The translations under genes were made by a program, and so were the position numbers. Below, one piece after another: positions 1 through 56,820 of a DNA stretch of 56,820 bases; position 1 is the stretch's first letter, and each line of letters starts with the position of its first letter. The stretch lies in assembly GCA_947459245.1 (NCBI GenBank), contig CANHCV010000008.1:1-56820 (forward strand), in the 5' to 3' direction. Below the pieces are notes generated by a model, which was not told the DNA's origin, did no database searches, and worked only from the letters and a program-made list of their open reading frames with translations. Origin of the DNA: Bacteroidota bacterium. Its GTDB lineage: Bacteria > Bacteroidota > Bacteroidia > UBA7662 > CANHCV01.

Positions 1-1208
1 GTCCATTTTGGACCCGAAGAATCGATGGTGATTTGGTATTTCTGTCCGTTATTCCCATAAAGCAATGCGCCTTCGCGCAGGCTTCCAGCCGCCATGGCAT
101 AAGGCACACTTACGAGTTGGGTGTTGCCCATGGGTTGGTAGTTGGTTCCCCCTTGGGCGTCCATTTCTACCTTTAAAAATTTATCGTTTCCGTTCGCCCA
201 AGGGATGTTAGCAAACGCCCCCGCTATGGCCGGTCCATCCCCGAGGTAGGTCGAGAAAATTCCTGCAGCGTCGGTGCTTGCTATTTGGGTTTCGGTGTAA
301 AGGGTAATGCCGTTGGGCAAGCTATCGAGTACGGAGAGGCGCAAACCTACGGTGCCGTTTTTGATGGGTTTTCCGTTGGCGCCCACGGCCACGCCTTGGT
401 AGTGGATTTTTCCGGGTACGGTGGATGCAGCTGAAGTGTTGGAGCTATTTCCGAGGTACAACTGCTGCACTTCGGCGGGAGTTAATGCGCGGTTGTAGAT
501 GGCGATGTCGTCGAGACATCCTTCAAAGCTTCCTGCATTACTCAAATTTCCCATACCAAAATACATCTCGCCTGGCTGACTTTGAAAACTTGGGTACATG
601 ATGCCTTGTGTGCAACTTCCTGCTGTAGTATTAAGTAACTTTCCGTCAAAATAATATTGAATTCCAGAGAAACCATTTACACCGTTATAAGTTAAAGCCC
701 ACATATGCCAATTTCCATCAGCAAAATTTTGATAATATTTTTTTTGAGAGCAATTTGTGTTAACTGAAATTCCTTGAACCGCGCAATCACCCGTATTGCT
801 TACATTGAATGACCATAGTTCATTGCAGGAATAATTGTTATTTATTCCAGCACTTAGAATAGTACTTCCTGTCTGGTTTGGCATCACTTTAGTCCAAACA
901 ACATAACTTCTCGGACTGTTCTGGGTAGAAAAAGTCCACGAGTTTATTTTTATGTAGTTTCCTAGGCCATTATTAAACGGCCCTCCTCCTGGCACAAATA
1001 CGCTATTCTGGTTGATTGAAAATCTGTCTTGCACAAAACTAATGTTACCGTTCACCGTGCCGTGGTTGCCGTTCCCGCTTTCATCGTTAGCGTTTCCGTT
1101 GAACGGCCACCAGCCTACGAGTCCGTTGGTGGGAACGTAACTCGGAATTTGTGCGCTAGCGAAGGTGCCTAGGCACAAAACGAGGGCGAGGGTGAGGAGG
1201 TGTTTCAT
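1..1208 (-). CDS. Secreted LamG-domain protein, 3' end beyond window
   Basis: The start codon is at 1206-1208 and the frame stays open to base 1, so about 402 codons of a longer gene are visible. It begins with a signal peptide (MKHLLTLALVLCLG...ASAQ) followed by LVGWWPFNGNANDESGNGN, the opening of a LamG/concanavalin-like jelly-roll domain. That domain closes near residues 235-245 with YNRALTPAEVQQLY, a usual Bacteroidota LamG ending. The rest (PGKIHYQGVAVGANGKP...) resembles the C-terminal beta domain of the next gene. Its stop-to-start gap to the gene at 1214-3595 is only 5 bp, so it is probably the second gene of that operon. A role in surface carbohydrate or protein binding is inferred from the fold. 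The first 146 bp are almost identical to those of the neighbour, while the LamG core (about 540-1060) is much more AT-rich than its flanks. Confidence 0.8.
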   Translation of the reverse strand, partial: MKHLLTLALVLCLGTFASAQIPSYVPTNGLVGWWPFNGNANDESGNGNHGTVNGNISFVQDRFSINQNSVFVPGGGPFNNGLGNYIKINSWTFSTQNSPRSYVVWTKVMPNQTGSTILSAGINNNYSCNELWSFNVSNTGDCAVQGISVNTNCSQKKYYQNFADGNWHMWALTYNGVNGFSGIQYYFDGKLLNTTAGSCTQGIMYPSFQSQPGEMYFGMGNLSNAGSFEGCLDDIAIYNRALTPAEVQQLYLGNSSNTSAASTVPGKIHYQGVAVGANGKPIKNGTVGLRLSVLDSLPNGITLYTETQIASTDAAGIFSTYLGDGPAIAGAFANIPWANGNDKFLKVEMDAQGGTNYQPMGNTQLVSVPYAMAAGSLREGALLYGNNGQKYQITIDSSGPKW

Positions 1209-1213
1209 GAGTT

Positions 1214-3595
1214 TTATTTTCCTTTGGCTTCGAATTGAATTTGGTCCGGGTTCCCGGTAATTTCGATGGTGGTTTTTTGGGTGTTGCGATTGATAATTTT
1301 ATCGTTGTAGGTGCCCGATCCAACCAGTTTAACAATAACATTAGGCAACTCCGTGAACGGTTGTTGGAACACCAACTCGAATTTCCCGTTGCCCAAGGGC
1401 GTTACCGAAAATCCGCGTCCGCTCACCACGTTTCCGTTGCTGTCGAAGCTGCCGTAGATGCTTCTACTGCCGTCGCCGGAACGCAGGGCGTACATCGAAA
1501 CCGGTACCGCCACGAGCGAACTGCTGCCCAGTACCACCCAATTTCCGCTTCCGTTGGTATCTACCTCGGTTTTCAAGGTGCGGGGAATTCCGTCCCACCA
1601 TGAAACATCGCTTAACGAGCCCGAAATTGGGCTTCCCGCACCCACTTGGGTGGCAAAGTGTCCGCGAGCATCGGTGGTGATTTGCTGGATTTCCGAATAA
1701 TTGGTGGCGGAAGAATCGGCCACGGTGAAGCGCACCGAAAGCGAGCGATTGGCCAGCGGTTTTCCGCCGCTCACCACGCTGGCTTGGTAGTTGAACATCC
1801 CTGCCGAAGCGGCGGGAAGCGCCGGCGCCGGATTGGAGAACAACACCAATACCGAATCGGCCGACGAGCAACCGGCGGCGTTCGAAGCCGTTACCGAGTA
1901 GGTTCCGGCGGTATTCACCGAAAGGTTGGCGGTGGTATCTCCCGTGGACCACAGGTACGAGGTAGCATTGCCAGGTGCGAGCACCACGGGACGGGTAGCG
2001 GAGCGCAAGGTATCGGGTAGGGTAATCACGGGAGGTTGCGTAACGAACACGGTAACACTGTCGGTGCAGGTCGAAATCCCGTCCGACACCGTGCAATAGT
2101 ACGTGGTGGTTTGGGTGGGAGTTACATTGATGGTTGGGGTGGTATCTCCGGTGGACCAGAGGGTGGAGGAAAATAAGTTGTTGGTTTCGTAAATGGGTTT
2201 GGAAAAATTGCAAGGACAATTACCATTAGCTCCCCCATCATTCCATTTTGGTCCGTAAAATGCCCATTCAAGTTGTGCATATTTTTCAGAATTTGAATTA
2301 TCTGGTTGATCAGGTGCGTACCAATTACTGTAACCTTGATGAAGGTATCGCCCATCCACCCATCGCCATCCCCCTGCGGGTTCGGAATAAAATGGACCGT
2401 TGATTTCTTGGTACAGTCCCAGCCAATACTGAACTCCATCGTTTCCTTTTTCAGGCAGAGCTGTATAAACGGCGTTTTCTTCTGCTTGATCGTTAATAAC
2501 ATACATTTGCAATCCCAAAGAATCGCCTAATTTTTTGGCATCTTCCCAAGTCATCATTTGGTTGTACACCAAGTAACTTTTACCCTGGTATTTCAAAACT
2601 TCCGAAAAAGTAGGATTGGACAAGATTTTTGAAATTGATCCTTTGGGTTGAATATTTAAGGAATTCCCCCTGCAAACGGTGGTGTCATTACCTAAATCCA
2701 CCTGCAGGAGGTTCACGTACACGCTATCCGTTGCGGAGCAATTGTTTTGGGTTACGGTTGCACTGTACCAGCCGGATTGGGTGGCCGAGATGGATTGAGT
2801 GGAATCTCCGGTATTCCAGAGGTAGTTGGCTCCCGGGTTTCCGGCATTGAGGTTGACGGAATTGCCGCAAGCGGCTAAGGTATCGGAAGGGGCGAGGTTT
2901 ACGGTGAGGTTGCAGGCCGACTGCCCCGTGTACAACTGCTGCACTTCGGCGGCGGTTAAGGCACGGTTGTAGATGGCTAAATCATCTACTTTGCCATCCC
3001 ACATATCAACATTAGTTGAAGAAGCTTTCGCCCCGATGCACATGGGAATTCCATAGTTAAGACCCTCTGTTACAATATCATAATTTACATTTTTTAATTG
3101 ACCATTGATGTACGTTTTTTCATTTCGATTTTGATAAGTGTAAACCAAATGGTTCCATTGGTTAGGAAATTGCAAGGTATCAATTAAATAATCTCCAAAT
3201 TGGGTTGCAAATCTTCCAGGTACTGGGCCCCAATTGGCTATTCGAAAATTACCTTCAGCATTCTCGGTAGAAAGTAAACGATCGTTCCCATTTGCTTGAT
3301 GAGTAAACCAAATGCTTATGGTAAAACTATCTGTCCGATTAAATCGAAAAACAGTGGTTGGTAATTTAATGATTCCTGAGCCTAATTGGTATGCCTTATT
3401 GTTATTACTAAATCGATCAGCAGTAAGTTGCGCAGTGTTGTTAAATCCATGGTTGCCGTTCCCGCTTTCGTCGTTGGCGTTGCCGTTGAACGGCCACCAG
3501 CCCACGAGTCCGTTGGTGGGAACGTAACTCGGAATTTGTGCGCTGGCGAAGGTGCCAAGGCACAAAACGAGGGCGAGGGTGAGGAGGTGTTTCAT
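1214..3595 (-). CDS. Secreted LamG plus C-type-lectin-like multidomain protein
   Basis: 793 aa. A signal peptide (cleavage after ...ASAQ, about residue 19) leads into a LamG domain (about 25-225, ending YNRALTAAEVQQLY). An Ig/PKD-like repeat follows (about 228-300, with LWNTGDSTQSI). A C-type-lectin-like domain lies at about 330-480 (SYLVYNQMMTWEDAKKLG, YWLGLYQE, WRWVDG, WNDGGANGNC). Two more Ig-like repeats with 'LWSTGDTT' signatures come next, and then a C-terminal beta domain (about 640-793) shared with the downstream paralogue. There is no canonical T9SS sorting tail. Several carbohydrate-binding-type folds in series suggest a surface adhesin or ligand-binding protein; the ligand is unknown. 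The -7 box at 3614-3621 gives it a short leader. The lectin and LamG cores are AT-rich inside a GC-richer frame, which suggests domain-level exchange. Confidence 0.88.
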   Translation of the reverse strand: MKHLLTLALVLCLGTFASAQIPSYVPTNGLVGWWPFNGNANDESGNGNHGFNNTAQLTADRFSNNNKAYQLGSGIIKLPTTVFRFNRTDSFTISIWFTHQANGNDRLLSTENAEGNFRIANWGPVPGRFATQFGDYLIDTLQFPNQWNHLVYTYQNRNEKTYINGQLKNVNYDIVTEGLNYGIPMCIGAKASSTNVDMWDGKVDDLAIYNRALTAAEVQQLYTGQSACNLTVNLAPSDTLAACGNSVNLNAGNPGANYLWNTGDSTQSISATQSGWYSATVTQNNCSATDSVYVNLLQVDLGNDTTVCRGNSLNIQPKGSISKILSNPTFSEVLKYQGKSYLVYNQMMTWEDAKKLGDSLGLQMYVINDQAEENAVYTALPEKGNDGVQYWLGLYQEINGPFYSEPAGGWRWVDGRYLHQGYSNWYAPDQPDNSNSEKYAQLEWAFYGPKWNDGGANGNCPCNFSKPIYETNNLFSSTLWSTGDTTPTINVTPTQTTTYYCTVSDGISTCTDSVTVFVTQPPVITLPDTLRSATRPVVLAPGNATSYLWSTGDTTANLSVNTAGTYSVTASNAAGCSSADSVLVLFSNPAPALPAASAGMFNYQASVVSGGKPLANRSLSVRFTVADSSATNYSEIQQITTDARGHFATQVGAGSPISGSLSDVSWWDGIPRTLKTEVDTNGSGNWVVLGSSSLVAVPVSMYALRSGDGSRSIYGSFDSNGNVVSGRGFSVTPLGNGKFELVFQQPFTELPNVIVKLVGSGTYNDKIINRNTQKTTIEITGNPDQIQFEAKGK

Positions 3596-3613
3596 TTCAA
3601 TTTATATTTTTTA

Positions 3614-3621
3614 CAAATGTA
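3614..3621 (-). promoter_or_regulatory. -7 promoter box of the LamG operon
   Basis: TACATTTG on the minus strand fits the Bacteroidota -7 consensus TAnnTTTG and ends 18 nt before the ATG at 3595. No well-spaced -33 TTG is evident. Confidence 0.6.
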
Positions 3622-3979
3622 AAAAATAAATTTGCAATATCATGTTTGTTGTGGTTTGTTTTTCAAAAATTAATGGAAAGTTAGGTTGGATTTCCTTGTC
3701 AAAATCGCATTTATTGCGTGTTTATCCTGATAAAATTCAGCTTTTGCAGCAAAAAAATGCACAGAACAATGGAAAAATTTGGAGGTTCAAGGGGATGCCA
3801 AGAACCAAAGATTTGGTAAACTTTTAGCGGTAGCGTTTCCGTTGGTTGGAGGATTCATGGGGAAGATCCAGTAAAAATATTTCTTAGTTTTTGGATATAT
3901 TTTCGAAGGAAAAGCTATGGAAAGCGACTCCGCAAACTGGGACAACACTTTGGAAAACTCAGCGACTGGTCATTCGCGC

Positions 3980-4160
3980 AAACGGGGGCTACCGCCCCCT
4001 ACCCAAGTGTAATTTACGGCTTTTTTTTCCATTATCCGTATTGAAACGTTTTTAAACGGATAGAAACGTTTCTAAACGTTTCCGATACGACTAGTCATTT
4101 TTTACAACCTATCTTTACTTCTGGGGAGGGGTCGTGGTCCCTGAGCCTGTCGAAGGGGAC
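3980..4160 (+). repeat. Intergenic mosaic repeat element, copy 1
   Basis: From 3981 (AACGGGGGCTAC) this matches 36479 onward in the same order. It contains a CCCCCTACCCAAGTGTAATT block, three exact AAACGTTT octamers (4044-4051, 4064-4071, 4074-4081), a CTAG-CATTTT...TATCTTTACTTCTGGGG block, and then a TTCGAC/GCTCAGG-type module in reverse orientation near 4135-4157. The arms TATCCGT and ACGGATA around the first octamer could form a hairpin. Confidence 0.8.
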
Positions 4161-4372
4161 TTGTCCCCGGTCGAATCCAACTAATTTTTACCAATTCAAT
4201 TTTTTTGGACCCAAGTGCGGTCCCTAAGGCCGTCCGTACGACCATTTTTTTTGTGACAGTTTTGAAATGGTGCCTCCGAAGGCCTCCCGCACCGGAATTG
4301 CCCGCTCCCAGAGGTTGTCGAAGTAAGATCCAATTAACGCCACAGACTGCCCCAACATTAAACCATTCCCGT

Positions 4373-4380
4373 TATCTTTG
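4373..4380 (+). promoter_or_regulatory. -7 promoter box of the metallophosphoesterase gene
   Basis: TATCTTTG, an exact TAnnTTTG match, ends 13 nt before the chosen ATG at 4394. It also argues against the longer upstream reading frame, which would start before the promoter. Confidence 0.65.
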
Positions 4381-4393
4381 CGTTACTTCCAAC

Positions 4394-5632
4394 ATGACCC
4401 AAATTTTTCCATTTCTTTTCCGCTTTTTCCTCATCTTTGGATTGGTTTTTCTGATTGATTTTTACGCTTATCAAGCCATTAAAACCGCTTTTTTCAAAGC
4501 AGAATCGCCCCAAAGACCTCTTTATTTTTACCTCTACTGGGGTTTTCACATCCTCCTCTACATTTGGGTGCTTGTCGGCGTTTTCACCATGAATCGTTCC
4601 TACGGTCCTGGTCGATTTCAAGAGTGGGCCATGACCGTAGCTGTGGCCACCCTGCTCCCTAAAATTATTTTGATTCTTTTCCTCTTGGGAGAAGACCTCT
4701 ACCGGGCCATCGCTGCTCCTTTTCAACAACCGCATGCCCACTTGCCCGAACGCCGCACCTTCCTCTCTCAATTGGCCATTGGCGTTGCGGCGTTGCCCTT
4801 GGCCGCCAACCTCTATGGCATCTTCAAAGGGAAATACGATTTCAAAATTCATAAAGCGACGTTTTCCTATCCCGACCTTCCCGAGGCGTTCGATGGGTTC
4901 ACGATCACTCAAATCAGCGACTTGCACATCGGTTCGTTTGAAGACCCTTCCATCGTTGAAAAAGGAATTCAAATGGCCAATTCCCTGAAATCTGATTTGA
5001 TGGTTTTCACGGGAGATATGGTGAATCACCATTCCGATGAAGCTGAACCGTGGATTGAAACTCTGGGCAAATTTGAATCGAAAATGGGGAAATACTCCAT
5101 CCTCGGAAACCACGATTACGGCGATTATTTGGTGTGGAATTCCCAAGAAGAAAAACAGCAAAACATCACCAATTTACTGCATTACCAAAGAAAGATGGGT
5201 TTCCGTCCGCTCTTGAATGAATCGGTGAAACTTGAAAAAAATGGGGAATTTATTCGATTGGCTGGGGTTGAAAACTGGGGTGCGGGCGGATTTTCAAAAT
5301 ACGGAGATCTAACCAAGGCCATGGAACAGGTGGAAGATGAAACCTTCACCGTTTTGCTTTCGCACGATCCTTCGCACTTCTCCGAGCAAGTACGTCATTT
5401 CCCCATGAACATTCACCTCACCTTAAGTGGCCACACCCACGGCATGCAATACGGCATTGAAATTCCCGGCCTTCGGTGGAGCCCTGTAAAATTTCGATAC
5501 CCCACTTGGGCCGGGGCCTACGGTTCTGGGAGTCGGAAAATTTACGTGAACCGCGGATTCGGATTCATCGGATTTCGGGGACGTGTGGGCATTTGGCCGG
5601 AAATTACGCAAATTACCCTAAAACGGGGGTAA
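4394..5632 (+). CDS. Membrane-anchored metallophosphoesterase (YkuE/YaeI-like)
   Basis: 412 aa. The N-terminal about 115 residues hold three or four hydrophobic membrane segments. The calcineurin-like phosphoesterase domain follows with its full motif series: SDLH (D176, H178), TGDMV (D about 208), GNHD (N239-D241), SHD (H324) and GHTH (H347, H349), which together bind a di-metal centre. Family members hydrolyse phosphoesters; some related proteins act on UDP-diacylglucosamine or undecaprenyl lipids, but the substrate here cannot be read from sequence. The ATG at 4394 is preferred over the in-frame one at 4205 because it follows a good -7 box and starts directly at the first membrane segment, while the extension lies in repeat DNA. 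The stop codon abuts, with no gap, the stop of the convergent gene. Confidence 0.88.
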   Translation: MTQIFPFLFRFFLIFGLVFLIDFYAYQAIKTAFFKAESPQRPLYFYLYWGFHILLYIWVLVGVFTMNRSYGPGRFQEWAMTVAVATLLPKIILILFLLGEDLYRAIAAPFQQPHAHLPERRTFLSQLAIGVAALPLAANLYGIFKGKYDFKIHKATFSYPDLPEAFDGFTITQISDLHIGSFEDPSIVEKGIQMANSLKSDLMVFTGDMVNHHSDEAEPWIETLGKFESKMGKYSILGNHDYGDYLVWNSQEEKQQNITNLLHYQRKMGFRPLLNESVKLEKNGEFIRLAGVENWGAGGFSKYGDLTKAMEQVEDETFTVLLSHDPSHFSEQVRHFPMNIHLTLSGHTHGMQYGIEIPGLRWSPVKFRYPTWAGAYGSGSRKIYVNRGFGFIGFRGRVGIWPEITQITLKRG

Positions 5633-6814
5633 TCACTTCTGAACAACTTCTCCGCGGAACGATCGATCCCATCGCCAAAAGTCAAATTGGGTCTTTCGGT
5701 GACCCTCCAAATGCACGTTTAACTTCTTGTTGTAAAAGGCATACAACGAAATGGTTTGAAAACTCCCCGAGAACACCACGTTTCTCCCTTTTATTTCTTC
5801 CCCCAACGCCAACGATTTGGCCCTGTTTTCGGCAAAACCCAAGGAAGGAAGCACAAAAACAAGTACCCGCCCCAGCAGCATCAGGCTTAGCGTAATGCCC
5901 ATCGCCCAACGAATCGACGGTGCGGAAAGGGCCGCTTTCGCCATCCAGGCGGCCATCGGAATCACCGCCAACAACGTCCACTGCGGTTGAACGTGACCTT
6001 TGCCAACACTCCACAAGAAAAATCCGAAAAACAAAAGGGCAAAGGCCTTCCATCTCCCTTGTTCTTCGGTTTTTGATGCGCCACTTTTCATCATTTTCCA
6101 CCAAATCCAAGGGTGAAACAACAACACTGAGTTGAGCAGGTATTCCCCCAAAAAATTCCATTGGAAGGTCTCATTTCTTTCTTTAAGATGATACGAAAGG
6201 GAAGGAAAATCGTGCTGATATTGCCACCAAAGGTGGGGCGCAAACAACAAAGTTCCAACCAATCCTGCTCCGTACCAACCTCTTGATTTCCAAACCCATC
6301 GGTGGGTTAATCCGTAAAAGCCAATCAACAAAATGCCGTGGTATTTGCTGTACAACAACCCCGCCATGATCAACCCCCAAACGATAACATCTGAAAAAGT
6401 TGACTCATTTTTCTTCTCTACTTTGCTGGCCCACCACCAAAACGCCATTCCAAAAAACAGCAAGGGTGCATCGGGAGTGGCTACGAATCCGTAAGCATGA
6501 ACCAAGGGGAAAAGTAAGAGCCACATCCAACTTGGAAAAGGCTGTTTGTTTTCAGTTCCCATCCATTGCTGAAAAAGAAACAGCGTTCCTGTGCTCCAAA
6601 GCACGGTTGAAAAACGAACTCCCAATTCGCCCGGAATCCAATCGAACAGGGCGATGCCCACCGCCACCATGGGAGGGTGATCGAAATAGCCCCAATCCAA
6701 ATTTTGGGCGTACAACCAATAATACGCTTCATCCGGGTGCAAGGGTAGAAATGCCGCCTGAACCAAGTTTACCACGGTCCAGAGAACCAATCCCCAAGCG
6801 GCCCAACGTTTCAT
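5633..6814 (-). CDS. GT39/ArnT-like integral membrane glycosyltransferase
   Basis: 393 aa and strongly hydrophobic, with about ten membrane segments. The early motif HPDEAYYW (D28, E29) in the first periplasmic loop is the catalytic acidic signature of the PMT/ArnT clan (GT-C fold, Dol-P-mannosyltransferase-like). A second conserved stretch, YFDHPPM, follows. Such enzymes move a sugar from a polyprenyl-phosphate donor to lipid or protein on the periplasmic side; donor and acceptor are unknown. The start at 6814 makes an ATGA overlap with the stop of the upstream reductase gene; an in-frame ATG two codons earlier (6820) is also possible. It is probably cotranscribed with that gene. It ends directly against the metallophosphoesterase stop, leaving no room for a separate terminator. 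Confidence 0.85.
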   Translation of the reverse strand: MKRWAAWGLVLWTVVNLVQAAFLPLHPDEAYYWLYAQNLDWGYFDHPPMVAVGIALFDWIPGELGVRFSTVLWSTGTLFLFQQWMGTENKQPFPSWMWLLLFPLVHAYGFVATPDAPLLFFGMAFWWWASKVEKKNESTFSDVIVWGLIMAGLLYSKYHGILLIGFYGLTHRWVWKSRGWYGAGLVGTLLFAPHLWWQYQHDFPSLSYHLKERNETFQWNFLGEYLLNSVLLFHPWIWWKMMKSGASKTEEQGRWKAFALLFFGFFLWSVGKGHVQPQWTLLAVIPMAAWMAKAALSAPSIRWAMGITLSLMLLGRVLVFVLPSLGFAENRAKSLALGEEIKGRNVVFSGSFQTISLYAFYNKKLNVHLEGHRKTQFDFWRWDRSFRGEVVQK

Positions 6815-7809
6815 TTCCATAAATCCAACACCACTCGGCCGCGGGTTTTTCCAGCTAAAATATCGTCCAAACTCGCATTCAATTCATCAAAACCGATGGT
6901 TTTTTGATGAATCAACGATAGAGTTTTGGGTTTCCACGGACCCGCCAATTTCTCCCAAACCTTCATGCGGGTAGTTCGATCGGTTTCGGCAGAAGCAACG
7001 CCTAAAATATTTACACCGCGAATGATGAGCGGGTAAACGGTGGTCGAAAATTCGGGCGTATCTACCAACCCGCACACCGCTACATTTCCATAAAGTCCGG
7101 TGGCGCGCAGCATGCTTTCCAAGGTTTTCCCTCCCACCGTATCCAAGCCACCGGCCCATCGGGTGCTGATCATCGGGCGGGTTTCTTGTCCAATCATTTC
7201 TTCCCTGCTGATGATTTTGGTTGCGCCCAATTCGTGCAAATACTCCGATTCATGGGTTTTTCCGGTAGAAGCAATGACCTCGTAACCGGCAGACGCAAAG
7301 ATGGTTACCGCCATGGAGCCCACGCCGCCCGAAGCTCCGCTCACCACCAAGGGACCCTTTTCGGGGTTTTGTCCGTTTAATTCCATTTGGTACAATCCCA
7401 AAGCTGCGGTGTACCCCGCCGTTCCTAAAACGATGGCTTCCAGCTCTGTCATTCCGGCGGGCATGGGAACCACCCATTCGGAGGGGACGGAAATCATCTG
7501 ACCGAAACCTCCGTACGTATTCATTCCTAGGTCGTACCCCGTTACCAACACCACGTCTCCTGCTTGAAAACGACCATCGGCACAAGAAACAATGGTTCCA
7601 ACGGCATCTACACCTGGAGTATGTGGAAATTTTCTGGTAATTCCTTTGTGACCGCTGGCCGACAATCCGTCCTTGAAATTCAAGGCCGAATACCTCACTT
7701 TGATCAACGTTCCCTTATCGGGCAATTGAGAAACGGGGAGATCGCAAATGTTTCGTTCAAATTTTCCTTCCGAAGTTTCGGTTACCCAGAGCGCACGATA
7801 CGTTTCCAT
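6811..7809 (-). CDS. acuI: AcuI/YhdH-family NADPH-dependent acrylyl-CoA reductase-like
   Basis: 332 aa, the usual length for the YhdH/AcuI branch of the medium-chain dehydrogenase/reductase superfamily. Visible signatures are YSALNFKDGLSASG near residue 45, TPGVDAVG near 70, and the dinucleotide-binding VSGASGGVGSMA near 155. It also has the family's closing stretch GRVVLDL. There are no catalytic-zinc cysteines, as expected for quinone-oxidoreductase types. Characterised AcuI reduces acryloyl-CoA to propionyl-CoA; the physiological substrate here is inferred only from family. Its promoter faces that of the amidohydrolase-like gene, and the GT39 gene overlaps its 3' end. Confidence 0.88.
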   Translation of the reverse strand: METYRALWVTETSEGKFERNICDLPVSQLPDKGTLIKVRYSALNFKDGLSASGHKGITRKFPHTPGVDAVGTIVSCADGRFQAGDVVLVTGYDLGMNTYGGFGQMISVPSEWVVPMPAGMTELEAIVLGTAGYTAALGLYQMELNGQNPEKGPLVVSGASGGVGSMAVTIFASAGYEVIASTGKTHESEYLHELGATKIISREEMIGQETRPMISTRWAGGLDTVGGKTLESMLRATGLYGNVAVCGLVDTPEFSTTVYPLIIRGVNILGVASAETDRTTRMKVWEKLAGPWKPKTLSLIHQKTIGFDELNASLDDILAGKTRGRVVLDLWK

Positions 7810-7813
7810 TGTT

Positions 7814-7836
7814 TATGTTTGTGTTTTACAAAGCTA
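7814..7836. promoter_or_regulatory. Face-to-face promoters for 7844 (+) and 7809 (-)
   Basis: The plus-strand -7 box TATGTTTG lies at 7814-7821, 22 nt before ATG 7844. The minus-strand box TAGCTTTG lies at 7829-7836, 19 nt before ATG 7809. The two boxes point at each other, so both transcripts would begin near 7825 and initiation in one direction would occupy the other promoter. Confidence 0.6.
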
Positions 7837-7843
7837 CTTCAAC

Positions 7844-9121
7844 ATGAAGCAATTTTTCACTTTCGCTTGGGCACTTTTTGTTTCTTCCGTTATGGCTCAG
7901 GAAACGCCCGCACCAGCCCAAACCAAACCCGTTTGGATCACCAACGCTACTTTGCACCTCGGCAACGGAAAAGTCATTGAAAACGGAGTCATTGGTTTCT
8001 CCCAAGGGAAAATTACGTACGTGGGAAATGGGTCGGAAATAAAAATCAACCGAGCCGAGTCGGAAATCATCGACGGACAAGGGAAACACGTTTATCCCGG
8101 TTTGATTGCGTTGGATACGTACATCGGTTTGAACGAGATTGAAAGCATTTCTGCTACCGTGGATCACGAGGAAACCGGTTCGGTAAACCCCAACGTTCGC
8201 GCACTCATCGCTTTCAATACCGATTCTCGGGTTACGCCTACGGTGCGCTCGAATGGCGTTTTGTTGGCTCAGGTTACTCCCACCGGCGGAATGATTTCAG
8301 GATCTTCCAGCGTGGTTCAACTCGATGGATGGAATTGGGAAGATGCGGCCTACCGCACCGACGATGCCATTCATCTCAACTGGCCGAACATGGATCCGGT
8401 ACAAGCTTGGTGGGCCGGAAGCGTGGAAGACCAGCAAAAACAAACCAAAGAACAACTGATGCAAATGGAACAATTTTTTGCTGAAGCAAAAGCGTACCAT
8501 GAAAGCACAAACCGGCCCTACAACGCTCGTTTCGAGGGAATGAAAGCCGTTATTTCCGGCAAACAAGCCCTGTTCATTCATGTGAGTCAAGCCAAAGGAA
8601 TGGTGGCTGCCGTGAATTTTGCCGAAAAATGGGGCATCCGCCCAGTTTTGGTGGGAGGCGAAGACGCTCTGTTGGTGAAGGAATTTTTATTGGAGCACAA
8701 AGTGGCCGTGGTGGTGAAGGAAACCCATCGATTGCCTCGGCGGGAAGACGATCCCGTTGATGAACCTTACACGTTCCCAGCCCGCCTAAAATCGGCCGGA
8801 ATTCCCTTCGCTTTTGCGGGTAAAGGCGGTTGGGCCGGAAGGAATTTAGCCTACGAATCGGGCACCGCTGCTGCGCATGGATTGGGGAAAGAAGCCGCGC
8901 TTCAGTCGGTAACACTAACGGCGGCGGAGATTCTTGGCATCGAAAAACGCACCGGAAGCTTGGAATTGGGGAAAGATGCCAACCTGTTTTTGTGCGAAGG
9001 CGATGCCTTGAACATGAGCACTTCCAACCTGCAACGCGCTTGGATTCAAGGACGTAGCATCTCTTTGGAAAGCAAACAAACCCGTCTGTACGAAAAATTC
9101 CAAAGAAAAAACAAAGAATAA
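7844..9121 (+). CDS. Secreted amidohydrolase-like protein without HxH metal motif
   Basis: 425 aa. A signal peptide (MKQFFTFAWALFVSSVMAQ) precedes an amidohydrolase-superfamily layout: an N-terminal beta strand region (WITNATLHLG), the PGLI turn, a TIM-barrel body and a closing G-x-L-x-LGKDANL beta segment. Where metal-dependent members have HxH after PGLIDA, this protein has D91-T-Y93, and the late catalytic Asp in a GSD-type turn is not seen (AFAGKGGW instead). H193 in the body (IHVSQAKG) is retained. So it is imidazolonepropionase-like in fold but probably lacks the usual binuclear centre, acting as a pseudoenzyme or by different chemistry. The ATG at 7844 is chosen over the frame start at 7748 because it gives a clean signal peptide and follows a -7 box. 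Confidence 0.82.
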   Translation: MKQFFTFAWALFVSSVMAQETPAPAQTKPVWITNATLHLGNGKVIENGVIGFSQGKITYVGNGSEIKINRAESEIIDGQGKHVYPGLIALDTYIGLNEIESISATVDHEETGSVNPNVRALIAFNTDSRVTPTVRSNGVLLAQVTPTGGMISGSSSVVQLDGWNWEDAAYRTDDAIHLNWPNMDPVQAWWAGSVEDQQKQTKEQLMQMEQFFAEAKAYHESTNRPYNARFEGMKAVISGKQALFIHVSQAKGMVAAVNFAEKWGIRPVLVGGEDALLVKEFLLEHKVAVVVKETHRLPRREDDPVDEPYTFPARLKSAGIPFAFAGKGGWAGRNLAYESGTAAAHGLGKEAALQSVTLTAAEILGIEKRTGSLELGKDANLFLCEGDALNMSTSNLQRAWIQGRSISLESKQTRLYEKFQRKNKE

Positions 9122-9122
9122 G

Positions 9123-9152
9123 TTGCGCATTTGAATTTTCGATTTAATTTTG
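9123..9152 (+). promoter_or_regulatory. tRNA-Gln promoter (-33 TTG, -7 TAATTTTG)
   Basis: TTG at 9123-9125, 19 bp, then TAATTTTG at 9145-9152: a full Bacteroidota promoter layout. It begins directly after the stop codon of the preceding gene and leaves a leader of about 13 nt before the tRNA. Confidence 0.65.
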
Positions 9153-9169
9153 CGCCCACAATCACCGAT

Positions 9170-9242
9170 TGGTCCATGGTGTAACAGGCAACACGTCAGT
9201 TTTTGGCACTGAAGAGTCTAGGTTCGAGCCCTAGTGGACCAA
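9170..9242 (+). tRNA. tRNA-Gln (anticodon UUG)
   Basis: 73 nt folding to a full cloverleaf. The acceptor arms TGGTCCA and TGGACCA pair perfectly, with discriminator A at 9242. The D stem is GTG/CAC. The anticodon stem TCAGT/ACTGA encloses loop TTTTGGC, giving anticodon TTG. The T stem is CTAGG/CCTAG with loop TTCGAGC. CCA is not encoded. A terminator follows within 10 nt. Confidence 0.97.
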
Positions 9243-9249
9243 CCCCCAA

Positions 9250-9271
9250 CCCCGCATCAGCGGGGTTTTTT
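9250..9271 (+). terminator. Terminator after tRNA-Gln
   Basis: Stem CCCCGC (9250-9255) and GCGGGG (9260-9265), loop ATCA, then six T. Confidence 0.85.
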
Positions 9272-9313
9272 ATTTCCCCCCATTTCTTGGTGTTTTTTGT
9301 TTATTTTCGCAAG

Positions 9314-10378
9314 ATGAAACGGATTCTCATCACCGGTGGTTGCGGGTTTGTAGGAGCAACTTTAGCGACCTCTTTCAAAACCAAATATCCCGATTACCAC
9401 ATCATTGCCTTTGATAACCTGAAACGACGTGGTTCTGAGTTGAATATTCCACGACTTAAAGCGATGGGAATTGAATTCGTGCATGGAGATATCCGCAACG
9501 CCGAAGATTTTCACGATCTTCCGGAGGTGGATTTGGTGATTGAAGCGGCGGCCGAGCCTTCGGTTCTCGCCGGTTTGGAAGGAAGCACCGGCTATCTTCT
9601 GAACACCAATTTGCAAGGAACCATTCATTGCCTCGAGTACGCCCGCAGGTCCAAGGCCCAATTCATTTTCCTTTCCACCAGTCGAATTTATCCGATGACC
9701 ACCATCGACCAAATTCGATACCGGGAAGAAGAAACACGATTCGTTTTGGAAGAAAATCAAACCATTCCCGGCGTTTCTCCAATGGGATTGTCAGAACAGT
9801 TTCCTCTTGAAGGCTCTCGATCGCTTTACGGAGCCAGCAAGCTGGCATCGGAACTCATGGTCACCGAATACGACGCCTTGCTGGGCGTTCCGGCTGTGAT
9901 CAACCGTTGCGGGGTAATTACGGGTCCGTATCAAATGGGGAAAGTGGATCAAGGCGTGGTGGTTTTGTGGGTAGCCAAGCATTTCTGGAATCAGAAATTG
10001 GGATACTTCGGCTACGGTGGTACCGGAAAACAAGTTCGAGATATGTTGCATGCCGACGATTTGTTCCGTTTGGTGGATTGGCAAGCGCATCATTTGGAGG
10101 AAGTACGCGGACAGATTTTTAACGCAGGTGGCGGACCCGAAGTGAGTGTTTCTTTGCTCGAACTCACCGCCTTGTGCGAAGAGATTACCGGCAATCGCAT
10201 TGACATTCAACGTGTAGCAGAAACCAGAGCTGCAGATATTCCTTGGTACGTAACCGACAATTCGAAGATTACGAAAACCATGGGCTGGAAACCCGAAAAA
10301 ACGCCGAAAGATATTATCTTTGACATCTACAATTGGATTCGTGAAAATGAATCTGCCTTAAAACCCATTTTAGGTTAA
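9314..10378 (+). CDS. NAD-dependent nucleotide-sugar epimerase/dehydratase
   Basis: 354 aa extended short-chain dehydrogenase. The Rossmann motif TGGCGFVG (G8, G11, G14) binds NAD(P), the LSTSRIY serine/threonine region follows, and the catalytic YxxxK is Y172-GAS-K176. The motif GKQVRDMLHADDL is typical of CDP-paratose 2-epimerase/UDP-glucose 4-epimerase relatives. It probably makes an NDP-sugar for the glycosyltransferases downstream; which sugar is unknown. It opens a four-gene plus-strand cluster (next gene 6 bp away). The ATG at 9314 is used because it starts exactly at the Rossmann strand; the frame upstream runs through the tRNA. A near-consensus box TATTTTCG (9302-9309) ends 4 nt before this ATG. 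Confidence 0.88.
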   Translation: MKRILITGGCGFVGATLATSFKTKYPDYHIIAFDNLKRRGSELNIPRLKAMGIEFVHGDIRNAEDFHDLPEVDLVIEAAAEPSVLAGLEGSTGYLLNTNLQGTIHCLEYARRSKAQFIFLSTSRIYPMTTIDQIRYREEETRFVLEENQTIPGVSPMGLSEQFPLEGSRSLYGASKLASELMVTEYDALLGVPAVINRCGVITGPYQMGKVDQGVVVLWVAKHFWNQKLGYFGYGGTGKQVRDMLHADDLFRLVDWQAHHLEEVRGQIFNAGGGPEVSVSLLELTALCEEITGNRIDIQRVAETRAADIPWYVTDNSKITKTMGWKPEKTPKDIIFDIYNWIRENESALKPILG

Positions 10379-10384
10379 TTCGAT

Positions 10385-11446
10385 ATGAAAATTTGCTTGG
10401 TAACCGGATCTGCCGGACTCATTGGAAGTGAAGCGGTTCGATTTTTTTCTGAAAAATTTGATCTGATTGTTGGCATCGACAACAACATGCGCGCCTACTT
10501 TTTTGGCGATAATGCTTCCACCGAGTGGAACTTGAAGCAACTGGAAAACCAGGTTAGCAACTATACCCACCGTCCTGCCGACATTCGCAGCTACGAGTCT
10601 TTGGAAATCATTTTTAAAGATTTCGGTGCCGACATCGATTTGATCGTGCATACAGCGGCACAACCATCCCACGATTGGGCTGCGAGGGAGCCATTGACCG
10701 ATTTCGGAGTGAACGCTACCGGCACATTGAACTTGTTGGAACTTACCCGTCACCATTGCCCCAAGGCGGTTTTCATCTTCACCTCCACCAACAAAGTGTA
10801 CGGTGATACGCCCAATTTCCTCCCCTTGGTGGAATTGGAAGATCGATGGGAAATCTCCGAAAGCCATTCGTACTTCACCCACGGAATCGATGAAAACATG
10901 TCGATCGACCACAGCAAACACAGTTTATTCGGTGCTTCAAAAGTGGCGGCCGACGTGATCGCCCAAGAGTACGGAAAGTATTTTGGCATGAACGTGGGCG
11001 TTTTCCGCGGCGGTTGCCTTACCGGTCCTCAACACAGCGGAACGCAATTGCACGGATTTTTGAGTTACCTGATGAAATGCGCCATTACTGGCGACCATTA
11101 CACGGTTTTTGGGTACAAAGGAAAACAAGTTCGCGACAACATTCACAGCTGGGATTTGGTGAACATGTTCTGGCACTTCTACCAAAACCCACGTCAGGGG
11201 GAAGCCTACAACGCCGGAGGCGGTCGCCACAGCAATTGCTCCATGAAAGAAGCCATTGCCGTTTGTGAGAAGATCACCGGAAAACCCATGAACTATTCCT
11301 ACACGGATGATAACCGCATCGGCGACCACATTTGGTACATTTCCGATGTGCGTAAATTCAAAAACGATTACCCAAGTTGGGATTACCGTTACAACTTGGA
11401 AGATATCTTAACTCAAATTCACGACAGCATGTCGGCCCGCGTATGA
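10385..11446 (+). CDS. CDP-paratose 2-epimerase-like NAD-dependent epimerase
   Basis: 353 aa. N-terminal TGSAGLIG Rossmann motif, then [12 protein letters not shown] and TSTNKVYGD, hallmark segments of the CDP-paratose/tyvelose 2-epimerase branch, and [14 protein letters not shown] later. The catalytic Tyr of YxxxK is replaced by Phe (F182-GAS-K186). I recall this FGASK form from other members of this subfamily, so it may be a branch feature rather than a defect, but I cannot verify that here. It lies 6 bp after the first epimerase and overlaps the GT2 gene by 4 bp, so the three are surely coexpressed. Inferred role: second step in building an unusual NDP-sugar for surface glycans. Confidence 0.85.
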
Positions 11447-12183
11447 AGTTGAGCATCGTCATTCCTGCCTACAACGAATCGGAATCGATCGTTGAAACCT
11501 TGGAGAAGTTTTACGAAGAACTTCAACGGGAAGGGATTGACCATGAAATTTTGGTGGTGAACGACAACTCCAAGGACGATACCTTGGCCGTTCTTGAACG
11601 GATGTCGCTTCAAATTCCTACCCTTCGAGCGATCACCAATGCGCCACCGAACAACGGATTCGGGTATGCGGTTCGCAAAGGATTGGAAAACTTTTCCGGC
11701 GATTGCGTTGCCGTAGTGATGGCCGATTTGAGCGACGATCCCAAAGATGCCGTGAAGTACTACCGCACCATGATGGAAGGAAATTACGATTGCGTTTTCG
11801 GCAGTCGTTTCATCAAAGGAGGAAAAGTGTACGATTATCCGAGGCACAAGCTGATTTTGAATCGCATCGCTAACACCATCGTTCGTTTCACCTTTGGAAT
11901 TCGTTACAACGACTGCACCAATGCCTTCAAGTTGTACAAAAAAGAAACCATCGATGGGCTCAAGCCCTTCATGTCGCCCCATTTCAACCTTACGTTGGAG
12001 CTTCCTTTGAAGGCCATCGTTCGGGGTTATTCGTACACCGTGGTTCCCAATTCTTGGACCAACCGCAAATTTGGGGTGAGTAAATTGAAAATCAGAGAGA
12101 TGGGAAGTCGTTACTTCTTCATCATGATGTACTGCCTGATCGAAAAATTCTTCGCTCGGGGAGATTTTAAAAAGAAGTATTAA
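11443..12183 (+). CDS. Family 2 glycosyltransferase, polyprenyl-phosphate sugar synthase-like (DPM1-like)
   Basis: 246 aa. It starts directly with the GT2 strand [10 protein letters not shown]. The nucleotide-binding DDNSKDDT is near residue 40 and the catalytic ADLSDDP, in place of the DxD-type ADLQHPP motif, is near 93. There is no C-terminal membrane domain, matching soluble/peripheral DPM1 enzymes that load mannose or glucose onto a polyprenyl phosphate. The start ATG at 11443 overlaps the preceding stop as ATGA; the longer frame from 11377 lies inside the epimerase gene. With the GT117 gene 23 bp downstream it forms a plausible donor-synthase/transferase pair. Confidence 0.88.
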
Positions 12184-12206
12184 GTTTGAAAAAGTAAAAC
12201 AACGAT

Positions 12207-15200
12207 ATGACTGGATTCAACCGTTTAAACAACATCGTAGGCTGGCTGGTATTTTTAGTGGCCGCCACCACCTACACCCTCACGTTGGAACCCACTGCAA
12301 GCTTTTGGGATTGCGGTGAGTTTTTGTCTGCCGCCTACAAATTGCAGGTTGTGCACCCTCCCGGTGCGGCATTTTTCTTAACCTTGGGTCGTATTTTCAC
12401 CTTGGGTGCCGATCCTGCCGATGTGGCATGGAGAGTGAACTTCATGAATGGATTGGCTTCGGCATTCTCCATTTTGTTTTTGTTCTGGACCATCACGGCC
12501 ATCGCTCGAAAAATCATGTTGAAAGATGAAAGCGATGCCTCCAACATGGGAAAAATCATTGCTGTTCTTGGAGCTGGAGCCGTTGGAGCTTTGTGCTACA
12601 CCTTTACCGATTCGTTTTGGTTTTCGGCTGTAGAAGGAGAGGTTTACGCACTTTCTAGCATGACCACCGCTTTGGTTTTCTGGTTGATTTTCAAATGGGA
12701 TTCCCATGCCGATGAAGCAGATTCTGATCGTTGGTTGATTCTTTTGGCCTTTTTGATGGGAATTTCTGCAGGGATTCACTTGTTGAACTTGCTTTGTATT
12801 CCAGCCATTTGTTTTGTTTACTACTTGCGTCGTTTCACCTTTAGTTGGTTCGGTTTATTGATTACCTTCGGGCTAGGCTGTGCCATTTTGTTGTTTATCC
12901 AAATTGGTGTGATTGCTGAAATTCCTACTTTGGCGGCATTTTTCGACCGGGAGTTTGTAAATGGTTACGGGACCGAACGTGGTACCGGATCGGTTTTCTT
13001 CCTCATTATTCTGGGCATCGTTACCGCAGCAGGATTGTGGTGGAGCCAACGCAAAGCCAATGGCTGGTGGAAAACCGGATTTCTGATGTTCGCTTTCATC
13101 TTGATTTCTTACTCTTCTACGTTTGTGGTGGTGATACGCTCCAAAGCCAACCCCAGCATCGACATGAACGATCCCGAGGATCCGTATTCCTTGGTTTCCT
13201 ACATCAATCGTGAGCAGTACGGAGATGTACCTTTGAAAGATGGTCCTTATTTCAACGCTGGCGATCCAATTGGGCAAAAGGAAGGCCCGAAAAAATGGAG
13301 GTGGGATGCTTTTTCCAAGAAGTACATTCAAATGGATGGAGATCCCATCTATGAATACGATCCCAAAAAATCGACCATTTTCCCACGTATTTACAAACGC
13401 GCAGGAACCCAAGAACGCCACTTGATTTACTACGAAAACTTTACCGGCATCAAGCGCGACGATCTGCGCAAACCAAACTGGGTGAAAGACAACCTCGGCT
13501 TCATGTTCTCTTACCAATTGGGAACGCTGTGGTTCCGTTACTTCATGTGGAACTTTACCGGTCGCCAAAACGACATTCAAGGCCATGGCCCGGGTTGGTT
13601 CAATTACCAACGCGAAGGAAACTGGATTTCAGGAATTCCCGCCTTGGATAACACCTTGAATCCCCACGTTGAAAACCAAGACAACCTTCCTGAAAGCGCC
13701 ACCAGCAATTGGGGACGTAATACGTATTTCTTCCTTCCCTTGTTGTTCGGAATTTTTGGTTTGATTTACCATTTCAAAAAAGACCGAAACATGGCCGTTA
13801 CCGTTTTGAACCTGTTTGTTTTGACCGGAATTGCCATCAACCTTTACCTCAATCCAGATCCGGTTCAACCTCGTGAGCGCGATTATGTATACGTGGGTTC
13901 GTTCTATGCCTTCGCCATTTGGGTAGGTTTGGGCGTGTTGATGTTGGTAGATTTCTTGATGAAGAAAATGGATGGAAAATTGGCCGCTACTTTGGCCACC
14001 GTCATCGGTATCCTTGCCGTTCCAACGCTCATGGCGAGCCAAAACTGGAACGATCACGATCGATCCGGCAAATTCACCGCCCGCGATTTCGCGATCGATT
14101 ACTTGGAAAGTTGCGCTCCGAATGCGATTCTCTTCACCATGGGAGATAACGATACGTATCCGTTGTGGTACGCCCAAGAAGTGGAAGGAATTCGTACCGA
14201 CGTTCGCATCATCAACTTGAGCTTGTTGGGTACCGATTGGTACATCAACCAAATGCGGGAGCCGGTGAACGGCCACCCCGGATTGAAGATGACCCTTCAG
14301 CCGCAGCAAATCGTTCAAGGAAATCGCGATTACGTTCCTGTTGTTCCAAGCATGGAAAAATTAGTGAACCAACGCTTCGAATTGAAAGACGTGATGGGCT
14401 TTATCGCTTCCGATAAAAACCAAGATTTCGGAATTCAGATTCCTTTCTTGCCGAGCCAAAAGCTGCGCATTTCGGTGGATACCGTTGCTGCCATTAAAAA
14501 CGGCTGGGTAACCGAGCGTTTCCGCCCTTACATGACGCCCGCCATGGAGTGGGATGTGCCCAAACAGTACTTGTTCAAGAACGATTTGGCCATGTTCGAC
14601 ATCATTGCCAATAACATGGAACGTCCGATTTACTTTACCGTGAGCATGCCTACCGAACAGTATTGCGGTTTGCAGAAATACTTCCAAGTGGAAGGGTTAA
14701 CCTACCGTTTGGTTCCGGTGAATTACCAAGCTCCTCAAGGGGAAATTGGTTTGGTTGAACCCGATTTGATGTACAACAACATGGTGAAGAAATTCGTTTT
14801 CGGAAACATGAACGGCAAACAACACGGGCCCATTTACATCGATCCAGAAACGTTGCGCATGACCATCAACCTTCGTCAGAACTACGTTCGTACGGCCGAC
14901 GCCTTGATCAACATTGGCGACAAAGTCCGAGCGCTTCAGGCCTTGGATAAAATGGAAGAAGAGATGCCTCACCCCATCATTCCGATGGATGGTCGTTTGG
15001 TTCTTCGCCAAGTGGATGCGTTGTACCGCGCCGGTGGCATGGATAAAGCACAGAAGAAAATCGAAAGTTACTGGGAGTGGATTGGAAAGGATTTGACCTA
15101 TTACGGCACCGCTTCCATGAAAGACCAAATGGAGATTTACAAAGATGAAATCAATCTTCAGAACTACATCATGAACAGCATGCTTCAAATGATGGAAATG

Positions 15201-15293
15201 AACGGTCAGAAGTCGAAAGCTGATGCCCTTCGTTCGAAGATGAACGGTTGGATGGGGAAACTCACCGCGGCCATCAATCAGCAACAACAATAA
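12207..15293 (+). CDS. GT117 (DUF2723) protein O-mannosyltransferase-like membrane protein
   Basis: 1028 aa. The N-terminal half has about a dozen membrane segments of the GT-C fold, opening with a helix and then FWDCGEFLSAAYKLQVVHPPG (D35 and E38 in the first loop), the DUF2723 signature. Human TMEM260, from the same family, is a protein O-mannosyltransferase. Long soluble regions (about 330-480 and 640-1020) would face the periplasm. The last about 120 residues look like helical repeats. In context (two epimerases, a DPM1-like GT2) the likely job is transfer of a polyprenyl-phosphate-linked hexose to exported proteins, consistent with the general O-glycosylation known in Bacteroidota. The acceptor is not shown by sequence. 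A strong terminator follows. Confidence 0.88.
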   Translation: MTGFNRLNNIVGWLVFLVAATTYTLTLEPTASFWDCGEFLSAAYKLQVVHPPGAAFFLTLGRIFTLGADPADVAWRVNFMNGLASAFSILFLFWTITAIARKIMLKDESDASNMGKIIAVLGAGAVGALCYTFTDSFWFSAVEGEVYALSSMTTALVFWLIFKWDSHADEADSDRWLILLAFLMGISAGIHLLNLLCIPAICFVYYLRRFTFSWFGLLITFGLGCAILLFIQIGVIAEIPTLAAFFDREFVNGYGTERGTGSVFFLIILGIVTAAGLWWSQRKANGWWKTGFLMFAFILISYSSTFVVVIRSKANPSIDMNDPEDPYSLVSYINREQYGDVPLKDGPYFNAGDPIGQKEGPKKWRWDAFSKKYIQMDGDPIYEYDPKKSTIFPRIYKRAGTQERHLIYYENFTGIKRDDLRKPNWVKDNLGFMFSYQLGTLWFRYFMWNFTGRQNDIQGHGPGWFNYQREGNWISGIPALDNTLNPHVENQDNLPESATSNWGRNTYFFLPLLFGIFGLIYHFKKDRNMAVTVLNLFVLTGIAINLYLNPDPVQPRERDYVYVGSFYAFAIWVGLGVLMLVDFLMKKMDGKLAATLATVIGILAVPTLMASQNWNDHDRSGKFTARDFAIDYLESCAPNAILFTMGDNDTYPLWYAQEVEGIRTDVRIINLSLLGTDWYINQMREPVNGHPGLKMTLQPQQIVQGNRDYVPVVPSMEKLVNQRFELKDVMGFIASDKNQDFGIQIPFLPSQKLRISVDTVAAIKNGWVTERFRPYMTPAMEWDVPKQYLFKNDLAMFDIIANNMERPIYFTVSMPTEQYCGLQKYFQVEGLTYRLVPVNYQAPQGEIGLVEPDLMYNNMVKKFVFGNMNGKQHGPIYIDPETLRMTINLRQNYVRTADALINIGDKVRALQALDKMEEEMPHPIIPMDGRLVLRQVDALYRAGGMDKAQKKIESYWEWIGKDLTYYGTASMKDQMEIYKDEINLQNYIMNSMLQMMEMNGQKSKADALRSKMNGWMGKLTAAINQQQQ

Positions 15294-15307
15294 TTCTACA
15301 TTCCATT

Positions 15308-15348
15308 AACGAGAGAAGGCGAGCGGATGCTCGCCTTCTCTCGTTTAA
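15308..15348. terminator. Bidirectional terminator between convergent genes
   Basis: A perfect 17-bp stem (15308-15324 with 15329-15345), loop GGAT. It lies between the GT117 stop and the stop of the minus-strand barrel gene, whose stop codon overlaps the right arm. Confidence 0.85.
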
Positions 15349-16796
15349 AATGGCCGCATCTTCAAGGAAATGTGTAAACGATTTTGCCAGCCGCCATCCC
15401 GCAATGCAGCTCCCCAGTACAACCCTAACCACCCTTGCGGAATTTGCAGTTGGGTTCCCAACGCCCCGCTGAATAGGGTGGAAGCATCCGCTTTTCCCAC
15501 TTGTAACTGAAGCGACGCAAAGGAAGTGGACTCGAAGTACCACCGTTGTTCCAATTGCAGCCAACCCCAACTTTTCACCGTGAGCTGCCCTTCATCCAAA
15601 CCTTTCCAGGTATCCATTCCTCCAACCCGCAGTTCTTCCAACGGCAACCCGCGCAATCCCATGCTTCGGAATTGAATTCCTGTTTTCCAATAAGCATTCC
15701 AACTCCAAATTCGATGCATCTTTACGTTCCATTGTGAACGAGGCCCGGCTGTCCAAAATTGGGCTTGCATTTCGCCACCTTGGCTGCGGAAAGGATTCCA
15801 AAAATCCCAACTCCATTTCAGTCCGATGGGGAAATACCGGGTAAACGTGTCGGGAGTGGTCCAAGAGCGTTGGCCTACTGTAAAACGAATGAATTGTTGG
15901 GGAGAAAACAAGAATTCAACCCCTCCTTGGAGGTCGCTCATCAATTGAGAGGTATCGCGTCGGTAGGTATTCCCTTGAAAAGCGAGGCCGATCGGCGCAT
16001 AGAACAATCCAGATTTTCTCCATTCCAGCTGCATTTGTGTGGCTTGCTGCAATCCCCTAAATCCAAAATCCAATTCCCCGCCTCGCTTCAGCCAATTGGC
16101 TCCGTGTGCCTGAAATTCTCCAGTAACCTGAACCACGTTTCGCCCATCGGGCAACAGGGTATTGGCCAGCGCCAACATCCCATCGAACACGTTCACTTTC
16201 CGTTGAGCGAGGAACAACCGAAGGCGGAGGGAATCGTTTTCGGTTGACCACAAAGGGGCGCTGTTTTGTTCGATGAAGGAGAGGGACTGAAGTTCTTTTT
16301 CGGCTTTTTTCCAAACCGAGGTTGAAACGGGTTTTCCGGGTTTCAACCGCATTTGCCGCTGCAACCACAATGGATTTACCCATTGCGATGCGGCTCCAAC
16401 ATCGATGGAGCCCATGACCGATAATGAACCGGAATCGATGTTCACCCATCGCAGCAAGGTGTCGTTCTTCCACTCCCAAATTTGATAGTTGGGAGTCGCA
16501 TCCCAATATCCGCGATCGCGGTAGGTGGATAGGTTGGCACCGGTATCGATGGTGGGAATGGCAGGGCCGGGGAGGAGGAACCACTGGTAGGGTTGGGAAG
16601 AATCGAGGGAAGCGGTGTAGAAGGATTTCCCGCGCAAGCTGTCGAGGGCAAAATGGGCATAATCGATGGCGCGGGGAACGTCGTTCGCGAATTTACAGCC
16701 CCAAACGCGAGCGGAATCTTTGAAACAAATGCGGATGGGTTGGGCCTGAACGCCCACACTCCATAAAAAAAACGCTATTTTTACCCACCGTTTCAC
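15345..16796 (-). CDS. Omp85-like (BamA/TamA-type) outer-membrane barrel protein
   Basis: 483 aa. Signal peptide ending ...VGVQAQ. A short N-terminal region of about 200 residues could hold one or two POTRA-like modules (QRQMRLKPGKPVSTSVWKKAEKELQSL near 145-170). Alternating amphipathic strands follow to the C-terminal aromatic residue (...SLKMRPF), as in beta-barrels. VGGMDTWKGLDEGQL near residue 400 matches the position of the Omp85 lid motif (GG..SLRGF/Y), but with WKGL instead of LRGF. It is short for a BamA, closer to TamA-like or patatin-less single-barrel forms. The start is GTG at 16796, 4 nt after a -7 box. It could assist outer-membrane insertion, perhaps with TamB (49932), but this is inference. 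Confidence 0.7.
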   Translation of the reverse strand: MKRWVKIAFFLWSVGVQAQPIRICFKDSARVWGCKFANDVPRAIDYAHFALDSLRGKSFYTASLDSSQPYQWFLLPGPAIPTIDTGANLSTYRDRGYWDATPNYQIWEWKNDTLLRWVNIDSGSLSVMGSIDVGAASQWVNPLWLQRQMRLKPGKPVSTSVWKKAEKELQSLSFIEQNSAPLWSTENDSLRLRLFLAQRKVNVFDGMLALANTLLPDGRNVVQVTGEFQAHGANWLKRGGELDFGFRGLQQATQMQLEWRKSGLFYAPIGLAFQGNTYRRDTSQLMSDLQGGVEFLFSPQQFIRFTVGQRSWTTPDTFTRYFPIGLKWSWDFWNPFRSQGGEMQAQFWTAGPRSQWNVKMHRIWSWNAYWKTGIQFRSMGLRGLPLEELRVGGMDTWKGLDEGQLTVKSWGWLQLEQRWYFESTSFASLQLQVGKADASTLFSGALGTQLQIPQGWLGLYWGAALRDGGWQNRLHISLKMRPF

Positions 16797-16800
16797 CTTT

Positions 16801-16808
16801 CAAAGGTA
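16801..16808 (-). promoter_or_regulatory. -7 box immediately before GTG start (leaderless type)
   Basis: TACCTTTG on the minus strand, 4 nt before the GTG at 16796. Transcription would start at or next to the start codon. Confidence 0.6.
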
Positions 16809-16813
16809 CGTTT

Positions 16814-17926
16814 TTGGCAGGCATCTATCTACATATTCCCTTCTGCAGAAAAAAATGCAGTTATTGCGATTTCCATTTCAGCACTTCGCTTCGCACCAAA
16901 TCCATGGTTTTGGATGGAATGATTCGAGAAATTCAGGCAGCGCCTTCTTTTCTTTCTAGCAAAAATATCGATACCATTTACTTCGGAGGAGGAACTCCAT
17001 CCCTTTTGTCTGCCCAAGAAATTGAACGGATTTTGAATGAAATTCATCAACATTTCCCGGTGAATCGGTCAGCTGAAATAACGCTGGAATTGAATCCGGA
17101 AGATGGAGAATTGAAGCATTTGGAGGCATTATTGAAGTTGGGTATTAACCGATTGAGCATGGGGGTACAATCCATGAACCCCGATATTCTTGCATTTTCG
17201 AATCGGAATCACGAAGCCCAACAATCGTTAACGGCTTACCAACATGCTCGTGAGGTTGGGTTCAGCAGTATTTCGGTGGATTTGATGTTTGGTTTCCCGG
17301 GGCAAACGCTGGATCAATGGAAAAGCGACGTTGAATTTTGGATCTCTCAGAGGCCCGAGCACATCAGTTTGTATTCGCTTACAGTGGAAGACCGAACCGC
17401 CTTGAAAAAATGGGTCAAAGCGAAGGAGGTAACTCCGTTGGAGGATGAAAAGGTGGCGGAAATGTTCCACTGGACCTCGGAATTTTTGGAAGGGCATGGT
17501 TGGGAACATTACGAGGTTTCGAATTTCGCTCGAGAAGGTTTCAGGAGTCGGCACAACGGGAATTATTGGAAAGGGGTTCCGTACGTGGGGATTGGCCCGG
17601 CGGCCCACGGGTACGATGGTGAACGGAGGCGTTGGAACCCGCGCAACAACGTGAAATACGGAAAAACGTGGAAGGAAGGGGTGCCGGCTTGGGAGGAAGA
17701 GCAATTAACGGAGGTGGATCGTTTCAACGAGCAATTGATGGTTCGCTTGCGAACGAGAGAGGGGTTGAAAAAATCGGAAATCAATCCGCTTTTTGCGGCG
17801 GAATTGGCGAAAAAGTGGAATCGTTTGGACCCGAAATACCGGCTGAACGATTCGGAATATTTCCGCTTTTCGAAAGCCGGTTGGTTGGTGATGGATGCGT
17901 TGTTGGTGGACTTGTTTGAGGGGTGA
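16814..17926 (+). CDS. hemW: HemW heme chaperone (radical SAM, HemN-like)
   Basis: 370 aa. The radical SAM cluster motif is C11-x3-C15-x2-C18 (CRKKCSYC), preceded by GIYLHIPF. FGGGTPSLL (near 57-65) binds SAM; LGINRLSMGVQS and the C-terminal HemN region (YVGIGPAAHGYDG) follow. HemW proteins have one Cys fewer after the cluster than true HemN and act as heme chaperones rather than coproporphyrinogen oxidase. The start is TTG at 16814: translation from it gives MAGIYLHIPFC, matching the conserved family N-terminus, and there is no ATG between it and the cluster. It is divergent from the barrel gene with only 17 bp between them, so its promoter must overlap that gene's 5' end; none is obvious. 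Confidence 0.9.
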   Translation: MAGIYLHIPFCRKKCSYCDFHFSTSLRTKSMVLDGMIREIQAAPSFLSSKNIDTIYFGGGTPSLLSAQEIERILNEIHQHFPVNRSAEITLELNPEDGELKHLEALLKLGINRLSMGVQSMNPDILAFSNRNHEAQQSLTAYQHAREVGFSSISVDLMFGFPGQTLDQWKSDVEFWISQRPEHISLYSLTVEDRTALKKWVKAKEVTPLEDEKVAEMFHWTSEFLEGHGWEHYEVSNFAREGFRSRHNGNYWKGVPYVGIGPAAHGYDGERRRWNPRNNVKYGKTWKEGVPAWEEEQLTEVDRFNEQLMVRLRTREGLKKSEINPLFAAELAKKWNRLDPKYRLNDSEYFRFSKAGWLVMDALLVDLFEG

Positions 17927-18069
17927 CCTTTCGTGTTACCCGTTCCTCGAGTGGTACGCTGGTCTCAATAAATCCCGACCTTCGTCGGGAACACTCGGGC
18001 ACCGGCCGTTGGGGATAATCAAAAAGCGATGCTGTATGAGGTGGTCGAGTGGCGATTTTGAAAAAATTG

Positions 18070-18190
18070 TTTTATCGAGACCACCCTTCGAGAGCCACAG
18101 GGAAGTGAGTTTGCATACAATTCCGGTGTCGGAGATCCTCGAAGGCACCCATATTATCGGCATCAATTTAAAAACAAAAAATTAAATTGG
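18070..18190 (-). repeat. Intergenic mosaic repeat element, partial copy 2
   Basis: It is the reverse-orientation counterpart of 36650-36745: CCTTCGAG arms (18085-18092 and 18138-18145) enclosing an ATTCCGGTG-containing loop, then CACCCATATTATC, an A-rich stretch and GGGGACTAACGTCC. It runs straight into the tandem array. Confidence 0.75.
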
Positions 18191-18490
18191 GGACTAACGT
18201 CCACCCCTCCCCAGAAGTAAAGTTAAGGCCTAGAGCCGTTTCAAATGTTTCCAAATTTTTGGAGCTAGCAAAGCGTAAATTGTTGTCGATCTGATCCAAA
18301 AAAAACGTGGACTTACGTCCGCCCCTCCCCAAAAGTAAAGTTAAGCCCTAGAGCCGTTTCAATCGTTTCCAAATTTTTGGAGCTAGCAAAGCGTAAATTG
18401 TTGTCGATCTGATCCAAAAAAACGTGGACTTACGTCCGCCCCTCCCCAAAAGTAAAGTTAAGCCCTAGAGCCGTTTCAATCGTTTCCAAT
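18191..18490 (+). repeat. Tandem repeat, unit 117-118 bp, about 2.6 copies
   Basis: Units begin at 18191, 18309 and 18426 (GGACT[A/T]ACGTCC). Each carries CCCCTCCCC, AAGTAAAGTTAAG and GAGCCGTTTCAATCGTTTCC. Units 2 and 3 are identical over their shared length, so the last duplication is recent. The third unit stops near 18489 in a T run just before the aat stop codon. Confidence 0.9.
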
Positions 18491-18528
18491 TTTTTTTTGC
18501 AAAAAGTAGAGTGCGATGTTGTAGGTTG

Positions 18529-19215
18529 CTACAACTCCCACGTTCCCATCCAGGTGGGCGAATCTAACCCCAAGGCCAATTCTTCCAAGAACTGAGGACG
18601 TGGAATTTCAACGGCGCCCAAGGTGGCCAAGTGCGGATTGTACAACTGGCAGTCGATCATCGTAAATCCCAATGGTTGTAAGCGCTGCGCCAACGTAATC
18701 AAGGCCAATTTGCTGGCGTTGCTTTCTTTAGAAAACATGGATTCTCCCATGAAAATACTGCCCAAACTCAGGCCGTACAGTCCGCCCACTAACGTGCCTT
18801 CCTTCCATACTTCCACCGAGTGGGCGTACCCCATTTTGTGCAATTCGTGGTAGGTCGTTACAATTTCATCGGTAATCCACGTGCCGAATTGCCCGTTCCT
18901 CGGAATGAACCTGCAGTGGTTAATCACGTCCAAAAAACACGTGTCCAAGGTGACCGAAAACAACCCATCTTTCATAACCCGTTGCATGCTTTTCGAAACT
19001 TTTACTTGTTCGGGATATATCACGCAACGAGGATCGGGCGACCACCACATCACGGGCTCTCCTTCGTTGAACCACGGAAAAATTCCCTGCTGATAGGCCT
19101 CCAACACCATTTCGGGCGATAAAATGTTGCCTACCGCTAACAACCCGTCCCGACGTGCGTTCAGCGGATTGGGGAACGCTTCCCCGGGTTTTAAAAAAGG
19201 AACCTTCAACCCCAT
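18529..19215 (-). CDS. aat: Leucyl/phenylalanyl-tRNA-protein transferase
   Basis: 228 aa, the normal family length. Signatures: GLLAVGNILSPEMVLEAYQQGIFPW near residues 24-48, WWSPDPRCV near 57, GYAHSVEVW near 129, GGLYGLSLGSIFMGESMFS near 143, and DCQL near 189. The enzyme adds Leu or Phe from charged tRNA to the N-terminus of proteins beginning with Arg or Lys, marking them for ClpS/ClpAP (N-degron pathway) in the cytoplasm. It starts 3 bp after the stop of the M1 peptidase gene upstream and is probably cotranscribed with it, a pairing of two N-terminus-directed protein-turnover enzymes. Confidence 0.95.
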   Translation of the reverse strand: MGLKVPFLKPGEAFPNPLNARRDGLLAVGNILSPEMVLEAYQQGIFPWFNEGEPVMWWSPDPRCVIYPEQVKVSKSMQRVMKDGLFSVTLDTCFLDVINHCRFIPRNGQFGTWITDEIVTTYHELHKMGYAHSVEVWKEGTLVGGLYGLSLGSIFMGESMFSKESNASKLALITLAQRLQPLGFTMIDCQLYNPHLATLGAVEIPRPQFLEELALGLDSPTWMGTWEL

Positions 19216-19218
19216 CCC

Positions 19219-21090
19219 TTACTTGGAAATGGGTTGAAGCAAGACCTGACCCTTGGTGGCGGAAGATTTATCCCACGGCCACGATTGGTTTTTGCGGTTT
19301 ACATCGGCCAAACGTTCGGTGGGGTCGATCTGAATCGATCGAATTTTCTTGTCGGCAGTTGGAATTTCGATGGTGTAAAACGGATGCGTCCAAGGCCACG
19401 GTGTGCAACCGATGAGCGGCCCATCGTACACGTCCTTGGTTTTACTTCCCTGCATGGCCGCAAGTGGAATGGTAAAAATCATCTTACTGCTATCTTCCAA
19501 AACCACTTCCACATCTACTGGCATGGGCAATCGGCCCACCCGTTCCAGCACCAACTCGGTTTTCCCGCTCTTCTGATTTTGGCTCACCTGCCGCAAAGCA
19601 TAATCCACCGTATTCACGGTTCCAATCCATTGTTCCCAGTACCACTCCAAATCCATTCCGCTCTCTTTCTCGGCAATTTTCTTCAAATCTTGCGGGGTTG
19701 GGTGCTTGAATTTCCACTGATCAAAATACTTCAATAAAATCTGATCTAAAACGGGTTGCCCAACAATGGAACTCAATTGATGAAGGAAGATGCTCCCTTT
19801 GTTGTAGCTTCCGTTGCTGAAATGCGTATTCCAATGGTAGGCATCAGCTTGAGTGGTGAGGGGTTCTTCGCGTCCGCTCAACGCCATGCGGAAATAGGCC
19901 TGATAGGCGGCATTCAGCGGGTTGCCTTTCCCTCCTTGAATTTCACGAAGAATCATATCTTCGGCATAGCTGGTGAAACCTTCGTCCATCCAAGGATACT
20001 TGGCTTCGTTGGTTCCTAAAATGCCGTAATACCAATTGTGCATCTTCTCGTGAATGGCCGTTCCCACCAAGGAATTGATGGGGGTTTTCCCAACCATGAG
20101 GGTGGCCATGGGGTATTCCATCCCGCCGTCTCCGCCTTGAATGAAGGAGAATTGTTGGTAAGGATATTTGCCAAATTTTCGGTTGGCAATGGCGAATGAT
20201 TTCACCATTACGGTCATGAGCGTATCCCATGTTTTGTGCAAGGGTGCTTCATCCATGTGGAAGAAATGAAGATCGATACCGTCGGCCGTTTTGGTTTTTT
20301 TGTGAATGAACTTCGGATCGGCCGCCCACACGAAATCGTGCACCTGAGGTGCTACAAACCGCCAAGTTACTTTGGAGGAAGTGTAAGGTTTAGCTAACGG
20401 AGCATACCCTTTTCCGATGGTTTCAGGTTGTTGAAGGTAGCCGGTGGCTCCAATGGTGTAGGAAGTATCTACGGTGAGGGAAACATCGAAATCGCCCCAA
20501 ACACCGTAAAATTCACGGCCCACGTAGGGCGATAAATTCCAGCCGTCTTTGTCGTATTCGCACAATTTGGGGTACCACTGACTCATGGAATAATCCACGC
20601 CTTCGGCGTTGTTGCGTCCCGAGCGGCGGATTTGCACGGGCACTTGTGCTTCGAAATCGAGGGCGAGGGTGGTTTTCTTTCCGGGAAATAGCGGTTTGGC
20701 CAGGGTTACTTCCAAAACGGTTTCCCGCTCGGAGAGGGAGAGCACTTTTCCATCTTGGCTCATGTTTACCACCTTCTGAATGCCGATTTCGTTGGGTTTG
20801 AGACCCGCAATGCGCGCTCCTACCCGAGGATCGGGATCTTCAATGTTGCGGGAACGAACGTCCATCATGCTTCCCGGTTGAAACGCATTCCAATACAAAT
20901 GGAAATACACTTTGCTCAACGTATCGGGCGAATTGTTGGTGAGAACCAATTTCTCTTTTCCTTTGATTTGATGATTTTGGTGATTCAGTTCGGCTTCAAT
21001 GGTGTAGCTAACGTGTTGTTGCCAATACCCGGGTTGGCCGAACAAAGGGAAGCATCCCAAAACAAAAACAAAGGAGAAAAATTTTTTCAT
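19219..21090 (-). CDS. Secreted M1-family metallopeptidase (aminopeptidase N-like)
   Basis: 623 aa from the ATG at 21090, which begins a signal peptide (MKKFFSFVFVLGCFPLFG). The longer frame from 21147 is rejected because a -7 box lies just upstream of 21090. The gluzincin zinc site is complete: H347-E-K-M-H351 followed 18 residues later by E370 (MDEGFTSY). GGMEYP about 30 residues before it corresponds to the exopeptidase GAMEN motif. The N-terminal saddle-like beta domain and C-terminal helical part are consistent with M1 peptidases common in Bacteroidota. Likely role: peptide degradation in the periplasm or at the surface. No T9SS tail is seen. It forms an operon with aat downstream. Confidence 0.9.
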   Translation of the reverse strand: MKKFFSFVFVLGCFPLFGQPGYWQQHVSYTIEAELNHQNHQIKGKEKLVLTNNSPDTLSKVYFHLYWNAFQPGSMMDVRSRNIEDPDPRVGARIAGLKPNEIGIQKVVNMSQDGKVLSLSERETVLEVTLAKPLFPGKKTTLALDFEAQVPVQIRRSGRNNAEGVDYSMSQWYPKLCEYDKDGWNLSPYVGREFYGVWGDFDVSLTVDTSYTIGATGYLQQPETIGKGYAPLAKPYTSSKVTWRFVAPQVHDFVWAADPKFIHKKTKTADGIDLHFFHMDEAPLHKTWDTLMTVMVKSFAIANRKFGKYPYQQFSFIQGGDGGMEYPMATLMVGKTPINSLVGTAIHEKMHNWYYGILGTNEAKYPWMDEGFTSYAEDMILREIQGGKGNPLNAAYQAYFRMALSGREEPLTTQADAYHWNTHFSNGSYNKGSIFLHQLSSIVGQPVLDQILLKYFDQWKFKHPTPQDLKKIAEKESGMDLEWYWEQWIGTVNTVDYALRQVSQNQKSGKTELVLERVGRLPMPVDVEVVLEDSSKMIFTIPLAAMQGSKTKDVYDGPLIGCTPWPWTHPFYTIEIPTADKKIRSIQIDPTERLADVNRKNQSWPWDKSSATKGQVLLQPISK

Positions 21091-21093
21091 GCC

Positions 21094-21101
21094 CAAAAAT
21101 A
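21094..21101 (-). promoter_or_regulatory. -7 box of the M1-aat operon (leaderless type)
   Basis: TATTTTTG on the minus strand, 3 nt before ATG 21090. Confidence 0.6.
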
Positions 21102-21146
21102 GTAAAATCGAAAAAACATTTGCATTGTTGTATCTACAACTAACCA

Positions 21147-21154
21147 TATCTTTG
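21147..21154 (+). promoter_or_regulatory. -7 box of the pirin gene (leaderless type)
   Basis: TATCTTTG, then TGGC, then ATG 21159: 4 nt spacing, identical to the mnmE promoter (36828-36835). Confidence 0.65.
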
Positions 21155-21158
21155 TGGC

Positions 21159-21878
21159 ATGAAAAAAGAATTCATTGCTTCTGATAGTCGCGGACGGGCC
21201 AATCACGGTTGGTTACGTTCGAATTTTAGTTTTAGTTTTTCGCATTACTACGATCCGGAGCGGGTTCATTTTGGGATGCTTCGGGTGCTGAACGACGATT
21301 GGATTGCGGGGGGTGAAGGATTTCCGATGCACCCTCACGACAACATGGAGATCGTTACGTTGGTTTTGAACGGGGCGGTTGCTCATGAAGATACCACGGG
21401 AGGAAGAGATGTCATTCGCAAAGGACAGATTCAAATGATGCATGCGGGAAAAGGCTTGCAGCACAGTGAGTTCAACGCCAGTGAAACCGAGGCGTTGGAA
21501 TTGCTTCAGATGTGGGTTTTCCCCAAGTGGAAGGACGTTCAACCCGGTTACGAAACGTTAACCATTTCGGACTTGATGCGCCCCAACGAGTTGATGAGTG
21601 TGGTTTCGCACGATGGGCGCAACGGGAGTTTGGTGATTCAGCAAGATGCGGCTTTCCACGTTGGATTTTTTGAGGAAGAGACGGAGTTGAATTGGCAACC
21701 CAATCAGGCTGGAAACGGAGTTTATTTCTTTCAGATTGAAGGCAGTTCAACGATTGAGGGTGAGTTGTTGGGCCGACGGGATGCGATGCAGGTATGGGAA
21801 TTTGATGGAGGACTTTCGTTGAAAGTGGGGGCTGGCAGCCATTTGTTGGCCATCGAGGTACCTACGAAATTGGCGTGA
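21159..21878 (+). CDS. Pirin-family bicupin (YhhW-like)
   Basis: 239 aa, the length of YhhW-type pirins. The N-terminal cupin carries the metal ligands H58, H60 (MHPHDNMEI), H102 and E104 (LQHSE), and the pattern of partner residues is intact. The C-terminal cupin lacks ligands, as usual. E. coli YhhW has quercetin 2,3-dioxygenase activity in vitro; other pirins bind transcription factors, so the cellular role is open. It is a single-gene unit with its own promoter, divergent from the M1 peptidase gene, and is followed by a repeat array rather than a clear terminator. Confidence 0.9.
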   Translation: MKKEFIASDSRGRANHGWLRSNFSFSFSHYYDPERVHFGMLRVLNDDWIAGGEGFPMHPHDNMEIVTLVLNGAVAHEDTTGGRDVIRKGQIQMMHAGKGLQHSEFNASETEALELLQMWVFPKWKDVQPGYETLTISDLMRPNELMSVVSHDGRNGSLVIQQDAAFHVGFFEEETELNWQPNQAGNGVYFFQIEGSSTIEGELLGRRDAMQVWEFDGGLSLKVGAGSHLLAIEVPTKLA

Positions 21879-21897
21879 TGCCCTCCCTGAAGTGTGT

Positions 21898-22230
21898 CTT
21901 CGACTGGCTCAGGTAAACCCGACCCCTCCCCGGAAGTAAAGTTAAGGATTAGAGCCGTTTCAATCGTTTACAAATTTTCGAGTTACCTGTTCATAGAAGG
22001 ATGACCGATTAATCGAAAAAAAAATCAACCCGGGACTAACGCCCTTCGACTGGCTCAGGTAACACCGACCCCTCCCCGGAAGTAAAGTTAAGGATTAGAG
22101 CCGTTTCAATCGTTTCCAAATTTTCGAGTTACCTGTTCATAGAAGGATGTGCAATTAATCGAAAAAGAAAATCAACCCGGGACTAACGTCCTTCGACTGG
22201 CTCAGGTAACACCGACCCCTCCCCGGAAGT
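21898..22230 (+). repeat. Tandem repeat, unit 146-147 bp, about 2.3 copies
   Basis: Units start at 21898, 22044 and 22191. Each carries the TTCGACTGGCTCAGG module followed by ACCCCTCCCC, GGAAGTAAAG, GAGCCGTTTCAATCGTTT and a TTCGAGTTACCTGTTCATAG tail. The core is shared with the 117-bp array at 18191, but this array has an extra 23 bp between GGGACTAACGTCC and ACCCCTCCCC. Confidence 0.9.
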
Positions 22231-22390
22231 AAAGATAGGGTTTGAAAAATGGCTAGTCGTAAAGAAACGTTTCTATCCGTTTATAAACGTTTAAAAACGG
22301 ATAAATCATTGACATTGTGGGGAATAAAATTTAGCTTTGTGCGTGGGGAGGCCCCGAAGCATTTCGGGATAAAATGAGTGGCGGCCCCCT
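22215..22390 (-). repeat. Intergenic mosaic repeat element, copy 3 (reverse)
   Basis: From 22215, CCCCTCCCC-GGAAGTAAAGATAGGG-TTTG...CTAGTCG matches the reverse of 36590-36632 and of 4090-4130. AAACGTTT occurs at 22265-22272 and 22285-22292. 22306-22390 matches the reverse of 36131-36235 except for a 23-bp difference. Confidence 0.8.
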
Positions 22391-22563
22391 ATGGAATCGA
22401 TGTTTTTTTGATTTATCAAGTGTTCACCGCTAACATCTATCCCAAATCGGGTAGCGATGATCGCCGACCGCTCCCTAATTTTCTAGCAGCGAGAAGGTGA
22501 AATTGAGTTAATTTATCGTGCCTTCGAGAACCCATACACCGGAAGCGAGAGCAATAATTTTTT

Positions 22564-22893
22564 TTATCCTTCGTTCGACCAATCGTCTCCGTTGAATTCA
22601 CGATCGTATTGGGAGAAGTCGTGATCCGGCATTAAATCGGTTTTCACGTAGTTCACCGCATCGTTCAATCCTCCAACAAACTTGTGAAAGTCTTCTTTGT
22701 ACAAGTAAATTTTGTGTTTGATGTAAACACCTTCTTCGTATCCCCTTTTGCTTTCGGTGATCGTGATGTAGTAATCGTTGGATCGGGTTGATTTTACATC
22801 GAAGAAATAGGTTCTTTTTCCAGCTCGCACTCGTTTCGAGTACACTTCATCGGGTTGCCCACCCTCATAACGGTTGAATTGTTCGTCTCTCAC
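22564..22893 (-). CDS. DUF3276 / Pur-alpha-like nucleic-acid-binding protein
   Basis: 109 aa. The sequence (SKRVRAGKRTYFFDVKSTRS, YYITITESKR, HKIYLYKEDFHKFVGGL) is the single PUR repeat of DUF3276. Structures of the Borrelia and Bacteroides members show a Pur-alpha fold that dimerises and binds single-stranded nucleic acid; the Borrelia member BpuR binds DNA and RNA. The acidic C-terminal tail (DREFNGDDWSNEG) fits. Likely a small abundant nucleoid or RNA-binding protein. It lies 71 bp downstream of the ABC exporter gene. A near-consensus promoter of its own (TTG at 22940-22942, 21 bp, TATTTTAG at 22911-22918) lies 17 nt before the ATG. Confidence 0.88.
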   Translation of the reverse strand: MRDEQFNRYEGGQPDEVYSKRVRAGKRTYFFDVKSTRSNDYYITITESKRGYEEGVYIKHKIYLYKEDFHKFVGGLNDAVNYVKTDLMPDHDFSQYDREFNGDDWSNEG

Positions 22894-22964
22894 AATGGTG
22901 TTTGTTTGTGCTAAAATAGAGATTAACCCCCTTTGAACGCAAAAACCAATTACTCACAAACATT

Positions 22965-24770
22965 TCACAAATCGCCCTCAGCTTCGGCAATTTGTTGTTT
23001 CTCAAACAAATCCTTATAAAAGCCGGGTTGTTGAAGCAGCGTTTCGTGGGTGCCAACGGCGGCCAATTGTCCTTCGTTCAACACCAAAATGCGTTGGGCC
23101 GCCTGCACGCTGGAAATGCGGTGGCTAATGATCACCGTGGTAATGCCCTTGGTTTCCTGCTGCAAATTCTGCAAAATCTTGTGCTCGGTATCTGTGTCCA
23201 AAGCCGAAAGCGTGTCGTCGAAAATAAACAATTTCGGACGCCCAATGAATGCCCTTGCCAAGGCAATGCGCTGTTTTTGTCCGCCGCTCAACGTAACGCC
23301 CCGTTCGCCAACCATGGTTTGATAACCATCTTGAAATCCTTCAATCGTTTCGTGTATTTCGGCCAGTTTCGCGGCTTCTTCAACGCGTTTTTTCAGCATT
23401 TCAGGATCCGATTCATCTCCGGCGCCCAAAGCAATGTTGTTGAAAATGGTATCGGAAAATAAGAAGGGCTCCTGTGGAACCACGCCCATTTGTTTCCGCA
23501 ACGCCGTTCCGCTCCATTCTTTCACGTTTTTCCCGTCGATAACGATGTTGCCTTCGGAAGCATCGAACAAACGGGCCAACAGTAAAATCAAGGTCGATTT
23601 TCCGCTTCCCGTTTTGCCTACAATTCCCAATTGCTGCCCAGCCTCCAACGAAAAATCGATGTTTTTCAAGGCGTTTTCGGCAGCATCGGGATAATGAAAA
23701 GTAACGTTTTGAAAGGAAATCGCGCCCTGCATGCTCCCAGAAAATCCCGCTTCTTTGTCGTAATCGGGCTTTTCGTTCAAAAACTGAAGAATGCGTTGCT
23801 GGGAGGCTTCCGCCTGCTGAATGAGCGATGCTACCCATCCAACCGACGCAACCGGCCAAGTGAGCATGTTCACGTAAATCACAAATTCGGCCACCGTTCC
23901 GGCGCCCATCGTTCCCTTCATCACTTCAATTCCTCCCAAATAAATGGTTAGGATGGTACTTAATCCAATCAAACAAAGAATGATGGGAAAGAAGAGGGCT
24001 TCAATCTTCACCAAGTACAATTTCGCACTATACATCTCTTGCATCTCCTTTTCAAAATCGGACGAGAAGGCGGCTTGTCGGTGGAATGAACGGATGGTTC
24101 GAATGCCTGAAAAAGTCTCTTGTGCCGCACCGGTAAGTTTGGCCAGCTGCTGCTGGATTTTGGTAGAACGCAGCAAAATGCGCTTGCTCACCAAAAAAAT
24201 TGCGATGGAAAGAATGGGAAGCGGTGCAAGAACGTACAAAGTGAGCTTCGGAGAAACATCGATCATGGCGTACAACACGAATCCAAACATGAAAATGAGG
24301 TTTCCAATGTACATGATTCCCGGTCCGAGGTACATACGCACGTTGCCTACATCTTCCGCAATGCGCGACATCAGATCGCCCGTGAAGTTTTTGCGGAAAA
24401 AGGAAAGCGTTAGTTCGGTGTATTTTTGAAACAACTCGTTTTTCAAATCGAACTCGGCCCAGCGGGAAAAAACAATGAGCGTTTGCCGCATGTAATACAT
24501 CAGCACCCCGCGAACGATGGTGTAAAGCAAAATGATTGCGCCTAGAAAAATGAGGTAGTTTGCCGGAGTACTTTCCAAATTCTTCACCCAGTTCCAACTA
24601 CCAATAACCGGTAAATCTGATTTTTTTCCTTGCAGAAAATCGATGGCGATGCGCACCATTTTCGGAGCTAAAATGCCGAAATAATTGGATAAAGCAACGA
24701 ATAAGAATCCCAGGCCGATGTGCCAAGGATATTTCCAAAAAAATCGGTTGAGGGAGGGTAGGGCTTTCAC
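22965..24770 (-). CDS. ABC exporter, fused membrane and ATPase domains (MsbA/BmrA-like)
   Basis: 601 aa from a GTG at 24770. The open frame extends to 24833, but a -7 box ends 4 nt before this GTG, and the product then begins VKALPSLNRFFWKYPW, right at the elbow helix of the exporter. The membrane domain with six helices covers about residues 1-320. The ATPase domain (about 345-590) has Walker A GKTGSGKST, a Q-loop (PQEPFLF), signature LSGGQ, Walker B LFIFDDTLSALD and the H-loop (SHR). The Walker B ends DD where most exporters have DE; with Asp as catalytic base ATP hydrolysis may be slow, or this half may be the degenerate site of a heterodimer. Substrate unknown (lipid, drug or peptide). 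Confidence 0.9.
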   Translation of the reverse strand: MKALPSLNRFFWKYPWHIGLGFLFVALSNYFGILAPKMVRIAIDFLQGKKSDLPVIGSWNWVKNLESTPANYLIFLGAIILLYTIVRGVLMYYMRQTLIVFSRWAEFDLKNELFQKYTELTLSFFRKNFTGDLMSRIAEDVGNVRMYLGPGIMYIGNLIFMFGFVLYAMIDVSPKLTLYVLAPLPILSIAIFLVSKRILLRSTKIQQQLAKLTGAAQETFSGIRTIRSFHRQAAFSSDFEKEMQEMYSAKLYLVKIEALFFPIILCLIGLSTILTIYLGGIEVMKGTMGAGTVAEFVIYVNMLTWPVASVGWVASLIQQAEASQQRILQFLNEKPDYDKEAGFSGSMQGAISFQNVTFHYPDAAENALKNIDFSLEAGQQLGIVGKTGSGKSTLILLLARLFDASEGNIVIDGKNVKEWSGTALRKQMGVVPQEPFLFSDTIFNNIALGAGDESDPEMLKKRVEEAAKLAEIHETIEGFQDGYQTMVGERGVTLSGGQKQRIALARAFIGRPKLFIFDDTLSALDTDTEHKILQNLQQETKGITTVIISHRISSVQAAQRILVLNEGQLAAVGTHETLLQQPGFYKDLFEKQQIAEAEGDL

Positions 24771-24774
24771 GCTA

Positions 24775-24782
24775 CAAAAGTA
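24775..24782 (-). promoter_or_regulatory. -7 box of the ABC exporter gene (leaderless type)
   Basis: TACTTTTG on the minus strand, 4 nt before the GTG at 24770. It decides the start against two upstream ATG codons (24797, 24833) that would precede the promoter. Confidence 0.6.
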
Positions 24783-24804
24783 TCGAAAAAAGAGCATTGC
24801 TTCG

Positions 24805-24812
24805 TACCTTTG
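24805..24812 (+). promoter_or_regulatory. -7 box of the leucine-dehydrogenase-like gene
   Basis: TACCTTTG, 19 nt before ATG 24832, back to back with the ABC exporter promoter. Confidence 0.6.
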
Positions 24813-24831
24813 CGCCCTAAATCCGTAGCAC

Positions 24832-25920
24832 ATGCAAACTGTTGCCGCTCAAGAAAAACAAATTTTCGAATTGCTCACGGCCATGGGCCATGAACAAGTA
24901 TTGTTCTGCAATGACGAGGTTTCTGGACTTCGTGCCATCATTGCCATCCACAACACCGTATTGGGTCCAGCTTTGGGTGGAACCCGAATGTGGGAATACG
25001 CCAGCGATTACGATGCGTTGGTGGATGCTTTGCGTTTATCGCAAGGGATGACCTACAAGGCAGCGGTTTCTGGTTTGAATTTGGGTGGTGGAAAAGCCGT
25101 TATTCTCGGTAATCCACGTCAGCACAAAAGCGAAGCGTTGTTCCGCCGCTACGGAAAATTCGTTGAAAGTGTGAACGGGAAATACATCACGGCGGAAGAC
25201 GTTGGTACCACCAAGCAAGACATGGAATACATTTCCGCCGAAACCAAACACGTGACTGGGCTTCCCGAACACAAAGGTGGTTCCGGAGATCCATCGCCCG
25301 TTACCGCTTATGGCGTTTACTTGGGGATGAAAGCTACGGCCAAGAAAACCTTCGGCACGGAATCGCTCAACGGTAAAAAAGTGGTGGTTCAAGGCGTTGG
25401 AAACGTAGGTCGCAATTTGGTGGATCATTTGATTACCGAAGGCGCCCACGTAACCATTGCCGATATTTTTGAAGATCAGATTTCGGCGGTAACCAAAAAA
25501 CATTCCAGCGTAAAAGTTGCTTCGGGCGATATTTTCGATTTGGAGATGGATATTTACGCTCCTTGCGCGCTGGGTGCAACGTTAAACGACGATTCGATTG
25601 CGCGCTTGAAAGCAGCCATGGTTGCCGGTGCAGCCAACAATCAGTTGAAAAACACCGAAATCCACGGCAAGATGTTGCAGGAAAAAGGCATTTGGTACGG
25701 ACCCGATTTCGTGGTTAATGCCGGTGGCTTGATGAATGTTTACTCGGAATTGGAAGGGTACAACCGCGAAGCAGTGATGGCTCAAACCGAGAAAATTTTC
25801 GATACGACCTTGCGCATCCTCGATATCGCTTCCAACGAAAACACGCATCCTCACGAGGCTGCCGTTCGTTTGGCCGATCGCCGCATTGCAGCCATCAAAC
25901 ACATCAATTCGGTTCTTTAA
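24832..25920 (+). CDS. ldh: Leucine dehydrogenase-like amino acid dehydrogenase
   Basis: 362 aa. The N-terminal region (EQVLFCNDEVSGLRAIIAIHNT, GPALGGTRMW) closely resembles Bacillus leucine dehydrogenase. The catalytic lysines lie in MTYKAAVSGLNLGGGKAVI (about residues 80-98), DVGTTKQDM follows, and the NAD-binding QGVGNVGRNL is near 190. The enzyme reversibly deaminates branched-chain amino acids to 2-oxo acids with NAD+, feeding branched-chain catabolism or fatty-acid synthesis. Phe/Val preference cannot be excluded from sequence. It is the first gene of a likely run into nusB (38 bp gap), although no shared function is evident. Confidence 0.88.
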   Translation: MQTVAAQEKQIFELLTAMGHEQVLFCNDEVSGLRAIIAIHNTVLGPALGGTRMWEYASDYDALVDALRLSQGMTYKAAVSGLNLGGGKAVILGNPRQHKSEALFRRYGKFVESVNGKYITAEDVGTTKQDMEYISAETKHVTGLPEHKGGSGDPSPVTAYGVYLGMKATAKKTFGTESLNGKKVVVQGVGNVGRNLVDHLITEGAHVTIADIFEDQISAVTKKHSSVKVASGDIFDLEMDIYAPCALGATLNDDSIARLKAAMVAGAANNQLKNTEIHGKMLQEKGIWYGPDFVVNAGGLMNVYSELEGYNREAVMAQTEKIFDTTLRILDIASNENTHPHEAAVRLADRRIAAIKHINSVL

Positions 25921-25958
25921 TCGAATTGCTTTTTTTAACCTTTTAGTTCTTTTTATTC

Positions 25959-26903
25959 GTGATCAGTCGGCACCATTTACGCGCAAAGATTTTACAGGCA
26001 TTGTATGCCTATGAGCAATCTGAAGTGAAAAACCTTGAAATTGGGTGGAGTAACCTCAAAGATTTATTGGATGATTTTGGAAGAAACTACGCGCTCATGG
26101 TGATGGCCCTTCGCGATACCTCAGAAATGAGCATCGACTACTCCCACGAATTGGCGAATAAGTTGCTTTCCGAAAATCGTATTTTCGAAAACGATAACTT
26201 CTCCCGCAATTATTTCATCGAAACATTGGGGAAGAACGACGAATTTCAACGTTTTCTGAAAAAACAACGCTGGGCAAATACCACCCTCATCGAACCCGGT
26301 GTAGCTCGTCGCTGGTTCATGGCATTTCGGGAGCAAACCCCTGAATACACCGAATATTCGAACATCCATACCGAACCCGCTCGTGCCAAAGAAGCCGAGT
26401 TGCTGATGTACCTCCTCGTGAACATCATCGTTCAAGACGAGCAACTCGATCCCATCATGGAAGATTTGTCCATCAGTTGGCAAGCCGATAAAGACGAAGT
26501 GGTAACAACCCTCGCCAAACAATTCCAAAAAGGAGTGGAAGGCAGGAACGACTTTAAAAATTTCACCTTCATCAAAACAGATGATTTAACCTTCGCCAAA
26601 CGCTTGTTCGAAGCAACGGCCATCAACCTTTCCCGTTATGTAAAAGACGTAAAATCGGTTACCCCGAACTGGGATCCCGAACGAATTGGAACGGTAGATT
26701 TGATGATCATCGCTCAATGTTTGGAAGAAATTCTTAATTTTGAAGATATTCCCGTTCGCGTTTCATTGAACGAGTACATTGAGCTTTCTAAGCATTACGG
26801 AACGCCCAAGAGTAAAGATTTCGTGAACGGCGTTTTGGATCGATTGGTGAAACGATACACCGAAGAAAATAAAATTGTAAAAACCGGAAGAGGATTGGTA
26901 TGA
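25959..26903 (+). CDS. nusB: Transcription antitermination factor NusB, long Bacteroidota form
   Basis: 314 aa, about twice the length of E. coli NusB. It starts at GTG 25959 with ISRHHLRAKILQALYAYEQS, the NusB first helix. The C-terminal half (about 185-310) carries the conserved NusB core, with RIGTVDLMIIAQCLEEILNFEDIPVRVSLNEYIELSKHYGTPKSKDFVNGVLD. The middle is an insertion typical of Bacteroidota proteins. NusB with NusE/S10 binds boxA RNA and supports rRNA transcription. The next gene overlaps by 4 bp. The order nusB, DUF1573 lipoprotein, yajC is a recurrent Bacteroidota arrangement. Confidence 0.88.
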   Translation: MISRHHLRAKILQALYAYEQSEVKNLEIGWSNLKDLLDDFGRNYALMVMALRDTSEMSIDYSHELANKLLSENRIFENDNFSRNYFIETLGKNDEFQRFLKKQRWANTTLIEPGVARRWFMAFREQTPEYTEYSNIHTEPARAKEAELLMYLLVNIIVQDEQLDPIMEDLSISWQADKDEVVTTLAKQFQKGVEGRNDFKNFTFIKTDDLTFAKRLFEATAINLSRYVKDVKSVTPNWDPERIGTVDLMIIAQCLEEILNFEDIPVRVSLNEYIELSKHYGTPKSKDFVNGVLDRLVKRYTEENKIVKTGRGLV

Positions 26904-27346
26904 AAAACATCTTTTTTGCCTCCATCATGACTTTAGGATTGATTTCTTGTGGGGAAACGCCCAACAAAATCGACTCCGATATGATCAACAACAGCCGTTC
27001 GGCAGACCAACCGGCTCAAGACCCGAGTCAGCTCGCTGCGATCGAGTTCGAAGAAACCAACATCAACTTGGGAAAAATTTACGAAGGCGAAAGCATTACG
27101 CAGGCCTTCAAATTCAAAAATACCGGAAAAGTAGATTTGGTGATCAACAGTGCCAGCGCTACTTGCGGGTGCACCAAACCCGATTATCCTCGGCAGCCGA
27201 TCGCACCCGGAGCAGAGGGCGTTATGAAAGTAACGTTCAATAGCGAAGGAAAACCCGGCGCTAACCACAAAGAAATCACCATCTTCGCCAATACCAATCC
27301 AAACAAAACCATGATTTCGTTCGACGTAGATGTTTTAGAAAAATAA
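26900..27346 (+). CDS. DUF1573 lipoprotein
   Basis: 148 aa. A lipoprotein signal with lipobox LISC (C17) is followed by a linker and a DUF1573 immunoglobulin-like beta domain (FEETNINLGKIYEGES, FKFKNTG, SATCGCT, PGAEGVMKVTF). DUF1573 domains are ASPM/HYDIN-like folds, abundant in Bacteroidota, of unknown function. The ATCGCT cysteine pair is conserved in the family. The ATG overlaps the nusB stop. It is probably a periplasm-facing lipoprotein coexpressed with yajC. Confidence 0.9.
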   Translation: MKNIFFASIMTLGLISCGETPNKIDSDMINNSRSADQPAQDPSQLAAIEFEETNINLGKIYEGESITQAFKFKNTGKVDLVINSASATCGCTKPDYPRQPIAPGAEGVMKVTFNSEGKPGANHKEITIFANTNPNKTMISFDVDVLEK

Positions 27347-27359
27347 TAAATCAACCCTT

Positions 27360-27683
27360 ATGTTATTAACCCCATTATTGCAAGGCCAAGGCGGTGGATC
27401 CAGTTCCATCATCATGTTCGCATTGATCTTTGTTGTGTTCTATTTCTTCATGATTCGTCCGCAACAAAAGAAAGCCAAACAAGCCGATAAATTCCGCCAC
27501 CAGGTGATGGAAGGAAATGAAGTTGTTACAATTTCTGGCATGCACGGAAAAGTTGTAAAAGTGATGGACAACCAAATCATGGTTCGTTTTGGCAACAACG
27601 AAGTGAAGTTGGAGCGTTCAGCCATTTCTCCAGAGCTTACCCAAGCCAATTACCCCGATAATCAATTGGAGCCAACGGCCTAA
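27360..27683 (+). CDS. yajC: Preprotein translocase subunit YajC
   Basis: 107 aa. One membrane helix (about residues 17-35, IIMFALIFVVFYFFMI) is followed immediately by the family signature RPQQKKAKQ and a small soluble domain (GNEVVTISGMHGKVVKVMDNQIMVRFG). YajC joins SecDF in the Sec translocon. It lies 13 bp after the DUF1573 gene and is followed by a terminator, so it closes the operon. Confidence 0.95.
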   Translation: MLLTPLLQGQGGGSSSIIMFALIFVVFYFFMIRPQQKKAKQADKFRHQVMEGNEVVTISGMHGKVVKVMDNQIMVRFGNNEVKLERSAISPELTQANYPDNQLEPTA

Positions 27684-27690
27684 TTTTTTT

Positions 27691-27715
27691 AAAAGCGACT
27701 TCGGTCGCTTTTTTT
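27691..27715 (+). terminator. Terminator after yajC, UUCG tetraloop
   Basis: Stem AAAAGCGAC (27691-27699) and GTCGCTTTT (27704-27712), loop TTCG, continuing T run. Confidence 0.9.
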
Positions 27716-27763
27716 GTTTTTCCCGATTTCTTTGCTTTCTGGCGGGAATGAAATTTTTCACCT

Positions 27764-27771
27764 TAACTTTG
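27764..27771 (+). promoter_or_regulatory. -7 box of the CNNM/CorC gene (leaderless type)
   Basis: TAACTTTG, 4 nt before ATG 27776. Confidence 0.6.
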
Positions 27772-27775
27772 TTTC

Positions 27776-29065
27776 ATGTCGTTAATCGTTACTACCCTTT
27801 TAATGGTCGCTTTTTTTTCGGGGATTGAAATTGCTTTCGTCTCCGCCAACCGTTTGCGGATGGAACTTATCACCAAAAAGGGCGGAGTAAACGGGAAAAT
27901 TTTGGGATATTTCATCAAGAATCCCGGAAAACTCATCAACACAACCCTCGTAGGAAATAACGTTGCCCTCGTGGTGTACGGTACAGCCATGTCGCACTTG
28001 CTCGATCCCGTTATTTCAGAGCAGTGGAACATCACCAATGAGTGGTTAATTCTAATTACCGATACCGCAATTGCAACCGTAGTGGTGCTCATTTTAGGAG
28101 AGTACTTGCCCAAATTGGTGTTTCAATTGTTTCCCAACGAATTGCTGATGGCATTTGCCCTCCCGCTTCAATTGGCCTTCTTCATTCTGTATTTCCCCGT
28201 TACCATCATGACCGGTTTTGCCCGATGGTTTCTGCGGGTGGTTTTTAAAACCAACTTCGAAGACCACGAGCCCGCATTTGGGAAAACCGATCTTGCCATG
28301 TTAGCGGTTCAAAACAATTCGAAAGAACTTCACGAAGACGATACCATCGACCAAAAAATCTTCAAAAATGCCCTCGAACTCACCGAAGAAAAAGTGAGGG
28401 ATTGTATGGTTCCGCGTTCAGATTTGGTTGGAATTTCGAAGAATTCCTCCTTGGAAGATGTAAAAAAGCTGTTACTGGAATCGCAATTCAGCAAAATTTT
28501 GGTGTATGATGGCGATTGGAATCAGGTGTTGGGGTTTGTGCACATTTTGGATGTTATGACGTTGGCACACACCGATTGGATGACGCAATTGCATCCGGTT
28601 TACGTGGCTCCCGAAAGCATGTTGGCCCTTGATTTATTGGAGCAGATGAACAAAAGCCGCATTTCTGTGGCGTTGATTGTTGACGAGTTTGGAGAAACAT
28701 CGGGGATGCTTACTCGGGAAGATGTGTTGGAAGAGGTTTTTGGAGAAATTTTGGACGAGCACGATACCGAAGAAATTTTATTCTCTCAAATCAATCCGGG
28801 TATTTACCGCATTTCCGCTCGATGCAAGGTAGAAGATATCCAAGAGAAATTGGGTTTGAATTTGCCTTTGGAAGAAGCCGATACGTTGGGAGGATTGGTT
28901 TTTCACACCTTGGGTCGCCTTCCTAAGCTAAGAGAGAAATTGACCTTTGATGGAGCTGAGGTGACCGTGATTTCGGTTGTGGGTCCGAAAATTAAAATGT
29001 TGGAATTGCGACCAACATCGTTAAGCCAGCCGCTGGGCAATGGCAACGAACTGCTCGAGGGTTAA
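27776..29065 (+). CDS. CNNM/CorC-type transporter-associated protein (DUF21, CBS pair, CorC_HlyC)
   Basis: 429 aa. A DUF21 membrane domain with about four segments covers residues 1-170. A CBS pair (about 200-325) includes VRDCMVPRSDLVGI, FSKILVYDGDWNQVLGFVHILD and VALIVDEFGETSGMLTREDVLEEVFGEI. The C-terminal CorC_HlyC domain ends near 415. Bacterial CNNM homologues export Mg2+ and bind Mg-ATP through the CBS pair. The last 15 codons overlap the convergent rsmA gene by 45 bp (29021-29065). The tail PTSLSQPLGNGNELLEG is therefore constrained by, or accidentally read through from, the other strand, and may result from loss of an earlier stop. Confidence 0.9.
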   Translation: MSLIVTTLLMVAFFSGIEIAFVSANRLRMELITKKGGVNGKILGYFIKNPGKLINTTLVGNNVALVVYGTAMSHLLDPVISEQWNITNEWLILITDTAIATVVVLILGEYLPKLVFQLFPNELLMAFALPLQLAFFILYFPVTIMTGFARWFLRVVFKTNFEDHEPAFGKTDLAMLAVQNNSKELHEDDTIDQKIFKNALELTEEKVRDCMVPRSDLVGISKNSSLEDVKKLLLESQFSKILVYDGDWNQVLGFVHILDVMTLAHTDWMTQLHPVYVAPESMLALDLLEQMNKSRISVALIVDEFGETSGMLTREDVLEEVFGEILDEHDTEEILFSQINPGIYRISARCKVEDIQEKLGLNLPLEEADTLGGLVFHTLGRLPKLREKLTFDGAEVTVISVVGPKIKMLELRPTSLSQPLGNGNELLEG

Positions 29066-29791
29066 TTGTTCGGGTCGCAGGGTTTGCCATTCCTTGGGAA
29101 TTTCTTCCACAAAAGTTAAGGATTTTAGGGTATTGGAAAGCATTTTCCGGCGTTGATTGAAGGCCGTCTTAACCACAATAAACAAACTCTTTTCGGAACA
29201 GTTGGGCCACAATTCTTTGGGTTTGCGTACGCAACGAATTACCCCACTTTTTACTTTGGGCGGCGGATTGAACGCGCCTTCATTCACCGTAAAGCAATAT
29301 TCGATGTCGTAAAATGCCTGCATCAATACCGAAAGAATTCCGTACGTTTTGCTTCCTGGGCCCGCCGCCACGCGTTGAGCCATTTCCCGTTGAAACATGC
29401 CAGAAACCAAGGGAATATTTTCCCTGTATTCGATGGCTTTAAAAAGTATTTGCGAAGAGATGTTGTAAGGGTAATTCCCCACCACGGAAAAAGCGCCATC
29501 CATCCATTCATGGGGATTCATCCGCAAAAAATCTCCTTCGTGGATGTTGGGGGTAAGTTCGGGGAAGTGGGTTTTTAGGTAGGCCACCGAATCGCGGTCG
29601 ATTTCGGCCACGTGAATTTTTCCTGGAAGTTGGCCCAAAAGAAATTGGGTTAAAACGCCCATTCCTGGCCCAATTTCGAGAACTGGAAGGTCTTCATTCT
29701 TTTCAAGATGCACCATAGCGATGCGTTCGGCCACCCGCAAATCGGTAAGGAAATGCTGCCCCAAATGTTTTTTTGCCCGAACTTTCTCCAT
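29021..29791 (-). CDS. rsmA: 16S rRNA dimethyladenosine transferase RsmA (KsgA)
   Basis: 256 aa from ATG 29791. Characteristic opening KKHLGQHFL, SAM-binding LEIGPGMGVLT (near 40), catalytic NYPYNISS (near 110; the family NxPY motif), and C-terminal NQRRKMLSNTLK. It dimethylates A1518 and A1519 of 16S rRNA late in 30S maturation. The frame extends upstream to a TTG at 29815, but that codon lies inside the -7 box (29813-29820), so 29791 is preferred, giving a 21-nt leader. Its 3' end overlaps the convergent CNNM gene. Confidence 0.95.
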   Translation of the reverse strand: MEKVRAKKHLGQHFLTDLRVAERIAMVHLEKNEDLPVLEIGPGMGVLTQFLLGQLPGKIHVAEIDRDSVAYLKTHFPELTPNIHEGDFLRMNPHEWMDGAFSVVGNYPYNISSQILFKAIEYRENIPLVSGMFQREMAQRVAAGPGSKTYGILSVLMQAFYDIEYCFTVNEGAFNPPPKVKSGVIRCVRKPKELWPNCSEKSLFIVVKTAFNQRRKMLSNTLKSLTFVEEIPKEWQTLRPEQLTLEQFVAIAQRLA

Positions 29792-29812
29792 GATCGTTTG
29801 TAAAAATTTCGA

Positions 29813-29848
29813 CAAAGGTATTTTGATTTCGGGAATGTTCTATTTTTG
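29813..29848. promoter_or_regulatory. Back-to-back promoters of rsmA (-) and the CxxCH protein (+)
   Basis: TACCTTTG on the minus strand (29813-29820), 21 nt before rsmA. TATTTTTG on the plus strand (29841-29848), 20 nt before ATG 29869. Confidence 0.6.
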
Positions 29849-29868
29849 AACAACGAAAAACAAAAATC

Positions 29869-30684
29869 ATGAAAAAATTTCTACCTACACTTTTGGGCGC
29901 CGGACTTGTTCTTGGGTTCAGTTACAACGTTTTTACCAATAGCTCGGGTGCGCCTTCGGGAGTAACCAGCGGATTGGGAAGTCCAACCTGCGGGATGTGC
30001 CATTCGGGTCCTGCAGGCTCAGGTTCTGCCAGCATTTCCATCCAAGGTAATCCGGCCACTTACAACCCCGGCCAAACGTACACGGTAAATGTTTCCGTTA
30101 CCGAGCAGGGGTGCACCAAATTCGGCTTTGCCTCCCGAATCATCGATATCAACCAGAATGCTGCGGGAAGCATCGCTTCAACGGGAAGCGAAACCCAAAT
30201 CATTTCCGGCACCAATCCGCAAGAAATTACGCATACCCGCGCTGGAACCAGCACCACTACGCCCGGAAGCAAACGTTGGTCGTATTCGTGGACGGCTCCA
30301 ACAGCGGCATCTGCCCCCGATTCGGTGTATTTTGCTGCTGCGGTGAACGCATCGAATGCCGATAACCGAAATTCAGGGGATCGCATTTACTCGGCGAATT
30401 TCATCTTCAAAAAATCATCTCCCAACGCTTCATCCTCAAAATCATTGCAGCACGGAAACGTATTTTTTAACCAAGAGGGATTGAACATTCAACTGTTCCC
30501 ACAACGAATGGAAGAACAGGCGCTGGAGGTGATCGATATGAATGGAAAAGTGGTTTATCGAGCCCATTTTGGGGTTAGTTCACTCCCCATTCAAAAAGTG
30601 GTTGCTTTGAATGTTCCTGAAGGAATTTATTCCGTGATTTACCAACATGGAAACCAGGTGGAGAGCATATCCTTGAAAAAGTAA
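29869..30684 (+). CDS. Secreted CxxCH-bearing 'choice-of-anchor V'-like protein with T9SS-type tail
   Basis: 271 aa. Hydrophobic signal segment, then GAPSGVTSGLGSPTCGMCHSG: a CxxCH sequence (C45-C48-H49) in a glycine-rich context, as in the Bacteroidota family with Reeler-like beta domains. The body (about 55-185) is an Ig-like beta sandwich (NPGQTYTVNVSVTEQGCTKFGFASRI) that also has another Cys. The C-terminal about 70 residues (LNIQLFPQRMEEQALEVIDMNGKVVYRA...GIYSVIYQHG...SISLKK) follow a T9SS type A sorting-domain pattern, though FPQR replaces YPNP. It is probably exported by T9SS and attached to the surface. Whether the motif carries covalent heme is uncertain. Confidence 0.78.
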   Translation: MKKFLPTLLGAGLVLGFSYNVFTNSSGAPSGVTSGLGSPTCGMCHSGPAGSGSASISIQGNPATYNPGQTYTVNVSVTEQGCTKFGFASRIIDINQNAAGSIASTGSETQIISGTNPQEITHTRAGTSTTTPGSKRWSYSWTAPTAASAPDSVYFAAAVNASNADNRNSGDRIYSANFIFKKSSPNASSSKSLQHGNVFFNQEGLNIQLFPQRMEEQALEVIDMNGKVVYRAHFGVSSLPIQKVVALNVPEGIYSVIYQHGNQVESISLKK

Positions 30685-30691
30685 AATTACC

Positions 30692-30715
30692 AACGGGCTT
30701 CGGCCCGTTTTTTTT
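30692..30715 (+). terminator. Terminator, UUCG tetraloop
   Basis: Stem AACGGGC (30692-30698) and GCCCGTT (30703-30709), loop TTCG, eight T (30708-30715). Confidence 0.9.
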
Positions 30716-30744
30716 GGTTTGTTGGAATGCGTTTCTTATTTTTG
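30714..30744 (+). promoter_or_regulatory. porE promoter
   Basis: TTG at 30714-30716, 20 bp, TATTTTTG at 30737-30744, leader of 23 nt to ATG 30768. The -33 element overlaps the T run of the preceding terminator. Confidence 0.6.
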
Positions 30745-30767
30745 ATTTTACGAAAGACCAACCCACC

Positions 30768-32792
30768 ATGAAGCGTATTTCAGTTTTATTCCTAACCCTG
30801 TGTTTTGCAGGACTTTCCGCTTTCGCTCAAAAGGACAACAAAGCCCTTAAAAAAGCGCAAACCTTGTACGATCAAGAGCAATTTTTTGCTGCTGGAAATG
30901 CTTTTTTAGAAGTTTCCAAAGACAAATCGTTAAAGGATCAAAAGGAGGAAATTCAAATCAAAGCGGCTCAAGCCTATCTGAAAGGATTTCAGTATAAAAA
31001 AGCCCTTTCGGTTTACGAAGGAATGGTAGCAGCCGGTCCCAAAAACGTTGAGGTTTTCTTCATGTATGCTGAAGCATTGCGTTCATTGGGTCAGTTCGAT
31101 GCTGCAATTGCTCAGTACAACAAATACAACGAGGTTAATCCCGGCAACGCCCAAGGTCCTTCTCGCATCAAAGAAATTGGTGAGTTTAAGGAAGGGATGA
31201 ACAAGCCAACCCGAGTAAAAGTGACCAATTTCGGACGTTTTAATACGCGTTTTCACGATTACGGAGCTAATTTCTACAAGAAGAATGGAATTGTTTTTGT
31301 TTCAAAGCGCGAAGAAGCGGCCGGTAAAAAGCCTGAAGCTGGAACCGGAGAAAAGTTTTCCGATTTGTTCGAAGCCTTTTTGGATAAAAACAACAAATGG
31401 AGTTCTCCAACTCCCTTGAAAGGGATGATCAACAGCCCGTTCAACGAAGGAGCAGCATCGTTTACCAAAAACGGTACGCAAGCTTACTTTTCTGTAGCCG
31501 ATAAAACCGGTAAAATTTATTTGTACGTTTCCAAACGTGCTTCGGCCGATTGGGAAGCTCCCGAAAAAATTTCTTTCTTTGGAGATACTGTGATGTTGGC
31601 GAATCCTTACTTAAGCAACGACGGTAAAACCTTGTACTTCTCGGCAACTAACGCTCCGGGAGGTTACGGCGGAATTGATATCTACAGCGCAAAGCGCAAA
31701 GGAAACGGTTGGGAAGATCCCATTAACTTGGGCCCCATCATCAATACTTCGAACGATGAATCATTCCCCATTGTTCACGAATCGGGTGATTTGATGTTCG
31801 CATCCAAAGGACACACCGGCTATGGTGGCTACGATGTTTTCCGCTCCTCCATGAAGGACGGAAGCTGGTCGGCTCCGAAAAACGTTGGGCTGCCCATCAA
31901 CTCCACTGCAGATGATATCTATTACATCGCTAACCCATCCTTCTCTCGCGGATTTTTATCATCCAATCGCGAAGGAACCAAAGGTGGATTCGACGTTTGG
32001 GAATGGGAAATTACGCCCTTGGAATTCAACCTTCTCGTAACAGTAAAGGACGATTCTACCGGAAAAATTCTTCCCAATGCAACCTTGAAATTGTATTTGT
32101 TGCCTGATTCTTCTTTCCGCGATGGAATGACCGATGAAAAAGGACAAATCAAATTCAAGCTGAAATCGAACACCGAATATGCTTTGTTGGTTAACAAGGA
32201 TAAATACTTCGGAAATACCGGAAGCGTTTCATCTAAAAATGAAGAATTCTCCAAGAATTTTGAATTGACCATCGGCATTGCTCCAATTCCACCACAAACC
32301 ATCGTTTTGGAAGACATTCTGTACGATTTGAACAGCGCCAATTTGCGCCCAGAGTCGGAAAAAAGCTTGAACATCTTGGTTGATTTGATGCGTAAATCGC
32401 CCAATTTAAGAATTGGAATTTACTCTCACACCGATTCACGCGCAACCGATCGCTACAACGATTCGCTCTCTCAAGCGCGTGCTCAGTCTGTCGTTAATTT
32501 CCTCATCACCAATGGAATTGATTCTGCACGAATGGTTCCTAAAGGATTGGGAGAACAGAAGCCTTACACCGCTTTGGTCAATGGAAAAATGGAATTGCTT
32601 ACCGAGGCCTTCATCTTGAGTCAGCCGAAAGACAAGCAAGAGGCGTTGTTCCAATTGAACCGTCGTACAGAATTGGAAGTATTGGGTTCTGATTTTGAAG
32701 GCAACATCAAATACAAGCGCGTTTCCGGAGAAGAAGACTCCAAAGGAGCAGGAAGCTTGTTTGAAGGCCGTACCGGAGGAGAGGATAAGTAA
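30768..32792 (+). CDS. porE: T9SS component PorE-like protein (TPR, PD40 propeller, CRD, OmpA)
   Basis: 674 aa. After a signal peptide (...AGLSAFAQ) come TPR-like helices (about 20-150), then WD40-like/PD40 beta-propeller repeats (about 165-430; FSVADKTG.IYLYVSKR, LYFSATNAPGGYGGIDIYSA, FASKGHTGYGGYDVFRS). Next is a carboxypeptidase-regulatory-like domain (about 435-515; ATLKLYLLPDSSF), and a C-terminal OmpA peptidoglycan-binding domain (about 540-660; LYDLNSANLRPESEKSLNILVDLM, HTDSRATDRYNDSLSQARAQSV). This exact domain order defines PorE of Porphyromonas gingivalis, which anchors the type IX secretion machinery to peptidoglycan; paralogous proteins of the same order exist, so the assignment is likely rather than certain. 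It is a single-gene unit with its own promoter and terminator. The sorting-tailed proteins at 29869, 41898 and 45820 would be T9SS clients. Confidence 0.82.
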   Translation: MKRISVLFLTLCFAGLSAFAQKDNKALKKAQTLYDQEQFFAAGNAFLEVSKDKSLKDQKEEIQIKAAQAYLKGFQYKKALSVYEGMVAAGPKNVEVFFMYAEALRSLGQFDAAIAQYNKYNEVNPGNAQGPSRIKEIGEFKEGMNKPTRVKVTNFGRFNTRFHDYGANFYKKNGIVFVSKREEAAGKKPEAGTGEKFSDLFEAFLDKNNKWSSPTPLKGMINSPFNEGAASFTKNGTQAYFSVADKTGKIYLYVSKRASADWEAPEKISFFGDTVMLANPYLSNDGKTLYFSATNAPGGYGGIDIYSAKRKGNGWEDPINLGPIINTSNDESFPIVHESGDLMFASKGHTGYGGYDVFRSSMKDGSWSAPKNVGLPINSTADDIYYIANPSFSRGFLSSNREGTKGGFDVWEWEITPLEFNLLVTVKDDSTGKILPNATLKLYLLPDSSFRDGMTDEKGQIKFKLKSNTEYALLVNKDKYFGNTGSVSSKNEEFSKNFELTIGIAPIPPQTIVLEDILYDLNSANLRPESEKSLNILVDLMRKSPNLRIGIYSHTDSRATDRYNDSLSQARAQSVVNFLITNGIDSARMVPKGLGEQKPYTALVNGKMELLTEAFILSQPKDKQEALFQLNRRTELEVLGSDFEGNIKYKRVSGEEDSKGAGSLFEGRTGGEDK

Positions 32793-32810
32793 AAAATAAT
32801 CCATCAAAGG

Positions 32811-32846
32811 AAAGGGGTTGATTTTCGAATCAACCCCTTTCTTTTT
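32811..32846 (+). terminator. Terminator after porE, UUCG tetraloop
   Basis: 13-bp stem (32811-32823 with 32828-32840), loop TTCG, then C and a T run. It may also serve the convergent gene ending at 32852. Confidence 0.88.
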
Positions 32847-32851
32847 ATTCA

Positions 32852-33484
32852 TTAAAGTTCATTCCAACCTTTTCCGTTGAAGATCCGATCTCGGGATTTT
32901 TCAATGCGAGAGAATCGGGTGGCCGCCTGTTTGGCCTGAGCGAAATACAAAAAGTAACTCCGTTGGCGGCCGGGGGTGAGGGCATAAAAGGCGGCTGCGA
33001 ATGAGGGATCTTGTTGGAGCACCTCTTTCAATTCGGCGGGAAGTTCGTAGTCTTCGTGTTTCTTCACCGGCACTTTTTTTCCAGCAACCTCCAATTCTAC
33101 TGCTTCAAAAATGAAGGATTTGATAACATCTTCTTGTTCCCAAACCTGGGAAACGTGGGTGAATCGGTATTGCCTTCCCGACTGAGAGTTTTCGGTGGGT
33201 TGGGTTAATCGGTGGTCGGGATCGGTGAGAAGGGCGCCTTTGAAAAAATTGATGGAGGCGTATTCCTTGAAGGCGCCTAAAACGGCAATGTTTTTCTTAT
33301 TGGACGAGTAACAAGGATGACTCCATTTGAATTCCTCAACCAAGCCACAATCCAAAAGAATTTGCCGTAAAGCTTCTAAAATATCTCCCCAACGGTGCAC
33401 CTTGCAATCGGGTGTTGCGCCGTATTTGCATCGCATGCATCCTTGAATCAAATAGAGATTTACTGAAGGATTGAAGGTTTCCAT
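32852..33484 (-). CDS. YdeI/OmdA-like protein with DUF1801-type N-terminus
   Basis: 210 aa from ATG 33484. The N-terminus GCMRCKYGATPDCKVHRW contains a Cys cluster seen in this family. A DUF1801-like fold follows (HPCYSSNKKNIAVLGAFKEYASINFFKGALL). The C-terminal half is the OmdA/YdeI region (ELPAELKEVLQQDPSFAAAFYALTPGRQRSYFLYFAQAKQAATRFSRIEKS). Family members are annotated as bacteriocin-protection or stress proteins, with no firm biochemistry. The frame opens further upstream (33610) but inside the neighbouring gene. TATTTTTG (33489-33496) lies exactly 4 nt before ATG 33484, which fixes the start and suggests a leaderless mRNA. Confidence 0.82.
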   Translation of the reverse strand: METFNPSVNLYLIQGCMRCKYGATPDCKVHRWGDILEALRQILLDCGLVEEFKWSHPCYSSNKKNIAVLGAFKEYASINFFKGALLTDPDHRLTQPTENSQSGRQYRFTHVSQVWEQEDVIKSFIFEAVELEVAGKKVPVKKHEDYELPAELKEVLQQDPSFAAAFYALTPGRQRSYFLYFAQAKQAATRFSRIEKSRDRIFNGKGWNEL

Positions 33485-33488
33485 CTTC

Positions 33489-33496
33489 CAAAAATA
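33489..33496 (-). promoter_or_regulatory. -7 box of the YdeI-like gene (leaderless type)
   Basis: TATTTTTG on the minus strand, 4 nt before ATG 33484. Confidence 0.6.
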
Positions 33497-33518
33497 AGTT
33501 TTAAAAAGAAGAAGGAAC

Positions 33519-34169
33519 TTAAATTTTATGTTTCCAACCCAAGTAAACCACGTAGGTTCGGGCTGGATTTCTTTGATTGACTTCCCAATCGATCTGATAA
33601 CCCAATTCAACAGCGCTTTTCTTGTTCAATTCTTTTTCGATGCCGAGGAAATATCGAAAGTTCTCCATTTGCCGAGACGCGGAAGTAAGGTTGTACCAAG
33701 TATCAATTGAAGCGGATGCGCTGAACTTTTTAGGCAAGTCCCAGGCAAGTCCAAATTTATTGCGGATGAATTTATTGTTGCTGTTTAAAACGGTTTCTCG
33801 GTTGAAATCTGAAAATTGGTTTTGGTACCTCATTCGGAAAAAAGGTGAAATCTTTCCGAAATTCGGTTTGTATGCAAGATCGAAAAATGTTCGGCTTCGG
33901 AAGTTGCCCTCGTTCACCCAAGTCGCCCGGTAGTGTCCGGAAATTCTCAAGGCATTCACCGGGCGGTATTCCAAGGAAAACTCCTCAAAACCTCGATTAA
34001 CATGCGATATGTTTTGATCCAACCGGATTTGAGATTCCAATTCGGAGGACCATTTTTTATTCCATTTATGGCTTAGGGAAGCAGAAAACCATGCCCCGGC
34101 ATCGGAGTTTTGTGCATGCACGTTGCCCAGTAAAAAGCAACATCCAAGAATCAATCCAATCCATCTCAT
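33519..34169 (-). CDS. DUF2490 outer-membrane beta-barrel protein
   Basis: 216 aa. Signal peptide (...LLGNVHAQ) and then alternating beta strands rich in aromatic residues (WFSASLSHKWNKKWSSELESQIRLDQN, FSLEYRPVNALRISGHYRATW, FFRMRYQNQFSD) ending ...VVYLGWKHKI. This matches DUF2490, a predicted 10- to 12-stranded barrel of unknown function common in Bacteroidota. The ATG overlaps the stop of the DUF4956 gene by 4 bp. It is the last gene of the lipoprotein/VTC/DUF4956/DUF2490 operon, which suggests that the operon builds or uses something that reaches the outer membrane. Confidence 0.85.
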   Translation of the reverse strand: MRWIGLILGCCFLLGNVHAQNSDAGAWFSASLSHKWNKKWSSELESQIRLDQNISHVNRGFEEFSLEYRPVNALRISGHYRATWVNEGNFRSRTFFDLAYKPNFGKISPFFRMRYQNQFSDFNRETVLNSNNKFIRNKFGLAWDLPKKFSASASIDTWYNLTSASRQMENFRYFLGIEKELNKKSAVELGYQIDWEVNQRNPARTYVVYLGWKHKI

Positions 34170-34789
34170 TTTTCGTAGTAATAGATTCGAATTTGTGCAG
34201 AATCGCGAAGGAAATCTATCTTCTGCACCAAAACCCGGTGAACGGGAATGCCGGTTCTCAATCGGATATCGGCCATCAGTTGTTCGTGATTTTCAGTTGG
34301 AATCAATTCAATTTGGTCGTAGAAAATAACTTTGGAGCTTTCCTTTTTCATCAACCAGCTGCTTTCCAACAACCAGGTAATCAACAGAATAATGGCCGAA
34401 ATGGTGCTTAACTCTTCCCATCCTCCTTTGGTTACCGCATTCAAAACTCCCAAGGCAATCGACAAGAAAAGGTAACTCATGTCTTTGATGGAAATGTCTT
34501 CGGTGCGGTAACGAAGCATGCTAAACACAGCAAAAAGCCCGAATGCTGCACCCATCGATAGTTCTGCCTTGTTTAAAGAAAAGGATAGGAGGAAAATGAT
34601 GAGGTTGAAAATGATGTAGGTGAAAAACAGATCCTTGGTTTTGTACACCTGAAAATAAATGAAGCGAATGAGAATGATCACCGAAGAAAGATCGATGACC
34701 AAACGAATGAAAAATTTCTTGGAAAGTTTATCAAAAATATCGGCGGAGGCGGAAAGGACTTCTTCGTTAGCGATTTGCAATAAATCCAT
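34166..34789 (-). CDS. DUF4956 inner-membrane protein
   Basis: 207 aa. A short N-terminal helix, then three to four membrane segments (about 28-48, 55-75, 80-95, 130-150) and a cytoplasmic C-terminal domain (about 155-207; VIFYDQIELIPTENHEQLMADIRLRTG). The GAAFGLFAVFSMLRYRTEDISIKDMSYLF segment is the DUF4956 hallmark. The family commonly neighbours VTC-domain polyphosphate polymerases, as here, but its activity is unknown. The start overlaps the end of the VTC gene by 23 bp in another frame, implying translational coupling. Confidence 0.88.
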   Translation of the reverse strand: MDLLQIANEEVLSASADIFDKLSKKFFIRLVIDLSSVIILIRFIYFQVYKTKDLFFTYIIFNLIIFLLSFSLNKAELSMGAAFGLFAVFSMLRYRTEDISIKDMSYLFLSIALGVLNAVTKGGWEELSTISAIILLITWLLESSWLMKKESSKVIFYDQIELIPTENHEQLMADIRLRTGIPVHRVLVQKIDFLRDSAQIRIYYYEK

Positions 34790-35522
34790 GAGTTGTTTTT
34801 TTAAGGAGGTGAAGTTTGTTTTTAAAATGATTGGATTTGACTCCAGGATAAAGCGACATGATGCCGAAACAGTATTTACTAATTCCCCCGGAACGAATGT
34901 GGTGCTTCTGCATCAACCGAACAAAGGGCGACGGACACTGCCGGTCTTGTTTGACCTCGGCAATAACAATGTCGGGAAATGCTTTTTTCTGATTTTCGTT
35001 GGAGAAGGAAAGTTGTAAATCCAGGGTTACGCGCTCTTGTTGATATTTTCCAACCAACGTTAAGCGCTGGTATTCTACCCAAATGGAGGGTCGAAGGTCG
35101 GCCGTTTGAAATGGGGTTTTGGTTTGGACGAAGGCCGATGAAAAATCGTCGCCTAAGGTCGGTTGCTCCAACTTGATGCGATCCTTGATGGTTCTTCCCT
35201 TGTTGTTTTTCAACTTTACTTCGAGAAAACCCAGTTGAGACTCCACATAGGTGCGGTGCCTTACTTTGTACCGGTGGCCGTTTCCACGGTGATGTTGCAC
35301 AAAACAATCCAATTTTTCGGTATCGAAATAAAGGGTTTTGTAGGTGTTCAATCGAACTCCGCCAACTTCCAACAAGTGGTAATGGGGAACCATCTCCTTC
35401 AACATTTCAGGAAGAAAATGCAAAGGGAAATAGTATTTCCGATCGACCCTCGACATGAGGTCGGACTTGCCCAACTGGTCCAAACCAATGGGAGAAAACG
35501 AATCGATCGGTAAATCAATCAT
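34767..35522 (-). CDS. VTC-domain polyphosphate polymerase-like protein
   Basis: 251 aa. Triphosphate-tunnel fold of the VTC family: SRVDRKYYF (R25, R28, K29), TLYFDT (65-68), the R-x-K-x-R-x-R strand RYKVRHR (R84-R90), E101-V-K103 with KGRTIKDR, WVEYQR, RVTLDLQL, and IAEVKQD near the end. These are the basic and acidic tunnel residues that in yeast Vtc4 bind ATP, metal and the growing polyphosphate chain, so the protein looks catalytically competent. There are no membrane segments; it would need the DUF4956 partner to reach the membrane. The overlaps of 4 bp upstream and 23 bp downstream show a tight operon. Confidence 0.87.
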   Translation of the reverse strand: MIDLPIDSFSPIGLDQLGKSDLMSRVDRKYYFPLHFLPEMLKEMVPHYHLLEVGGVRLNTYKTLYFDTEKLDCFVQHHRGNGHRYKVRHRTYVESQLGFLEVKLKNNKGRTIKDRIKLEQPTLGDDFSSAFVQTKTPFQTADLRPSIWVEYQRLTLVGKYQQERVTLDLQLSFSNENQKKAFPDIVIAEVKQDRQCPSPFVRLMQKHHIRSGGISKYCFGIMSLYPGVKSNHFKNKLHLLKKTTHGFIANR

Positions 35523-35923
35523 CTTTTAATGATGATGGTATCTAGAATTAATTTCTCCCGTTGTTCCTTTATTTCAAACGGAATCAAAACGGGTTCAATT
35601 TTATTGGTATTCCCAGGCGTTACGTACCGATTGGAATACACGTACAACGAATATTTTCCGGGTTGCAAAAAAGGGAAAGTAAACCAGCCGTTGTACGAAG
35701 TTTTCACGTCCTCGCTGGGAATGGAATCATCGCCGTACATCAAATAAACGTCTTCGTCCATGGCTGGATATTCCGAATTGATGATGGAAAAGGTATTGTC
35801 CCAATCTTGGGTCCAAACTACTCCCGAAACGGATGCGAAACCACCGGTTCCCGATTCTTTGGCGCAGGAGGACAATCCAAAAGCGAGGAGGCCGAGGCAA
35901 AAAGAAGAAAAAAGCACTTTCAT
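35519..35923 (-). CDS. Small lipoprotein with carboxypeptidase-regulatory-like beta domain
   Basis: 134 aa from ATG 35923. Lipoprotein signal with lipobox LSSC (C20). The mature part (ASVSGVVWTQDW...DVYLMYGDD...TSYNGWFTFPFLQPGKYSLYVYSN) looks like a small Ig-like/CarboxypepD_reg fold of the kind found in surface lipoproteins. No close family is recognised. It is the first gene of the operon with the VTC polymerase-like gene (4-bp overlap). A -7 box (35930-35937) lies 6 nt upstream of the ATG. Confidence 0.75.
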   Translation of the reverse strand: MKVLFSSFCLGLLAFGLSSCAKESGTGGFASVSGVVWTQDWDNTFSIINSEYPAMDEDVYLMYGDDSIPSEDVKTSYNGWFTFPFLQPGKYSLYVYSNRYVTPGNTNKIEPVLIPFEIKEQREKLILDTIIIKR

Positions 35924-35929
35924 TGTTCT

Positions 35930-35937
35930 CAAAAATA
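35930..35937 (-). promoter_or_regulatory. -7 box of the lipoprotein/VTC operon
   Basis: TATTTTTG on the minus strand, 6 nt before ATG 35923. Confidence 0.58.
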
Positions 35938-36120
35938 CCAAAATTGGGGTTAACAAAAAATTAATATTGGTATTTGGACGAAAAAAATGGAAAAGGTTGC
36001 CCTCATTCGCCGATAAAGAAAGGATGAGTCCAATCGTTCACGCGGTTTAGAGAATGGGAGAACAATTCCAATTTTGTAGGTGGAAATGATGGGAAGTTGA
36101 CGTTGAATTTATAAAAAACT

Positions 36121-36270
36121 TCGTTTCCCCAGGGGGCCGCCACCTTTCGACGAGCTCAAGGACCACGTATTTTATCCCGAAATGCTTCGGGACCTCCCCA
36201 TGCACAAAGCTAAATTTTCTCTTCCAAAATGTCAATGACTGAAACGTTTATAAACGTTTCCCGTTTGGGG
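36121..36270 (+). repeat. Repeat block with GGGCCGCCAC ... GCACAAAGCTAAATTTT and AAACGTTT pair
   Basis: It matches the reverse of 22306-22390 except for 23 extra bases (36144-36169 against 3 bases in the other copy) that carry TTCGACGAGCTCAAGG. It ends in GAAACGTTTATAAACGTTTC (36241-36260), a perfect palindrome. A degenerate second copy of its first part lies at 36316-36350. Confidence 0.85.
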
Positions 36271-36354
36271 ATTTGCAATTGGATGAAATACGTGGAATAA
36301 TTTTCAAAAAAACACCGTTTCCCCAAGGGTCGCCACCTTTTGACGAGCGTCGAG

Positions 36355-36382
36355 GTAGTTTCAGGTCATGTCCTGAAACTAC
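36355..36382. repeat. Isolated 11-bp hairpin
   Basis: GTAGTTTCAGG (36355-36365) pairs perfectly with CCTGAAACTAC (36372-36382), with a 6-nt loop. No T run follows in either direction, so it is not a standard terminator. Confidence 0.7.
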
Positions 36383-36477
36383 GGAGCAATAATCTTCCAT
36401 CGAAGCGAACAAAAATTCCTATTTATCAACTAATAAAGGCCGCGAAAATATTCAAAATGCATGCTGATGACTCCAGC

Positions 36478-36745
36478 AAACGGGGGCTACCCTTCGACCA
36501 AGCTCAGGGACCTCCGCCCCCTACCCAAGTGTAATTTACGGATTTTTCTCCCATTAGTCGTATTGAAACGTTTATAAACGTTTCAATACGACTAGCCATT
36601 TTCCAAACCCTATCTTTACTTCTGGGGAGGGGAGGGACGTAGTCCCCAAATTGATTTTTTGTTTTAAAATGAGGCAGATAATATGGGTGCCTTCGAGAAC
36701 CACTGGCACCGGAATTGCCTCGCTTCCTGTGGTTCTCGAAGGGTG
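36478..36745 (+). repeat. Intergenic mosaic repeat element, most complete copy
   Basis: Order: CAAACGGGGGCTAC, a 24-bp TTCGACCAAGCTCAGG insert (36491-36514), CCCCCTACCCAAGTGTAATT, a perfect 40-bp palindrome centred on AAACGTTTATAAACGTTT (36555-36594), CTAGCCATTTT, TATCTTTACTTCTGGGGAGG, GTCCCC, a TTTTAAAAT stretch, and an inverted repeat of 14 bp (36690-36703 with 36729-36742; CCTTCGAGAACCAC). Parts recur at 3980-4160, 18070-18190 and 22215-22300. Confidence 0.88.
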
Positions 36746-36828
36746 GTCCCTGAGCCCGTCGAAGGGTGGTCCCTGAGCCCGTCGAAGGGTGGTCCATGAG
36801 CCTGGTCGAAAGGCGGTTCCTGAGTTTT
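36737..36828 (+). repeat. 23-bp tandem repeat upstream of mnmE
   Basis: Units start at 36737, 36760, 36783 and 36807 (period 23, 23, 24). Each reads CGAAGGGTGGTCC-TGAGCC-GT, the reverse complement of the TTCGAC/GCTCAGG module found singly elsewhere. The array ends directly at the mnmE -7 box. Confidence 0.9.
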
Positions 36829-36835
36829 ACCTTTG
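36828..36835 (+). promoter_or_regulatory. -7 box of mnmE (leaderless type)
   Basis: TACCTTTG, then TGGC, then ATG 36840: 4 nt spacing, the same arrangement as pirin at 21147. Confidence 0.65.
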
Positions 36836-36839
36836 TGGC

Positions 36840-38183
36840 ATGAGTCAATCTGTTATCGCTGCACTTGCCACCCCGCCCGGCCGATCGGCCATTGGGGTAA
36901 TTCGCCTTTCCGGGGCGGGATGTTTGAAGGTGTTGAACCGATGTTTCAAAGGAACCAACTTGGAAGAAGTGCCCGGAAATACCGTGCATTACGGATGGAT
37001 TACCGACGGTTCTACCTTGATTGATGAGGTCATGGTGGCGGTATTTAAGGCTCCTAAAAGTTACACTAAAGAAGATAGCGCCGAAATTTCGGGGCACGGT
37101 TCGCCGTTTCTCTTGAAACGAATTTTAGAACGCCTCATTCAAGAGGGAGCCACATTGGCTGGTCCCGGCGAATTCACCATGCGTGCCTTCGCCCATGGTC
37201 GATTCGATTTGGCACAAGCGGAGGCGGTGGCGGATCTCATTGCGGCCGACAGCGATGCTCAAAAAGATTTGGCGTTGAGTCAGTTGCGCGGAGGGGTGTC
37301 GCATGACATCGCCATTTTGAGGGATGAATTGATTCAGTTTGCGAGTTTGATTGAATTGGAATTGGATTTTTCGGAAGAAGATGTTGAGTTTGCCGATCGC
37401 TCGGCTCTGCTTCGTTTGATAGAAAAGATCAGAACTCGAATGCAAGAGCTGATGCAGGGATTTCAGTGGGGAAATGCCTTGAAAGAAGGCGTTCCGGTAG
37501 CCATTGTGGGGATGCCCAACGCTGGAAAGAGTACGTTATTGAATGCCCTTTTAAATGAAGAGCGCGCTTTGGTGAGCGACATTCCGGGTACCACGCGGGA
37601 TGTGATTGAAGAAGTTCTGCACATTGACGGAATTGGATTTCGGTTTATTGATACGGCGGGTTATCGAGACACGGTGGATGTGGTTGAAGCCATGGGCATT
37701 GAGAGAACTTTGGAACGACTAAAGTCGGCAACCGTGGTGTTGTGGGTGATGGACGGAACCGAAGATGCTGGATTAAAGGAACGATTGGGGTCGGAGATGA
37801 AAGCTGCGGGGAAAACCGTCATTGCGTTGAGAAACAAGGCTGATCAATACGCCTTGAGCGCTGGTACGATGATGAATGATCAGTTGGTCATTTCGGCCAA
37901 GGAGCGTTGGGGATTGGATGTGTTGAAGGCCGAATTATTGCGGCAGTCGTTAGCTCAGAAAACCGATGGAGCTTTGGTAAGCAACGTTCGTCATTACGAG
38001 GCTTTGAAAAAAGCCGATGAGGCGTTGGATCGGGTTACGGCCGCCTTGGATTTGGGCGTTGGTGGGGAGCTTTTGGCGGCCGACATTCGGGAAGCCTTGT
38101 TCCAACTGGGGTTGATCACCGGTCAAATCACCACCGACGATTTGTTGGAATCGATTTTTACGCGGTTTTGTATCGGAAAGTAA
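36840..38183 (+). CDS. mnmE: tRNA modification GTPase MnmE (TrmE)
   Basis: 447 aa. The N-terminal formyl-THF-binding domain opens with DTIAA-like IAALATPPGRSAIGVIRLSG. The central G domain has G1 GMPNAGKST (near 223), G2 PGTTRD, G3 DTAGYRDT and G4 NKAD. The C-terminus is the invariant FCIGK, whose Cys is needed in vivo. With MnmG it builds the 5-carboxymethylaminomethyl group on U34 of tRNAs, including tRNA-Gln(UUG) of the kind encoded at 9170. The start ATG at 36840 is chosen because it follows a -7 box and matches the family N-terminus; the frame extension to 36789 lies in the 23-bp repeat. Confidence 0.97.
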   Translation: MSQSVIAALATPPGRSAIGVIRLSGAGCLKVLNRCFKGTNLEEVPGNTVHYGWITDGSTLIDEVMVAVFKAPKSYTKEDSAEISGHGSPFLLKRILERLIQEGATLAGPGEFTMRAFAHGRFDLAQAEAVADLIAADSDAQKDLALSQLRGGVSHDIAILRDELIQFASLIELELDFSEEDVEFADRSALLRLIEKIRTRMQELMQGFQWGNALKEGVPVAIVGMPNAGKSTLLNALLNEERALVSDIPGTTRDVIEEVLHIDGIGFRFIDTAGYRDTVDVVEAMGIERTLERLKSATVVLWVMDGTEDAGLKERLGSEMKAAGKTVIALRNKADQYALSAGTMMNDQLVISAKERWGLDVLKAELLRQSLAQKTDGALVSNVRHYEALKKADEALDRVTAALDLGVGGELLAADIREALFQLGLITGQITTDDLLESIFTRFCIGK

Positions 38184-38200
38184 CGGGTTGCAAGCACCTA

Positions 38201-38249
38201 ATTCCCACAGCATTTGACGGGGTTAATCTACTATTTCTATCGTGGGAAT
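38201..38249. other. Inverted repeat after mnmE
   Basis: ATTCCCAC (38201-38208) and GTGGGAAT (38242-38249) with a 33-nt spacer. The rest of the mnmE-hipT gap (to 38353) shows no other feature. Function unclear. Confidence 0.4.
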
Positions 38250-38353
38250 AGAGTATCATCGGTACAGCCCCATCGTCTTTTCTCTGCGGCAAGTGTACGC
38301 TTTATTTTAGCGATTTTGTTTTGGATTTTTTCTTTTTGCTTGGGAAACATGAA

Positions 38354-39292
38354 TTATTCATTCAATTTCTTAAATCTATCAGTTATTAAATGAGTATACT
38401 CATCCTTAAATTCCTCAGTTAAAAAACTTTGATCAATCCATGAAAGCCAAGTGGGTAAAATGGATTCAAATCTTACATAAATAGCCTCGAGTGATTTATT
38501 ATTGATTTTCAGAGATGTGGCCAATACTTGGAAATCGTTTCGATTCAATTTGCGCTTTTTACCATTGATGGTGAGTGCTGATTCTTCTTTGTCTTCCGGC
38601 ATCACAATGGCTGTGTTCAGTAAATCATTGGCAGGTGAGAGTTCAAATTCTCCTAAAGAATTTTCAATAAGAGAGAAATTTTTCAAATGCATGTCTGCGT
38701 TGCCAGTGAGGTAACAGAATAATACGATTTCAAAAAGTCGCTGTGCTTCAAATCCCTGATTCTTGGAAAACGTATAGACCAATTTCCCAACCATTTCAAT
38801 TGAGCCTCGATACTTGTGTTCCGTTAGGTTTTCACTCAATTGACAAAAATCTTCTACTGCAATTTTATCACCTTTGTTTCTGTCAAAACGTTTGGTTATA
38901 TAAGCCAATTCTCCTGATTTTAATCGAATCAATCCATGCTTGGCTGTCTTTATTTTTACTAATTCAGCTAAATGCATGGTAACATCTTCATTCTCTGGAA
39001 GCTCTTTGAATTGGAAGGTTGGAGGCTTTAAAATAAAATCGCCATGAAAGCCCACAATGGTTAATCTTGAAGGTTCATTTTTGTGCTTCTCAACATTAAG
39101 AGACAGCTTGGGTTGTACGCCGGTAATCGCTTTGCTTTGAATGACGATTTGTTTGGCGAGCTCTTCTAACTGTTGCAAGTCAAAATCAATAACAGGAGCT
39201 TGGGGTGTACCAAATAATTTTTTTATACAAGAAGGATGATAATCGTGCAGATCATTCTCTAAAACTCGATAACAATATAAACACTTGCTCAT
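38354..39292 (-). CDS. hipT: HipT-type serine/threonine kinase toxin (HipA family, short form)
   Basis: 312 aa. An N-terminal zinc-ribbon-like cluster C4-x2-C7...H19-x2-C22 is followed by the HipA kinase core: GVQPKLSLNV (Gly-rich loop region near 58-67), FILKPP (ATP-binding Lys), catalytic GNADMHLKNFSL (D200, N205) and SPANDLLNT (D223, DFG-equivalent). It lacks the HipA N-terminal subdomain 1, which is encoded separately just upstream, as in the HipBST systems of E. coli O127 and Legionella, where HipT phosphorylates tryptophanyl-tRNA synthetase. The target here is unknown. The ATG overlaps the hipS stop by 4 bp. Its base composition is clearly more AT-rich than mnmE and comM on either side, pointing to acquisition by transfer. 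Confidence 0.88.
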   Translation of the reverse strand: MSKCLYCYRVLENDLHDYHPSCIKKLFGTPQAPVIDFDLQQLEELAKQIVIQSKAITGVQPKLSLNVEKHKNEPSRLTIVGFHGDFILKPPTFQFKELPENEDVTMHLAELVKIKTAKHGLIRLKSGELAYITKRFDRNKGDKIAVEDFCQLSENLTEHKYRGSIEMVGKLVYTFSKNQGFEAQRLFEIVLFCYLTGNADMHLKNFSLIENSLGEFELSPANDLLNTAIVMPEDKEESALTINGKKRKLNRNDFQVLATSLKINNKSLEAIYVRFESILPTWLSWIDQSFLTEEFKDEYTHLITDRFKKLNE

Positions 39293-39615
39293 GATTCCTT
39301 TTCATTTGAGATGATAGATACACAACCAATGCTATTCTTGCACAGGGTTAATAATAATCCAAAGCGATCACTCGGCTTAATTTTCCAATTATTGAGGGCT
39401 ATACTTAAAAGCCATCCTTCTGGAATTAAACCATCAAAAAATGGAAATAAAACTTTGCTCGAAAATGCTTTTTGTTGCAAGGGTAAAGTTAGACTTACTG
39501 GTTTGGAATTTACGTTAGCCAAATACTCAGCATTATATTGAAATAGAAAGCCTTCATCCGATTAATGGATGATGCCTGCAAATTCATTTTTGTAATATAC
39601 TTGTGCTTGTCTCAT
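39289..39615 (-). pseudogene. hipS: hipS-like antitoxin (HipA N-subdomain 1) with in-frame TAA
   Basis: The frame starts at ATG 39615, overlapping the hipB stop as ATGA, and reads MRQAQVYYKNEFAGIIH. It then meets TAA at 39562-39564 and continues in the same frame with SDEGFLFQYNAEYLAN...PVSLTLPL...VLFPFFDGLIPEGWLL to the stop at 39289. The two parts together are a normal HipS/couple_hipA protein of 108 residues, so a single substitution (for example CAA to TAA) explains the stop. The downstream part could restart only at a TTG (39522). The gene overlaps hipB and hipT by 4 bp each, so the operon architecture is intact. Either the antitoxin is inactivated, a truncated form suffices, or the base is a sequencing error. 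Confidence 0.85.
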
Positions 39616-39818
39616 GATTCACTTTTTGGAATAACACCTAATTCACTTCCAAACAAGGCCAATACCTGGTTCACTTTGTCCAGTTGAACTGTTTGTTTCC
39701 CTTGCTCTAATTCACGCACAAAGCGAAGCCCCACACCAGCTCTTTCGGCCAATTCTGGCTGTGTAAGCTTGAGTTGCTTTCTTCTTTCTTTAATAAATGT
39801 AGCAATTGTTGTACTCAT
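39612..39818 (-). CDS. hipB: HipB-type helix-turn-helix repressor
   Basis: 68 aa, a single Cro/C1-type HTH (FIKERRKQLKLTQPELAERAGVGLRFVRELEQGKQTVQLDKVNQVLALFG). This is the usual HipB: it represses its operon and contributes to toxin control. It starts 5 nt from the nearest of three palindromic operators that cover its promoter (39823-39918). It is the first gene of hipB-hipS-hipT, with 4-bp overlaps throughout. The C-terminal residues GVIPKSES are short and lack a long tail. Confidence 0.92.
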   Translation of the reverse strand: MSTTIATFIKERRKQLKLTQPELAERAGVGLRFVRELEQGKQTVQLDKVNQVLALFGSELGVIPKSES

Positions 39819-39822
39819 TTTA

Positions 39823-39918
39823 TACCCTTAAGGGTACAAATGTAATAAAAAATATCATAACTGTACCTTATCGGGTATAAAAAATTCAAATGATCGTGAT
39901 TTCGTACCCGATAGGGTA
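39823..39918. promoter_or_regulatory. hip operator-promoter: three palindromes at 41-bp spacing
   Basis: O1 TACCCTTAAGGGTA (39823-39836) is a perfect palindrome. O2 TACCTTATCGGGTA (39864-39877) and O3 TACCCGATAGGGTA (39905-39918) are close variants. Start-to-start distances are exactly 41 bp, four helical turns. The hipB -7 box TACATTTG (minus, 39837-39844) touches O1, and O2 sits where the -33 element is expected. HipB binding would block polymerase directly. Confidence 0.85.
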
Positions 39919-39937
39919 TTATTTTCTTTTTCTTCCC

Positions 39938-41485
39938 TCACCTCAGCCCCCAATCCTCCCGATCCAACGTTCGGAATTGGATGGCTTCGGCCAAGTGAAC
40001 CGCCCGAATCGATTCCGATTGATCCAAATCGGCAACCGTGCGCGCTACCTTCAAAATCCGATCGTAGGCCCGGGCAGAAAGTCCCAATTTCTCCATCGCA
40101 TTCTTCAATAATCCCAAACTGCCCGCATCCAACCTGCAGTGGGTCTTGGTTTGGGAACTGCTCATCTGTGCATTCGCGAACACTCCCGAATGCCTCAACC
40201 GGGCCAATTGCACCTGCCTCGCCCGAACTACCCTCGCCCGAATCGCTGCACTGGGCTCGGACGTGGCTTGTGGAGGTGCCGTTAACTCGTCGAACGAAAC
40301 CGGAGTTACCTCCACGTGCAAATCGATCCGGTCCAACAAAGGCCCGCTGATGCGATTCAAATACTTTCGAACCGTTTCCGGCGAGCATGAACAACGCTTG
40401 GTGGGGTGATTGAAGTATCCACACGGACAAGGATTCATGGACCCCACCAACATGAAGTTGGCCGGATATTCCAGCGACATCCGCGCACGAGTGATGCACA
40501 CTTTCCGATCTTCCAACGGCTGCCGCAATACCTCCAAAACCGTTCTTGGATATTCGGGCAATTCGTCCAAAAACAAAACCCCGTGGTGGGCCAATGAAAT
40601 TTCTCCGGGTTGAGGCACCGATCCCCCACCAATTAATCCGATGGCCGAAACCGTGTGATGAGGGCTGCGAAACGGGCGTTGGGTAATGAGTTGGGAAACC
40701 TTCCCAGAGAGTTTTCCAGAAACCGAATGGATTTTCGTACTCTCCAACGATTCTTCCATCGACATGGGCGGGAGAATCGAGGGCAATCGCTTGCTCAGCA
40801 TGGATTTTCCCGCTCCAGGCGGGCCAATCAGAAGCGCATTGTGGCCACCGGCCGCTGCAATTTCCAAGGCCCGCTTGATCGATTCTTGTCCACGAACTTC
40901 CGAAAAATCGGAAAATTCAGGAAAAGTGGTTTCTTCGGTTTCAGTAGGGAACGGTATCGCATTCGGTTCTGCCTCGGCATCTTCCACCAAACGAACGATG
41001 GATTTAAGGTTGGCAGCATGCCGAATGAACAACCCCTCCACCAAGGCGGCCTCGGCTGCATTTTCAGAAGGAATAATCATTCCCGAGAACCCCATTTCTT
41101 TCGCTAGGACCGCCATGGGAAGAATGCCCTTCACGGGTTTTAGGCTACCGTCCAAAGCCAATTCCCCCATCACCAACCAACGTTCATCCAGCGCCCAATG
41201 AACTTGCCCCGAACTTCGTAAAATACCAAGCGCGAGGGGAAGGTCGTAGGAAGATCCTTCCTTCCTCACATCAGCTGGAGCCATGTTGATGGAAACTCTC
41301 TGCCGAGGCCACTGAAACCCGTTGTTTTTAAACGCAACCGCAATTCGCTCCCTCGATTCTTGAACCGATTTGTCCGGTAATCCCACCAAAGTATATCCGA
41401 AATCACCTCCATAAACATCAATCTCAATGGTAATGGGCAGGGCATGAACGCCATGAACCGCTGCAGCAAACATTCTATTCAGCAT
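39938..41485 (-). CDS. comM: YifB/ComM-family Mg-chelatase-like AAA ATPase
   Basis: 515 aa from ATG 41485 (MLNRMFAAAVHGVHALPITIEIDV is the conserved family opening; the in-frame ATG at 41539 is inside a repeat). N-terminal Lon-protease-like ChlI domain (about 20-150), then the AAA core with Walker A GPPGAGKS (near 222), Walker B LFLDELPE, and the family-specific MNPCPCGYF...CSC cysteine loop. It closes with C-terminal LSARAYDRILKVARTIAD-like helices. Characterised ComM is a hexameric helicase that promotes branch migration during natural transformation. A near-consensus -7 box (AACCTTTG, 41503-41510) lies 17 nt upstream. Confidence 0.92.
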   Translation of the reverse strand: MLNRMFAAAVHGVHALPITIEIDVYGGDFGYTLVGLPDKSVQESRERIAVAFKNNGFQWPRQRVSINMAPADVRKEGSSYDLPLALGILRSSGQVHWALDERWLVMGELALDGSLKPVKGILPMAVLAKEMGFSGMIIPSENAAEAALVEGLFIRHAANLKSIVRLVEDAEAEPNAIPFPTETEETTFPEFSDFSEVRGQESIKRALEIAAAGGHNALLIGPPGAGKSMLSKRLPSILPPMSMEESLESTKIHSVSGKLSGKVSQLITQRPFRSPHHTVSAIGLIGGGSVPQPGEISLAHHGVLFLDELPEYPRTVLEVLRQPLEDRKVCITRARMSLEYPANFMLVGSMNPCPCGYFNHPTKRCSCSPETVRKYLNRISGPLLDRIDLHVEVTPVSFDELTAPPQATSEPSAAIRARVVRARQVQLARLRHSGVFANAQMSSSQTKTHCRLDAGSLGLLKNAMEKLGLSARAYDRILKVARTVADLDQSESIRAVHLAEAIQFRTLDREDWGLR

Positions 41486-41897
41486 ATCTTTTTTTTGATG
41501 CACAAAGGTTGGCTGATTTCTGTGAGTTATCCGTTTCATAAACGTTTATAAACGTTTAAAAACGGCTATTCTGGGAGATTGTGCTACTTTTGACCGAGCT
41601 TGAAGGGGTGCCCCGACATTCGTCGGGATAAAGTCAGGGAGGGCTCGAGGACCGGATCTTGCCCCTAAGTGGTTCCAAACCTTGACCCCTGACCGATTCA
41701 CGCGACTCCACTAGTCGAAAGGTGGTTCAAGGGATTCCTTACAAGTTATCACAAGTTCGGTATCCCGACTTATTGGAAAAACCAAGTTGCATTGCCCAGC
41801 GGAACGTTCGAAAGTTAGGTTTGTCATTTTCAAAGGAAAATTTCACATGACGCAACAAAATCCTATTCACCTTATCTTTATGTCAAACCAAATAAAC
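41486..41897. other. Gene-free divergent region with degenerate repeat elements
   Basis: It contains TAAACGTTTATAAACGTTTA (41539-41558), a perfect 20-bp palindrome. Degenerate TTCGAC/GCTCAGG-type words lie near 41591 and 41713, and a CCCGACATTCGTCGGG hairpin near 41612. 41730-41870 shows nothing recognisable. A weak -7 box TATCTTTA (41874-41881) precedes the next gene by 16 nt. Confidence 0.7.
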
Positions 41898-43832
41898 ATG
41901 AAAAAAATTACTCGTTGTACGTTGGCATTGTTGATGGGATTTTTCTCCCTCCAATCCATGGCATCTCACCTTACCGGTGGCGACATTACTTGGTATTCTA
42001 CCTCGGCAGGTACCGTTTTTAGAATGACCATTTTCCGTGATTGCAATGGAATCGCGATGAATAATTCCAGTTTTACCTTGTCTTCGAACATCCCTGCCAA
42101 TGCTTCCATTCCGGTAAACTTTGTTCGTGCTTACGACATCACTCCCGACTGCGGTGGTGCAACAGCCATTGCTTGCGGAAGTCCGGCCAATACCGCAACC
42201 GGTCCTAGTGGCTCTCGTTCTGCTCTTGTTTACGAATCGGCTCCGATTCAAATTACCGCTGCTCCACCCGTTGGCGGCTACCTCATTCAATCTACAGGTT
42301 TACCTTGTTGCCGCCAAATGTTGAACAATTCGGGTTGCATGGATCTTACGCTTCGTTCAAAAATGTATTCCTACACGGATGCGAACGGACAAGTGGTTTC
42401 ACCTTCTTCATTAAAAGATGCTTCTCCTTCCTTTTTTGGAAATTCGCAATACTTGTTGAATTTGAGCCAAATTGATACGGCCTCTCTTTCATTTGCTTCT
42501 ACCGATGCTGATTTCGATTCTTTGTCGTATTCTTTTGATGTGCCATGGAGTGGCCCTAATTCACCTTGTGCTTACACCAATGGTTTTACAATCCAGAATC
42601 CAATGTCGGGAATCATCGCTTCCAACGGAAACGGCATTGATCCTGTTTCTGGAATGATTGCGCTTCGTGCAGTTACCGTTGGCGCTCACGTTTTATGCGT
42701 TCGTGTTGATGCCTACCGTGATGGACAAAAAATCGCCGAAATTTACCGCGATGTTCACGTTTCGGTTGTAAATACTGGGTTATTGGGCGGTTCAAATCGT
42801 TCGCCAAAAATCAATGTTTCGGCTGGAAACGTACCGGTTTACAACGGAACCGTTATTCCGATGTTCGAAGGAGATACCTTGATGTTGCAAGGAATTGCAA
42901 ACGATTGGATTCCTGGAACCGTTGGAGATACCGTACTTTTCGCGGTAAATTCTCCAGTTTTAGCACAATCAACCGTTAATGGAACCAACACCCCCAATGC
43001 CGTTTGGATGACCGAACGCAACGACAGTGTTGGTTTGGGTGAAAAAAATCACCGTACTGCGTCCGTTCAACTTGCGTGGGTGGCTTCAGCAGCAGGAGCA
43101 ACATCTCCTAAAATGATTCCTTTCATCTTTACCGCCAGAGATCGAGTTTGTCCGAATTACGCTCAATCCCGCACCATCATTTGGGTGCAGGTTTATCCAC
43201 AGCCTACCGCTCAACCCGCTCGTTTGAAACCCATTCAGCGCGTTTCCAATGGTTACAAAATCAGCTGGGATGTTTTGGTTGATACTTCTTCCAAATTCCG
43301 TCCAGACCCAACCGTTGATGCTTCCATTCTTCGTCGTTGGAATGCTTTCCAAGGCATATTGATCTACCGAAAAGTGAACAACGGTCAAGATTCTTTGATT
43401 CATTCATTGGCGAAACCCACCAGCATCTCCACAGCATCTCAAGTGCGTTCTTGGGTAGCTCAGAATACCGAATTTATTGATACCGATGTTCGTGCAGAAG
43501 CCATCTACCAGTACACCACCAAAGCCCTTTACGGCAGCCGCCCAGACACTACAACATCTGGAAACAATGTGGTTTACAACAGCTTATCAGCTGGAAACAT
43601 GGGTGGACAATTGATTTCACTTTATCCTAATCCTGCTCACGACGTGCTATTTGTTACGGGCTTGCAAGCAAATACTTCTCTTAGCATTTTGAACGTTGAA
43701 GGCAAAACCATGCTTCGTCAAAATTGGAACCAAGGGGAAGGCATTTCCATCAAAGGATTGTCCAAAGGAATTTATTTCTTGAATTGGAAAGATGGAAATC
43801 AAAACCGCAGCATGAAATTCATCGTAGAATAA
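41898..43832 (+). CDS. Secreted T9SS-sorted surface protein
   Basis: 644 aa. A signal peptide (ALLMGFFSLQSMA) is followed by SHLTGGDITWYSTSAGTVFRMTIFRDCNG, the N-terminal signature shared by large Bacteroidota surface and gliding-related proteins. The body is predicted beta-rich with PKD/cadherin-like segments (SVVNTGLLGG...SPKINVSAGNVPVYNG, FTARDRVCPNYAQSRTI). The last about 75 residues (LISLYPNPAHDVLFVTG...LSILNVEGKTMLRQ...GIYFLNWKDG...MKFIVE) are a canonical T9SS type A sorting domain, cleaved after outer-membrane passage. Function unknown. The ATG at 41898 gives the signal peptide its natural start; longer upstream frames are rejected. Confidence 0.85.
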   Translation: MKKITRCTLALLMGFFSLQSMASHLTGGDITWYSTSAGTVFRMTIFRDCNGIAMNNSSFTLSSNIPANASIPVNFVRAYDITPDCGGATAIACGSPANTATGPSGSRSALVYESAPIQITAAPPVGGYLIQSTGLPCCRQMLNNSGCMDLTLRSKMYSYTDANGQVVSPSSLKDASPSFFGNSQYLLNLSQIDTASLSFASTDADFDSLSYSFDVPWSGPNSPCAYTNGFTIQNPMSGIIASNGNGIDPVSGMIALRAVTVGAHVLCVRVDAYRDGQKIAEIYRDVHVSVVNTGLLGGSNRSPKINVSAGNVPVYNGTVIPMFEGDTLMLQGIANDWIPGTVGDTVLFAVNSPVLAQSTVNGTNTPNAVWMTERNDSVGLGEKNHRTASVQLAWVASAAGATSPKMIPFIFTARDRVCPNYAQSRTIIWVQVYPQPTAQPARLKPIQRVSNGYKISWDVLVDTSSKFRPDPTVDASILRRWNAFQGILIYRKVNNGQDSLIHSLAKPTSISTASQVRSWVAQNTEFIDTDVRAEAIYQYTTKALYGSRPDTTTSGNNVVYNSLSAGNMGGQLISLYPNPAHDVLFVTGLQANTSLSILNVEGKTMLRQNWNQGEGISIKGLSKGIYFLNWKDGNQNRSMKFIVE

Positions 43833-43878
43833 ATTCTACCGCCTAAAACGTGTAAATTCGCTTCATCAAATAACAACG

Positions 43879-45012
43879 ATGAAGCGAATTTTTTTTGGTG
43901 GCATCTTGATCGGACTTTCGTTCCAGATCTCTGCCCAAACCTTGCGCGGGTACCAATTTTCTGAAGTTAAGAAAATTGCTGAAACTCCTGTAAAATCTCA
44001 AGATCAAACGGGAACGTGTTGGAGCTTTAGCACCAGCAGTTTCTTGGAGTCGGAGTTTCTTCGAAACGGAAAACCTTCCGTTGATTTAAGTGAAATGTTC
44101 ATCGTTCGGAAGATTTACGAACAGAAAATGCGGAATTACATTTTGCGCCAAGGGAAGGCCAATTTTTCTCAAGGGGCCTTGGCGCACGATCAAATTGCCG
44201 CTGCTGCAGAGTTTGGCTTGATGCCCGAAAGTGCCTATTCTGGAAAAAAAGGAGCTACGCACAACCACGATGAATTGGAGAAAGTTCTTCAAGCCATGGC
44301 TCAGGTGTACGCCGCTTCCAATCCAGGAAGCATCAGCGGACATTGGTTGGAGGCCACCCAAAGGGTGCTCGACGCTTACTTGGGCGCTGTTCCTGAGTCG
44401 TTTGACTTTCAAGGGAAGCGTTACACGCCCAAACAATTTGCCGATTTCATGGGCTTCGATCCGAAGAAATACATCAGTTTAACGTCGTTCTCTCATCATC
44501 CCTTCTACCAATCTTTTGTTTTGGAAGTTCCCGATAATTTCTCCAATGGTAGTTTTTACAATTTGCCTTTGGATGAAATGATGGGTGCCGTAGAACATGC
44601 TGTTCAGAACGGTTATTCCGTTACCTGGGACGCCGACGTGAGCAACAAAGGATTCAATGCGGGCAAAGGGTTGGCGCTTCAACCTGAAAAATCATGGAGT
44701 GAATATTCTGGTGAAGATGCCAAGAAGATGTGGGAAGAACCCTCTACCTCGATGGTGGTAACCCAAGAGAAGCGTCAAGAAGAATTCATGAAATTAAACA
44801 CCCAAGACGATCATTTGATGCACCTCACGGGCATGGTGAAGGACCAAAAAGGTGGAAAATATTTTGTGATCAAAAATTCGTGGGGCGAAATTTCTGAATT
44901 GAAGGGCCACGTTTACGTGAGCGAGTCGTACGCCCGAATGAACACCATTTCTGTACTTCTTCCCATTGATGCACTACCTAAATCGGTCAAAGAAAAAGAA
45001 GGATTGAAGTGA
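43879..45012 (+). CDS. Secreted C1-family cysteine peptidase (PepC/bleomycin hydrolase-like)
   Basis: 377 aa. Signal peptide (FGGILIGLSFQISAQ). The papain-like catalytic set is visible: Q41-D-Q-T-G-T-C47-WSFS with the oxyanion Gln and nucleophile Cys, H in DDHLMHLTGM (near 316), and Asn in IKNSWGE (near 333). The arrangement and long central insertion match bleomycin hydrolase/aminopeptidase C, but export makes it an extracytoplasmic peptidase. Cytoplasmic PepC is about 450 aa, so this is a shorter form. The next gene (PrsW) overlaps it by 4 bp. Confidence 0.87.
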   Translation: MKRIFFGGILIGLSFQISAQTLRGYQFSEVKKIAETPVKSQDQTGTCWSFSTSSFLESEFLRNGKPSVDLSEMFIVRKIYEQKMRNYILRQGKANFSQGALAHDQIAAAAEFGLMPESAYSGKKGATHNHDELEKVLQAMAQVYAASNPGSISGHWLEATQRVLDAYLGAVPESFDFQGKRYTPKQFADFMGFDPKKYISLTSFSHHPFYQSFVLEVPDNFSNGSFYNLPLDEMMGAVEHAVQNGYSVTWDADVSNKGFNAGKGLALQPEKSWSEYSGEDAKKMWEEPSTSMVVTQEKRQEEFMKLNTQDDHLMHLTGMVKDQKGGKYFVIKNSWGEISELKGHVYVSESYARMNTISVLLPIDALPKSVKEKEGLK

Positions 45013-45776
45013 GCGGATTTTTCTTCATCGTTCTTACCCTCATTCTAGCTCCGGCCCAAGTGATATTGATGCTGGTGTATCAGCGTGACCGAACCCCAAC
45101 GGCCGTGAGCAAAGTGATTCGTTACTTCTCGTTGGGGGTGGCGAGTCTTTTTGTAACGCTTGCCATTACCCTACTTCAACGGGAATACTTACCGTGGCTA
45201 AGGTTTGGCGGTATTGCCGGAGATGTGGTTAAAGCGTTTTTGCTGGTGGGCTTTGTGGAGGAATTAAGCAAGTACCTCTTTGTTCGTTGGGTGGCTTTTT
45301 ACGATCGGGAAGTGAAAGAACCTTACGACCTCATTGTGTATTCGTTAGCGGTAAGCATGGGGTTTGCGACCCTGGAAAACATGTATTACGTGTTCAATAC
45401 CTCCATGAAGGTAAATTTGGCACTCACTCGAATGTTAACCGCGGTTCCAGCTCACGCAACGTTTGCCATCCTAATGGGGTACTTTATGGGCGTGAGTCGA
45501 TTTGCCTTAAAAGACCGCCGCTTGCTTGCCATTTCTGGCCTACTTGCTGCAACCATATTTCATGGAATTTACGACAGTTTTATTTTCATCGGATGGCAGC
45601 CGGGCATTTGGGGTGGAGCTTTCGGCTCGTTGTTGCTGGGCATCTACTTATCGGTGAAAGCCATGAATTTGCACTCCGCTCGTCGTCCTTTCGAGTACCA
45701 TCAATTTTTGGCCCTTCTTCGCAACCAAGTTTTCCGACGGTTCCGAAAACATCCCCATCACCACAAGAAAGCATAA
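45009..45776 (+). CDS. prsW: PrsW-family glutamic-type intramembrane protease
   Basis: 255 aa, eight predicted membrane helices. Family motifs: EELSKYLFVR (about residues 84-93), FATLENMYY (Glu near 121), AVPAHATFAILMGYFMG (His near 149) and FHGIYDSF (His near 187). PrsW of Bacillus performs site-1 cleavage of the anti-sigma factor RsiW; the substrate here is unknown. The start is GTG at 45009, forming GTGA with the stop of the upstream cysteine peptidase gene. The positively charged tail (RRFRKHPHHHKKA) would be cytoplasmic. A terminator follows immediately. Confidence 0.9.
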   Translation: MSGFFFIVLTLILAPAQVILMLVYQRDRTPTAVSKVIRYFSLGVASLFVTLAITLLQREYLPWLRFGGIAGDVVKAFLLVGFVEELSKYLFVRWVAFYDREVKEPYDLIVYSLAVSMGFATLENMYYVFNTSMKVNLALTRMLTAVPAHATFAILMGYFMGVSRFALKDRRLLAISGLLAATIFHGIYDSFIFIGWQPGIWGGAFGSLLLGIYLSVKAMNLHSARRPFEYHQFLALLRNQVFRRFRKHPHHHKKA

Positions 45777-45808
45777 AAAAAGGGAGGCCGACGGCCTCCC
45801 TTTTTTTT
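45774..45808. terminator. Bidirectional terminator after prsW
   Basis: GGGAGGCC (45782-45789) pairs with GGCCTCCC (45793-45800), 3-nt loop, A run before and T8 after. It serves both prsW and the convergent M36 peptidase gene. Confidence 0.92.
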
Positions 45809-45819
45809 CGTTATTCGAA

Positions 45820-48780
45820 TTATTTGGTGATCATCCAAGAAAGGGTTTTGGCGATTCCCAAACCACTTTCGAGGGTTACATGGTAAACTCCTGCCGGAAG
45901 GCGGTCGCCTTTCAATTGGAAGTTGTGTTTTCCAACTGCAAGCAATCCCAAGTGATTGGCTTCGATCAATCGCCCGGCGGCATCGGTAATTTTCACCATA
46001 GCGTGTTGCGATTGATTGGTTTCAAAACTCAAGGTCGCGAAATCTTTAGACGGATTGGGGAACAAAGAAATGCCCATCAACCCATCAAGTTGTACGGCTC
46101 CTAATGAATTCAAATCGTAGAAACCAACATCATCAACGCCCGCTTCTACCAAGCTTTGTCCGTTGTTGCTTCCGGTTAAAGTACTGTCCGAAGCGCGAAA
46201 ACGAAGGTAAACGGTAGCATTTGGAGTTACATAATCGCGAACGCGAATGGCATTTCTTCTCCAATTTCGGTCGGTAGCATAGGTTCTTTCAACAGAAACC
46301 CAAGTTTGATTATCGTTAGAAATATCAACAATCCAAGGATCGTTTCCAGGATTCGCTCCTTGTCCGTTGGTAAACCAACGTTTGTACGTGATCACCGGTT
46401 GAACGTAAGCAGACAAATCGAAAGCAGGCGATTTTAAAGTGGTCACACCAGCATCAATGTCGGCTGTTCCTGCAGGGGAAGAAGGATTTGGAGCATTTTG
46501 CGTAATGGCACAATCTCTTCCAGTTCCGGAAGTTGCATCTTGATCTGCTTGAACAATGGAATTGGGGTCATTCGGGGTTAGGAAAGATCCAACGGGTGTA
46601 CCAAACTCCCAAATTCCGGTTGCGGCATTGTCTGAGGGGAGACCTTCCTGCCATCCAATTGATTGCACAACATCGAAATCTTCGGTTCGTTTATTGGTAT
46701 ATCCAACCAGGGTAAAATAAGGTAAATTGGATAAGCCGTTGGGTTGGATATTGGAAAGATTGCCAAAAATATCGCTGCCGGCAATGTAATACGAAATAAC
46801 AGTTCCAGCCGATTGCTGGGGGATATTTCCGTTGTAAACGCCTTGGGTAGCAGAAGCGGTTAAGTTGGTGGTGTCCCAACGGTTTTGTTGGTTAACGCGG
46901 TAAATCACTTTCGCACCGGCCAAGTAAGTATTCCAAGGGAAACTGGTATTGCTTCCGGCGTACAAAAAGGTAGCGGTGAGGTTAATGGGTGCTGCGCTGG
47001 CAGCTTGGTCAACCGACATGTGGATCAAATCTACGGAAGTAAGCAAGGTTAATCCGTGGCGCGCGAATCCGCGAATGATGGATGCGTCGTTGGGTGTTCC
47101 GTTGCTGATGTTATTGTCGTTATCGTCGGCCAACAAAGCTGCGATCAATACATCGGTGTACACTTCGCCTTCGTTTCCGGTTGGACCGTTGGGGTGTGCG
47201 TCGAAGGTTTCCGCGTACAAACGCATCATCTGCTGCAAGCTTCCCATGTTCACGCTAACGTCCCACCATGCGCCAGCAATGATTTCACCGTCGGCGTGAA
47301 CTTGACCAACTAAATCTTGAGGATAAACTTTTGGTGCTAAATCGTAACGACGGATATAAGATGCGGGTTGATTTAAAGAAGATGAACGTCCAACCACAGG
47401 ATCTGCGGTAATTCCCATCGCCCATAAATCTGCATATCCTTCTCCCATCGAACCATTTTGGAAAGTAAATCCACCATTTTGGTAATACTTATCGTTAATT
47501 CCGTGACCGTATTCGTGGTAAATTACATCTGCAATCAAAGCGTAAGAAGGGCAACCACCGCCTTGTCGGTAAAAATTAATGGATGACCCATCGTAAAATG
47601 CATTGCACGTTCCTGAAGTTAGGTCGATGTTGGTTGGAAGGGCGTTGTCCATTCGATTGAAGGTTGGATAAAATCCTTTCATGTAATCATGAACTACGTT
47701 CACGTGGTAATAACTGAAAACAGCATCCATGGAAGCAGTATCGGGAGCGGTTCCACGACCGTCAAAAAACAGGGTATCAACCGTTGTATTTGGTTGAAGG
47801 GTATGGGAAAATGCAGGTGTTCTTCCCGAGGTTCCACCAATTTGTACGGAAGCATATTTCCCTTTCAAACGAATGGTGGATGAGGTTGGTGCGTTGATGT
47901 TTGGAATGTTGAACATTCCGGTTGAATCGCTAAAGTTCACCAAGGAACCGTTTTCGATCCACAAATGAGGTAGTGCTTTCGATTGAAGTGGATTCACAAA
48001 AGCATTGGTTGAAACCCGCCCCATCACGACCAATTGTTTAGTAACATGGCTAATTTGGTCTTGGCGGTACCATACTTTTCCGGTATGAGCATCCACCAAG
48101 GTGTACCATTTGGATGGAACCTTTAAATGATCTTCGGTTGAAATGGTGATTTCTTTCACCAAAGCGAAAGTTCCGCCGGGGATAGCGATGATTTTCAAAT
48201 CGCCCAAGCTCTCTTTTACCACTTTTCCACTAACGTTTTCTTTGGCAGATGCCACTAGTTGAGCGTTGCTTTTTTGAGGAGCAGTAGAAATGGAAATTTG
48301 GGGATACACATCGGCTCCGAAACAAATCACTTCTCCCGTTCTACTCATTTGAATCATTAAACGGCTGTTCCAAACTTCAATGCCTTGGTGCATTTGGGTG
48401 TAATCAACGAAATCGTGTTTTTGGTTGATGGTAATTTTGGGAGCGCTAAGCTGAACATTTTTCATGCCCAAGGCTTCCAAGTTATTTTGGATAAACGACT
48501 CGGCGCGCTGAACGGGAGTATATCCCGCTACGCGGATTCCACGTCCGAATGCGCGGTGGGGCAAACGGTTGTCTTCATTGAAACTCGCCCACCAATTTCC
48601 GTGGTTCATCTGAAAATTCTTCCACTCGGCAGCTTCCGAAATCTCCCGTTGAATTTTAGGAGTGGGCTTGCTTCCACGAGCATAAAACGTTACCGAGGCA
48701 TCGTGATGCAATTCATCGGCATTGGAATAGCCGAAAAGTGATGCCGCAAAAAGGGCAATGATCCACTTTTTTGTTTTCAT
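45820..48780 (-). CDS. Secreted M36 (fungalysin-like) metallopeptidase with T9SS tail
   Basis: 986 aa from ATG 48780. Signal peptide (WIIALFAASLFGYSNA), a propeptide with FTP-like region (about 100-260; NQKHDFVDYTQMHQGIEVWNSRLMI), then the M36 catalytic domain with zinc motif H-E-Y-G-H (about 421-425, DVIYHEYGHGIND) and third ligand in GEGYADLW about 25 residues later. A following region of about 200 residues resembles MAM/immune-inhibitor-type beta domains. The C-terminal about 75 residues (GISLFPNPSKDFATLSF...GVYHVTLESG...KTLSWMITK) form a T9SS type A sorting domain. Likely an extracellular protease delivered by T9SS. It lies 85 bp downstream of tsaD on the same strand. Confidence 0.9.
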   Translation of the reverse strand: MKTKKWIIALFAASLFGYSNADELHHDASVTFYARGSKPTPKIQREISEAAEWKNFQMNHGNWWASFNEDNRLPHRAFGRGIRVAGYTPVQRAESFIQNNLEALGMKNVQLSAPKITINQKHDFVDYTQMHQGIEVWNSRLMIQMSRTGEVICFGADVYPQISISTAPQKSNAQLVASAKENVSGKVVKESLGDLKIIAIPGGTFALVKEITISTEDHLKVPSKWYTLVDAHTGKVWYRQDQISHVTKQLVVMGRVSTNAFVNPLQSKALPHLWIENGSLVNFSDSTGMFNIPNINAPTSSTIRLKGKYASVQIGGTSGRTPAFSHTLQPNTTVDTLFFDGRGTAPDTASMDAVFSYYHVNVVHDYMKGFYPTFNRMDNALPTNIDLTSGTCNAFYDGSSINFYRQGGGCPSYALIADVIYHEYGHGINDKYYQNGGFTFQNGSMGEGYADLWAMGITADPVVGRSSSLNQPASYIRRYDLAPKVYPQDLVGQVHADGEIIAGAWWDVSVNMGSLQQMMRLYAETFDAHPNGPTGNEGEVYTDVLIAALLADDNDNNISNGTPNDASIIRGFARHGLTLLTSVDLIHMSVDQAASAAPINLTATFLYAGSNTSFPWNTYLAGAKVIYRVNQQNRWDTTNLTASATQGVYNGNIPQQSAGTVISYYIAGSDIFGNLSNIQPNGLSNLPYFTLVGYTNKRTEDFDVVQSIGWQEGLPSDNAATGIWEFGTPVGSFLTPNDPNSIVQADQDATSGTGRDCAITQNAPNPSSPAGTADIDAGVTTLKSPAFDLSAYVQPVITYKRWFTNGQGANPGNDPWIVDISNDNQTWVSVERTYATDRNWRRNAIRVRDYVTPNATVYLRFRASDSTLTGSNNGQSLVEAGVDDVGFYDLNSLGAVQLDGLMGISLFPNPSKDFATLSFETNQSQHAMVKITDAAGRLIEANHLGLLAVGKHNFQLKGDRLPAGVYHVTLESGLGIAKTLSWMITK

Positions 48781-48865
48781 GATTGGGTTGGTTTTTAAAG
48801 TCACAATTTAGGAACTTTCGTTCATTAAAATTGTTTTAAAAGACCATTTTTTTTGAAGGGGTTGC

Positions 48866-49858
48866 TTAAAATTTCAAACGCGGGTCGGAACTGCACGATA
48901 AATCCTCAAAAATTTGTGCTTTCCACAACTCAAAACCGGCGCAAGCAATCATCCCGGCATTATCGGTACAGAATTGAAAAGCAGGAATATATGCTTCACA
49001 ATGTTGATGTTTCGCTAACTCCATAAAGGCCAAACGCAGGGGTCCGTTGGCGGATACGCCTCCCGCCAAAGCGATGCGTTTGGCTTGCGTTTCAACAATG
49101 GCTTTCTTCAATTTTCGCATCAAAATTTCAATAATCGTAAATTGAATGGAGGCCGCAAAATCGGCCGCATTTTCCGATAAAAATCCGGGTCCTTGTTTCT
49201 GCAAAAATACCATCACTTGTGTTTTTAATCCGCTGAAACTGAACTGCAATCCGGGCGTTTGAGGAATGGTAAAAGCGAAGGCCTTGGGGTTGCCGTTTTC
49301 TGCTAATTTTTGAAGGTGTGGCCCACCAGGATAGGGCAAACCAATCAACTTGGCCATCTTATCGAACGCCTCCCCCGCAGCATCGTCCAACGTTTCTCCC
49401 AGCACCTCCATTTCTACGGCCGATTTCACCCAAACCAATTGCGTATGTCCGCCCGAAACCGTTAAACAAAGGAAAGGAAAGTCGGGCTTGGGATCTTCAA
49501 TCAAGTGGGCTAAAATATGGGCCTTCATGTGGTTAACCCCAACAAGAGGAATGTTCAACGCTTGGGCTAATCCTTTCGCAAATTGTCCGCCCACCAACAA
49601 TGGGCCCATCAAACCGGGGCCTTTGGTAAAAGCAATGGCCGATAAATCGCTCCATTCGCATCTCGCTTGAGCCATCGCTTCCTTCACCACGGGAGCAATA
49701 TTTTGCAAATGGTTTCGGCTGGCCGCCTCGGGAATAACGCCTCCCCATTTTTGATGAATTTCTTGGGAAACGACAACGTTACTAACGATTTTTCCGTCCT
49801 TCCACACAGCGGCAGAAGTGTCGTCACAAGAAGACTCTATCCCTAGAATTGTTGACAT
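48866..49858 (-). CDS. tsaD: tRNA N6-threonylcarbamoyladenosine transferase TsaD
   Basis: 330 aa from ATG 49858 (STILGIESSCDDTSAAV is the conserved N-terminus; the upstream ATG at 49897 is not used by homologues). Metal-binding HMKAHILAH (about 108-116), SGGHTQLVWV, DDAAGEAFDKMAKLIGLPYPGGP and late NAGMIACAG (Asp/Asn nucleotide loop). With TsaB, TsaC and TsaE it makes t6A37 on ANN-decoding tRNAs, an essential modification in most bacteria. It is divergent from tamB with 73 bp between the starts. Confidence 0.96.
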   Translation of the reverse strand: MSTILGIESSCDDTSAAVWKDGKIVSNVVVSQEIHQKWGGVIPEAASRNHLQNIAPVVKEAMAQARCEWSDLSAIAFTKGPGLMGPLLVGGQFAKGLAQALNIPLVGVNHMKAHILAHLIEDPKPDFPFLCLTVSGGHTQLVWVKSAVEMEVLGETLDDAAGEAFDKMAKLIGLPYPGGPHLQKLAENGNPKAFAFTIPQTPGLQFSFSGLKTQVMVFLQKQGPGFLSENAADFAASIQFTIIEILMRKLKKAIVETQAKRIALAGGVSANGPLRLAFMELAKHQHCEAYIPAFQFCTDNAGMIACAGFELWKAQIFEDLSCSSDPRLKF

Positions 49859-49898
49859 TTTTAACGAGTTATTGGGAAACCGTTTGCAAAGAAACACC

Positions 49899-49906
49899 TA
49901 TTTTTG
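49899..49906 (+). promoter_or_regulatory. -7 box of tamB
   Basis: TATTTTTG, 25 nt before ATG 49932. Confidence 0.5.
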
Positions 49907-49931
49907 TTAATTGCCCAAGTTGTAATCAAAC

Positions 49932-52900
49932 ATGACTGAAAATCAACCCATTAAAAATTCAGGAAACCGTCCGTGGTACGGGCGTGTTCGCACGTACCTG
50001 GGTTTGTTGGCGTTGATCTTCTTGGGATTTTTTGGCACGTTGTGGATACCTTCGGTTCAAACCGCCTACGTGCGCTGGGGATTGGCCCAATTTTCCGATC
50101 AAGTTGGCGCACGCATCGATGTTCAAAAAGTGCACTTTGAATTGGATGGAAGCATCGCCCTTCAGGGAGTTTTGATTCTCGATCAAAAGAACGACACCCT
50201 CCTCTATGCCGAAAAGTTGAATACCAAAGTTGGCAGTTGGATGGGGCTTCGAGATCAACTCAGTCTTCCTTCAACCTATCTGGAAAATGCGCTCATTCGG
50301 GTGAAAGAAACCTCCGAGAAAGGAACCTTCAATTTCGATTTTTTGGTTGAAGCTTTATCTTCCAAAAAGAAAAAAACCACTACCAAAGATGTTCCGGTTC
50401 TTTTGGGAAAAGTAAAAGGGAGCCGCATTCAATTGGAATACCACCGATTTAAGGGAAGGAACGATGGGCCACTCCTGCAACAGAAAGATCTTATTCTGGC
50501 CCATACCGATTTTCAAGCCGAAAATTGGTCGATCGGTAAAAAAATTAAAGGCACGCTTTCACGCTTTTCTACGGAAATCAATCGGTCGGAAGTGGTCCGA
50601 AGCGGATTTCTAGATGTAGAAATGCAAGACGATCGGATTTGGGTGAAAAAAATTCACCTGAGATCGAGCACGGCCATTGCCAAAGGATCCATTCAGGTGA
50701 GTGGAAAAGGTGAAAAACAACGCATCGACGCCCGATTTGATTCGTTGTATATTCGAAACAATGGGCTTCAAAAATGGGCAAAAGTGGATGTTCCATTCCG
50801 CCGAAATGCCTTGTTAAAGGGAAGTTTTGTGGTGGAGAGCCATTCTGCAAAAGCCAAGAAATTGGTGGTGGTGTTGGATGGAAAGCCTGCCATTTCAGGA
50901 AATTTTTTGGTTAAAAATTGGGAAGATGTTAACCAACTTCAAGTGGAGGCATCTCGGGCAAAAATGGATTTAAATCCCGCCCAACTGCTCACCCAAATGA
51001 ACCGAAACGATTGGGCGGAAAAAGCAAAACCTCTAGGAAACATCACCTTCGAAGGAAATGCCAGCTACCGCGAATCGACCGTAAAAACCGATGGATTCCT
51101 CCTATCCGACTTGGGAAAAGTAACTTCTAAATCCGACATCAGTTGGAAAAATGGTTGGAAAATTCAAGGTGATCTATCTACCGAAAATCTCAACCTTTCC
51201 CCTTTCCTCCCCGAAGAAGCCTCCCTATCACGAATCACCTTCCAAGGAAAAATGAACGTAGGCGGAAAAGACCTTTCCTCTCTATCTGGGCCTGTTCAAG
51301 GGACGTTGAGCGAAGTAGAATTTCAAGGAAAAAACTACCAACGAATTTCGTTGGATGGGAATTTTGGAGAAGGCTATTTCCGAGGAAAATTGCAATCATC
51401 CGATGCCGGATTGCAATTCTTTGTCCAAGGAAATGTTGCCCTCGATCCCGCAAAACAAATCAGCGACGTGGTCGTTCAAGCCACCAAAATCGACCTTCAA
51501 AAGTTAGGCATTTCGAAACAAGAAGAATGGATTTCGGGCGATTTTACGTTTCAAGGTAAAGGCAGCAATGCCGATGATTTCTTGGGCCAATTGGTGGGAA
51601 AATCATTGGTTTACCATCGTTCCAAAGAGGTTTTTACCCTTCCAGAATTGGAAATTTATAGTCGATTGGACGATGCCAAACGCTCGGTGGGAATCCAATC
51701 CACTTGGCTGAACGCCAGCGTAACCGGCCAATTTCCGTTGTTGGATTTATGGAAGTACGCGAATAATTTGGCCGAACCCCACGTTCCAGCCTACTTGGAT
51801 CCCATTGCCGCATTGCCGCCGGCCAGTTTCGATTGGAAGTTTTGGGTAAAAGAGCCGGAAACGTTGGCCCAATTGGCCCAAGTTAGCGGGTGGCACGCAG
51901 CTCCGTTTCAGGGTTCCGGGTTGGTTCGTTCTTCCGTTGGTAGAAGTTTAACCCGCATCCAAATTCCATACGTGGATGCCGGCGGAACCCGAATGAGAGG
52001 GGGAATGGTGGTGGTTAATACCGACACCAACCGCATGTCGATTTCCCTCCAAACCGATACCATAACGGTTAACGATACCACCGTATTAACCACAGCCAAT
52101 TTCAATGCATTCGTTCACAACGACACCCTCAAATTTACCTCCGATTTGATTCGAGATCCCTCCAAAAACCAAGGGAATTTGGAAGGAATGTTGGTGGTTT
52201 TTCCCGACTCGAACCTTCTTCATTTGGATCATTCTACCCTTACCGTAAACGGAGATTTATGGAAATTTTACCAAGATCAACCCATCGTTTTCGATCGTAC
52301 AGGAGTGACTTTGCATGAATTGGGGGTGAAGTCGTTCAACCAGCTTGTTCAAATTTCAGGAAAAGTTTCAGATAGTCCGTTGGACACCGTAACCTTCATT
52401 ACCCAACAGTTCAATTTGGCGCAACTCAATAACTTTTTGAAGGCGTTCAAAGTGCAGGTTGAAGGAAAATCCGATATCAAGGTTTCGGCTTCGAATTATT
52501 TGAAGGATCCGTTCCTCAGAGGTCAAATAAAGATTTCAAACCTAAAAGTAGATACGGTTCGGTATGGCGACATTCGCTTCGATGCCGATTGGATGAAATT
52601 GGAGAAAACGGTTCACATCGATGGGGAAATTTTCAATCGAGAAACCCAATCGAAATTGGATGTGAAGGGTTTTGTAGATTTCCACGAATCGAGAGAAGAA
52701 TTGGATGTGACGGCTACTTTGAGTCGCACCGATGCCCGGTGGTTGGAGAAGGTGCTCTCGCCCGATTTGCACGACATCCACGGGTATGCCGACGGATTTA
52801 TTCAGGTGTACGGAACGTTCGACAAACCCCTGCTGATTGGGGCGGTGAACATCGATTCGGGTAGTTTTGTGGTTGACGCCATGAACGTTCGGTACAACAC

Positions 52901-54446
52901 CGGAAACAAACCCATTTCCATTTTGTTAACCGACGAGTCCATAGACTTCAACAAGGTAAAATTGTACGACGATTTCGGTGGATTTGCCCAAGTAAACGGA
53001 AAGGTACTGCACAATTACCTTCGAAACACCCGTTTGAACCTTACGCTTGAAATTCCAGAGAAAAAGAAAAACGGCGAGCCCAACAAGGTTTTGGTGTACA
53101 ATTTTCCCACTTTTTCCACCGGCGATGCATTTTATGGAACCGCCTTTGCCACCGGCTTAGCCAGCATCAAAGGGCACATCAGTTTGATTGATTTTAACGT
53201 GGTGGCTAAATCTCAAGAGGGAACTTTATTGAAGATCCCCTTGGAAGAAACCGAGTACTCCAACACGGCCGATTTCATGCAGTTTTTGGTGAAAGACACC
53301 TTGGTGAACGCCTCCAAAAAACAGCGGAAGGTTGCGTTGGAAGGCGTTAACTTTTTCCTCGATTTGGAAGCGACCCCCGATGCCGAAGTGCACCTCATCT
53401 TCGATGAATTGGCCGGTGACGTGATTCGAGGCCGAGGCAAAGGGAACCTAAAAATGGCGTACGACAAAGACGACGATTTTACTCTTTTTGGAAACTATGA
53501 AATCTCCAAAGGAGACTACCACTTCACTTGGGAAAACATCATCGACAAAAAGTTTGACCTGGTTCCCGGTGGAACATTGGTTTGGAGCGGCGACCCCTTC
53601 CACGCCCAAATGAACCTCCAAGCCATGTACACCCAGCGAACCACGCTCACCAATTTGGTTAGTACCGATTACGACCAAAGTCGTTTGCAAGACACCACCC
53701 GAAATTTGAAAAACATCCGTTATCCGGTTCAAACCATTCTCAAAATGTCGGGAGATTTGATGAAGCCCGATATCGGTTTCGAGATTAAAATTCCCAACTT
53801 GAGTCCGGGCGACTTGGCTTCCATCAAATTGAAAGACATCAACAACAACCAGCAGGAGCTCAATAACCAGGTATTCGGCCTTTTGATGCTGGGACAATTC
53901 ATCAACAATAGCAATTTGGCGTTGGATGTAACGGGTAGTTTCAACACTTTGGGAGAAATGGTCTCGAACCAACTTTCGAATTTGCTCAGTAAATACACCA
54001 AAAACTTGAACATCGGATTGAATTACTTCGGTCAAAATTCAGGTAGCTCTTCCAATGCTCGCCGTCAGGTTCAAGTGGCCATGAATACAACCTTGTTCAA
54101 CGACCGGGTGATTTTGGACGGAAACCTCGATTTTGGCTCAGACTTTTTGAGAACCCAAACGAATGGGCAAGCCATTGGAGGCACCTTTTCCATTGAGTAT
54201 TTGATTGATGAAGAAGGAAAGTTCCGCGTAAAGGCTTTCAACCGATTGGAAGACAATTTGTTGGTGGCCAACGCTGGCAGCAACTACCGCCAAGGATTGG
54301 GCATCAGCTATTCCAAAGAATTCAATCATTTTTCTGATTTGCTGATTTCCACCAAGAACTATTTTAGAATTCAAAACATCAAAAAAAATAAATCGAAAAC
54401 GGGTATTCCCAACCAACCTGAAATTAACGCCACCGCCAATCAATGA
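49932..54446 (+). CDS. tamB: TamB-like translocation and assembly module protein
   Basis: 1504 aa. One N-terminal membrane helix (about 24-44, LGLLALIFLGFFGTLWIP) is followed by an AsmA-like start (GARIDVQKVHFELDGSIALQGVLILDQKNDTLLYAEKL) and a very long repetitive beta region, the beta-taco channel of lipid-transfer proteins. The C-terminal DUF490/TamB domain (about 1050-1440) includes IRGRGKGNLKMAYDKDDDFTLFGNYEISKGDY, FDLVPGGTLVWSGDPFHAQMNL and a final barrel-like GGTFSIEYLIDEEGKFRVKAFNR. TamB bridges inner and outer membranes and works with an Omp85 partner in phospholipid transport or barrel assembly. Bacteroidota often have TamB next to the barrel partner; here the Omp85-like gene is about 33 kb away. 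It overlaps the next gene by 4 bp. Confidence 0.9.
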   Translation: MTENQPIKNSGNRPWYGRVRTYLGLLALIFLGFFGTLWIPSVQTAYVRWGLAQFSDQVGARIDVQKVHFELDGSIALQGVLILDQKNDTLLYAEKLNTKVGSWMGLRDQLSLPSTYLENALIRVKETSEKGTFNFDFLVEALSSKKKKTTTKDVPVLLGKVKGSRIQLEYHRFKGRNDGPLLQQKDLILAHTDFQAENWSIGKKIKGTLSRFSTEINRSEVVRSGFLDVEMQDDRIWVKKIHLRSSTAIAKGSIQVSGKGEKQRIDARFDSLYIRNNGLQKWAKVDVPFRRNALLKGSFVVESHSAKAKKLVVVLDGKPAISGNFLVKNWEDVNQLQVEASRAKMDLNPAQLLTQMNRNDWAEKAKPLGNITFEGNASYRESTVKTDGFLLSDLGKVTSKSDISWKNGWKIQGDLSTENLNLSPFLPEEASLSRITFQGKMNVGGKDLSSLSGPVQGTLSEVEFQGKNYQRISLDGNFGEGYFRGKLQSSDAGLQFFVQGNVALDPAKQISDVVVQATKIDLQKLGISKQEEWISGDFTFQGKGSNADDFLGQLVGKSLVYHRSKEVFTLPELEIYSRLDDAKRSVGIQSTWLNASVTGQFPLLDLWKYANNLAEPHVPAYLDPIAALPPASFDWKFWVKEPETLAQLAQVSGWHAAPFQGSGLVRSSVGRSLTRIQIPYVDAGGTRMRGGMVVVNTDTNRMSISLQTDTITVNDTTVLTTANFNAFVHNDTLKFTSDLIRDPSKNQGNLEGMLVVFPDSNLLHLDHSTLTVNGDLWKFYQDQPIVFDRTGVTLHELGVKSFNQLVQISGKVSDSPLDTVTFITQQFNLAQLNNFLKAFKVQVEGKSDIKVSASNYLKDPFLRGQIKISNLKVDTVRYGDIRFDADWMKLEKTVHIDGEIFNRETQSKLDVKGFVDFHESREELDVTATLSRTDARWLEKVLSPDLHDIHGYADGFIQVYGTFDKPLLIGAVNIDSGSFVVDAMNVRYNTGNKPISILLTDESIDFNKVKLYDDFGGFAQVNGKVLHNYLRNTRLNLTLEIPEKKKNGEPNKVLVYNFPTFSTGDAFYGTAFATGLASIKGHISLIDFNVVAKSQEGTLLKIPLEETEYSNTADFMQFLVKDTLVNASKKQRKVALEGVNFFLDLEATPDAEVHLIFDELAGDVIRGRGKGNLKMAYDKDDDFTLFGNYEISKGDYHFTWENIIDKKFDLVPGGTLVWSGDPFHAQMNLQAMYTQRTTLTNLVSTDYDQSRLQDTTRNLKNIRYPVQTILKMSGDLMKPDIGFEIKIPNLSPGDLASIKLKDINNNQQELNNQVFGLLMLGQFINNSNLALDVTGSFNTLGEMVSNQLSNLLSKYTKNLNIGLNYFGQNSGSSSNARRQVQVAMNTTLFNDRVILDGNLDFGSDFLRTQTNGQAIGGTFSIEYLIDEEGKFRVKAFNRLEDNLLVANAGSNYRQGLGISYSKEFNHFSDLLISTKNYFRIQNIKKNKSKTGIPNQPEINATANQ

Positions 54447-56820
54447 TGAAAAAAATCGCCTTTCTCTTGTTCATGACTTGCTTGATTCATGAAGCAACCG
54501 CCCAAAAATCGTACTTTCAGCAACGCGTAGACACCCGAATTTGGGTGACCTTGCACGACGGGGATCATTCCCTTTCGGCTTTGGAGGAAATTACCTACAC
54601 GAATAATTCTGCACAATCGTTGGATAAAATTTATTTCCACCTTTGGCCCAATGCCTACCGCAGCAACCGAACCGCGTTGGCTCGGCAAACGTTGCAAAAC
54701 GGAAAGCGCGGCTTGTATTATGCCGAACCCAAAGACCAAGGATTCATCGATTCCCTAGCGTTTTCGGTGAATGGAAAATTGGTGAAATGGGAGATTTTAA
54801 ATGAAGATACCCCGGACGTGGCTATCGTTTATTTGCCGCAATCGTTGAGTCCGGGACAAAAGATCGTCATTTCTACGCCTTTCCATGTGAAATTGCCTGC
54901 GTCGTTTTCTCGAATGGGACACATCGATCAGCGCTACCAAATTACCCAGTGGTACCCCAAACCAGCGGTGTTCGACCATCAGGGATGGAACCCCATTCCG
55001 TATTTGGACCAAGGGGAATTTTACAGCGAGTTCGGTAGTTTTGATGTGAGCATTACGGTTCCCAAAAACTACGTGGTGGGCGCTTCTGGAGATCTTCAAA
55101 CCGAATCGGAAAAAGTTTGGCTGCGAAATTTAGCCGAAGAAAATGAACGAGAAATCGGCTCGAGGAAAGATACATCTGCCAAAAATGAAAAGGTAAATTT
55201 GAAGGTAGAAGTAGCGAAAGCAAAAGGCAAAATTGCCAAGAAAGATACTATGCCTCCATCTTCTTCCGAATGGAAAACCTTGAGGTACACCTTGGACAAT
55301 GTGCACGATTTTGCTTGGTTTGCCGACAAAACTTTTCGGGTTTTAAGAAGTGAAGTGACCTTGCCGGAAAGCAAACGTTCCGTTGAAACATGGTTGATGT
55401 ACACTCCCGAAAATGCCAAAGTGTGGGAAAAGGCAAAGCCCTACATCGACAGTTCCATCTACTACTACAGCTTGTGGGTGGGCGATTACCCCTACAAGGT
55501 TTGCACCGCAGTGGATGGCGCTTTGAGTGCAGGTGGAGGCATGGAATATCCAACCATCACCATCATTTCGGCTTCGAGTTCCCCCAAGGAATTGGACATT
55601 GTGATTGCGCACGAGGTGGGTCACAATTGGTTTTATGGGATTTTGGGAAGCAATGAGCGCCAACATACGTGGATGGACGAGGGCATGAACTCGTACATGG
55701 AAGAAAGGTACACCCAACAACGGTACGGAAAAGGAGGTTCGGGCATGTTGGGAGGTTTGGGCGATGCGTTGAAAAACGTGCTTCCATCGAACCGCGGCTT
55801 GGAGGAATTGGTGTATTTCTATGAGGCTGGCCGCGGATTGGATCAATCGCTTGGTCTTCGCGGCGACCAATTTACCAACACCAATTACGGAGTGCTTTGC
55901 TACAAGAAAACCGCCATGAATTTCAGGTATTTAGCGGCTTATTTAGGGCAGGAAGAATTCGATCGAATCATGCACCAATATTACCGCGAATGGCAATTCA
56001 AACATCCATATCCGAAAGATATTGAAATGGTTTTTGAGCGGGAATCGAAACGGAATTTGGATTGGTTCTTTGGCGATTTATTGAATTCTGCTAAAACCAT
56101 GGATTATTCCATCCAGAAAAAAGGTCAAGAATTGGTTTTGAAAAACAAAGGAGAAATGGCTTCACCGGTTCCCGTTTTAATCCAAACCGAAAACGGAAAT
56201 GAAACCGTTCAATGGTTGGAAGGATTTTCTGAAGGAGAAAAACGCCTTCCGTTGCCAAGCAACCATACCGGCACGATCGATCCCGATGCAGTGACGTTGG
56301 ATTTGAATTGGGGGAACAATTCTACCGCTAAAAAAGTGGATTTGAAATTTGGTTTGGGATTCCCTAAAGCGGGCGAGAAAAATCTGTATTTTCTTCCGGC
56401 CATTGGAAACAACGCCAACGATGGCTGGCTGTTTGGTGCGGTTATTCACAATGGCAGAATTCCAGCCAGCAAACTCGACTTTTTGGTGATGCCGTTGTAC
56501 GGAAATAAGTCGGGCAAATTGGCCGGACACGCTCACGCTTACTACCACATTCGTCCTTTGCAAAAGGGCGTAAAAGATTGGAGTATGGGAGGAATGCTTC
56601 GTCAGTATTCTTTTCAAAACAACCGCATTCCACTTTCGTTTACCCATTTTCAACCTCGCATTACCGCTACGTTTGGGGAACGAGGTGGAGCGTTTTCCAC
56701 CGTTTCCAACACCCTTTCGGCGGTGGCGTTCATGAATATTTTAGATCAGTACGGTTTGGATAGCGCCAATCAATTGGTGTACGATGGAAAGGGAAGAACG
56801 CTTCCCATTTACCGATTGGA
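54443..56820 (+). CDS. Secreted M1-family metallopeptidase, truncated by window edge
   Basis: Starts at ATG 54443 (a second ATG follows directly), overlapping the tamB stop, and stays open for 792 codons to the window end. Signal peptide (IAFLLFMTCLIHEATAQ), M1 N-terminal domain (ALEEITYTNNSAQSLDKIYFHLWPNAY), then zinc site H390-E-V-G-H394 with E413 (MDEGMNSY), spaced HExxH-18-E. GGGMEYP precedes it as the GAMEN-like motif. The lysine-rich stretch at about 235-270 is a species-specific insertion. The visible C-terminal region (from about 620) begins a beta-rich segment (KVDLKFGLGFPKAGEKNLYFLPAIG) longer than that of the other M1 enzyme at 19219. Likely a second secreted peptidase, coexpressed with tamB. 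Confidence 0.88.
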   Translation, partial: MMKKIAFLLFMTCLIHEATAQKSYFQQRVDTRIWVTLHDGDHSLSALEEITYTNNSAQSLDKIYFHLWPNAYRSNRTALARQTLQNGKRGLYYAEPKDQGFIDSLAFSVNGKLVKWEILNEDTPDVAIVYLPQSLSPGQKIVISTPFHVKLPASFSRMGHIDQRYQITQWYPKPAVFDHQGWNPIPYLDQGEFYSEFGSFDVSITVPKNYVVGASGDLQTESEKVWLRNLAEENEREIGSRKDTSAKNEKVNLKVEVAKAKGKIAKKDTMPPSSSEWKTLRYTLDNVHDFAWFADKTFRVLRSEVTLPESKRSVETWLMYTPENAKVWEKAKPYIDSSIYYYSLWVGDYPYKVCTAVDGALSAGGGMEYPTITIISASSSPKELDIVIAHEVGHNWFYGILGSNERQHTWMDEGMNSYMEERYTQQRYGKGGSGMLGGLGDALKNVLPSNRGLEELVYFYEAGRGLDQSLGLRGDQFTNTNYGVLCYKKTAMNFRYLAAYLGQEEFDRIMHQYYREWQFKHPYPKDIEMVFERESKRNLDWFFGDLLNSAKTMDYSIQKKGQELVLKNKGEMASPVPVLIQTENGNETVQWLEGFSEGEKRLPLPSNHTGTIDPDAVTLDLNWGNNSTAKKVDLKFGLGFPKAGEKNLYFLPAIGNNANDGWLFGAVIHNGRIPASKLDFLVMPLYGNKSGKLAGHAHAYYHIRPLQKGVKDWSMGGMLRQYSFQNNRIPLSFTHFQPRITATFGERGGAFSTVSNTLSAVAFMNILDQYGLDSANQLVYDGKGRTLPIYRL

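Follow-up and report, generated by a model that had tools for sequence, protein, structure and literature searches.

The operon described here joins a VTC-family triphosphate-tunnel protein to a DUF4956 inner-membrane protein in a Bacteroidota bacterium, and we propose, with a probability of about 0.4, that this core makes polyphosphate and passes the polymer through the inner membrane to serve phosphate chemistry beyond the cytoplasm. The window, meaning the whole stretch of DNA analyzed, comprises 56,820 nucleotides (assembly GCA_947459245.1, contig CANHCV010000008.1, positions 1 to 56,820). Four minus-strand ORFs occupy positions 33519-35923 in the order lipoprotein, VTC, DUF4956, and DUF2490. 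The lipoprotein and VTC genes overlap by 4 nt (35519-35522), VTC and DUF4956 by 23 nt (34767-34789), and DUF4956 and DUF2490 by 4 nt (34166-34169), an arrangement resembling that of a translationally coupled operon.

The first gene (35519..35923, minus strand) encodes a 134-aa lipoprotein with the lipobox LSSC and a small beta-sandwich-like domain, for which CarboxypepD_reg and fn3_3 (fn3-like) gave weak matches below cut-off. Just 5' of its start, a pattern match marks a possible Bacteroidota -7 promoter element (TATTTTTG, 35930..35937, minus strand), for which we take the consensus to be TAnnTTTG; the pattern is weak, with 7 matches against 3.0 expected in locus L001. The second gene (34767..35522, minus strand), single copy in the 2.35-Mb assembly, encodes a VTC-family protein of 251 aa and putative polyphosphate polymerase (PF09359, 6e-29, 101.6 bits against a cut-off of 23). 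It is followed by genes for a DUF4956 inner-membrane protein of 207 aa (34166..34789, minus strand; PF16316, 3e-52, 177 bits against 30.6) and a DUF2490 outer-membrane beta-barrel of 216 aa with a signal peptide (33519..34169, minus strand; PF10677, 3e-17, 63.4 bits against 29.8). The ORFs, their overlaps, and the Pfam matches above cut-off for VTC, DUF4956, and DUF2490 bear out the initial annotation, which had named four overlapping genes with these identities.

The VTC protein covers profile positions 2-235 of 235 and can be aligned over its whole length with yeast Vtc4 (best profile match to Vtc4 chains 5.5e-16). PF09359 was its single Pfam match, and SPX and fused membrane domains are absent from its 251 aa. 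By profile alignment with full-length Vtc4, its residues R196, K200, R264, R266, K281, R361, R373, E426, K428, S457, and K458 correspond to R25, K29, R88, R90, K103, R153, R164, E189, K191, S215, and K216 of the window protein. Nine of these eleven are invariant in 128 VTC relatives (a set omitting L111, L125, and L127 as duplicates, where others may remain), including all seven equivalents of R264, R266, K281, R361, R373, E426, and K458; R25 is kept in 127/128 and S215 in 125/128. In the published text drawn on here, K458 is described as catalytic (PMC4641920), and R264, R266, and E426 are the residues mutated to inactivate VTC (PMC9911596). The basic tunnel residues are thus intact, as had been claimed, with the reservation that the position of Vtc4 T198 is D27 in the window protein and Asp or Glu in 128/128 relatives. 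TTM hydrolases carry acidic-patch glutamates close to the T198 position, according to part of one study (PMC4641920), so a hydrolase is possible. Across the acidic-patch region, R25 and K191 are basic and D27 is acidic, with the AtTTM3 correspondence taken from the paper and motif spacing. The window genome also has a separate gene for PPK1, whose fold is unrelated to that of VTC, and bulk storage polyphosphate therefore has another maker.

The DUF4956 model (pLDDT 74, pTM 0.56) has five predicted transmembrane helices and a C-terminal beta-alpha-beta-beta domain. Two arginines, R29 and R42, are invariant in 26 DUF4956 proteins and sit inside the first predicted membrane helix; a simple count of 100 degrees per residue places them on different faces. 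In yeast VTC, synthesis is tied to a membrane channel with a lining of basic residues from TM1, as described in portions of PMC9911596. A channel role for DUF4956 is unproven because fold searches with the pLDDT 74 model gave no trustworthy row and no confident match. A relationship to MgtC was suggested for SIR_1592 in the parts of PMC12345266 drawn on here. The window protein had no Pfam match to MgtC (PF02308), hhalign found no similarity to three MgtC proteins, and the fold searches lent the likeness no support; one remote DUF4956 protein had a sub-threshold MgtC match (E 0.06).

Absence of linkage between these genes elsewhere would have counted against the initial annotation, and our survey found VTC, DUF4956, and DUF2490 linked far above chance. 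Across 60 genomes (that of the window plus relatives), DUF4956 lies within 1 kb of VTC on the same strand for 35/38 VTC matches. DUF2490 lies within 2.5 kb for at least 20 of the 38, against ~0.0025 expected per VTC; this is a lower bound from Pfam matches, and in-house profiles found more. We also counted named loci, the best 80 of 375 confirmed, which were selected for their similarity to the window group and are therefore an uneven sample; L108 was dropped, its VTC ORF having been lost in an overlap filter. In the 79 remaining of these best 80, VTC is followed by DUF4956 in 73 and has a DUF2490 barrel downstream in 58, relatives of the lipoprotein lie at most three genes upstream of VTC in 51, and a small secreted protein lies directly upstream of VTC in 65, with the upstream counts being lower bounds because many contigs are cut. 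The small secreted protein sits between the lipoprotein and VTC in most relatives and is absent from the window operon.

A wider set of 129 loci (again omitting L111, L125, and L127 as duplicates, where others may remain) contained the VTC-DUF4956 pairing in 120. The barrel was found in 82 loci and an HlyD-type adaptor beside the pair in 14/120, with no locus having both; some pairs had no barrel. In a quick tree of 119 VTC rows, picked by length and adjacency filters from a set with the same omissions, all 14 adaptor rows clustered in a single region, with the label changing twice. We therefore do not claim repeated swapping between barrel and adaptor; the adaptor replaces the barrel in a second lineage, and the two forms represent largely one split between lineages. 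The small secreted protein, the adaptor variant, and the CotH association described below go beyond the initial annotation.

A gene for a T9SS-secreted CotH kinase is often found upstream of the operon in relatives. Across two samples, each of the 54 distinct Bacteroidota genomes that have VTC also had CotH. In the 60 genomes it occurred in 33/33 with VTC and 10/27 others (p 2e-8), and the one-per-family subset, our one correction for kinship, gave 20/20 with VTC and 4/19 without. A phylum sample, in which not all CotH matches were listed but presence counts are unaffected, gave 23/23 with VTC and 24/95 without (p 9e-12). By comparison, genome-level co-occurrence of DUF2490 and DUF4956 was weak (p 0.08 in the 60 genomes, 0.02 with one per family) because DUF2490 is widespread alone. 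The idea of DUF2490 as an obligatory partner is thereby weakened; the strong co-occurring gene is CotH. In the window genome, VTC and DUF4956 are adjacent and no CotH gene was found among the adjoining genes, with three CotH matches on other contigs, one of them 48% identical to an operon-linked CotH. The named control Bacteroides ihuae has VTC, DUF4956, and DUF2490, with CotH absent. CotH adjoins VTC-DUF4956 in loci of Deinococcus, Pseudobutyrivibrio, and Planococcus, and no gene is annotated pel in the stretches shown of the Deinococcus and Planococcus loci. In Deinococcus taeanensis the triad has no barrel next to it. Other neighbors are phosphate related: one VTC-DUF4956 locus adjoins a phosphate transporter and a phytase-like gene, another adjoins a phytase-like gene, and another has HAD acid phosphatase and Phn ABC genes nearby. 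A phytase-like propeller occurs in three HlyD-type loci.

These observations could be accommodated by a bacterial counterpart of the yeast VTC catalytic-plus-membrane core, set in a Gram-negative envelope. Judging from its residues, VTC would use ATP to synthesize polyphosphate at the cytoplasmic face, and DUF4956 would act as membrane partner and exit route for the chain, or for phosphate from the chain. The lipoprotein, the small secreted protein, and either DUF2490 or the HlyD-type adaptor may then receive or route the polymer in the envelope, as their linkage suggests. Going by co-occurrence, the usual client in Bacteroidota would be extracytoplasmic phosphorylation by secreted CotH kinases, and in some other bacteria the scavenging of phosphate together with phytase-like proteins and phosphate transporters. 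We favor supply of polyphosphate across the inner membrane because the Vtc4 catalytic residues are kept, including K458, because VTC nearly always pairs with DUF4956 and its invariant R29 and R42 in helix 1, and because of the CotH co-occurrence, the phosphate-related neighbors, and the HlyD adaptor beside the pair. Against it stand the acidic residue at the T198 position, the non-adjacent CotH in the window, and B. ihuae without CotH. A narrower version, in which polyphosphate exported through VTC and DUF4956 is the energy source for surface CotH kinases, and the lipoprotein, small secreted protein, and DUF2490 or HlyD adaptor form the delivery line, is attractive in that ATP should be scarce at the cell surface or outside the cell, but we think it very doubtful as a whole.

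The deletion phenotypes of Streptococcus intermedius are not those expected of a simple linear supply line: in the portions of PMC12345266 drawn on here, Pel rose when DUF4956 was lost and fell when CotH was lost, and no aggregation or Pel phenotype was reported for deletion of VTC. They would sit more easily with a regulator, in which VTC binds or hydrolyzes triphosphate or polyphosphate as a signal of phosphate or energy state, and DUF4956 with its cytoplasmic C-terminal domain adjusts the output of a surface polymer or surface proteins. The same source calls the C-terminal domain of the DUF4956 homolog ACT-like, our model shows a beta-alpha-beta-beta domain there, and the acidic residue conserved at VTC position 27 also suits this role. 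However, the Vtc4 polymerase residues, K458 included, are kept throughout the relatives, and the partners in the periplasm and outer membrane (DUF2490, HlyD adaptor) suggest outward traffic; we regard regulation as unlikely, though still a serious contender. Another phosphorylated product, such as surface-polysaccharide phosphates or a nucleotide-derived polymer, might instead be built or trimmed by an operon that decorates the outer surface. The cassette does sit in Gram-positive polysaccharide loci, as reported in part of PMC7112168, and the Pseudobutyrivibrio locus has glycosyltransferases. The window operon, however, had no identified glycosyltransferase, and inorganic phosphate is what the Alphaproteobacterial and Deinococcus QL22 loci suggest; we would give this account little credence.

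The barrel bears on a fuller export scheme, in which polyphosphate made at the inner membrane passes through DUF2490 and is displayed or shed at the surface. The outer-membrane barrel named in the initial annotation appears real: its model (pLDDT 86.5, 11 long strands) has a predicted fold closest to the KdgM, NanC, and VhGalP porins (Z 15.9-16.4 over 155-176 residues; top match Z 16.4, rmsd 2.3 over 155 residues), although several barrels of autotransporters and secretion systems come within 1-2 Z units of these scores. A fold closest to porins for anionic oligosaccharides, the linkage in the named loci, and a probable lumen ladder of R49, R93, R112, R114, R136, and R172 would all suit export. 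The ladder was rejected as a signature of polyphosphate export, since DUF2490s unlinked to VTC also carry it, in 20/20 or 19/20 at each position, and lumen net charge is no higher when linked (4.85 linked, 5.65 unlinked, p 0.32; the window protein has +1). The linked and unlinked sets do differ at position 116 (Gln in 77/80 linked, Glu in 20/20 unlinked), and basic residues at positions 81 and 138 are commoner in the linked set. In these comparisons the 20 unlinked proteins came from the stronger Pfam matches and are not random, and the barrel in each stretch was assigned simply as the longest ORF, with no profile used to confirm it. The outer-membrane step first proposed, in which polyphosphate is handled at or across that membrane, thus gains no specific support, and with some VTC-DUF4956 pairs having no barrel, we consider full export through DUF2490 improbable.

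If supply across the inner membrane is correct, bacteria would have a VTC-like machine that both synthesizes a phosphate polymer and exports it from the cytoplasm, a function known from eukaryotic vacuoles. The tie to CotH would then bear on how protein phosphorylation can occur extracellularly, in surroundings where ATP is expected to be scarce. Such linkage provides a small testable gene set in the culturable genera Runella, Larkinella, Emticicia, and Deinococcus, and gives context to DUF4956 and DUF2490, which are mentioned in few papers in the literature searched.

Compared with known systems, the yeast VTC complex (Vtc1/Vtc3/Vtc4) shares with the window a tunnel domain with the Vtc4 catalytic residues and a dedicated membrane partner. 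The window protein differs in having no SPX or fused membrane domain and Asp in place of T198, its partner is DUF4956 rather than a Vtc1-like three-helix protein, and bacterial envelope partners are added. PPK1 shares the proposed product, polyphosphate. The KdgM, NanC, and VhGalP porins resemble DUF2490 in predicted barrel fold and basic inward residues, but identity is ~10%, and the model has 11 long strands against a 12-stranded barrel. Bacteroides thetaiotaomicron BT3498-BT3499 are likewise adjacent DUF4956 and DUF2490 genes; they form a row of an iron-response table (-7.6-fold, P 0.175), with no VTC or function mentioned in the section of PMC10434189 concerned. The closest relative is the accessory cassette of Gram-positive pel loci, CotH-polyphosphate polymerase-DUF4956(-DUF4832) (PMC7112168, in part), represented in S. 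intermedius by SIR_1592-1594, and the three-gene synteny was reportedly not found outside pel loci (PMC12345266, in part), whereas we see it in the Deinococcus and Planococcus stretches with no annotated pel gene. Like the window, it has adjoining VTC-family and DUF4956 genes and a secreted CotH kinase partner; in the window, the pair sits with a lipoprotein and a DUF2490 barrel, and CotH lies elsewhere in the genome, though often adjacent in relatives. The initial interpretation is supported in part. The CotH-VTC-DUF4956 triad is already in print from the pel loci, which gives the synthase half a described relative, whereas the Bacteroidota envelope form of VTC-DUF4956 looks new in the literature searched, which included no preprints and few subscription papers.

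The operon occupies 33519-35923 on the minus strand, and the overlapping four-gene set proposed in the initial annotation is real. In transcriptional order, it encodes a 134-residue lipoprotein (35519-35923), a 251-residue VTC-family protein (34767-35522; PF09359, 6e-29, whole profile covered), a 207-residue DUF4956 protein (34166-34789; PF16316, 3e-52), and a 216-residue DUF2490 protein (33519-34169; PF10677, 3e-17), with successive overlaps of 4, 23, and 4 nt. The last three exceed Pfam cut-offs, the lipoprotein has sub-threshold CarboxypepD_reg/fn3-like matches, and none of the four matched NCBIfam up to E 0.01. The VTC gene is single copy across the assembly, and a PPK1 gene is also present in the genome. 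A DUF1801 plus OmdA (YdeI-like) gene on this strand (32852-33484, minus) begins 34 nt after DUF2490 ends and is possibly the last gene of the operon; it also follows DUF2490 in three relatives' loci (L031, L032, and L113). Upstream, an open reading frame at 36789-38183 (plus), which we take to be the tRNA-modification GTPase MnmE, is a conserved neighbor of the operon in the window's genus. Between it and the lipoprotein, a palindromic 21-mer occurs twice in identical form (36240-36260 and 36564-36584) and a 19-mer is repeated three times in tandem at 23-nt spacing (36736-36800). Beyond, two minus-strand frames (38354-39818) resembling a HipA-type kinase in two pieces, with a small helix-turn-helix protein, presumably form a HipBA-like toxin-antitoxin set.

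We examined gene neighborhoods. Among 60 genomes (the window's own plus relatives), VTC was found in 33, DUF4956 in 39, and DUF2490 in 43; 35 of 38 VTC matches had a same-strand DUF4956 no more than 1 kb away, and for 20 of 38 a DUF2490 lay within 2.5 kb. DUF2490-DUF4956 co-occurrence by genome was weak. Gene order was counted in 79 of the 80 loci most like the window group, from 375 confirmed. DUF4956 follows VTC in 73/79 and DUF2490 lies within three genes downstream in 58/79, demonstrating conserved linkage. A lipoprotein of the same family occurs within three genes upstream in 51/79, a small secreted protein showing weak YD/RHS/MORN-like matches immediately upstream of VTC in 65/79, and a CotH protein within five genes upstream in 34/79. 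CotH usually comes first, followed by the lipoprotein, the small protein, VTC, DUF4956, and DUF2490; the window operon has neither the small secreted protein nor an adjoining CotH. Upstream of CotH, several operons (L034:945-3652, L036, L082, and others) encode two further proteins bearing T9SS sorting tails, one arylsulfotransferase-like and the other small and carbohydrate-binding-like.

A nine-protein bacterial VTC profile matched yeast Vtc4 chains in the PDB over the whole domain (best 5.5e-16). By profile alignment in full-length numbering, with window positions beyond residue 150 taken from invariant alignment columns, Vtc4 R196, K200, R264, R266, K281, R361, R373, E426, K428, S457, and K458 correspond to window R25, K29, R88, R90, K103, R153, R164, E189, K191, S215, and K216. 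Nine of these are invariant in 128/128 VTC proteins, with R25 kept in 127/128 and S215 in 125/128. They include the position of K458, named as catalytic in a passage of PMC4641920, and of R264/R266/E426, mutated to inactivate VTC according to part of PMC9911596. The tunnel described initially as intact is thus so at eleven positions, with the exception of that of T198, which is Asp or Glu in 128/128. Such acidity makes a hydrolase possible, as TTM hydrolases bind a second metal through an acidic patch where Vtc4 has basic residues (PMC4641920, same passage). Since the Vtc4 residues are otherwise kept, the bacterial proteins are, judged by sequence, polymerase-like with one acidic exception.

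The DUF4956 model (26-sequence alignment, mean pLDDT 74, pTM 0.56) comprises five membrane-type helices plus a C-terminal beta-alpha-beta-beta domain. Basic residues are kept in 26/26 sequences at R29 and R42, which lie in helix 1, and at R93, R95, and K102, close to the turn between helices 3 and 4. Because the yeast polyphosphate channel is likewise lined by basic TM1 residues (PMC9911596, in part), a DUF4956 conduit is plausible by analogy, no more. Fold searches with the model gave no trustworthy match, and the MgtC kinship proposed for a homolog in a section of PMC12345266 found no support in a shallow profile comparison. In the NELoc-2 table of PMC2879425, as excerpted, neighbors of two VTC genes are named tubulin/FtsZ GTPases (222-226 residues, cytoplasmic membrane); from size and position, these may be DUF4956.

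The DUF2490 barrel was predicted confidently (pLDDT 86.5). Its closest structures were KdgM (Z 16.4, rmsd 2.3, 155 residues) and NanC (16.3), then a KdgM complex and VhGalP (15.9), with autotransporter/secretion barrels at Z 15.4 and lower. Alternate-residue hydropathy suggests that R49, R93, R112, R114, R136, and R172 face inward. All six are equally conserved in 80 operon-linked DUF2490s and 20 encoded elsewhere (L151-L170, from stronger Pfam matches), and the mean net charge of putative inward residues is 4.85 in linked versus 5.65 in unlinked proteins (p 0.32), with +1 for the window protein. Position 116, adjoining two inward arginines, is Gln in 77/80 linked but Glu in 20/20 unlinked. 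As neither arginines nor charge sets linked barrels apart, we rejected them as polyphosphate-specific. The initial interpretation is partly supported: the gene identities and conserved linkage behind it hold, its polyphosphate-handling barrel has no specific support, and a polyphosphate route at or across the outer membrane now appears improbable.

In 14 of 120 adjacent VTC-DUF4956 loci, a ~355-residue protein resembling HlyD periplasmic adaptors adjoins either gene; three tested scored 25.0, 39.5, and 20.1 bits against PF13437 (cut-off 22.2). DUF2490 was nearby in 0/14 adaptor loci and the adaptor in 0/82 barrel loci, mostly a single lineage split in a quick tree. A phytase-like propeller lies two genes off in 3/14.

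CotH was present in 33/33 VTC genomes versus 10/27 without VTC in the first sample (p 2e-8), in 20/20 versus 4/19 with one genome per family (39 genomes; p 1.5e-7), and in 23/23 versus 24/95 in a phylum-wide draw of 118 (p 9e-12). Pooling both samples, all 54 distinct VTC genomes have CotH; the converse fails. Bacteroides ihuae, one of 14 named controls, carries VTC, DUF4956, and DUF2490 but no CotH. In the window's genome, CotH matches fall on three other contigs; one shares 48% identity over 399 columns with an operon-linked CotH, and a same-genus relative of this protein has, by eye, a T9SS-like C-terminal tail. T9SS sorting tails are present on both of the tested CotH proteins, and a crude pattern found tail-like motifs in 50/76 CotH calls. 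In Bacillus subtilis, CotH acts as a Ser/Thr kinase and polyphosphorylates CotB (PMC7821199, in part).

Beyond Bacteroidota, plasmid-collection records (one, from Streptomyces, unannotated) contained CotH-VTC-DUF4956 in Deinococcus taeanensis and Pseudobutyrivibrio, VTC-DUF4956-CotH in Planococcus, DUF4956-VTC-phosphate transporter-phytase-like in Nitratireductor, DUF4956-VTC-phytase-like in Aminobacter, and, in Deinococcus QL22, VTC-DUF4956 close to a HAD acid phosphatase gene and Phn ABC genes. These phosphate-related neighbors argue for real phosphate handling. We tentatively favor (probability roughly 0.4) a core in which VTC-DUF4956 would make a phosphate polymer on the cytoplasmic side and pass it across the inner membrane, with envelope partners varying by lineage, to serve extracytoplasmic phosphate chemistry, in Bacteroidota usually with CotH kinases. 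The strongest counterpoint to a simple supply line comes from Streptococcus intermedius, where, in passages of PMC12345266, VTC deletion had no visible phenotype and DUF4956 and CotH deletions had opposite effects on Pel. A regulatory role for the module is possible but rather unlikely, and some other phosphorylated product is quite improbable.

PMC12345266 also reports that its analyses did not find the CotH-VTC-DUF4956 synteny beyond pel loci; in contrast, the Deinococcus taeanensis and Planococcus triads have no gene annotated pel in the stretch shown. Relative to the Gram-positive pel cassette, which is known but unexplained, the window operon looks like a new Gram-negative variant.
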